From: Desulfovibrionales bacterium | Lineage (GTDB): Bacteria; Desulfobacterota; Desulfovibrionia; Desulfovibrionales; Desulfomicrobiaceae | Length of the DNA: 32,768 nucleotides | NCBI GenBank assembly: GCA_012729655.1 | Contig: JAAYCS010000163.1 | Location: 1 to 32,768, forward strand | Reading direction: 5' to 3' | In this document: piece by piece, positions 1 to 32,768 of the stretch | Layout of the letters: every line of letters starts with the position of its first letter | Position numbering within the stretch: position 1 is the first letter of the stretch | Program-made: the position numbers and the translations under genes | The notes under the pieces: model-generated | What the model was told of the DNA's origin: nothing | The model's database searches: none | The model's input: only the letters and a program-made list of their open reading frames with translations

Positions 1-546
1 GCCCTGGTCGGCATCATGTGGGCTGCCGGCATGGCCTTTGGCATCATCCTCATGGACCTCACGCCCGGATACAATGTGGACCTGATGAGCTACCTCTTCG
101 GCAGCCTCCTGGCCGTGCCCACCAGCGACATACTGATCATGGCAGTCCTGGATCTCGCCATCCTTGCCGTGGTCCTGTTCTGGTACAAGGATTTTCTGTC
201 CCTGTCCTTTGACGCCGAGTTCGCCCTTTCCACCGGAGTGCCTGTCCGCCTGCTCTACACCCTCATGCAGGTCATGACCGCAGTGACCGTGGTCATGGTC
301 ATTCAGGTGGCCGGATTGATTCTGGTCATTGCGCTTCTGACCATCCCACCCATGCTGGCTGAACTCTTCACCAGTTCCCTGTGGAAAATGATGGCCCTGG
401 CCACCCTGGCCAGCCTGGTCTTCTGCCTGGCCGGCCTGGCCCTGTCCTGGCACCTGGACCTGACATCAGGGGCAAGCATCATCGCCTTTGCAACGGCTGC
501 CTATCTTGGGGGATGGTGGATGCAATCCTGGCGGAGACGGGCATGA
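1..546 (+). CDS. znuB: Zn/Mn-type ABC transporter permease (ZnuB/ABC-3 family), C-terminal part
   Basis: The open frame runs in from the left edge, so the N-terminus is missing; 181 residues are visible. It is almost entirely hydrophobic, with about five membrane segments separated by short polar loops. The ABC-3 pattern is visible in the run VIALLTIPPMLAEL and in the later ALATLASLVFCLAGLALSW segment. ABC-3 permeases form the inner-membrane channel for zinc, manganese or iron chelates taken up by ZnuABC-type systems. The stop overlaps the start of a Fur-family regulator (ATGA), which supports a metal-uptake operon controlled by its last gene. Zinc is inferred from this neighbour; manganese or iron cannot be excluded from the visible part. 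Confidence 0.85.
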   Translation, partial: ALVGIMWAAGMAFGIILMDLTPGYNVDLMSYLFGSLLAVPTSDILIMAVLDLAILAVVLFWYKDFLSLSFDAEFALSTGVPVRLLYTLMQVMTAVTVVMVIQVAGLILVIALLTIPPMLAELFTSSLWKMMALATLASLVFCLAGLALSWHLDLTSGASIIAFATAAYLGGWWMQSWRRRA

Positions 547-1013
547 ACTCCAGGATGACCGTGAAGATGGCCAAGGATCGCCTGGCCAAATCAGGGCTGG
601 AAGCCACTGACCATCGGGTCCGGGTGCTCATGGCTGTGGGCAACACCACGCACCCCACCACGGTCCCGGAAATCCTGGAACTGGTCCGGGTCAGCAGGGA
701 TATCAACCGCGTCACGGTGTACCGGATTCTGGATTTGCTGGTGGAACACGCGGTCTTGAACCGGCTCGGACTCGGAGAGAAGTCCCAGCGCTTCTGTCTG
801 CGAGAGATGGACAGCCCTGGAGAGCACCCCCACTTCCACTGCACCCGTTGCGACCGTTACCTGTGTCTGGATGCACCGAGCCTGCCCATCGACCGGGGCG
901 CCCTGGCCAGACTGGCTCTGGACATCGACCACGTGGAAATCCACCTGGAAGGAATCTGTCCAGCCTGCCAAGGAAAAGAGTCTCTGTCCGATTCCGGGAA
1001 GGAGTCCGATTGA
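543..1013 (+). CDS. Fur-family metalloregulator, probably Zur-like
   Basis: A 156-residue Fur-family repressor. The N-terminal half is a winged helix with the typical stretch INRVTVYRILDLLVEHAVL. The C-terminal half has the His-rich HPHFHCTRC segment and a second pair in GICPACQ, which together give the two CxxC pairs of the structural zinc site. I chose the ATG at 543 because it overlaps the permease stop as ATGA and has GGAG at 533-536, 6 bases upstream; in-frame ATGs at 555 and 567 are alternatives. Fur-family proteins bind DNA as metal-loaded dimers and repress uptake genes. The location behind an ABC-3 permease suggests a zinc-responsive Zur role, but the sequence alone does not separate Zur from Fur or PerR. 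Confidence 0.88.
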   Translation: MNSRMTVKMAKDRLAKSGLEATDHRVRVLMAVGNTTHPTTVPEILELVRVSRDINRVTVYRILDLLVEHAVLNRLGLGEKSQRFCLREMDSPGEHPHFHCTRCDRYLCLDAPSLPIDRGALARLALDIDHVEIHLEGICPACQGKESLSDSGKESD

Positions 1014-1146
1014 TCCCCTGGCGCAGAGTTGCCTGCACCGCCATGCACGCAGCGGGCGGAGTCAAGACGCCCTAGTTCCCATCCTTGCCAGATTCGTCCC
1101 GGGCATTTACAAACGGCCCTGGTCTTCACCATTCAAGGAGCCGGAT

Positions 1147-1872
1147 ATGAAATTCCCTTCTTTCACCCTTCAGACCCTCGGCATTCTTGCCCTGGCCGCG
1201 GGCTTAGGTCTGGCCTTCAACGCCAACCGGCCGGACAGTCTGCCGTTAGTCCGTGTCCACGAAGTCGCGGTCCAGGCTTCCCCGCAGGACAATGAAATAA
1301 CCCTGCACGACGCGGCCCAGCTTTCTGCGTCCGGACAGGCTGTCTTCGTCGATGCGCGCGATGCATCGGACTATGCCCAGGGACATATCGCCGGGGCCTT
1401 GTCCCTCCCGGCCTTTTCCTTTACCCAGGACTTCCCCTTGGTGCGGGACAGCCTCCACAACTCGACGGTCATCACCTATTGCGACGGCGAACACTGTGAG
1501 CTGAGCCGTGACCTGGCCGAACAGCTGAAGGCTCATGGCCTGCGCAATGTCCGCGTGCTCAAAAATGGCTGGACTCTGTGGCGGGACAAAGGGCTGCCCA
1601 CCGCCACGGGCCAGGAACCCCTGCTCCGGGAACCCCAGGAACTGGAACATCCGGCGCAGGAATCCCTTTCGCAGGAGACCCCGCGGCTGGAGCATGCGCC
1701 GCAACAGACCATGCCGGACGGGCCTGCGCCAGAGCAGTCAACGCCAGAGGGGATCGCCCACCCGCAGGAGCCGGCGCAAGAAAAGTCCGCGCCGCAGGAA
1801 GCCACGCCGCAGGAACCGTTGCTCCAAAAGACTCCGCCCCAAGAATCAAAGCCCACGGGAGACCAATCATGA
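1147..1872 (+). CDS. Membrane-anchored rhodanese-domain protein with QExxP-repeat tail
   Basis: 241 residues. The start ATG at 1147 has AAGGAG at 1135-1140, 6 bases upstream. Residues about 5-23 form one hydrophobic helix (signal anchor or uncleaved signal), so the rest probably lies in the periplasm. A single rhodanese domain follows (about residues 48-155), with FVDARDASDYAQGHI as the first conserved block and an active-site loop YCDGEHCELS carrying the catalytic-type Cys. Rhodaneses bind persulfide sulfur; the substrate here is unknown. From about residue 156 to the end the protein is low-complexity, rich in Gln, Glu and Pro, with an irregular five-residue QExxP period. The stop overlaps the next start (ATGA), so it is probably co-translated with the MauE/DoxX-like protein. 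Confidence 0.87.
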   Translation: MKFPSFTLQTLGILALAAGLGLAFNANRPDSLPLVRVHEVAVQASPQDNEITLHDAAQLSASGQAVFVDARDASDYAQGHIAGALSLPAFSFTQDFPLVRDSLHNSTVITYCDGEHCELSRDLAEQLKAHGLRNVRVLKNGWTLWRDKGLPTATGQEPLLREPQELEHPAQESLSQETPRLEHAPQQTMPDGPAPEQSTPEGIAHPQEPAQEKSAPQEATPQEPLLQKTPPQESKPTGDQS

Positions 1873-2309
1873 CTGCAACAGGCTTGGCCCAGGCTTCGCG
1901 CATGGCTTTGGCATGTGTTTTTCTCGCTGCGGCCCCACATAAAATCCTGGTTCCGGCGGAGTTCGCCCAAAGCCTGTCCAGCTACCAGATTCTTCCGGAC
2001 ATGCTGATCAATTTCATCGCGCTCACCTTGCCTTGGCTGGAAATGCTCGTGGCCTTCCTGCTCCTCTGCCAGGTCTGGACAGGGCCGTCCCTGCTCCTGG
2101 CCAACGCGATGCTCACGGTTTTTCTCGGGGCCCTCGTCCTAGCGTACGTCAGGGGGATCGACATAGCCTGTGGGTGTTTCAGCTCCTTACGCACCCCTTC
2201 TGACGCCATGACCCTGTACATCGCGCGGGACGCTGCGTTCCTGGTTCTGGGTCTGATCGCGGCCTGGTTGCACGCAAACGGCCTGAAAAGAAAGACACTG
2301 GATGGATGA
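1869..2309 (+). CDS. MauE/DoxX-like integral membrane protein
   Basis: 146 residues with four predicted membrane helices. The ATG at 1869 overlaps the upstream stop. The motif DIACGCFSS between helices is characteristic of the MauE/DoxX-like redox-associated family, whose members are linked to periplasmic thiol or disulfide handling or to electron-transfer proteins. Translational coupling to a periplasmic-type rhodanese suggests the pair handles sulfane sulfur or thiols at the membrane. That functional link is inference; neither substrate nor electron partner can be read from the sequence. No clear terminator follows; the 209 bases to the next gene contain only an inverted repeat at 2477-2496. 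Confidence 0.8.
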   Translation: MTATGLAQASRMALACVFLAAAPHKILVPAEFAQSLSSYQILPDMLINFIALTLPWLEMLVAFLLLCQVWTGPSLLLANAMLTVFLGALVLAYVRGIDIACGCFSSLRTPSDAMTLYIARDAAFLVLGLIAAWLHANGLKRKTLDG

Positions 2310-2476
2310 CCTGCAGCGTCAGATCTCAGCCAGCTTGATGGCCAGCGTACCTGGCCGCCTGAAAAGGGTGGGGCGTGATGGCTGGGGTTCGGGGCGCTGA
2401 TTTTCACCCAGCCAAGGTTATGCCTGCACTGCTGCGGTGTCTGCGGCTCGGGTTTGCCTTCCTTGGGCGGCCTGCA

Positions 2477-2496
2477 TGCGGGCCGCAGGGCCCGCA
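2477..2496. repeat. Perfect 8-bp inverted repeat between convergent genes
   Basis: TGCGGGCC (2477-2484) and GGCCCGCA (2489-2496) are perfectly complementary around a GCAG loop. They sit in the 209-base gap between the MauE/DoxX-like gene and the hydrolase gene that ends at 2519. The A-run follows the hairpin on the + strand, and on the - strand the T-run precedes it, so it is not a canonical intrinsic terminator in either direction. It could still act as an mRNA 3'-end stabiliser. A partly overlapping alternative stem (GCGGCC/GGCCGC, 2467-2486) exists. I see nothing else in this gap. Confidence 0.5.
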
Positions 2497-2518
2497 AAAA
2501 GTGTCAGGCCAGCGCAAA

Positions 2519-3169
2519 TTATCTCCCGCCTGAATCAGAAGCCCCGCCATCAAGTGGCAGAATGGCCACCTGAACCACCCCCTGAAGAAGGCGGGCAAAC
2601 TCCCTGGCATCGCTGTCGCTGCCAACCAGCGATCCGTAATGCATGGGCACAGTCAGACCAGGCATGATGTCTTTGGCCGCAGCCGCAGCTTCGGCCGCTG
2701 TCATGACGTAGGTGCCTGAAACGGGCAGCATGGCCACATCGACCCGGATACCCGTCATTTCAGGGATACGATCTGTGTCTCCGGCGTGGTAAAAGCGAAG
2801 TCCGTCCATCAGGAGCACAAAACCAAGCCAGCCGTTTTTTTGGGGATGAAATTTCTTGCCCACGTTGTAGGCGGGCATCACCTCCACCCTCACCCCGGCC
2901 ACGTCGAGTGTGTCTCCCGGAACCACGATGCGCACATCACCCGTGAGTTTCTTCAACCCTGTTTTTTCAGTCACAATGATCGTGTCCGGCCTCGCGATTT
3001 TGGCCACATCCTCCGACGAGCAGTGATCGTAATGACTGTGTGTGATGAGGATGAGGTCGGCCTTGGGACCTGCCTGGATCTGATACGGATCGATGTACAC
3101 AATCCTGGAGCCACGGATCAGGAAAGACGAATGGCCAAACCAGGTCAACATGTCTTGAGGAATGGTCAT
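2519..3169 (-). CDS. Metallo-beta-lactamase-fold metal-dependent hydrolase (UlaG/UPF0173-like)
   Basis: 216 residues. The frame is open to an ATG at 3187, but the ATG at 3169 has GGAGG at 3175-3179, 5 bases upstream, so I chose it. The HxHxDH metal-binding signature is present as LITHSHYDHCS, followed by YHAGDTD and MHYGSLVG, which supply the other metal ligands expected of this fold. N-terminal WFGHSSFLI and YIDPY are typical of the small UlaG-like/UPF0173 hydrolases, whose substrates are mostly unknown. It lies directly downstream of the rhodanese/ferritin-like gene on the same strand and is presumably co-transcribed with it. MBL-fold proteins paired with rhodaneses are often persulfide dioxygenases, but this protein looks like the UlaG branch, so I do not assign that reaction. 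Confidence 0.85.
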   Translation of the reverse strand: MTIPQDMLTWFGHSSFLIRGSRIVYIDPYQIQAGPKADLILITHSHYDHCSSEDVAKIARPDTIIVTEKTGLKKLTGDVRIVVPGDTLDVAGVRVEVMPAYNVGKKFHPQKNGWLGFVLLMDGLRFYHAGDTDRIPEMTGIRVDVAMLPVSGTYVMTAAEAAAAAKDIMPGLTVPMHYGSLVGSDSDAREFARLLQGVVQVAILPLDGGASDSGGR

Positions 3170-3186
3170 GGATGCCTCCGTACTCA

Positions 3187-4020
3187 TTAGGCCATCGTTT
3201 CATCGAGAAGCTGACCCAGACGCTCCAGATGGGCCTTCTCCTCGCCCGCGATCTGCTCCAGAATCTGCCGGTTCTCGTCGCTTTTGGTCCAGGCTGCCGC
3301 TCGCGAATAAAGGTCCAGGGCCTGGGCTTCGATGGACATGGCCATGGACACGACATCCACCACACTGTCGAAGTCTGGTTTGAACCGGTCCATGTAGTCC
3401 TCGGTAGTCAGCCCCCCCTCCATGAACGGCGAGACCAGGGAACACTCAAAAGCCCCCCGGTCGTCTTGCCCTGTCAGGCGGGTATACTCGGCAAAAAGCC
3501 GGTCCTTGTGCTTGATCTCGATCTCAGCCAGCAGGCGGAAGACGCTTTTGACCCTCTCGTCCTGAACCCGGTCCAGCATCTTCAGATAGAAGTCCCGCAG
3601 CCCGTCTTCGAGAGAATAGGCCATGGCCAGAATCTTTTCAGCGCTGTTCAGTTCGGCAAACAGGTCCACCCCTTCATCTTCCCCCCCGAACGCGCTCTGC
3701 CCGTTCCAGGCCTTATAGCCACCACTCAGATTGATGACATGATCGTATCCCTTGCCCGACAGGGTCTGGGAGGCCACCCGGCTGCGACCGCCGATGGCGC
3801 AATAGACAACCACAGGCTTGGAAGGATCGATCTCCTCCAGCCTGTCGGTCAGCTCGGGCAATGGAACCAGCTTGGCCCCAGGGATATGTCCGGCTTCGTA
3901 TTCGCCCGGTTGACGGACATCGAGGATGGTCACCTCCTGCAGGGTCTTGTCGGACAGGTATTCCCTGACATCTGCAGCACTCATGGATTGGACCGGTGTA
4001 AAGAACTGTTTCCAACGCAT
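3187..4020 (-). CDS. Rhodanese domain fused to ferritin-like (rubrerythrin-type) diiron domain
   Basis: 277 residues in two domains. Residues about 10-110 are a rhodanese domain: VTILDVRQPGEYEAGHIPGA, active-site loop VYCAIGGRSR, and GGYKAW at the end. Residues about 125-277 form a four-helix ferritin-like domain with carboxylate and histidine ligands visible as EIEIKH and GEEKAH (two ExxH motifs) plus Glu in the helices beginning AMAYSLEDGL and AMSIEAQAL. This is the expected ligand set of a non-haem diiron site. No C-terminal rubredoxin domain is present, unlike classical rubrerythrin. GGAGG lies 9 bases upstream of the ATG. The fusion is known from anaerobes and suggests a link between sulfane sulfur and peroxide or oxygen defence. 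It is divergent from arsR-hgcAB and shares a 127-base intergenic region with it. Confidence 0.88.
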   Translation of the reverse strand: MRWKQFFTPVQSMSAADVREYLSDKTLQEVTILDVRQPGEYEAGHIPGAKLVPLPELTDRLEEIDPSKPVVVYCAIGGRSRVASQTLSGKGYDHVINLSGGYKAWNGQSAFGGEDEGVDLFAELNSAEKILAMAYSLEDGLRDFYLKMLDRVQDERVKSVFRLLAEIEIKHKDRLFAEYTRLTGQDDRGAFECSLVSPFMEGGLTTEDYMDRFKPDFDSVVDVVSMAMSIEAQALDLYSRAAAWTKSDENRQILEQIAGEEKAHLERLGQLLDETMA

Positions 4021-4092
4021 AGGGCACTTCCTCCCACGATATGTGATTGATCATGCCTCTGGATGGATGAAAATTCAACATGTCTTGGTGTG

Positions 4093-4120
4093 TTGACATG
4101 AAGCCACGCTTATCGTTAAT
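4093..4120 (+). promoter_or_regulatory. Candidate sigma-70 promoter for arsR-hgcAB
   Basis: A perfect -35 hexamer TTGACA (4093-4098) is followed after 16 bases by GTTAAT (4115-4120), which matches four of six -10 positions. The predicted start of transcription lies about 20 bases before the arsR ATG at 4148. The region is AT-rich compared with its surroundings. The assignment is by inspection only. Confidence 0.5.
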
Positions 4121-4127
4121 TTACGAT
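4112..4127. promoter_or_regulatory. Candidate ArsR operator overlapping the -10 region
   Basis: ATCGT (4112-4116) and ACGAT (4123-4127) are inverted repeats separated by six A/T bases. ArsR/SmtB regulators bind imperfect inverted repeats near their own promoters, and this one overlaps the proposed -10 hexamer of arsR. Binding here would block transcription of arsR-hgcAB, so autoregulation is likely. The site is inferred from position and symmetry only. Confidence 0.45.
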
Positions 4128-4147
4128 CATACTGTCATGGAACACGC

Positions 4148-4417
4148 ATGAACAAAGATCACAATCTGGCCGTGCTCTGCAAGGCCCTGGGGCACCCAGC
4201 CCGGGTGGCCATCCTCCGGCATCTGCTGCAGGTGGACCGCTGCATCTGCGGCGACATCGTGAACATCCTGCCCCTGGCCCAGTCCACGGTCAGCCAGCAC
4301 CTCAAGCAGCTGAAGGAGGCCGGTCTGATCCGCGGTGAGATTGAAGGACCGTGCATCTGCTACTGCGCGGACAAAAATCGCCTGGCCGAACTCAAAAACC
4401 TCATCACCGCACTGTAG
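4148..4417 (+). CDS. arsR: ArsR/SmtB-family regulator of the hgcAB operon
   Basis: 89 residues forming a single winged-helix domain. The HTH is visible as [20 protein letters not shown], preceded by [14 protein letters not shown], both typical of ArsR. Metal or thiol sensing is suggested by C32 and C34 (RCICGD, at the helix-3 CxC position of ArsR-type sensors) and a Cys cluster C69/C71/C73 near the wing. These proteins repress DNA and release it on metal or metalloid binding. hgcA follows after 6 bases, so the two are almost certainly one transcript. An arsR-like gene next to hgcA, and co-transcribed with it, is known from other mercury-methylating sulfate reducers. Whether the inducer is Hg, As or another signal cannot be read from the sequence. 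Confidence 0.93.
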
Positions 4418-4423
4418 GCCCTT

Positions 4424-5608
4424 ATGAAACCGCTGCAGCCCTTTCCCATGGCGCCTTCCGGATCCTGCGAGGCTCCTTGCTCAGGGACCGAAATCTCCAA
4501 GCCGACCCCCTCGGCTCCGGGAGCGTGCTGAGGACCTCCGCCGGCCCCTGGTGCAGGGGTGGACGACCTTCCTGGCTATCGCATCGAACCTTATGTGGAT
4601 ACGTTCATGCCCACCGCCGCAGGGCGCATTCCTCGCGTCCGGACCAGTCCCACGGCCTGGGACCGGCTCGGGACCTGCCGGGCCCGGCTGGGCCTGGACC
4701 GCAATCAATATATCGTCAACCCTGGCCTTTTTGCCGTAGGCCTGCCCGACGCCGGTTCGCCCGTGGTCGTCACCGCCAACTACAAGCTGACCTTCGACAC
4801 GGTCCGCTTCGCCCTGGCCGGGCGGGACGTCTGGCTGCTGGTGGTGGACACGCGCGGCATCAACGTCTGGTGCGCGGGCGGCAAGGGCACCTTCAACGCA
4901 GCCGGCGTCAGCGAGCAGGTCAGAAAGACCGGGCTCGAGCGCGTCGTGTCCCACCGTCAGCTGATCCTGCCCCAGCTCGGGGCCAACGGAGTGCGGGCCC
5001 TCGACCTGCGCAGGACCTGCGGGTTCGAGGCCGTGTTCGGACCCGTCCGGGCCGAGGACCTGCCCCGCTACCTGGACCAAGGCATCGACGAGGCCATGCG
5101 CGAGGTGACCTTCACCCTGCGGGAGCGGGCCACCGTCATCCCCGTGGAGCTGGTCCTGGGCTGGAAGCCCATCCTGGGCGCCTTGGCCGTGGCGGCGGTC
5201 CTGAGCCTTTTCGGGTACGGATTCTCCCTCGGGGCCGTCTGGAGCCGCTGGCTGGTGGCGGCAGGAGGCACCATCATGGGCCTCTTCTGCGGCGCGGTCC
5301 TCTTCCCTCTGCTCCTGCCGTGGCTGCCGCGCGCCTTTTCCCTGGGGGGGGCCGGACTCGGGCTGGCCGGCGCCCAGGTGCTGCCCCTTTTCTTCCCGCA
5401 CGCCCCCTGGCCGGCACTGGCCGGGGCGGGGATGTGGACCGCCGTCCTCTCGTCCTGGCTGGGCCTCAATTTCACGGGTTCCACGCCCTACACCTCGCCG
5501 TCGGGCGTGGAGAGGGAGATGCGCCGGGCCATCCCGGTTCTGGCGGCCTGCACCCTGCTGGCGTTGGTCCTGTTCGTGGCCGGAGGCTTCGCCGGTGGAT
5601 CGGCATGA
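4424..5608 (+). CDS. hgcA: Mercury methylation corrinoid protein HgcA, probable selenoprotein (in-frame UGA, residue 36)
   Basis: HgcA transfers a methyl group from its corrinoid to Hg(II). The diagnostic cap-helix motif NVWCAGGK is at residues 147-154, with the Cys that coordinates cobalt at 150, inside a CdhD-like corrinoid domain (ANYKLTFD and VVDTRGINVW nearby). About five membrane helices follow from residue 245 to the end, the known HgcA plan. The conventional open frame starts only at GTG 4559, which has no spaced ribosome site. The same frame extends upstream through a single TGA (4529-4531) to ATG 4424, 6 bases after arsR. That gives 394 residues with C15, C19, C35 and a residue-36 UGA in the context AC-UGA-GPPP. 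A SECIS-like hairpin follows. Identity is nearly certain; selenocysteine is a strong inference. The alternatives are initiation at 4559 or 4607, or a nonsense mutation. Confidence 0.93.
4532..4569 (+). promoter_or_regulatory. Candidate bacterial SECIS element downstream of the hgcA UGA codon
   Basis: Thirteen bases after the in-frame TGA (4529-4531) lies a 6-bp stem, CCCCTG (4545-4550) with CAGGGG (4554-4559). The apex reads GGTG, so if the last G-C pair opens the loop becomes GGUGC. A short internal loop with an unpaired U (4560) and CC/GG pairs (4541-4542/4561-4562) extend it, and AGG/CCU (4531-4533/4567-4569) could close the base. In the classical E. coli element the upper stem begins about 11 bases after UGA and carries GGU in its apical loop, which SelB reads. 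The spacing and apex here agree. The structure was found by eye; no folding energy was computed. Confidence 0.6.
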
Positions 5609-5880
5609 AACGCTACCGCCACCTCGAAAACGTGACCACCTTGACCTATGACAAAGCCAAGTGCGTGGGCTGCGGCCTGTGCGCCACGGTCTGCCCGCAC
5701 CGCATCTTCGCCCTGCAAGGCGGCAAGGCCGAAGTCCTGGACCGCGAGGCTTGCATGGAGTGCGGGGCCTGCGCCCTGAACTGCCCCACCGCGGCCATCA
5801 CGGTCACACCCGGTGTGGGCTGCGCCCAGTACATCATCCAGACCTGGTTGCCGGGCAAGCGCAGGACGTCCTGCTGCTGA
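5605..5880 (+). CDS. hgcB: Mercury methylation ferredoxin HgcB
   Basis: 91 residues. The start overlaps the hgcA stop (ATGA), so the two are translationally coupled. Two [4Fe-4S] motifs are complete: CVGCGLCATVCP (C20, C23, C26, C30) and CMECGACALNCP (C50, C53, C56, C60). C73 in the GVGCAQYI segment and the terminal pair C90-C91 match the extra conserved cysteines of HgcB. HgcB reduces the HgcA corrinoid to Co(I) for remethylation, and the terminal Cys pair is thought to bind and deliver Hg(II). All residues needed for that role are intact. Together with HgcA this predicts a mercury-methylating organism. Confidence 0.96.
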   Translation: MKRYRHLENVTTLTYDKAKCVGCGLCATVCPHRIFALQGGKAEVLDREACMECGACALNCPTAAITVTPGVGCAQYIIQTWLPGKRRTSCC

Positions 5881-5939
5881 ATCCTTGACCACGGCCCCGA
5901 AATGGCTGATCTTTTCGCTTCCAAATCACGGAGGACACC

Positions 5940-6494
5940 ATGCTCGACCGCGCTGAAGCGCTGGCCTTGCTCAAGGCCAGCGCCCCCGACCAACTCTATG
6001 TCCACGCCCTGGAAACCGAAGCCGTCATGCGCGCCCTGGCCGAACGCCTCGGCCACAATCAGGAGGTCTGGGGCCTGGCCGGTCTGCTGCACGACCTCGA
6101 CTACCCGGAAACCAAGGACACGCCCGGAAAGCACGGCCTGCTGACCGCGGAAACCCTGACCGGCAAGCTGCCGGACGACGCCGTGCAGGCCATCGCCCGC
6201 CACAACGAGATGAACGGCAACCTGCCCCAGACCCCCTTCGACTTCGCCCTGCGCTGCGGCGAGACCGTCACCGGGCTGATCCACACCGCCGCCCTGGTCC
6301 GCCCCACCCGCATGCAGGGCATGGAGGCCAAGAGCCTGAAGAAAAAGATGAAGGACAAGGCCTTCGCCGCCTCGGTCTGCCGCGAAACCATCAAGGAATG
6401 CGAGAAGATCGGCCTGGAGCTGGCCGACTTCCTGACCCTGGCCATAGGAGCCATCACGGGCATCGAGGCCGAGGTGGGACTGGCGGCGTCCTGA
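5940..6494 (+). CDS. HD-domain (HDIG-type) metal-dependent hydrolase
   Basis: 184 residues. The ATG at 5940 has GGAGG at 5930-5934, 5 bases upstream. The HD signature is LLHDLDYPE (H51-D52), with an earlier His in YVHALETEAVM (H22) and later His residues in GKHG and ARHNEMNG that fit the remaining metal ligands. HD proteins of this size are phosphohydrolases acting on nucleotides or related phosphoesters; the substrate is unknown. It starts 59 bases after hgcB and ends 4 bases before recC on the same strand, so it could bridge the hgcAB and recCBD transcription units. I see no feature that ties it to mercury methylation. Confidence 0.85.
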   Translation: MLDRAEALALLKASAPDQLYVHALETEAVMRALAERLGHNQEVWGLAGLLHDLDYPETKDTPGKHGLLTAETLTGKLPDDAVQAIARHNEMNGNLPQTPFDFALRCGETVTGLIHTAALVRPTRMQGMEAKSLKKKMKDKAFAASVCRETIKECEKIGLELADFLTLAIGAITGIEAEVGLAAS

Positions 6495-6498
6495 CTCC

Positions 6499-9400
6499 AT
6501 GGAAGGCTTCATCCTCCACGCATCCAACCGTCTGGAAAACCTGGCCGAACTGCTGGCTGAGGTGCTGAAATCACCGCCGGACCCCATGCAACAGGAAACC
6601 ATCCTGGTCCAGTCCGGCGGCATGCAGCGCTGGGTCTCCATGCAGCTGGCCCGCCGACACGGCGTCTGCGCGGGTGCGCGCTTCCCCTTCCCCGTGGCCT
6701 TCGCCTACGAACTCTGCCGGGAGCTGCTGGCCGACCTGCCCCCCGAATACCCCTTGAGCCAGGAGCGCATGCTCTGGCGCATCGTGCACCTGCTGCGCGG
6801 CCTGCTGCACGAGCCGGAGTTTGCGCCCCTGGCGCGCTACGTGCGCGAGGACTCGGAGCTCAAGTCCGTGCAGCTGGCCGAGCGCATCGCCTATCATTTC
6901 GACCAGTACCTCATCTTCCGACCCCAGTGGGCCGCACGCTGGGAACGCCATGAACCGAGCGGGAACTTCGTCCTGCCCGGCCACGTCACCAGCGAAGCCT
7001 GGCAGGCCAGGCTGTGGCGGGAACTGGTCAGGGACATGGGCGGGGAACACCGTGCAGCCCTGCTGCAGCGGGCCATCGCCAGACTGGAAAAGGGCGTTTC
7101 CCTGCCGCGGCTGCCCGCCCGCGTCTGCGTCTTCGGCATCCCGACCCTGCCGCCGGTCTACTTGGACCTGCTGCAAGCACTATCCCGGCACAGGCCGGTA
7201 CATGTCTTTCTACTCAGCCCCTGCCGACAGTACTGGGGCGATCTCCTGACACACAGGGAGCAACGGCGGGCCTACCGGAGCCAGTTTCTATCCCTGGAAG
7301 AGCGTTTTGAGGACGCTACGCCACTAGCCGGACTCGGCGCAGTTGGCCGGGACTTTCTAGAATTGCTACTTGATAGAGACATTCAGGAATCGGAGGAGGA
7401 CCGCTACGAGGAGCCCGACACAACCACCATGCTCGGACAACTCCAGGCCGACCTTCTTGATCTGGACGTTCGCGAGGAAAAGACGGACTTCTCCGACACC
7501 TCCATCCAGATCCACTGCTGCCACAGCCCCCTGCGCGAAATGGAGGTCCTCAAGGACCTGATCCTCGATCTCCTGTCCAAAGACCCGTCCCTCTCCCCCC
7601 AGGACATCCTGGTCATGAATCCGGACATCGAGAGCTACGCGCCGGTCATCCAGGCCGTGTTCGGGACCGCCGGGGAGGGCCTCCCCTTCTCCATTTCCGA
7701 CCGCAAGCCCACCAGGGCCGCCGAAACCGTCCGCCTCTTTCTCGACCTGCTGGAGTTCGGGCAGCACCGCTTCGAGGCTTCGCGCGTCTGCGCCCTGCTC
7801 GAAGCCCCGCCCGTGCGGCAACGCCTCGGCCTTTCCGCGGCCGAAACGCAGCGGGTTCTGGAATGGGTCCGCGCATCGGGCGTGCGCTGGGGGCTGGACC
7901 TGGATTTCCGCAGGCGGACGGGACTGGGGGATTTCGGACAGAACACATGGCAGAGCGGCCTGGCCCGCCTGTACCTCGGGTACATGACCGGCGCGGCAAG
8001 CCCGCTCCACGGCATCGCCCCTCTCCCGCTGCGCGGCTCGGCCGAACAGGAGCTGCTGGGCCGCATGACCGACTGGATCGACGAACTGGGGACCCTGTGG
8101 TCCCGGCTGCGCGACGCGCGCGCACCGGCCGACTGGCGGGACTGCCTGCTGTGGATCCTGGACGCCTTCTTTCCCCAGGACCGCGCCCAGGCCGAGCACC
8201 TGCTGGCCATCCGCAGGACCGTGACTGACCTCATCGACGAAATGGGTGACTTCGAGGCCGACGCCCGGACCATGCTCTACATCGTCCGCAAGCGCCTGGA
8301 CGAAAGCGGCGGCGAGTCGGGCTTCCTGGCCTCGGGCCTGACCTTCTGCGGCCTGCGCCCCATGCGCTCCATCCCTTTCCGGGTGGTTTGTCTGACGGGC
8401 CTGACCAGCACGGCCTTCCCGCGCCAGGACACCCCCCCGGGCTTCGATCTCATGGCCGCACGGCCCCGGCCCGGCGACCGCAGCCTCCGCGAGGACGACC
8501 GCTACCTGTTTCTGGAGAGCATCATCTCGGCCCGGGACAACCTCATCCTGACCTACCCCGGCCTGTCCCAGTCCGACAACGCCGAGGCCCCGCCCTCGGT
8601 CCTGGTCTCGGAACTGCTCGATTTCCTGGACAGGGGCTGCACCGTGGACGGAGGGAAACCATCGGAGACCCTTGTTTTCAGGCACAGACTGCAGGCCTTC
8701 CATCCGGACTATTTCAGCGCGGGGTCGGGCCTCTTCTCCTACTCGGCCCAAAACCGCCACGCGGCGCAGGCGCTGTTCGCCGAGCACCAGTCCAGGCAAT
8801 TCTTCCCCGATCCCGCTATTCCCGGAGAGGCGCATGCAGAGCAGGAGATCGAGGTCGACATCGAGGAGCTGACCCGCTTCCTGACCCACCCCTGCCGCCA
8901 CCTGCTGCGCGCCCTGCGTATCGACCCGGACTGCGGGGAGGACGAGCTTCTGGACGAGGAACCCCTGGCCGCACCCACGGGCCTCGACGCCTACGGCCCG
9001 CTGCAGGAGCTGCTGCGCACGGCCCTGGACGAGCCTGCCGCCGACCTCGAGGGACTCCTTCTGACCTGGCAGATCCTGCCTCCCGGACAGGCCGGTACGG
9101 ACGCCGGACGGGAACTCTGCTCCCAGATCCGCTCCCTGGCCGACCAGGCACGGGCCGTCATCGGCGACGAAAAGGCCGCGCACCTCGAACTGAAGCTGCT
9201 ACTGGGCAGGGTCACGCTCACAGGGCGCCTCGACATCCACGGCGACCGCATCGTGACCTGCCGCCCGGCCAAGACCAAAAGCTCGGACATGCTCCGCCTG
9301 TGGGTCCGCCATCTGGCCGCCTCGGCCTCGGGCCTTGCGCCCCGGTCCACGCACATCGGCACCGATGACTGCTTCCCCGCACCCGAAGCCCCGGACGCCC

Positions 9401-9696
9401 GGAATCTCCTCGAACGGTTGATGCGGCTCTACACGCAGGGCATGCGCGCCCCGCTGCCCTTCTTCCCCCGCACCTCCCTGGCCTTCGCCCAGGCCCGCTT
9501 CAAAGGCCGCAAGCCCAAGGAGCGACGAGAGGCATTGATGCAGGCCATGCGCCATTGGGTAGGCGGCTACATGGTCAGCCCCGAACGTGACGACCCGCAC
9601 CTGGCCTTTCTCTTCCGCGACGTCGAGCCGGACTGGGAGGAATTCGCGGACGTGGCCGAGGAAATCTACGCCCCCCTCCTGGGAGGTGCCGATTGA
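6499..9696 (+). CDS. recC: Exodeoxyribonuclease V subunit gamma (RecC)
   Basis: 1065 residues, close to the family's usual length of about 1,100. The N-terminus shows the RecC pattern of an inactive SF1 helicase fold: ILVQSGGMQRWVSMQLA in place of a Walker A, then GARFPFPVAFAYEL. Later blocks typical of RecC include QIHCCHSPLREMEVLKD, ILVMNPDIESYAPVI and PFSISDR, and FRVVCLTGLTSTAFPR. RecC recognises the Chi sequence and splits the duplex ahead of RecB and RecD. The stop TGA overlaps the recB ATG. The start is the first ATG, 4 bases after the HD gene; no good ribosome site is visible, so it is probably coupled to the upstream gene. Confidence 0.94.
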   Translation: MEGFILHASNRLENLAELLAEVLKSPPDPMQQETILVQSGGMQRWVSMQLARRHGVCAGARFPFPVAFAYELCRELLADLPPEYPLSQERMLWRIVHLLRGLLHEPEFAPLARYVREDSELKSVQLAERIAYHFDQYLIFRPQWAARWERHEPSGNFVLPGHVTSEAWQARLWRELVRDMGGEHRAALLQRAIARLEKGVSLPRLPARVCVFGIPTLPPVYLDLLQALSRHRPVHVFLLSPCRQYWGDLLTHREQRRAYRSQFLSLEERFEDATPLAGLGAVGRDFLELLLDRDIQESEEDRYEEPDTTTMLGQLQADLLDLDVREEKTDFSDTSIQIHCCHSPLREMEVLKDLILDLLSKDPSLSPQDILVMNPDIESYAPVIQAVFGTAGEGLPFSISDRKPTRAAETVRLFLDLLEFGQHRFEASRVCALLEAPPVRQRLGLSAAETQRVLEWVRASGVRWGLDLDFRRRTGLGDFGQNTWQSGLARLYLGYMTGAASPLHGIAPLPLRGSAEQELLGRMTDWIDELGTLWSRLRDARAPADWRDCLLWILDAFFPQDRAQAEHLLAIRRTVTDLIDEMGDFEADARTMLYIVRKRLDESGGESGFLASGLTFCGLRPMRSIPFRVVCLTGLTSTAFPRQDTPPGFDLMAARPRPGDRSLREDDRYLFLESIISARDNLILTYPGLSQSDNAEAPPSVLVSELLDFLDRGCTVDGGKPSETLVFRHRLQAFHPDYFSAGSGLFSYSAQNRHAAQALFAEHQSRQFFPDPAIPGEAHAEQEIEVDIEELTRFLTHPCRHLLRALRIDPDCGEDELLDEEPLAAPTGLDAYGPLQELLRTALDEPAADLEGLLLTWQILPPGQAGTDAGRELCSQIRSLADQARAVIGDEKAAHLELKLLLGRVTLTGRLDIHGDRIVTCRPAKTKSSDMLRLWVRHLAASASGLAPRSTHIGTDDCFPAPEAPDARNLLERLMRLYTQGMRAPLPFFPRTSLAFAQARFKGRKPKERREALMQAMRHWVGGYMVSPERDDPHLAFLFRDVEPDWEEFADVAEEIYAPLLGGAD

Positions 9697-12600
9697 TGGA
9701 GCCCATGGACCTCTGCACCGCCCCCCTGGACGGCACCACCCTCATCGAGGCCAGCGCCGGCACCGGCAAGACCTACACCCTGACCGGCCTTTTCGTGCGT
9801 CTGCTGCTGGAGAAGGGTCTGACCGTGGACCAGATCCTCGTCGTGACCTTCACCGACGCGGCCACCGAGGAGCTGCGCGGGCGAATTCACGAACGTCTGA
9901 CGGAAATTCTGCAATTGCTGGAGAGAACGCGCGCACCCAAAAACAAAGACGACCTGGAATCCTTCGTGTCACAGATGAACGATCCGGACGCCGTCCGCCG
10001 CCTGGAGCTCGCCCTGCGCAACTTCGACCTGGCCCAGATCTTCACCATCCACGGCTTCTGCCAGCGCATGCTCGGGCGCAACGGCTTCGAATGCGCAGCC
10101 CTGTTCGACACCCAACTCGAACCGGACCTCTCGGACCTGCGCCGGCAGGTCTGCCTGGATTTTTGGCGCAGTCGCATCATGCCCCTGGACGGCCTGACTG
10201 GCACGGAAGTGCGCCAGCACCTGACCCCGGACCATCTCACGGAACTGTCCGGCCTGCCCTTCCTGGCCCAGCGCATCCGCATCGTGCCGGACACCACCGC
10301 CCCGGACCCCACGCCCCTGGACCGGACAGTGCGGGAGGCATGCGAAAGGCTCAAGGCCTCCTGGTCAGTTACGGAACCTGAAGTCCGAGCGCTCCTGCTG
10401 GCCCGAACAGACAGTTTCAATGCCCGCCAGTTCTCGCCACAGAAGCTGGATCAGCGCTTGAAGGCAACGCGTGATTTCCTGAACGACCCGAGGCTAGACG
10501 CCAAAGAGCAACTCAAGGCCATGGATGAGCTGGCTCCGGACTATGTACGCGGCATGACCAAAATGGCCTTCGCCGCCCCGGAGCACCCGCTCTTCAAGGA
10601 AATCGGGAGCCTCCTCGAACTGATCGAGGCCTTGCGCCAGGCCGTGGCCCCCTTCGTGGTCCACTTGCGTCATGCCTTCCTGTCCGGGTTCACGACCCGC
10701 CTGGACGAGCTCAAACGGCTCCGCAACGTCATGGGCTTCGACGACCTGCTGCGCGGAATGCACGCCGCCCTGGCCAGCCCCGAGCTGGTGACCGCGGTGA
10801 GAAACCAGTATCGCGCTGCCCTCATCGACGAGTTCCAGGACACCGATGGCCTGCAGTACGACATCTTCCGCACCCTGTTCGCTGCCGCGGACGCCGAAAA
10901 CTGCCTGTTCCTCATCGGCGACCCCAAGCAGGCCATCTACTCCTTCCGCGGCGCGGACCTGCACACCTATCTGCAGGCGGCCGACAGCTGCACACGTAGC
11001 CGCACCCTGGTGGTCAACCATCGCTCCACGCCCGAGCTGGTCGAGGCCGTGAACCGCCTGTTTTTCCGGCAATCGAACCCCTTTCTGCACCGCAAGATCG
11101 CCTTCCGGCCGGTCTGTGCGCCGGGTGGGAATCACGAGCGATTCAACGAGGACGGTCGCGCGCCCGCTCCCCTGGTTCTCTGGCACACCGCGAGTGACGA
11201 CAAGCCCCTGGCCAAGGGGGCGCTTGCGCCGCGCATCTGCCGGGCCGTGGCCGCCGAGATCAGCCGCCTGCTGCGGGGTGCGGCCGAAGGGCGCATCCGC
11301 ATCGGCGACACGCCGCTCCTGCCAGGGAACATCGCCGTCCTGGTCGAAACCCACGCCCAGGGCGAGGCCATCCACCAAGCCCTTGGCACGCTTCGCATCC
11401 CAAGCGTCGTGACCCATACCTCGTCGGTCTTTGCCAGCCCCGAGGCGGCGGAACTCCTGTCCGTGCTGCGCGGCACGGCCGAATGCCAGCGACCGGCGGC
11501 CCTGCGCACGGCCCTGGCCGCGCCCATGATCGGCCTGACGGCAACGGAACTCGCCGCTCTCGACGAGGACAGCGTAAAACTCGAGGCATGGTTCGAACGA
11601 TTCCTCGCCTACCGGGATGTGTGGGAGCGGAGCGGGGCCATGGCCGCGCTGCAGCGTCTCTTCGCCGACCTGGGCGTGCGGGAGCGCCTCGTGTCCCTGC
11701 CGGGCGGCGAGCGGCGCATGACCAACGTCCTGCACTGCATGGAATTGCTCCACAGCCGGGAGCGCGAGACGGGTGTGTCCATGCACGCCCTGCTGACTTG
11801 GTTCTCACGCAAGCTCGGCGCCGACGCAACCGAGGACACCCAGCTCCGACTGGACACGGACCGCGACGCGGTCCAGATCGTGACCATCCACAAGAGCAAG
11901 GGCCTGCAGTACCCGGTGGTCTTCTGCCCCTTCATCTACGGCAAGGCCAGATGCCCCGAGGACCGCGCCCTGGTCCACGACGGGGGGCTGCTCCTGGACC
12001 TGGGCTCGCCGGATCTGCCCGCCAGGATGCGCGCGGCCTTGGAGGAGGCCCAGGCCGAGCGCGTGCGTCTGCTCTACGTGGCCCTGACCCGCGCCAAATG
12101 CCGCTGCTACGCGGTCTGGGGGCGCATCAACGAGGCCGAGACCTCGGGTGCGGCCTGGCTCTTCCACGGACACCGCGTCGAGGCCCCGGGGGCCCTGGGC
12201 TGGGAGGCCGTCACCAAGGAGATGGTCCGGGAGGATCTCGAAGCCCTGCGCTGCCAGTGCGTCGATGTCGGGGAGTTGCCTGACTCCACGCCGGAACCCG
12301 GCCCCCCGCAGTTCACGGATGCCCCGGAACTGAACTGCCGGACCTGGGAGCGCACCCTTGGACCGGGCTATGGCCTGGCCAGCTTCACGGGCCTGACCCG
12401 CGGATCGGAGCACGGCGCCAGGCCCGGCCTGGATGAGGACGACGCGGCAGGGCAGGCAGAAGACGACGAATGGTCCATGGCCAGATTTCCGCGCGGGGCC
12501 GCCGCCGGGTCCTGCCTGCACCGCATCTTCGAGCGCATAGACTTCACTGCCAGCGCCACTGTCCCCGGCGAGGTCGCGGACGCGCTGGCCGCATACGGAT

Positions 12601-13199
12601 TTGACGAGGCATGGGAAAAGACGGTTCGCGACATGGTCGAACAGACCCTGCGCGCCGACCTGGACGGATTCAGGCTGGAACAAATCGGAATGAAGGACCG
12701 GCTTGTGGAACTGGAGTTTCTCATCCCGTTGCGCCCCGTGACCCGCGAGAGCCTGGCCGCCGTGTACCGGGAAGCGGCCGGGCTCCTGCCGCCTGAGCTT
12801 CCCGATCGCATGGAGGGTCTGCGCTTCGACCCGCGCCGGGGCTTCATGACCGGGTTCATGGACCTGGTAGTGCGCAGCGGCCGGAAGTTCTATCTCCTCG
12901 ACTGGAAATCCAACTGGCTCGGCCCCACGCCCGGCCACTACACCAAGGAGGCCCTGCACGAGGCCATGACCGGCAGCCACTACTTCCTGCAGTACCACCT
13001 CTACTGTCTGGCCCTGAAGCGCCACCTGGCCCTGCGCATGCCGGGATTCGACTTTGCGGAGCACTTCGGCGGCGTGCGCTACGTCTTCCTGCGCGGCGTG
13101 GACCCGCAGCGACCGGGCCAGGGCGTGCACGCGGACTGCCCTGACCTGCGCTTCCTCGATGCATTGGACAAGGCCCTCATCGGCACGGAGAACCGCTGA
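9696..13199 (+). CDS. recB: Exodeoxyribonuclease V subunit beta (RecB), helicase-nuclease
   Basis: 1167 residues. I chose ATG 9696 (TGATG overlap with recC, GGAGG at 9682-9686); the frame is open to a TTG one codon earlier. The UvrD-type helicase is complete: Walker A ASAGTGKTYT (K25), VVTFTDAATEELRGRI, Walker B LIDEFQDTD, GDPKQAIYSFRGAD, NHRSTPELV, VTIHKSKGLQYPVVF and LLYVALTRAKCR. The C-terminal nuclease has the catalytic acidic and lysine set in MDLVV (D1056) and LLDWKSNW (D1069, K1071). This subunit is the 3'-5' motor and the only nuclease of RecBCD, which resects double-strand breaks for RecA. All catalytic motifs look intact. Confidence 0.96.
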   Translation: MEPMDLCTAPLDGTTLIEASAGTGKTYTLTGLFVRLLLEKGLTVDQILVVTFTDAATEELRGRIHERLTEILQLLERTRAPKNKDDLESFVSQMNDPDAVRRLELALRNFDLAQIFTIHGFCQRMLGRNGFECAALFDTQLEPDLSDLRRQVCLDFWRSRIMPLDGLTGTEVRQHLTPDHLTELSGLPFLAQRIRIVPDTTAPDPTPLDRTVREACERLKASWSVTEPEVRALLLARTDSFNARQFSPQKLDQRLKATRDFLNDPRLDAKEQLKAMDELAPDYVRGMTKMAFAAPEHPLFKEIGSLLELIEALRQAVAPFVVHLRHAFLSGFTTRLDELKRLRNVMGFDDLLRGMHAALASPELVTAVRNQYRAALIDEFQDTDGLQYDIFRTLFAAADAENCLFLIGDPKQAIYSFRGADLHTYLQAADSCTRSRTLVVNHRSTPELVEAVNRLFFRQSNPFLHRKIAFRPVCAPGGNHERFNEDGRAPAPLVLWHTASDDKPLAKGALAPRICRAVAAEISRLLRGAAEGRIRIGDTPLLPGNIAVLVETHAQGEAIHQALGTLRIPSVVTHTSSVFASPEAAELLSVLRGTAECQRPAALRTALAAPMIGLTATELAALDEDSVKLEAWFERFLAYRDVWERSGAMAALQRLFADLGVRERLVSLPGGERRMTNVLHCMELLHSRERETGVSMHALLTWFSRKLGADATEDTQLRLDTDRDAVQIVTIHKSKGLQYPVVFCPFIYGKARCPEDRALVHDGGLLLDLGSPDLPARMRAALEEAQAERVRLLYVALTRAKCRCYAVWGRINEAETSGAAWLFHGHRVEAPGALGWEAVTKEMVREDLEALRCQCVDVGELPDSTPEPGPPQFTDAPELNCRTWERTLGPGYGLASFTGLTRGSEHGARPGLDEDDAAGQAEDDEWSMARFPRGAAAGSCLHRIFERIDFTASATVPGEVADALAAYGFDEAWEKTVRDMVEQTLRADLDGFRLEQIGMKDRLVELEFLIPLRPVTRESLAAVYREAAGLLPPELPDRMEGLRFDPRRGFMTGFMDLVVRSGRKFYLLDWKSNWLGPTPGHYTKEALHEAMTGSHYFLQYHLYCLALKRHLALRMPGFDFAEHFGGVRYVFLRGVDPQRPGQGVHADCPDLRFLDALDKALIGTENR

Positions 13200-14962
13200 T
13201 GTTCGCCAGTCCCGCCATCCTGCCGCGCCTGCGGTCCAGCGACCTCTTCACCGAGGCAGACCTCTACCAGGCCCGCTTTGCCGCCTCCCTGGCCCGGCCG
13301 GGACACGCCGATCTCGCGGCCGGCCTGACGGCCCTCGTGTCTCTGGCCGTGCGCGAGGGGCACGTCTGCCTGCATCTCGGCGATAAGGGCGTGCGCGAGC
13401 GGCTGGCCGCATTGGGCCTGGACGGATCGGACGACTGCCTCCAGACTGGCGTTGTCGGCGCACCGGATTCCGGGCTATCGCTCATCCTCGACGGGGAGCG
13501 CCTCTATTTTCCCCGTTTCTTCGGCGACGAGCAGTCCCTGGCCCGCGCATTCCTGCGCCTGGCCGGGACGCCGCCCCGGGACATACCTGCCAAGCTGCTG
13601 CCCGACATTTTCAAGGCCCGAGGCGGGCAAACCGACTGGCAGGACGTGGCCTGCTTCGCTGCCCTGCGCAGCCGCTTCTGCGTCATCTCCGGCGGCCCCG
13701 GTACGGGCAAGACCACGACCGTGGCCCGCATCCTGGCCCTGGCTGTTCGCCTGCACGCCGGAAAGGATTTCCGCATCCGCCTGGCCGCGCCCACGGGCAA
13801 GGCGGCCTCGCGCATGTCCGAGGCACTGGCCTCGGCCTTTCCGGGTGAAAGCCTGCCGCCGGAACTGAAAACGAACCTCTCGCAGGACGCCCAGACCGTG
13901 CACCGCCTGCTGGGCTGGAGCGCTCGGGGCTTCATCCACGGCCCGGACAACCCGTTGCCCCTGGACATGCTGGTGGTGGACGAGGCGTCCATGCTGGACC
14001 TGGAGCTGGCCGCGCGCCTCATGGACGCCCTGCCCGACCATGCCGGGCTGGTGCTCCTGGGCGACCGCAACCAGCTGGCCTCGGTGGAGGCCGGGGCAGT
14101 GCTGGCCAGCCTCTGCCGCGAGGACGTGGTCAACGCCTTCTCGCCGGATTTCGCGGCCGACGCCGCCAAGGCCTGTGCCCATGGGCTGCCCGTAACGGGG
14201 AGTCCGGCCCTGCTGACGGACCATGTGGTGGAGCTGAAGAAGAACTGGCGTTTCGGTGCGGACAGCGGCATCGCGGCCCTGGCCGAGTACATCCGCAAGG
14301 GGGAGGCGGAGAGGGCGGCAGCGCTCCTGGCAACGCCACGTGGGGGTGTGATGATGAAGACATGTTCCGGACAGGCGGAACTGGTTGCGGAACTCGCCCC
14401 ACTCCTGCGCAAGGCGTTCAGGTCCTTGGGCAGCGAAACGGACCCGGCCCGGGCCTTCGAAATTTTCGGGGCCCTGCGTCTGCTCTCGCCAGTCCGCAGA
14501 GGACCGCGCGGGACCGAAACCCTAAACCGCTTGGCCCGCGAGGCCCTGGGTATGCCGGCAGGGGACGGCTGGTATCCGGGTCGGCCGGTCATGATCCTGG
14601 AAAACGACTACAACCTCGGCCTCTTCAACGGCGACACAGGCATCGCCCTGCCCGCCGGCGACACCCTGCGGGTCTACTTCCCCGCTCCCGAAGGCTTCGT
14701 CTCCTTCGTCCCGGCCCGCCTGCCCCGACACGAAACCTGCTACGCCATAACCGTCCACAAGAGCCAGGGCTCGGAATTCCGCCACACCGTCCTGATCCTG
14801 CCCGAGGAACCCTGCCCGGTCTTGAGCCGGGAACTCCTCTATACGGCCCTGACTCGGTCGCGCGAACGCTTCAGTCTGGTCGGTACAGCGGAACAGGCCA
14901 TGGAGGCCATCCTCCGCCCGGCGCGGCGGGATTCGGGCCTGTGGGCCATGCTGAACCGCTGA
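13199..14962 (+). CDS. recD: Exodeoxyribonuclease V subunit alpha (RecD), 5'-3' helicase
   Basis: 587 residues, near the RecD norm of about 600. The ATG at 13199 overlaps the recB stop. SF1B helicase motifs are in order: Walker A GGPGTGKTTTVAR (K171), LAAPTGKAASRM, Walker B LVVDEASMLDL, LLGDRNQLASVEAGAVL, then AITVHKSQGSEF and LLYTALTRSRERF at the C-terminus. RecD is the fast 5'-3' motor of RecBCD. The order recC-recB-recD with overlapping starts and stops suggests stoichiometric co-translation. No ptrA-like protease gene lies between recC and recB, unlike in enteric bacteria. Confidence 0.95.
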   Translation: MFASPAILPRLRSSDLFTEADLYQARFAASLARPGHADLAAGLTALVSLAVREGHVCLHLGDKGVRERLAALGLDGSDDCLQTGVVGAPDSGLSLILDGERLYFPRFFGDEQSLARAFLRLAGTPPRDIPAKLLPDIFKARGGQTDWQDVACFAALRSRFCVISGGPGTGKTTTVARILALAVRLHAGKDFRIRLAAPTGKAASRMSEALASAFPGESLPPELKTNLSQDAQTVHRLLGWSARGFIHGPDNPLPLDMLVVDEASMLDLELAARLMDALPDHAGLVLLGDRNQLASVEAGAVLASLCREDVVNAFSPDFAADAAKACAHGLPVTGSPALLTDHVVELKKNWRFGADSGIAALAEYIRKGEAERAAALLATPRGGVMMKTCSGQAELVAELAPLLRKAFRSLGSETDPARAFEIFGALRLLSPVRRGPRGTETLNRLAREALGMPAGDGWYPGRPVMILENDYNLGLFNGDTGIALPAGDTLRVYFPAPEGFVSFVPARLPRHETCYAITVHKSQGSEFRHTVLILPEEPCPVLSRELLYTALTRSRERFSLVGTAEQAMEAILRPARRDSGLWAMLNR

Positions 14963-15007
14963 CAGAGGTGGAATCCCGATCGTACATGAATAATTTCCGA
15001 TGGTTCC

Positions 15008-15037
15008 TTGCCAAACAGGGACCGGAAGCTGTATTCT
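15008..15037 (+). promoter_or_regulatory. Weak candidate promoter before the DUF748 gene
   Basis: TTGCCA (15008-15013) and TATTCT (15032-15037) are separated by 18 bases within the 112-base gap after recD. Each hexamer matches sigma-70 consensus at most positions. I see no terminator after recD, so read-through from recCBD is also possible. Confidence 0.3.
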
Positions 15038-15074
15038 TGTTTGATCCTGATCCACAACACAGGGGACTTTCGAC

Positions 15075-18000
15075 ATGACATTTATCGGAAATTCTTGGAA
15101 AAATCTGAACCTGTGGCAAAAGGCCGCGGCCGTGACGGTGTGCTGCGTGGCGCTCTACGCCGCCTTCGGATTCCTGCTCCTGCCCCTGATCACCCGCCAT
15201 GTGCTGATCGAAAAGGTCGGCCCGGCCATGAACCGGCAGGTCAGCGTCGGGGACATCCGCTTCAACCCCTTCGCCCTGACCGCCGACATCACAGGGCTGA
15301 CCATCAGCGAGCGCAACTCGACCGGGGAGTTCGTGGCCTTCGACGCCCTGCACACCAACCTCGAACTCAGCTCCCTGCTGCGCCTGGCCATCGTCATGCG
15401 CGACCTGCGCCTGGACGGACCGCGCATCAACATCCGCCTCGACCGGGATGGCCGCACCAACTTCGCGGACCTCGCCGGCGGCAAGCAGGAGCCCGCCCCC
15501 GAAAAGTCCGAGCCGCTCATCGTGCCCGTGATCATCGAGCCGGTCAGCGTCGGCAACGGCACCATCGTCTTCGAGGACCAAGCCCACGGCGTGACGCACG
15601 TGGTCGATGAGATCAACTTTCTGGTGCCCCAGTTCTCGTCACGCAAGAAGGACTGGACGACCTTCATGACCCCGACCCTGTCCTTCCGCGCCAACGGGGC
15701 GCCCTTCAACCTCCAAGGAAAGACCATCCCCTTCGACAACTCCCTGAAAACCGAGTTCGCCCTCAACGTCATGGACCTCGGCCTGCCCCAGTACTGGGCC
15801 TACGCCCTGGCCAGCGACAACCTCAAGCTGGCCAAGGGGACCCTGAACCTCGAAAACAAGCTTGTCTTCGAGCGGCACGAGGACAGTCTGCCGACCTTCT
15901 CCCTGCAGGGCACGATCACGGGGCGCGACATCGAACTGACGGACGACGGGGAGCCCGTGCTCTCGGCCGCCAGCACGGAAATCGTTCTGGACGACATCTC
16001 CATCCTCAACCTGCAGCTCGGCCTGCGCTCCGTGAGCCTGGAGAGCCCGTTCATCAAGGTCGTGCGCAAAAAGGACGGCAGCCTGAACTGGATGGGCTAC
16101 TTCACCCGCGGGCCGGCCCCCGCAAACGCAACGACGGAAGCGCAAACCGCATCGGCGGAGCCGGAAAACGCCACGACGGGAGTCCCCGTCGCCGCGGCCG
16201 GGGCCGACAACTCGACGCAAACTCCGGCCAACGCAACCGCACAGGCCGGCAACGCCACGGCAGGCGGACCCGCCGAGGCAGCGGAGCAGCCCGCGCGGAC
16301 GCTGCTTCTGCAAATCCCTGAAATCCGCCTCACGGAAGGCCGCGTCCTGTTCAGGGACGAGACCCTGCCAACCCCCTTCACCAAGGAGGTGCGGGGTTTG
16401 AACCTGACCATCACGGACCTGAGCACGGCAGCCAACGCCACGACCCAGGCCGCCCTCCGGGCCATGACCGCCGATGGAGAGGAACTTGGGATGGACGCGT
16501 CCTTCTCGGTTTTCTCGGTCCAGGCCAAGGCCCGCGTCAGTGGCCGCAGCCTTGATATCCCGTCCTACGCGGCCTATTTCAAGGACGCCCTGCCCATGAC
16601 CCTGACTTCGGCCAAGGTCGACGCCAGCCTCGGCCTGGCCATGGACGGCGCAGACAAGGCACCCCGCCTGGAGAATTCCACCCTCGAAATGCGCGACCTG
16701 ACCCTGACGGCAGCCGGCGAGGCCGGGGCTGTCCAGATCAAACGCTTGGCCCTGGACGGAATCGGCGTTGACATGGCCGCCCGCGTGATCCGTACCGGTA
16801 TGTTGAGCTTGGACGGCGCTTCCGTGAGCACGGGGGTGGACACGAACGGCCGGGCGACCATCCTGGATGCTCTGAACACAGCTCCGGCAACAGCCCCTGC
16901 GTCCCCGAGCGCAGCCAAACCGACCTCCGTTCCCGATGCCGCAGCCCCGGCTTGGCGCGTCGCCGCGCAAGGGGCAACCCTGAACGGGATCGACCTGCGC
17001 GTGACGGGCCAAGCCGCCACAACGCCCGTCCGCCTGGGCTCCCTCAAAGTCGGGCCGGTATCCGTGGACACGGCCCAGACCACCGTCGCCGTCGGCCCGG
17101 TGGACATGAATCTGGCCGTGGACGTGACCCGGCTCAAGACCGGCGACATCGACCTGGCCGCGCTCTTCGCCCCGGCAACCGACGCGCAGAAGACTCCGGC
17201 GCCCGCCCCGGCCAAGGCCTCGCAGCCCACCTGGAAGGCCGAAATTGAACAATTCACTCTGTCCGGTGGCCAGGTGGCCTTCACCGACCAGACCCTGGAC
17301 AAACCCGTGCGCCTGGACATCGACCAGATCACCTTCAAGGCCTCGAAGCTCTCCAACGATCTGAACAGGGCCATCCCTCTCGACCTGTCCTGCCGGATCG
17401 AAGAGACGGGCACGGTCAAGGCCACGGGCGACCTCGTTCCGTCCACGCTGGTGACCAAGGGGGTGCTGAGCCTGGTCAAAATCCCCCTGTCCCTGGCCTC
17501 GGCTTACGTGGCCGAGGCGGCGGCCGTGGACATCCCGGCCGGACAACTTGGCGGCAAGCTGGAGTGGCGCATGGACGGGAAGGGCAAAGACCGCATTTCC
17601 GGCTCCCTGTTGATCGACGGATTCCGGGTCACGGAAGGCCGCAGCAAGGCCGAGATCTTCGGCTTCAGGAGCCTCGGCGTGCAGAACCTGGCCCTGAATC
17701 TCGCCCCCCTGACCCTGAACATCAGGCAGGTGGACCTGGTCGAGCCCAGGGGCAGCTTCGTCATCGACCCCCAGGGCAAGACCACCCTGGACCGCGTCAA
17801 GCCTGCGGCCGGCAAGCCGGCCAAGCCGCAGCCCAAGGCCGCGGCCAAAACCGACGACAAGTCCGAGGGGCTCAAGTCCCTGGAGGTCGACGTCGTGAAC
17901 CTCAAGCAGGGGCGCTTCTCCTTCGCCGACAAGACCCTCTCGCCCCAGTTCGAGTCCGTGGTGTCACCCGTAAACCTGACCGTGACGGGTTTTTCCCTCG

Positions 18001-19061
18001 ATCCAGCCCGGAAAACAAATCTGGAATTGAGCGCCATCATTGATGGCTCCGCCCCGATCACGGCCAAGGGCTGGGTCTCGCCGCTGAAGGACCCGGTGGA
18101 GGCCAACAGCACCGTGACCCTTAAGAACCTGGACCTGGTCGCCCTGTCCCCCTACTCCGCAAAGTTCATCGCCTATCCTGTCACCCGCGGACAGCTGGAC
18201 TGGGACATGAATCTGAGCACCGAGGCCAACAACCTGGCCATGGGCAACGCCATCAAGGCCAGGCAACTGGAGCTGGGCGACAAGGTCGAGTCCCCGGGCG
18301 CAGCGGATGTACCGGTGAAGCTTGGACTGTCCCTGCTGCGGGACATGTCCGGCAACATCTCCCTCAATCTGCCGGTCCAGGGGGACTTGACCGATCCGAA
18401 ATTCAGCATTGGCGGCATTGTCGTGCAGGCATTCCTGGGTCTCATCGTCAAGGCCATCGCTTCGCCATTCTCCCTCCTGGCCAGCCTGGTACCGGACGGA
18501 GGCGGCCAGGACATGAGCCGGTTGCCTTTCTCACCCGGACTGGCCACTCCTGCCCCCGAGTCCTTCAAAGCCATGAAGGGACTGGCCGATGTGCTGGGGC
18601 AACGCCCGGGGCTGAGCATAGCCGTCATTGGACACGCCGCGCCTGAAGCGGACCGAAAGGCCTTGGAGGACAGGGCCTTCCGGCGCAAGCTGCAGGTCAT
18701 CAAGTTCGACGATCTGCCCCGCAAGGTTCGGGAAAAGACAGCCCTGGAGGAACTGGAAATCACGGACCAGGAATACCCCGACCTGCTCTGGGAGGCCTAC
18801 AAGGACGAACCAGTGCAAAAGGAAAAAAACGCCATCGGCATGCACAAGGAGGTCCCGCGCGAAGTGCAGGAAACCAAGCTGCGGGAACTGATCAACGTGA
18901 CCGACGAAGACCTGATCCGCTTGGCTTCCAGCCGGGCCGAGTTTGTCAAGACGCACCTCGTGCAGGAGCTGAAGGTCGATCCCGGACGGGTCTTCCTGGG
19001 CCAAACCGGTCCGGCGTCCTTGTCGGGCACAAGCGAAGTGACCCTGGAGGTCCGGAACTAG
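15075..19061 (+). CDS. Giant DUF748 / AsmA-like envelope protein
   Basis: 1328 residues. The ATG at 15075 has AGGGGA at 15061-15066. One membrane helix lies at about residues 17-39, and the rest is probably periplasmic. The N-terminal block INIRLDRDGRTNFADL and its echoes (DTNGRATILDAL, VIDPQGKTTLDRV) are the repeated elements typical of DUF748, which belongs with the AsmA-like proteins proposed to bridge the envelope and move lipids. Near the C-terminus, LADVLGQRPGLSIAVIGHA and a later SSRAEFVKTHLVQELKVDP resemble split parts of an OmpA-like domain. Residues 351-399 are a linker with seven-residue periodicity and five Asn-x-Thr sites. Several Ala/Pro-rich linkers separate the domains. The cargo is unknown. 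Confidence 0.86.
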   Translation: MTFIGNSWKNLNLWQKAAAVTVCCVALYAAFGFLLLPLITRHVLIEKVGPAMNRQVSVGDIRFNPFALTADITGLTISERNSTGEFVAFDALHTNLELSSLLRLAIVMRDLRLDGPRINIRLDRDGRTNFADLAGGKQEPAPEKSEPLIVPVIIEPVSVGNGTIVFEDQAHGVTHVVDEINFLVPQFSSRKKDWTTFMTPTLSFRANGAPFNLQGKTIPFDNSLKTEFALNVMDLGLPQYWAYALASDNLKLAKGTLNLENKLVFERHEDSLPTFSLQGTITGRDIELTDDGEPVLSAASTEIVLDDISILNLQLGLRSVSLESPFIKVVRKKDGSLNWMGYFTRGPAPANATTEAQTASAEPENATTGVPVAAAGADNSTQTPANATAQAGNATAGGPAEAAEQPARTLLLQIPEIRLTEGRVLFRDETLPTPFTKEVRGLNLTITDLSTAANATTQAALRAMTADGEELGMDASFSVFSVQAKARVSGRSLDIPSYAAYFKDALPMTLTSAKVDASLGLAMDGADKAPRLENSTLEMRDLTLTAAGEAGAVQIKRLALDGIGVDMAARVIRTGMLSLDGASVSTGVDTNGRATILDALNTAPATAPASPSAAKPTSVPDAAAPAWRVAAQGATLNGIDLRVTGQAATTPVRLGSLKVGPVSVDTAQTTVAVGPVDMNLAVDVTRLKTGDIDLAALFAPATDAQKTPAPAPAKASQPTWKAEIEQFTLSGGQVAFTDQTLDKPVRLDIDQITFKASKLSNDLNRAIPLDLSCRIEETGTVKATGDLVPSTLVTKGVLSLVKIPLSLASAYVAEAAAVDIPAGQLGGKLEWRMDGKGKDRISGSLLIDGFRVTEGRSKAEIFGFRSLGVQNLALNLAPLTLNIRQVDLVEPRGSFVIDPQGKTTLDRVKPAAGKPAKPQPKAAAKTDDKSEGLKSLEVDVVNLKQGRFSFADKTLSPQFESVVSPVNLTVTGFSLDPARKTNLELSAIIDGSAPITAKGWVSPLKDPVEANSTVTLKNLDLVALSPYSAKFIAYPVTRGQLDWDMNLSTEANNLAMGNAIKARQLELGDKVESPGAADVPVKLGLSLLRDMSGNISLNLPVQGDLTDPKFSIGGIVVQAFLGLIVKAIASPFSLLASLVPDGGGQDMSRLPFSPGLATPAPESFKAMKGLADVLGQRPGLSIAVIGHAAPEADRKALEDRAFRRKLQVIKFDDLPRKVREKTALEELEITDQEYPDLLWEAYKDEPVQKEKNAIGMHKEVPREVQETKLRELINVTDEDLIRLASSRAEFVKTHLVQELKVDPGRVFLGQTGPASLSGTSEVTLEVRN
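16125..16271 (+). repeat. 21-bp periodic coding repeat (seven-residue Asn-x-Thr units)
   Basis: Within the DUF748 gene, codons for Asn-Ala-Thr or Asn-Ser-Thr recur at residues 351, 365, 379, 386 and 393, at multiples of exactly seven residues (14, 14, 7, 7). Seven heptads fit the segment; two have lost the Asn-x-Thr. The units have diverged in DNA sequence, so this is an old expansion, not a fresh tandem repeat. Confidence 0.7.
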
Positions 19062-19226
19062 GGGAATGCCCCGGGCTTCCTAACCGTTAAAAATTACACA
19101 TGCCCGGACTGTTCATCAGCAGTGAGGTACGAGGACGAAGAAAATCCAGGGCCGCAGCATATCCGGACAATCACTGGTCTGGCTTTTCTGCACTCGTGAG
19201 ACAGATCGCCGTTTTGGGGCGGCCTG

Positions 19227-19598
19227 CTAGGCTTCGAGAATGACCACGGCCACGGCGTTTTCGCGGCTGTGGGAGAGGGAGAGGTGGGCCCGTCGGACGT
19301 TCAGGGCCCGGCACCGCTCATGCGCCTTATTGTGGAAGAGGATCGAGGGCTTGCCGAGCTCGTCCGCACGGACCTCAATGTCCTGGAAAAAGATTCCGCC
19401 GCTGAATCCCGTGCCCAGGGCCTTGACCGCGGCCTCCTTGGCCGCGAAGCGCGCGGCCAGGAAGGGCACGGCGTTGCGCGGCATGGCCGCGAATTCGGCC
19501 GGAACCAGGATGCGGGAACAGAACTTCTCGCCGAACCGTTCAAAGGAACGCGCGATCCTGTCCAGCTCCGTAATGTCGATGCCCAACCCAACGATCAT
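19227..19598 (-). CDS. acpS: Holo-[acyl-carrier-protein] synthase
   Basis: 123 residues, the usual AcpS length. The N-terminal [14 protein letters not shown] carries the first conserved Asp, [19 protein letters not shown] carries the Glu and Lys of the active site, and [16 protein letters not shown] is the typical C-terminal block. AcpS transfers 4'-phosphopantetheine from CoA to acyl carrier protein, which is needed to start fatty acid synthesis. A strong ssb terminator lies about 50 bases upstream on the same strand, so acpS must rely on read-through or on a promoter in that short gap. The initiator matches the family start, although the GAGG upstream is only one base from the ATG. Confidence 0.95.
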
Positions 19599-19646
19599 GC
19601 CTCAAGCCGCCGATGCCTGCCCCGGAGTTCCCGGGGGCGTTCCCTG

Positions 19647-19681
19647 AAAAAAAGCCAGACGGGTTCGGCCCGTCTGGCTTT
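19647..19681 (-). terminator. Rho-independent terminator after ssb
   Basis: A perfect 10-bp stem (GCCAGACGGG, 19654-19663, with CCCGTCTGGC, 19669-19678) around a 5-base loop is extended by A-T pairs. On the - strand it is followed by seven T's (19653-19647). It ends the accC-to-ssb transcription unit just upstream of acpS. The + strand side has only TTT, so termination is mainly for the - strand. Confidence 0.9.
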
Positions 19682-19708
19682 GTCATGCCAAGGTTTCGAA
19701 TCTGCGCC

Positions 19709-20179
19709 CTAGAACGGCGCGTCGTCCATCCCGCTGGCTTCGGACGGGAAGGCCGGACCGAGGTCTTCCTCGTAGCCCCCGCCACCCTGCTGGGCGGACT
19801 GTTGCTTCTGATACTGCGGTGCCGGGGCGAAGCCGCCTTCGGACTGACGGGAATCCAGGCCCACCACACGGTCTGCCTTGATCTCGGTCGTGTATTTCTC
19901 CACGCCGTCCTTGTCGGTCCACTTTCGGGTTTCAATCTTGCCCTCGATATACACAAGCCGTCCCTTGGCCAGATAGTTGCCACAGAATTCCGCCTGCTTG
20001 CCCCAGACAACGATGCGGTGCCATTCGGTCTTTTCCACCTTCTGCCCATCCTTGCCCGTGTACGTCTCATCAGTGGCGATGGAAAAATTGGCCACCGGCT
20101 GCCCGGAAGGCGTGTAGCGCATCTCCGGATCACGGCCCAATCGGCCGATCAGAATCGCCTTGTTCAGACTTCCTGCCAT
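19709..20179 (-). CDS. ssb: Single-stranded DNA-binding protein
   Basis: 156 residues. The OB-fold N-terminus begins SLNKAILIGRLGRDPEMRYT and continues with VANFSIATDE, WHRIVVWGKQAE and LVYIEGKIETRKW, all standard for bacterial SSB. A Gln/Gly-rich flexible linker leads to the acidic tip MDDAPF, which binds partner proteins such as RecQ, exonuclease I and PriA. GAGGAG lies 5 bases upstream of the ATG. It protects single-stranded DNA in replication and repair. It follows the acc genes after only 29 bases, which is an unusual setting; the terminator immediately after it ends the unit. Confidence 0.97.
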   Translation of the reverse strand: MAGSLNKAILIGRLGRDPEMRYTPSGQPVANFSIATDETYTGKDGQKVEKTEWHRIVVWGKQAEFCGNYLAKGRLVYIEGKIETRKWTDKDGVEKYTTEIKADRVVGLDSRQSEGGFAPAPQYQKQQSAQQGGGGYEEDLGPAFPSEASGMDDAPF

Positions 20180-20208
20180 GTCATCTCCTCATGTCTCCGC
20201 CAGCCCGG

Positions 20209-20559
20209 TCATGGCTTGGGCAGATTGGTGTTCATTTCGGTCAATACATCCTCGATGGCGTCAGTCAGCTCGTTGGCCCGCTTGGGATTCCAGTCGGCCA
20301 GGCTCTGACCCAGATCCGCAACTGCCTCCTTCAGGGCCGGAAGCCGTCCGGACAAAAAGTCCCTCAGATGCTCCCCGACGTTTCCGAACTGATACAGGTC
20401 ATCCAGAGCCCTGACAAGTTCGTGCACGCCCTTCATGTCATGGGGAAAACCAGGCGTGTTGTCCTCGAAAGCCAAGGTCCACAAACGGGGCCAAGCCTCG
20501 CGCACATCATTCTCGGAAAAGGTGTAGGCATACACCCGCACCTGCAGCACCTTGCCCAT
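20209..20559 (-). CDS. Conserved small protein of unknown function in the acc cluster
   Basis: 116 residues. I chose the ATG at 20559, which overlaps the preceding stop (TGATG) and follows a purine-rich GGAGAGGGA run; the frame is open further upstream, but only through the neighbouring gene. I do not recognise the family. It has an N-terminal beta-like stretch VLQVRVYAYTF, then mostly helical and acidic sequence (DMKGVHELVRALDDLYQF, ALKEAVADLGQSL), with no Cys, no membrane segment and no signal peptide. Its tight coupling to the BCCP-like protein suggests the two work together, perhaps as accessory parts of the carboxylase. Confidence 0.75.
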   Translation of the reverse strand: MGKVLQVRVYAYTFSENDVREAWPRLWTLAFEDNTPGFPHDMKGVHELVRALDDLYQFGNVGEHLRDFLSGRLPALKEAVADLGQSLADWNPKRANELTDAIEDVLTEMNTNLPKP

Positions 20560-21209
20560 CAGTCCCTCTCCTCCCAGTCGCTCTGCACGCGGCTGATGAC
20601 TTCCTGGATCTTGCCCAGCTCGCTCTCCGGACACACGCCGATGAGCGGGCTGTTCCTGTCCACGGAATCGTTGGTTTCGAAATAGACCGCATAGATGATT
20701 CCGGCCGGACCACTGTAGCGGACCGACGTTTCGCGCTTCATGCGCGAAAGGATGAACAGTTCCATGCCGTCCTCGACATGCACTGTCTGGCTGCCCTTGG
20801 TCTTGATCTTGATATCCACGTCCGGAAAGAAATAGTATTTGCCCTTTTCCGGAGCCGGAAAAAGAGACAGGGACCGGCGCAGGATGCGGTCAATGACCTC
20901 TTCCCGGGTCAGAAAATGCCGGATGGTCATCAACTCCTGTCCAGCCTGCACGAACTGACCGCTCTGAATCCCTGCGAAGGACATGATCTCCCCCTTTTGC
21001 GGGGCGAAAAGAGGCTTCTTGTTCTGTTCACGCTCCAGCCGGGCCAAAAGGGTGCCCGACGTCTCTTTCCACGTGCCGCTGGCCCCGGCGACCTTGGTTC
21101 CAGGCTCCTGGACCACGAATTCCACCCTGCCGCTGTGTGGAGCCCGGATGACGATCTTCTCGTAGGGCTCCTCGCGCAGCTCACGCAGCAAATCCTTCAC
21201 GTCTATCAC
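20559..21209 (-). CDS. BCCP-like barrel-sandwich protein lacking the biotin-acceptor lysine
   Basis: 216 residues. Residues about 20-95 look like a biotinyl/lipoyl barrel-sandwich domain: IRAPHSGRVEFVV at the start, and FAPQKGEIMSF then GQFVQAGQELMTI at the end, matching the two halves of a BCCP hammerhead. Where BCCP has the biotinylated EAMKM hairpin, this protein reads LEREQNKKP, so the acceptor Lys is apparently replaced by Gln. A charged C-terminal domain of about 100 residues (from FFPDVDIKIK on) has no match I can name. It lies between the accAD fusion and the small protein, so a structural or regulatory part in the carboxylase is likely. The true biotin carrier would then be encoded elsewhere. 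Confidence 0.7.
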   Translation of the reverse strand: MIDVKDLLRELREEPYEKIVIRAPHSGRVEFVVQEPGTKVAGASGTWKETSGTLLARLEREQNKKPLFAPQKGEIMSFAGIQSGQFVQAGQELMTIRHFLTREEVIDRILRRSLSLFPAPEKGKYYFFPDVDIKIKTKGSQTVHVEDGMELFILSRMKRETSVRYSGPAGIIYAVYFETNDSVDRNSPLIGVCPESELGKIQEVISRVQSDWEERD

Positions 21210-21218
21210 ATGCGACTC

Positions 21219-23459
21219 CTATCGGTAGTAAAGGTTGCGGCCGCCCATGGTCTGCAGGGATTGCACAAGATTGCTTCGGATCTCGCGGCGGTCCCAGATG
21301 CCCTGGATGTGCCCGCGGGACAGGGCCTGGAAGGCATTGTGGTAGTTGGGAGGGATGTCCATGCCCGTGGTCTCCTTGATGACGCCGGGACCGGCGAATC
21401 CGATATTGGCCGAACGCACCGCAAACTGGTAGGGGGAACAACCCAGGAAACTGGCCACAGGACCCGCATAGGAGTTCGTGTCGTAAAGGACCAGATACAG
21501 ACCCCCGGCCTCTGTGTAGCGCCGCACGGCCATGGTGCATCGGGGCATTTGGATGACGCCGTTCACTCCTTCCTGGATGCGGATGCCGGCCGTGCCGTGC
21601 ACGTAGGACAGGAAAGGCAGCTGCTTCTTGCGCGCCCGCTCCATGGCCCGGATGAATTTCTCGCCCTCGGCAGCGCCGACGCTGCCCCCCCGGAATGCCC
21701 CCATGAACATGGCCACCATGACCGAGGTGCCCTCGATGCGGGCCTCGAAGGTCATGCACCCGCACTTGTGTCCGGTTTTGCGCTTGGCCTCGTCCAGCTT
21801 CAAGTCAAAGCCATCGAACTTCAGAGGATTGACGGACTCAATCTCGGAAAAGACTTCATAGATGGAGCCCGGATCAAAAATATTGTGCAGATACCACTGA
21901 TATTCCATCGGGAAATGATGTCCACAAAAGCTGCAGACCCCTGCCCACTCGCCAAAAAGATCCGGCGCCCATTGATCCAGACATCCATGCACGGGCGCAT
22001 TGGGACAGGTCACGGACCGGTCCTTTTTGGCCTGGGGACTCACATACTGCCACTTGCCGTTGTTCTGGGCGGCCTCGTCCCAGGCCGAGAGCGAGGTCAG
22101 TCCCGCAGTGTCCACTTCCTTTTTGCCCTTGCCAAAGGAAAGCTTGGACATGAGCCCCTTCCAATACCGGGTGGACCGGCCAACTACGACCTGCATTTCG
22201 GCGTGCATGTCCTCGGCCAGCTCCGTGACCTTCTTGTGCTGTTTCCCGAAGAGGTCGTACCGGAAGTAGGAATAGAGGGACGTGACGAACTCGCCGATGG
22301 ATTCGCTCCCCCGGCTGAACCAGTGCCGTTTGTCCAGGTAGGCGCTTTGGGCCATGCGACGATACTTCATGTACCGCGTCCACAGGAGCCGCTCCTTGGC
22401 TCGTGCGTTCAGGCTCCAGCGCACATAGACGTCCGCGCCCTTGTGGCGTTTCAAGGCCAGGGAGCGGAACAGGCGCATGCCGCTGACACCAAGCACGATC
22501 TCGTCGGTTGAGGCGATGACGGATTTGCGCAGCTTGCGGAAGAAGTCGTAATGCTCGGGCCTGGCGCCCAACGGGGGCTCGTTGATCTTCCAGTCCACAA
22601 AACCCATGGCCCGATTGTCGTCGGCCGTGATCTTCAGCTGCTCGGCGCAGCGCTCGATGAGCCTGGGCTCGGCCCGCTGTCCGCCGCGCAGACGTCCTTC
22701 GATGGCCGCAGCCCCCTCGGGGGATATGACCGAATAGTAGCCGTGGGACATCATGATCCGGGTATCGGCCAATCCGATGGCCTCTGCCCCTCCGGATCCC
22801 CCCTCGGAAATGACGGCCACAATGGGCACCTTCAGTCCGGCCATTTCGTAAAGGTTCTTGGCTATCTGCTGAGCCGCGCCAGGATAGTCCTCTATCGGGT
22901 ACGAACCCGGTGTGAAGATATAGGTGTGAATGGGGATGTTCTCTGTTTCAGCGACCTTCATGTAGTGCAGGGCCTTGGCATTGCCCCATGGTTTGACTGA
23001 GCCTCCATTGCGGAATTCCTGCCCATGCCCCTTTTCCTGGCCGATAACCATGACCGCTTGGTGGTGGATCTTCTTCCCCCTCCGACGGGTGATGTAGGCC
23101 CGGGCAATAAGCATGCTCGGATCGATGCTGTAGTCGTCCTGCCCCCCGATCTCGGTGTAGTTGTCATACACATTCTCGAGGATGTCCTTCAGACAGATGC
23201 GCTGCGGATGGCGAACGATGCGCACCCTGTTCATGGGCGTCAACTCCCGCTCCAGCTTCTTCTCCAGAAAGCGGAACAGCTCTTCCAGAGTTTCCAGCTG
23301 CCGGACTGCCTCCTGCTCGGTCAGGCCCGGCTCCCGGAGGAGGTACTCCCCGAGTTTGGCATCCAGCATGGTCACGTTGGTATTTTCATCCGCGCCGAAA
23401 ATATCCTGAATGTATTTCAGGCGGTCACGGAGTTCTTGTATGCGTTTTTCAATATCCAT
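21219..23459 (-). CDS. accA/accD: Fused acetyl-CoA carboxylase carboxyltransferase (AccA-AccD)
   Basis: 746 residues joining both carboxyltransferase subunits in alpha-then-beta order. The AccA-like half (about 1-330) shows ITRRRGKKIHHQAVMVIGQEKG, the block KVPIVAVISEGGSGGAEAIG and YSVISPEGAAAI. A linker of about 100 residues follows. The AccD-like half (about 440-746) starts with a zinc ribbon (CPNAPVHGC and CSFCGHHF) and continues to FMGGSVG-like AFRGGSVGAAEGEKFIRAME and the LSYVHGTAGIRIQEG block. The enzyme transfers CO2 from biotin to acetyl-CoA to give malonyl-CoA. Some blocks differ from textbook AccA/AccD, so an alternative acyl-CoA substrate is possible. It is 96 bases downstream of accC. 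Confidence 0.88.
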   Translation of the reverse strand: MDIEKRIQELRDRLKYIQDIFGADENTNVTMLDAKLGEYLLREPGLTEQEAVRQLETLEELFRFLEKKLERELTPMNRVRIVRHPQRICLKDILENVYDNYTEIGGQDDYSIDPSMLIARAYITRRRGKKIHHQAVMVIGQEKGHGQEFRNGGSVKPWGNAKALHYMKVAETENIPIHTYIFTPGSYPIEDYPGAAQQIAKNLYEMAGLKVPIVAVISEGGSGGAEAIGLADTRIMMSHGYYSVISPEGAAAIEGRLRGGQRAEPRLIERCAEQLKITADDNRAMGFVDWKINEPPLGARPEHYDFFRKLRKSVIASTDEIVLGVSGMRLFRSLALKRHKGADVYVRWSLNARAKERLLWTRYMKYRRMAQSAYLDKRHWFSRGSESIGEFVTSLYSYFRYDLFGKQHKKVTELAEDMHAEMQVVVGRSTRYWKGLMSKLSFGKGKKEVDTAGLTSLSAWDEAAQNNGKWQYVSPQAKKDRSVTCPNAPVHGCLDQWAPDLFGEWAGVCSFCGHHFPMEYQWYLHNIFDPGSIYEVFSEIESVNPLKFDGFDLKLDEAKRKTGHKCGCMTFEARIEGTSVMVAMFMGAFRGGSVGAAEGEKFIRAMERARKKQLPFLSYVHGTAGIRIQEGVNGVIQMPRCTMAVRRYTEAGGLYLVLYDTNSYAGPVASFLGCSPYQFAVRSANIGFAGPGVIKETTGMDIPPNYHNAFQALSRGHIQGIWDRREIRSNLVQSLQTMGGRNLYYR

Positions 23460-23555
23460 GATGTAGGAAATGCCTCGCGGCTTTGGTTCGTGTTTATTTC
23501 AGGGTCGGTCTGAATGTCTGCTCAGTTTTGGATGCCGCCTTTTGATGGCAACAAT

Positions 23556-24986
23556 CTAGAACACCAGGACGGTCTCGGTTTTGCGCTTCAGGAATTCGAT
23601 GTTGGACTTGAGGGCTTCCCCGGATGCATTCTCTCCGGCCAGGCTCAACGTGTTCAGGAACTCCACGCCACGGGCCTTGACCTCGGCCAAGTCCTTCCCC
23701 CAGATGATGGCCAGTGCCAGATTTGGATCGAAATCCGTCGGAATCTCGTATTCCCGGTCCGTGGGAACCTGGGTATGCATGGTCAGCCAGGGCAACTCCG
23801 GCCAGCTGAACGAGGTGATGCGGCCCACCCACGGAGCAAATTTGTTGTCCGGATCCTCGGCGATGATACGGTATTCGAGCCCCACGCCGTTCAGGACAAT
23901 CTCATTTTGGGAATAACCCAGTGGAGCGCCCAGACCGACTCTGATCTGCTCGGCAATGAGATCCACGCCGCCCTTCCCCTTGATGGAGGCAATACGGGCC
24001 GAAACCCCGTTCTCGACCTGGATGCGGGTGTTCACCTCCATCAGAAAAGGGTGCCCCGTTGGACTGACGATCCATTCCCAGGTCCCGACGTTGTCGTAGC
24101 CAGCCTCCCTGGCCATACGCAGTGAATATTCCGTGATGTCTTCGAGCACCTTGCGCGCGTCAAAGGCGTAGCGCAGGGAAGTCGGGTCGAAGCCCGGGGC
24201 CACTTCGATGCGTTTCTGCCGCCCCAGAGATTGGACCGAGCAGTTGCGTGTGCCGAAGTGAACCGGATTCTGACCGGTCCGATCGGCCAGGATCTGCACT
24301 TCCAGATGGTTGAAGTCGAAAATGCGCTGTTCAATCAACACTCCTTCGTCCCTGAACTGGCGTTTGGCGTAATTCTTGATCCGACGCAGGACCGCGCGGA
24401 ATTTGTCCATGTCGGACACTTCCTCGATGCCCATACCCCCGCCCCCGGCAGAGGCCTTGACCAGGATGACAGGGTCGTTGACGCCCTGCTCCTGCTGGAA
24501 ATCGAACAAGGATTTGGCGATGGCTTCGGCCTCCAGATCGTCTGTCACCGGTTTGTCCGAACCGGGCACCGTAGGAACGCCGAGCTTGCGGGCCAGGCGT
24601 TTCGTGTTGATCTTGTCGCCCAGTTCGCGAATGACCTGCCACGACGGACCAATGAACACGAGCTTGCGTTCGCGCTGGGTCACGCGCTTGGCAAAGCGGT
24701 AGTCTTCAGCGAAAAAACCGTATCCCGGATGAATGGCCGTGGCTCCGGACTCGTCGGCCACGGCGAATATTTCATTGGCGTCCAGATAGGAACTGACTCG
24801 GAACAGGGACTTTTCTCCGCCCAGCCTGCGGGCCAATACACAGTGCTCACTGTGCTTGTCGGGTTCGGTAAAAAGGGCCACAAAGGCCAGACCCAGCTTT
24901 TGGCAGGCCTGCATGATGCGAATGGCTATCTCACCCCGGTTGGCGATGAGGATCGTGTGCCTATGAACTTCACTCGATTTCTTCAT
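23556..24986 (-). CDS. accC: Biotin carboxylase (AccC-type)
   Basis: 476 residues. I chose the ATG at 24986 because the family motif ILIANRGEIAIRI begins 11 residues later; 29 further open residues upstream have no family character. The ATP-grasp domain has the Gly-rich loop KASAGGGGMGIEEV and the catalytic block EVNTRIQVENG, which keeps the Glu, Asn, Arg, Gln and Glu of the active site. The usual His-Pro after QVE is Asn-Gly, and the canonical RRHQK stretch reads GRQKRIEVAP, so this is a divergent branch. It carboxylates biotin on a carrier protein using bicarbonate and ATP. It is the first gene of a - strand unit that continues through accAD to ssb. Confidence 0.9.
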   Translation of the reverse strand: MKKSSEVHRHTILIANRGEIAIRIMQACQKLGLAFVALFTEPDKHSEHCVLARRLGGEKSLFRVSSYLDANEIFAVADESGATAIHPGYGFFAEDYRFAKRVTQRERKLVFIGPSWQVIRELGDKINTKRLARKLGVPTVPGSDKPVTDDLEAEAIAKSLFDFQQEQGVNDPVILVKASAGGGGMGIEEVSDMDKFRAVLRRIKNYAKRQFRDEGVLIEQRIFDFNHLEVQILADRTGQNPVHFGTRNCSVQSLGRQKRIEVAPGFDPTSLRYAFDARKVLEDITEYSLRMAREAGYDNVGTWEWIVSPTGHPFLMEVNTRIQVENGVSARIASIKGKGGVDLIAEQIRVGLGAPLGYSQNEIVLNGVGLEYRIIAEDPDNKFAPWVGRITSFSWPELPWLTMHTQVPTDREYEIPTDFDPNLALAIIWGKDLAEVKARGVEFLNTLSLAGENASGEALKSNIEFLKRKTETVLVF

Positions 24987-25331
24987 GTTTGGTAGAGTTT
25001 CCTCTGGGTAGGTAGGTTGCGTTGGAACAAAAAAACTCATTCGCCCAGGGGCGCCAGGACGCATACGCTTCATGGCAGGGGGACAGGGCTTGCCGCGTGC
25101 CGTTTATTCTGTCCGGGCCCCGGAACGGTGCAGGCGAACTTGTCGCAATTACACCTAAAAGTTGCATTACCAAATCGATCTCATTTAAGAAGGTGTCCAC
25201 GGACAGACGGAAGAATCGCCTGCACCCTCCCTTGGCAAGGGCCAGAAGTACACCAGCGGTCTTTCCACTGTCCAGGTTCAAAGCCCATGTATCCATTCCG
25301 GGGTATGCCGCCGCAAACCTCAAGGATCACC
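24987..25331. other. 345-base divergent intergenic region between accC and the phosphorylase gene
   Basis: This gap must hold promoters for the accC unit (leftward) and the phosphorylase gene (rightward). A locally AT-rich block at 25145-25195 contains two similar direct elements, GCAATTAC (25145-25152) and GCATTAC (25164-25170), 19 bases apart. TTGCAT (25162-25167) followed after 17 bases by TTAAGA is a weak rightward promoter candidate. I see no credible small gene, terminator or RNA structure. Confidence 0.35.
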
Positions 25332-26168
25332 ATGACTGACATACGCAAACGCATTGAAACAGCGGCCAAGTGGATCGGCGCGGCCTGCCCTGTCCTGCCC
25401 CGCATCGGACTCGTCCTCGGCAGCGGACTGGGCAGCTGGATCACGGACCAGGCCGTTCGGATGCGCATCCCCTATGCAGACATACCCGGATTTCCCTTGT
25501 CAACGGTCCCGGGCCACTCTGGGACACTCCTTGTGGCTGATATCCGGGATACACCGGTATTGGTTTTTTCCGGCCGTTTTCACCTCTATGAAGGCTACGG
25601 GGCACAGGAGGTGACTCTCCCCATCCGCTGCCTGGGTCTCCTTGGCACTTCGTGTGTGGTCCTGACCAACGCGGCCGGGGCGCTGAACCCCCTTTTCGCC
25701 ACGGGTGGACTCATGGTCATCACAGACCACATCAACATGACCGGGCACAACCCTCTGACCGGCCCCAATGAGGACGCCTGGGGTCCCAGATTCCCTGACA
25801 TGTCGCAGGTCTATTGCCCGATCCTGAGGGATATGGCCTTGCATGCGGCGCTGAAGACGGGACAGCGCCTGGAGCAGGGTGTGTACGTGGCCGTGGCCGG
25901 TCCAAGCCTGGAGACCCCGGCCGAAACCCGCATGTACAGGATCGCGGGCGCAGACGCCATCGGCATGTCCACAGTACCCGAAGCCATCGTGGCCCACCAC
26001 ATGGGCATGAAAGTGCTGGGCCTCTCCTGCCTGACAAACAAGAACCTGCCGGACTGCATGGCCCGCACCTCCCAGGACGAGATCCTCTCCCAGGCCAGCC
26101 AGTCGGCCACGGCCCTGGCCGCCCTTCTCCAGGCCCTCGTTCCTGAAATCCAAGACCATCATGTCTGA
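25332..26168 (+). CDS. punA: Purine nucleoside phosphorylase (trimeric, class II)
   Basis: 278 residues. The ATG at 25332 has AAGGA at 25322-25326. Family blocks are complete: GLVLGSGLGSW (phosphate loop), GRFHLYEGYG, LTNAAGALNP, VAGPSLETPAETRM (active-site Glu), then GMSTVPEAIVAHHMGM and LSCLTN. The enzyme cleaves inosine or guanosine with phosphate to the base and ribose-1-phosphate in purine salvage. The Asn in CLTNKN fits the 6-oxopurine-specific trimeric type; methylthioadenosine phosphorylases have Asp at this place. The last 8 bases overlap the start of the HEAT/receiver gene. Confidence 0.94.
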   Translation: MTDIRKRIETAAKWIGAACPVLPRIGLVLGSGLGSWITDQAVRMRIPYADIPGFPLSTVPGHSGTLLVADIRDTPVLVFSGRFHLYEGYGAQEVTLPIRCLGLLGTSCVVLTNAAGALNPLFATGGLMVITDHINMTGHNPLTGPNEDAWGPRFPDMSQVYCPILRDMALHAALKTGQRLEQGVYVAVAGPSLETPAETRMYRIAGADAIGMSTVPEAIVAHHMGMKVLGLSCLTNKNLPDCMARTSQDEILSQASQSATALAALLQALVPEIQDHHV

Positions 26169-27798
26169 ACGTGACCATCTTCTCGCCGAGATCACGGACA
26201 ACATCTCCAGAAAGGACGTTATCAAGGCCCGTCTGGTGTTGACCCACCTGCAGCACGTGGACGGCACCGCCCGCGAACAGGTGCTGGGGGCCTTCAGCAC
26301 TGCGGACCCGGACTTCGCAGTGCCCGGTCTGGCATGGTTCCTGACCGAACACAGCGACATGGCCCTGAGCCATCCCCGGGTCCGTGAAATCCTGGCTACG
26401 AAAATCCTGGCCATACCCGAGCTGGCCTCCCGGGCGATCCGGGATCCCTCGACCCCTCACCGCCGGATCTGCGTCTCCATGGCCGGAGAACTGCGGCTCA
26501 CATCGACGGTCCCCGATCTTCTGGAGGCCTTGCGCAAATCCACAGATACGGAAGAAATGCAGCAGATTATCGATGTCCTGGGAGACTTGGGAGACGACCG
26601 AGGCACCGATGCCCTCGGTGACGTACTCTGCTCCCACCACCGAGGCCTGGTCATCAGCGCCATCAGTGCCCTCGGCAAGATCGGCACGTCCACGGCCATG
26701 CTCCGCCTCGGCGAACGTATGGGCTCCGACAGCCAACTGGACCTGCTGGCCCTGAACGTTTTCGCCAAGGTCCAGGACTCCATCTCCCTGGAAAACCTCA
26801 ACGCAAGCATGCGTTCGCAGTTTGTCCACGTGCGCACCTGCGCCAAAAAAAACCTGATCCACATCGGGTCAAAGGCTGTGCCCATGCTGGCCGAGAACCT
26901 CTGCTCCGGGGATCCGGACGTGCAGATCCACAGCCTGAACGTCCTCGGAGACATCGGCGATCCGGCCGCCATAGCCCCTATCCGCAAGCTCCTGCACAGC
27001 CATCCTGAGAATCCCAACGTCCGCTTTGCCGCCTATGAGGCGCTGGGCCTTTTACCCCTGAACAGGGAAGCATTTGTCCTGACCCGGGGCCTGAGCGACC
27101 CTGTGGAGCACGTCTGCATCGCAGCGGCCAGGGCCATCGACCGCAACCTCAACGGGATCATGCACGCAGGGATCAAAAACCTGGCCCTGGACCGCAAGGA
27201 GGATGCGCACAGAATCCTGCGGGCGGTCATCCAGGCCCAGGCCGCGAACCTTTTCCTGAGCCTTGTGTCCGAGAAGAAACTCCAGGAGACAGCCCGCGAT
27301 CTGCTGTCCAGGGCCCATCCGGATATTCGAGTTTTTTTTCACGGTATCCTGCGCACCCATGGCCATGCTGAACTGCTCACGCAGCTCCTGACCCCAGCCC
27401 CGGAATGCCGAGCCCGGAAACGGGTCTGCGCTGTGGACGATTCGCGGATGATCCTGAACATCTACAAGTCTACCCTGCATGAACTGGGCTACGATTCCTT
27501 GCTGTTCGAGTTTCCGGCCAGGGCACTGGAATGGATGGGCGCGGAAAAACCTGATATTGTCCTTACGGATCTGAACATGCCCGACATCAGCGGCATCGAG
27601 CTTTGCCGACAGATCCGCGCCCGATACGGCAAGACCGAGCTGCCGGTTATCATGGTCACCACCCAGAACGGGTTCAACGACAACGAGGCCGCGTTCGCGG
27701 CCGGCGTAAATGAAATCCTCCAGAAGCCCTTCACTCGCCGGGCCCTGCATGAAGCCATCAAAAGACACCTCGAGCAGCCCGCCGAAAAGGACCGTTGA
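26161..27798 (+). CDS. HEAT-repeat protein with C-terminal response-regulator receiver domain
   Basis: 545 residues. Residues about 60-400 are HEAT-like helical repeats, with recurring units of the form VPDLLEALRKS and GDLGDDRGTDALGDVL, repeated as VLGDIGDPAAIAPIRKLL. Residues about 420-540 are a complete receiver domain: acidic pair D426-D427 (AVDDSR), phospho-acceptor D470 (LTDLNMP), T500 (MVTT) and K522 (LQKPF). There is no DNA-binding or enzymatic output, so phosphorylation probably changes protein binding by the HEAT scaffold. No histidine kinase is nearby. It overlaps the phosphorylase gene by 8 bases. The architecture, with the receiver at the C-terminus of a HEAT solenoid, is uncommon. 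Confidence 0.88.
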   Translation: MSERDHLLAEITDNISRKDVIKARLVLTHLQHVDGTAREQVLGAFSTADPDFAVPGLAWFLTEHSDMALSHPRVREILATKILAIPELASRAIRDPSTPHRRICVSMAGELRLTSTVPDLLEALRKSTDTEEMQQIIDVLGDLGDDRGTDALGDVLCSHHRGLVISAISALGKIGTSTAMLRLGERMGSDSQLDLLALNVFAKVQDSISLENLNASMRSQFVHVRTCAKKNLIHIGSKAVPMLAENLCSGDPDVQIHSLNVLGDIGDPAAIAPIRKLLHSHPENPNVRFAAYEALGLLPLNREAFVLTRGLSDPVEHVCIAAARAIDRNLNGIMHAGIKNLALDRKEDAHRILRAVIQAQAANLFLSLVSEKKLQETARDLLSRAHPDIRVFFHGILRTHGHAELLTQLLTPAPECRARKRVCAVDDSRMILNIYKSTLHELGYDSLLFEFPARALEWMGAEKPDIVLTDLNMPDISGIELCRQIRARYGKTELPVIMVTTQNGFNDNEAAFAAGVNEILQKPFTRRALHEAIKRHLEQPAEKDR

Positions 27799-27869
27799 TC
27801 GGTTCCGCCACCTCGTCCGCTCTGGCTTGCCGACCTGGCCCTGAACCTTTTTTTCCCCCGGGATTCAAC

Positions 27870-27899
27870 AAAAAAACGCCCCGTCGAGCAGGGCGTTTT
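27870..27899. terminator. Bidirectional rho-independent terminator
   Basis: AAAACGCCC (27873-27881) pairs with GGGCGTTTT (27891-27899) around a 9-base loop. On the + strand it ends in four T's, on the - strand in seven (27876-27870). It sits between the convergent HEAT/receiver and FadL-type genes and serves both. Confidence 0.88.
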
Positions 27900-27922
27900 G
27901 CGGGTCCTTCGCAGGAATGAAA

Positions 27923-29176
27923 CTAGAACTTGTATCCCACGGACAAACCGACCATGTGCGCGTCGGCACTGTCGATCTCCCCTTCATAAACCCCGTCCTG
28001 TGGACGGGCGTCGATATCGCGGTCCATGATCATCAGGTACGTATAACTCAGGTCCACCACCCAATTATCCCAGTGGAAGCCCAGGCCGCCGTTCACAAGG
28101 TGGCGGTCGTTGGCCGGAACCATGTAGTCGATGGTGTCGTCCTGCAGAGGCGACTGGTCGAACACGTACCCCACGCGCAGGTCCAGCCAGTCCAGGGCGG
28201 CATATTCAACACCGATGTTGAAACGCCACACGTCATCCCAGTTTTTGGCCTGGGTGGTCTGGTCCAGTAGCCCCACTCCTGGCTTGTAAATGACCGGATC
28301 GCCGAAGTTTATTTCCAACTCGTCGTACTTGCTCCATAAGGTGTACACTGCGCCGATCTCGACACTCAATTTTTCCATGGGATACATGGCCACGCCGAAT
28401 GCAAAGGAGTCGGGCAAAGTCACTGTCCCGCTGGCAGTGGTGTCACGGAACGCGCCCATGCCTTGAAGTCGGGCAGGAATGTCAGAGAAGTCAGCGTCGC
28501 CGGTGACTTTCATGGTCACGGGGCTGCGATACGACAGGCCGAGTTTGGCATACTGGCACGGCTGGTAGTGCAGGGCCATGTTGAAGCCGTAGCCCATCCC
28601 GTCAGCGTCAAGGTGCAGGTCGCCTTCAGGGAACGGATTCAAAGGAAGCTTCTGTTTTTTTGAAAAGTTCAGGTACATGGCATCCACGCCAAAGGCCGCG
28701 GACAGGCTGTCCGTAACCTTGACCGCCACGTTGGGATTGATGGACATGGATTCGATAATGGCTTCGTAGGAGTTGAATCTCCCCGGCCAATCATCGTCGA
28801 AGACGGAACCCAGACCGAAGCGTGAAAAGGTGCCCAGGCCGATGCTGTAGCGGTCGTTGATCTTCCACGTGGCGTAGAAATGCGGTGGGAGCCAGAGGGC
28901 GTCTTCGTCCGACGTGGTCCATTCATCGCCCGTCCTGACGTCCAAAACAGGATGGATGGCCGTGAATCCGCCCAGGACCTGCACGCCGTCCAACTGGGTG
29001 ATGCCGGCCGGATTGGATGCCAGGGCGGAAGGATCGTCAGCCCGGCCCACGGTGGCTCCGCCCAGGGCATTGCCGCGAGCGCTCCACTCGTAAATTGCAA
29101 ACCCGGCCGCCGAGCACAATTGTGCCGAGACAAGCACCGCGCACACCGCGAGAGCCCATGTTTTGAAAGTTCGCAT
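27923..29176 (-). CDS. OmpP1/FadL-family outer-membrane channel
   Basis: 417 residues. A signal peptide (about 1-23, ending LCSAAG) is followed by the N-terminal hatch block GFAIYEWSARGNALGGATVG and DPSALASNPAGIT, the signature of FadL/TodX channels. The rest is alternating beta-barrel sequence ending in Phe (VGLSVGYKF), as expected for assembly by the Bam machinery. A G-rich stretch lies just before the ATG. Members admit long-chain fatty acids or aromatic and aliphatic hydrocarbons through the outer membrane. The gene is divergent from a TetR regulator, which probably controls it. The substrate is undetermined. Confidence 0.92.
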   Translation of the reverse strand: MRTFKTWALAVCAVLVSAQLCSAAGFAIYEWSARGNALGGATVGRADDPSALASNPAGITQLDGVQVLGGFTAIHPVLDVRTGDEWTTSDEDALWLPPHFYATWKINDRYSIGLGTFSRFGLGSVFDDDWPGRFNSYEAIIESMSINPNVAVKVTDSLSAAFGVDAMYLNFSKKQKLPLNPFPEGDLHLDADGMGYGFNMALHYQPCQYAKLGLSYRSPVTMKVTGDADFSDIPARLQGMGAFRDTTASGTVTLPDSFAFGVAMYPMEKLSVEIGAVYTLWSKYDELEINFGDPVIYKPGVGLLDQTTQAKNWDDVWRFNIGVEYAALDWLDLRVGYVFDQSPLQDDTIDYMVPANDRHLVNGGLGFHWDNWVVDLSYTYLMIMDRDIDARPQDGVYEGEIDSADAHMVGLSVGYKF

Positions 29177-29435
29177 TCAACCCCCCTTTTTTTGCGAATG
29201 AAGTCCTCGGATCATTTCCTGAGCAGACACTCAACTTCTCTTCCCGAGCTGAGCTAAATGAAGAAAGCAAAAGCGTCAAGACCGGAATAATAGATCATGA
29301 GGTCAAGATATTATGAGTCTTCTATCACGAGGAAACGAAAAATTGAGCGGAGACACAAAGAGCAAGAAAATGGTGGACGCAGGAGATCCCGATGGATAAG
29401 AGAGCCGAAAAACGTTCGGAGGTTCGGCCAGGGTC
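29177..29435. promoter_or_regulatory. Divergent regulatory region between fadL-type and tetR genes
   Basis: This 259-base region is AT-richer than its surroundings, most strongly at about 29240-29350. It must contain both promoters and the expected TetR operator. I see a short TCATGA palindrome (29295-29300) and two ATGAG direct copies 16 bases apart (29297 and 29313), but no long inverted repeat that would fix an operator. Short open frames here have no ribosome site and no family character. Confidence 0.4.
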
Positions 29436-30044
29436 ATGGGAAACAAAGAACGTATCCTGGAAACAGCCAAAAAACTCTTCGGCGAACTGGGGTATGCTGA
29501 AACAACCTACAAACGCATTGCCCAGGAAGCGGGCATTGCCGACGGACTCATCGCCCACCACTACGGGAGCAAGGAAAACCTGTTCCAGTTGGTGGAGATC
29601 GGCATTCTTGGGGATCTGCTGCGGAAAATTGACGAAAGCCTGTACTATTCCTCCAATGGCCTTACCAGCACTCTCAATTTCGCCAAATGCATCCTCAGGG
29701 AGTCTGTCAACCCGTCCTCTGACTTTCTGACCTTGCTGCGCTGCTCCCCCTTTCTGGCCAACACGATCAATGCAGACAACTCAGAAATCCTGAATGTCTG
29801 CGCGCAGGTTGTGGACAAGATGCTTGCCTGCCTCGAGCAGGGCATCAACGACGGCTCCATCCGCTCTGATCTTGAGCCTAACCTGGCGGCCAGCGTCATC
29901 TTCTCCACGGTTTTCGGCTCCACCAGGGCACGGCTGCTGGCCAGTGAAAACATCCTGGGCCTGCGCTTTTCCGAGGATTTTTACCCCGAAATTCTCAGCA
30001 TCCTGACCAGATATCTGGAGCCCAGCTCAAAATCCCAAGCCTAA
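29436..30044 (+). CDS. TetR-family transcriptional regulator
   Basis: 202 residues. The N-terminal HTH is clear: RILETAKKLFGELGYAETTY, then RIAQEAGIADGLIAHHYGSK and ENLFQLV, the classical TetR DNA-binding domain. The C-terminal two thirds are helical and variable, the ligand-binding and dimerisation part. The ATG at 29436 is supported by the domain start; AGGG lies too close and GGAGG at 29418-29422 lies 13 bases away, so translation may be weak. It is divergent from the FadL-type channel, suggesting repression of that gene with relief by a hydrophobic ligand (inference). The stop overlaps the convergent 31-residue gene by 4 bases. Confidence 0.92.
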   Translation: MGNKERILETAKKLFGELGYAETTYKRIAQEAGIADGLIAHHYGSKENLFQLVEIGILGDLLRKIDESLYYSSNGLTSTLNFAKCILRESVNPSSDFLTLLRCSPFLANTINADNSEILNVCAQVVDKMLACLEQGINDGSIRSDLEPNLAASVIFSTVFGSTRARLLASENILGLRFSEDFYPEILSILTRYLEPSSKSQA

Positions 30045-30136
30045 ACGTCCTTGTCCTTGTCGGAATCCCCGGCAATCATGGCGTATGCCACCAGACATCC
30101 CAGCACGAATCCCCCCAGAGTGACCCACCAGATCAT
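30041..30136 (-). CDS. 31-residue single-pass membrane microprotein downstream of lptG
   Basis: A very short gene with good support. AGGAGA (30141-30146) lies 4 bases upstream of the ATG at 30136. The product is one hydrophobic helix (about residues 2-21, beginning IWWVTLGGFVLG) followed by a charged tail, AGDSDKDKDV. It starts 18 bases after the lptG stop on the same strand, so it is probably the last gene of the lptF-lptG transcript. I do not recognise a family. Small single-pass proteins of this kind often modulate a membrane complex, here possibly LptFG, but that is inference from position. The stop overlaps the tetR stop on the other strand. Confidence 0.65.
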   Translation of the reverse strand: MIWWVTLGGFVLGCLVAYAMIAGDSDKDKDV

Positions 30137-30154
30137 CGAATCTCCTGCAGCATG

Positions 30155-31237
30155 CTAATTGAGATGAGCGGAGCGCCCGAGAACCACGCGGCTCCCTGAC
30201 AGCAACGCAAAGAAAATGTTGGCCGCCCAGGCGGCCAATACCGGAGGGATGAGGCCCTTCTCCCCTGCGGATACACAGAGCACGAAAACGCCATGGTAAC
30301 AGAATGTGATCAGCAGACCCAGTGGGACGACCGCATAGAGGGACCCAAAGAGGGTGACCAGGGCCAGCCCAACCAGGGCCATGATCAGGACCGCGAAGGC
30401 ATAGGCTATTTTCATGTGCCATGCAGTCAAAAGCCGTTCGATGTTGGAACCGGATTCTTGCAAGCGATCTATTTCCCGACCGAGCTGCCAGAAGGGCAAG
30501 GATTCGAGCTTGGCCTTGGGATCAATGACCAGGAAGCTTTGCACATCCGTGCGCAGATCCAGAAGCATGGCCTCGACCTCCACCGACGAAAACGCCTTTG
30601 GATCGATTTTCGTCACGGCCTGCAAAGCCCAACCTTTCTCCGTGGCGTTGAAATTCCTGGCCCGGATGACTTCCTGCACGACCCCGCCATTTTGCGGATC
30701 AAAGACATACACCGTCAGGTTGGTCCCTGTTTTCTCAGCCGGAGTGACTCCGGCCATATGCACGATCTGATTGCCTTCCCGGAACCAGATATCCGTAAGA
30801 CGACGGGAGGACGCCTGCCTGTTCCGCACCTCCTCGGTCCAGATCCGTTCCGCCGCCTTGTGCCCCCCTGCACCCAATCCTTCGGAAAACAGGAACTGCA
30901 CCGCGCAGAGGATCAGTGCATAGCCCAGGATGGTGTTGCACACCCTGCCCAGGGATACGGAGCACGCCTCCAAGGCCAGGAGCTCACGATTGCGGAGCAT
31001 GAGGCCCAGCTGGACCAAAAGGGCCAGCAAAAAGACGGCCGGAAAGATCTGGGCCAGGATGAACGGAAGGCGATAGGCATAATAGGCGGCAATGACCCCA
31101 AGCCCCACGCCGGCTTCGAGAAAATCATCCAGGCGATCGAACAGGTCGATGAACACGTAGACCCCGAGGCCCACCCCACACAGGAGAAAGAGCAGAAACA
31201 GATTCTGGCGCAGGATGTAGCGTGACAGGAGGCTCAT
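30155..31237 (-). CDS. lptG: LPS export ABC transporter permease LptG
   Basis: 360 residues. I chose the ATG at 31237, which overlaps the lptF stop (ATGA); the start SLLSRYILRQNLFLLFLL is typical of the family. Six membrane helices flank a periplasmic beta-jellyroll-like domain (about residues 135-265), the YjgP/YjgQ architecture. With LptF and the ATPase LptB it extracts lipopolysaccharide from the inner membrane and passes it to LptC and LptA. LptB and LptC are not in the window. The lptF-lptG order with overlap is the standard arrangement. Confidence 0.92.
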   Translation of the reverse strand: MSLLSRYILRQNLFLLFLLCGVGLGVYVFIDLFDRLDDFLEAGVGLGVIAAYYAYRLPFILAQIFPAVFLLALLVQLGLMLRNRELLALEACSVSLGRVCNTILGYALILCAVQFLFSEGLGAGGHKAAERIWTEEVRNRQASSRRLTDIWFREGNQIVHMAGVTPAEKTGTNLTVYVFDPQNGGVVQEVIRARNFNATEKGWALQAVTKIDPKAFSSVEVEAMLLDLRTDVQSFLVIDPKAKLESLPFWQLGREIDRLQESGSNIERLLTAWHMKIAYAFAVLIMALVGLALVTLFGSLYAVVPLGLLITFCYHGVFVLCVSAGEKGLIPPVLAAWAANIFFALLSGSRVVLGRSAHLN

Positions 31238-32406
31238 GACCGGGGTCTCCCTGATGGACGGAAAAGGCCTCCGAGCATGGACCACACGTCTGATTCCCGC
31301 TCACGAATCACCCCCCACAACCCGGCTCCTCCCACCGCCAAAAAAAGGGCATTGGGCATCCACAACGCCACCGCCGGGCTGATCACACCGCTTTCAGCCA
31401 GAGACATGCCTGCGGACAGCATGACGTAGTAGGCGAAAAAAGCGCCGAGGCAGAACAGAAGCCCGTACTGTCGCTTCATGCCCTGAAAAAACAGCGCCAG
31501 GGGCAGGGCAAAAACTCCCAGAACCATGCAGGCGGCAGGCAGAGCGAATCGCTTGTGCACTTCGATCTGAACCCGGCGCTGGAAATTGAGTTTTTCCTGA
31601 TCCAGGGATTTCGAAATCAAGGAACGTAAATCCCTCCAGGACATTTCCTTGGGTGCCTTGTCCCCGATTTTGAACCCTCCGAGCAAACGGCTCATGTCCA
31701 GAGAAAGGATGTAGCGATCGAAACCAACCACCGAGAGTTCCCCTTCTTCCTCCCTGTACACGTGTCCGTTTTCAAGAAGCACCAAGACCTGTCCTGCGTT
31801 GGGATCGGAATCGATGCGGCCTCTGGGCGCGACGATGGTGGCCTGCGCATTGGGCCTCGAACTGTCCAGGACGAACACGTCCTGGAGATCCCCGCTGACC
31901 GGGTCCGACTGGCGGGCAAAAAACGTCAGGCCCGGAAAGGACGTGTTGAAAACACCAGGCTGGACATTGACTGCAGTCTTGTGCCGGGCCAATTCGACCA
32001 CGGTCTGGCGGAAGTTGTCCATGCCCCAGGAAATGCCGGCCAGGGAAGTCCACAAGGTCAGTCCAGTGCCCAACAGGCAAAGGACCAACGGCGCTGGCAG
32101 CAGCGCGCCGGCCCCAATCCCTCCGGCCCGCAGGGAGAGGAGTTCCCGGTCCGCGCCCATGCGCAGAAAGGTCAGAAAGAGACCCAGCATGCACGAAACC
32201 GGGATGAGCAGGATGAGAAAAAAAGGGGTCAGAAAAACGAACAGCTTGCCCATGTCCAGCAGGGTCACTCCCTGGGTCAGAAAGAGCTCCCGCAGCTGCA
32301 GCAGGCGGCCCAGCAGGATGAGGCAGAGAAAACCGCACAGACAGATGCCCGCGATCTGTGTCATCTCGCGGAACAGCTCCCGTTGCAGGAGGGGGATGCG
32401 GATCAC
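31234..32406 (-). CDS. lptF: LPS export ABC transporter permease LptF
   Basis: 390 residues. The start is GTG at 32406, overlapping the upstream stop (GTGA). The N-terminal RELFREMTQIAGICLCGF and membrane helices 1-3, a periplasmic jellyroll domain (about 125-260) and three C-terminal helices match YjgP-type LptF. The block GGFKIGDKAPKEMSWRDLRSLI before helix 4 is typical, as is LPAACMVLGVFALPLALFF. It forms the heterodimeric gate of the LptB2FG LPS extractor with LptG. The roughly 25-residue C-terminal tail is rich in Arg and Ser. Confidence 0.93.
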   Translation of the reverse strand: MIRIPLLQRELFREMTQIAGICLCGFLCLILLGRLLQLRELFLTQGVTLLDMGKLFVFLTPFFLILLIPVSCMLGLFLTFLRMGADRELLSLRAGGIGAGALLPAPLVLCLLGTGLTLWTSLAGISWGMDNFRQTVVELARHKTAVNVQPGVFNTSFPGLTFFARQSDPVSGDLQDVFVLDSSRPNAQATIVAPRGRIDSDPNAGQVLVLLENGHVYREEEGELSVVGFDRYILSLDMSRLLGGFKIGDKAPKEMSWRDLRSLISKSLDQEKLNFQRRVQIEVHKRFALPAACMVLGVFALPLALFFQGMKRQYGLLFCLGAFFAYYVMLSAGMSLAESGVISPAVALWMPNALFLAVGGAGLWGVIRERESDVWSMLGGLFRPSGRPRS

Positions 32407-32585
32407 CTGCGGCTGGCCTCGTCACTGTAGAACTTGGCCAGGGCCAATTCCTCTACGGGGGTCATATTGAATCTGGATCCGGCCTCGGCCATGAGATCCT
32501 TCAGGGCCTTCCCGTCGCGTCGATGTTCCTCGATCCAGGCAATGGCGTTCCGCAGATTCCTGTCTGTGGGCATTATGGTGGTCAT
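32403..32585 (-). CDS. 60-residue conserved-type small protein upstream of lptF
   Basis: I chose the ATG at 32585, which has AGGAG (32592-32596) 6 bases upstream; the frame stays open 20 codons further without a ribosome site. The product is soluble, charged and helical (NLRNAIAWIEEHRRDGKAL, then PVEELALAKFYSD), with no Cys and no membrane segment. I do not recognise a family. Its stop overlaps the GTG start of lptF, so it is probably translated in the same transcript and may help lptF initiation by coupling. Confidence 0.75.
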   Translation of the reverse strand: MTTIMPTDRNLRNAIAWIEEHRRDGKALKDLMAEAGSRFNMTPVEELALAKFYSDEASRR

Positions 32586-32657
32586 GATGTACTCCTCGGG
32601 TTGGTTTACGCCGAGAAGGCCATACCGGAAAGGTCGTCGGGACACAATGTCGCCAAT

Positions 32658-32768
32658 TCAATGCATCCTGGTCCTGGCCGTTTCGATCCGCATCTCCTGG
32701 GGCTCGCGCCACACAAAACGGATTGCGCCGTGTTCGGCTGTGGTCATGACCGTGGCCCCCGATGCGAC
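32658..32768 (-). CDS. C-terminal end of an unidentified protein (possibly ComEC/Rec2)
   Basis: An open - strand frame enters from the right edge and ends with TGA at 32660-32658; 36 residues are visible. The stretch GATVMTTAEHGAIRFVW resembles the C-terminal end of the DNA-uptake channel ComEC/Rec2, where a Thr-x-x-x-Gly-Ala segment is common, but the fragment is too short to be sure. It lies 72 bases upstream of the 60-residue gene on the same strand. Another frame is also open here but has no family character. Confidence 0.4.
   Translation of the reverse strand, partial: VASGATVMTTAEHGAIRFVWREPQEMRIETARTRMH

What the first reader, a model, noticed from the sequence alone, without database searches (positions are those of the whole stretch)
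4424..4569. HgcA appears to be a selenoprotein: in-frame UGA in a Cys-UGA-Gly-Pro motif with a SECIS-like hairpin
Seen: the hgcA frame is open from ATG 4424 (6 bases after arsR) to 5608 except for one TGA at 4529-4531. The region before the TGA has a coding-like composition and encodes C15, C19 and C35. Thirteen bases after TGA is a CCCCTG/CAGGGG stem with GGU at its apex. The only start after the TGA is GTG 4559, which lies inside the stem and has no spaced ribosome site. Known: bacterial SECIS elements sit directly downstream of UGA and present a GGU-containing apical loop to SelB; sulfate-reducing deltaproteobacteria are rich in selenoproteins. Inference: an N-terminal Cys-Sec pair next to the corrinoid domain could bind Hg(II) or relay electrons. 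I recall Cys-Cys-Gly-Pro-like N-termini in some HgcA proteins, which would make this a Cys-to-Sec swap, but I cannot check it. Standard annotation would truncate this protein.
Basis: partly seen in the sequence, partly recalled or inferred. Interest (0 to 1): 0.92.

Follow-up and report, generated by a model that had tools for sequence, protein, structure and literature searches.

The report
Mercury-methylating enzyme with built-in selenocysteine
In this sulfate-reducing bacterium the gene for HgcA, the enzyme that turns mercury into neurotoxic methylmercury, reads an internal 'stop' codon as the rare amino acid selenocysteine; this kind of HgcA was predicted in 2023, and the comparison made here supports it strongly and suggests that the laboratory version of the enzyme may have been studied without that part.

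Summary
The hgcA frame (ATG 4424 to stop 5608) is broken only by TGA 4529-4531, in Cys35-Sec36-Gly-Pro. Relatives carry TGA or Cys there: 57 Sec and 42 Cys among 127 HgcA of a phylum sample, 47 more Sec in the order. In Cys-stop-[Gly/Pro]-Pro context the stop was TGA 86 times, TAA/TAG never. A hairpin with a GG/GU loop lies about 18-20 nt after the UGA in nearly all Sec genes, beyond what the protein demands, and covaries; Cys genes lack it. The restart codon GTG 4559 is not conserved. selA, selB and selC are present; selD is missing from this incomplete MAG but present in 13 of 16 genus genomes. Haft & Gwadz (2023) predicted HgcA selenoproteins; a 2026 review lists motif 'CU'. Possibly new: all readable HgcA of the genus resembling ND132's have the Sec, and the 'Cys93' numbering and 37 kDa mass of the studied ND132 enzyme fit a protein begun after the Sec, so published work may concern a form lacking this arm. 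The arm's function (probably an Hg(II) ligand) is inferred.

The parts
4148..4417 (+). arsR, ArsR/SmtB-type metalloregulator just upstream of hgcA
   Evidence: NCBIfam NF033788, 71.1 bits, cut-off 55
4424..5608 (+). hgcA, read through the internal TGA as Sec: 394 aa, 41.5 kDa; C150 (NVWCAGGK) corresponds to ND132 Cys93
   Evidence: NF040863 HgcA, 372.9 bits, cut-off 275; frame; mass
4424..4528 (+). codons 1-35: N-terminal arm, conserved start MKPLQPFPM, ending in Cys35
   Evidence: M[K/E]PLQPFPM in ten Desulfomicrobium species; 112 synonymous against 34 nonsynonymous pairwise codon differences in codons 1-11; disordered in the AlphaFold model
4529..4531 (+). TGA codon for selenocysteine 36 (Cys-Sec-Gly-Pro)
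   Evidence: TGA in all 10 Desulfomicrobium HgcA examined; TGA 86, TAA 0, TAG 0 in this context across loci; Cys in many homologues
4544..4560 (+). SECIS-like hairpin: stem 4544-4550 / 4554-4560, apex GGU(G)
   Evidence: loop about 19 nt after the UGA; codons CCT GGT GCA GGG invariant in ten species
4559..4561 (+). GTG that standard gene callers would use as the start of a truncated hgcA
   Evidence: GTG in 8 of 10 Desulfomicrobium species, GTA and GTC in the others
5605..5880 (+). hgcB, two-cluster ferredoxin, Cys form (GVGC; ends SCC)
   Evidence: NF040864, 124.7 bits, cut-off 99; GVGC

Best explanation
hgcA of this Desulfomicrobium encodes a selenoprotein. UGA 4529-4531 is decoded as selenocysteine by SelB and tRNA-Sec, guided by the hairpin at 4544-4560, giving a 394-residue HgcA with a vicinal Cys35-Sec36 pair on a flexible N-terminal arm before the corrinoid-binding domain. 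Shown by comparison: the codon, its exchange with Cys, the hairpin, and the Sec machinery. Inferred (about 0.5): the Cys-Sec (or Cys-Cys) pair is a soft-metal ligand that takes up or hands over Hg(II) or methylmercury near the corrinoid, like the C-terminal Cys pair of HgcB; Sec would bind Hg more tightly. It is probably helpful rather than essential, because many HgcA lack the pair and the apparently truncated ND132 protein made in E. coli still supports methylation. The confidence given is for the selenocysteine claim.
For: Frame open but for one TGA. TGA in all ten Desulfomicrobium HgcA examined, including single-contig genomes. 57 Sec, 42 Cys and 28 neither in a phylum sample; 47 of 63 order loci Sec. 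TGA 86, TAA 0, TAG 0 in the Cys-stop-[Gly/Pro]-Pro context. Hairpin beyond amino-acid need: Sec mean z 2.45, 43 of 57 with P<0.05; Cys mean z 0.09, 4 of 32; Mann-Whitney 3e-12. Covarying pairs by register. Synonymous sites frozen in the stem: CCT GGT GCA GGG in 10 of 10. selA 628 bits, selB 367 bits, selC 83.4 bits with anticodon TCA; selD in 13 of 16 genus genomes. selB in 79 of 80 Sec-HgcA genomes. Literature: review PMC13188914 lists HgcA 'CU' citing Haft & Gwadz 2023; PMC11588087 cites the same work. Arm disordered, rest of the model mostly pLDDT 89-98.
Against: No protein-level evidence. Single-sequence fold not significant. selD not found in this MAG (36.8 bits, below cut-off; MAG 88.6% complete). 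selB is also common in genomes with Cys or no pair (66 of 74), so its presence does not discriminate. Some HgcA lack any pair, so the arm is not universal. A few Sec genes score a weak hairpin under the strict scheme used (L038, L127, L174).
Confidence: 0.94

Rival explanations
1. The TGA is a real stop; the functional HgcA is started at GTG 4559 and the upstream 35 codons are a leader peptide or remnant.
For: A GTG lies in frame after the TGA and the conserved HgcA model begins later, at residue 69. An apparently truncated ND132 HgcA is active in E. coli lysates (PMC11588087).
Against: GTG is GTA in L033 and GTC in L037; no spaced ribosome site; the stop is never TAA or TAG (86 to 0); Cys replaces it in homologues; the hairpin is kept beyond coding need only in TGA genes; the amino acids on both sides are conserved.
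Confidence: 0.03
2. Both products are made: a Sec-containing full-length HgcA when selenium is present and a shorter, Sec-free HgcA from an internal start when it is not. (A complement to the best explanation rather than its opposite.)
For: In-frame GTG codons follow the TGA in many loci, at window codon 46 in 8 of 10 Desulfomicrobium and at the codon equivalent to window residue 58 in many order loci. The short form appears functional in E. coli lysates (PMC11588087).
Against: The internal starts are not conserved in position or sequence, and the one in the window lacks a spaced ribosome site.
Confidence: 0.15
3. HgcA is a selenoprotein, but the Cys-Sec pair serves redox chemistry (a selenenylsulfide switch or electron relay to the corrinoid or HgcB) rather than Hg binding.
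For: Vicinal Cys-Sec is a redox centre in other selenoproteins (general knowledge); the corrinoid must be reduced to Co(I) (PMC11588087).
Against: Extra Cys-rich stretches, not defined redox motifs, accompany the pair in many homologues, which suits a metal-binding tail; HgcB clusters are thought to supply the electrons (PMC11588087). Neither function was tested here.
Confidence: 0.3
4. Sequencing error, pseudogene, or UGA read as tryptophan.
For: None found.
Against: The same TGA in ten species including single-contig genomes; hgcA itself and hgcB end with TGA; intact conserved frame after it.
Confidence: 0.01

Closest known systems
HgcA selenoproteins with a CU motif (NCBIfam NF040863; Haft & Gwadz 2023, J Bacteriol 205:e0025922; listed in PMC13188914)
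   Same: HgcA with an N-terminal Cys-Sec pair; this gene scores 372.9 bits against NF040863 and the review gives motif CU with one Sec.
   Different: The original paper is not held in the library, so I could not see whether Desulfomicrobium or ND132 was named, or whether the hairpin was tested.
Cys-form HgcA (CCGP, CCGG, CCPP), for example L019, L027, L041, L045, L179
   Same: Same family and same two-residue position before the corrinoid domain.
   Different: TGC or TGT in place of TGA, and no SECIS-like hairpin.
HgcA of Pseudodesulfovibrio mercurii ND132 as characterised (PMC7305189, PMC11588087)
   Same: Same domain order and cap-helix Cys (Cys93, here C150).
   Different: Its numbering and 37 kDa mass fit a protein that starts at the position of window residue 58, after the Cys-Sec pair; ND132 itself is not in the set searched.
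HgcB selenoprotein form (GVGU) listed in PMC13188914
   Same: Partner protein that also has a Sec form.
   Different: HgcB here has Cys (GVGC); none of 87 matched HgcB had GVGU.

Membership tests
HgcA (mercury methylation corrinoid protein) | Score above the curated cut-off of the HgcA model | tested here: met
   NF040863 372.9 bits, cut-off 275
HgcA (mercury methylation corrinoid protein) | Cap-helix Cys in NVWCAxGK, corrinoid domain, then membrane helices | tested here: met
   NVWCAGGK with C150 invariant in 61 sequences; model with an alpha/beta domain and long helices from about residue 239 to 390
HgcA (mercury methylation corrinoid protein) | hgcB next door | tested here: met
   NF040864 124.7 bits, cut-off 99, directly downstream
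HgcA (mercury methylation corrinoid protein) | Methylates Hg(II) | not testable with these tools
   needs culture or purified protein
Bacterial selenoprotein | In-frame UGA in a column that is Cys in homologues, with conserved sequence on both sides | tested here: met
Bacterial selenoprotein | Hairpin just downstream of UGA with G in the apical loop, under selection | tested here: met
   single-sequence fold alone not significant
Bacterial selenoprotein | selA, selB and selC in the genome | tested here: met
Bacterial selenoprotein | selD in the genome | tested here: inconclusive
   not found in the 88.6% complete MAG; over cut-off in 13 of 16 genus genomes
Bacterial selenoprotein | Selenium in the protein | not testable with these tools
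   needs 75Se labelling or mass spectrometry

The most novel reading that the evidence does not exclude
The HgcA of the model methylator ND132 is itself a Cys-Sec selenoprotein whose annotated start (residue 1 at the position of window residue 58) lies after the Sec, so that the published recombinant enzyme lacks the Cys-Sec arm. Basis: all readable HgcA of the genus whose residues best match ND132's (up to 35 of 39 published positions) have CUGP (one locus CUDP), the C93 numbering falls on an in-frame GTG after the TGA in many of them, and that form weighs 36.0-36.5 kDa against the 37 kDa reported. Whether Haft & Gwadz already said so could not be checked.
Probability: 0.75. Interest if true: 0.7.

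Novelty: new member of a known kind. Interest (0 to 1): 0.45.

Why it matters
Microbial methylmercury enters fish and people, and selenium is known to affect mercury toxicity. If HgcA in many methylators carries a selenocysteine beside a cysteine at its N-terminus, selenium supply could directly affect the methylating enzyme, gene catalogues that start HgcA after the TGA are truncated, and in vitro work on a truncated protein may miss a metal-handling arm. The family-level idea is published; the breadth of Sec use (about 100 loci in two samples), the evidence for selection on the SECIS, and the likely truncation of the model enzyme are what this check adds.

Tried and rejected
Restart at GTG 4559: rejected (codon not conserved). 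A second Sec at the end of hgcB (SCC-TGA followed by a conserved block in Desulfomicrobium): rejected, because the frame after the TGA shifts between species and runs into the next gene in different frames. HgcB GVGU form: looked for, none in 87 matched HgcB. Single-sequence folding as proof of SECIS: not significant. Other in-frame TGA candidates in the window (13326 +, 9744 -): no convincing Cys/Sec context, the second antisense to the large helicase-like genes; not pursued. Identifying ND132 among the genomes by published residues: best match 35 of 39, so ND132 is not in the set. selB as a discriminator between Sec and Cys HgcA: too common to help. Haft & Gwadz 2023 could not be read. Plasmid search: no match.

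Full report
WHAT IS THERE. The window lies in a 2.84 Mb, 88.6% complete MAG whose nearest named relatives are Desulfomicrobium. The hgcA frame runs from ATG 4424 to the stop at 5606-5608 and is interrupted only by TGA 4529-4531. Read as Sec, the protein has 394 residues with Cys35-Sec36-Gly-Pro-Pro-Pro. It scores 372.9 bits against the NCBIfam HgcA model (cut-off 275), the next gene 124.7 bits against HgcB (cut-off 99), and the preceding gene is an ArsR-type regulator.

IS IT MORE THAN CHANCE. The hairpin alone would not convince: the 47-nt fold is no better than dinucleotide shuffles (z -0.60), and about 0.9% of all TGA triplets in the window have a hairpin of at least the same score. Comparison decides. 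In ten Desulfomicrobium genomes (71-84% identity to the window protein) the TGA is always there, Cys precedes it, and the four codons CCT GGT GCA GGG that make up most of the hairpin are identical in all ten, whereas third positions of the neighbouring Gly-Pro-Pro-Pro codons vary. In a phylum-wide sample I read 127 HgcA domains: 57 with TGA in the N-terminal motif, 42 with Cys-Cys, 28 with neither, some of them cut by contig ends. In the order, 47 of 63 further loci have the Sec motif (one of these, L191, has an odd AKGUGPCC context and may not be genuine, and L161 repeats L018). In the Cys-stop-[Gly/Pro]-Pro context the stop was TGA 86 times and never TAA or TAG. The Sec label is clustered on the HgcA tree but needs 15 changes there, so Sec and Cys or absence have been exchanged repeatedly.

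THE SECIS. For each Sec gene I scored the best hairpin with G[G/T] in its loop and compared it with synonymous resamplings of the same peptide in the gene's own codon usage. Sec genes: median stem 6 bp, mean z 2.45, 43 of 57 with P below 0.05. Cys genes, taken at the same place: median stem 3 bp, mean z 0.09, 4 of 32 (Mann-Whitney 3e-12). The loop starts mostly 18-20 nt after the UGA. Within hairpin registers the pairs exchange G-C, C-G, A-U and G-U. The scan parameters were chosen after seeing the window hairpin, so the contrast with Cys genes, not the absolute z, is the fair test; ten sites with unrelated upstream TGA and eleven loose Cys sites were excluded by eye. For the window gene itself the resampling P is only about 0.3, because its Pro/Ala/Gly-rich peptide makes GC-rich hairpins easily.

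MACHINERY. selA (628 bits), selB (367 bits) and a tRNA-Sec with anticodon TCA are in the genome. selD was not found, but 13 of 16 genus genomes have it, itself interrupted by a TGA, so its absence is most simply a gap in the MAG. selB is over cut-off in 79 of 80 Sec-HgcA genomes and in 66 of 74 others.

RESTART. The codon of GTG 4559 is GTG in eight of ten Desulfomicrobium species, GTA in L033 and GTC in L037, and has no spaced ribosome site. Restart is therefore unlikely as the main mode, though a minor short product is not excluded.

WHAT IT MAY DO. The AlphaFold model (mean pLDDT 89.2, 61 sequences) leaves residues 1-40 at low confidence and most of the rest well ordered. HgcB carries a flexible C-terminal Cys pair proposed to move Hg(II) or methylmercury (PMC7305189). 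By analogy the HgcA arm would be a second soft-metal ligand. This is inference. Because many HgcA lack the pair, and because lysates of E. coli with ND132 HgcA methylate mercury (PMC11588087), the arm is unlikely to be essential.

WHAT IS KNOWN. Haft & Gwadz 2023 (J Bacteriol, not held here) reported selenoproteins in methylmercury biosynthesis; [quoted passage not shown] The finding is therefore a member of a described family.

A POINT THAT MAY BE NEW. Published ND132 residues (20 in HgcA, 19 in HgcB) were matched to all loci, numbering the Cys of NVWC as 93. The best were L167 and L164 (35 of 39), of genus g294. Every HgcA of that genus that covers the region reads CUGP, mostly CUGPKPDP or CUGPRPDP (L195 has CUDP; L169 is cut short). 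Residue 1 in the C93 numbering is window residue 58, and in many of these loci it is an in-frame GTG after the TGA. A protein from there weighs 36.0-36.5 kDa, against 42.5-43.1 kDa for the full form; the purified ND132 HgcA was reported as 37 kDa. So the ND132 enzyme as studied probably lacks the Cys-Sec arm. ND132 itself was not in the searched set, and I cannot say whether others have noticed this.

Noticed in passing
window 5879-5940: After the hgcB stop TGA all ten Desulfomicrobium species keep a block like CCTTGACC-N-CG...GAAATG before the next gene (HD-domain protein), although the reading frame shifts between species; probably a regulatory or leader sequence, not coding.
   Followed up: partly
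window 3187-4020 (-): Gene with a rhodanese domain joined to a ferritin-like stretch, divergent from arsR-hgcAB.
   Followed up: no
L080, L112, L118; L097, L105: Sec stands before the Cys (TUCA, TUCP, TUCS) or after a Gly (GUSP, GUCP) instead of the usual Cys-Sec order; a hairpin is kept.
   Followed up: partly
L021, L022, L024, L043, L044 (hgcB downstream of hgcA): HgcB variant with NPDDGCGCA in place of TPGVGCA around ND132 Cys73 and a C-terminal CGC instead of CC, all next to Sec-type hgcA.
   Followed up: no
L061 and L110 (same genome, G306): One genome carries two hgcA copies, one Cys-type or atypical and one Sec-type.
   Followed up: no
genus genomes, L151, L152: selD is itself interrupted by one TGA in 13 genomes of the genus and was not found in this MAG.
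   Followed up: partly
G208, G183, G337, G232, G355: Several genomes of one family (f72) have two selB-like genes over the cut-off.
   Followed up: no
L199 (G424:C6:5995-8478): A Sec-type hgcA that appears split into two frames near residue 192.
   Followed up: no
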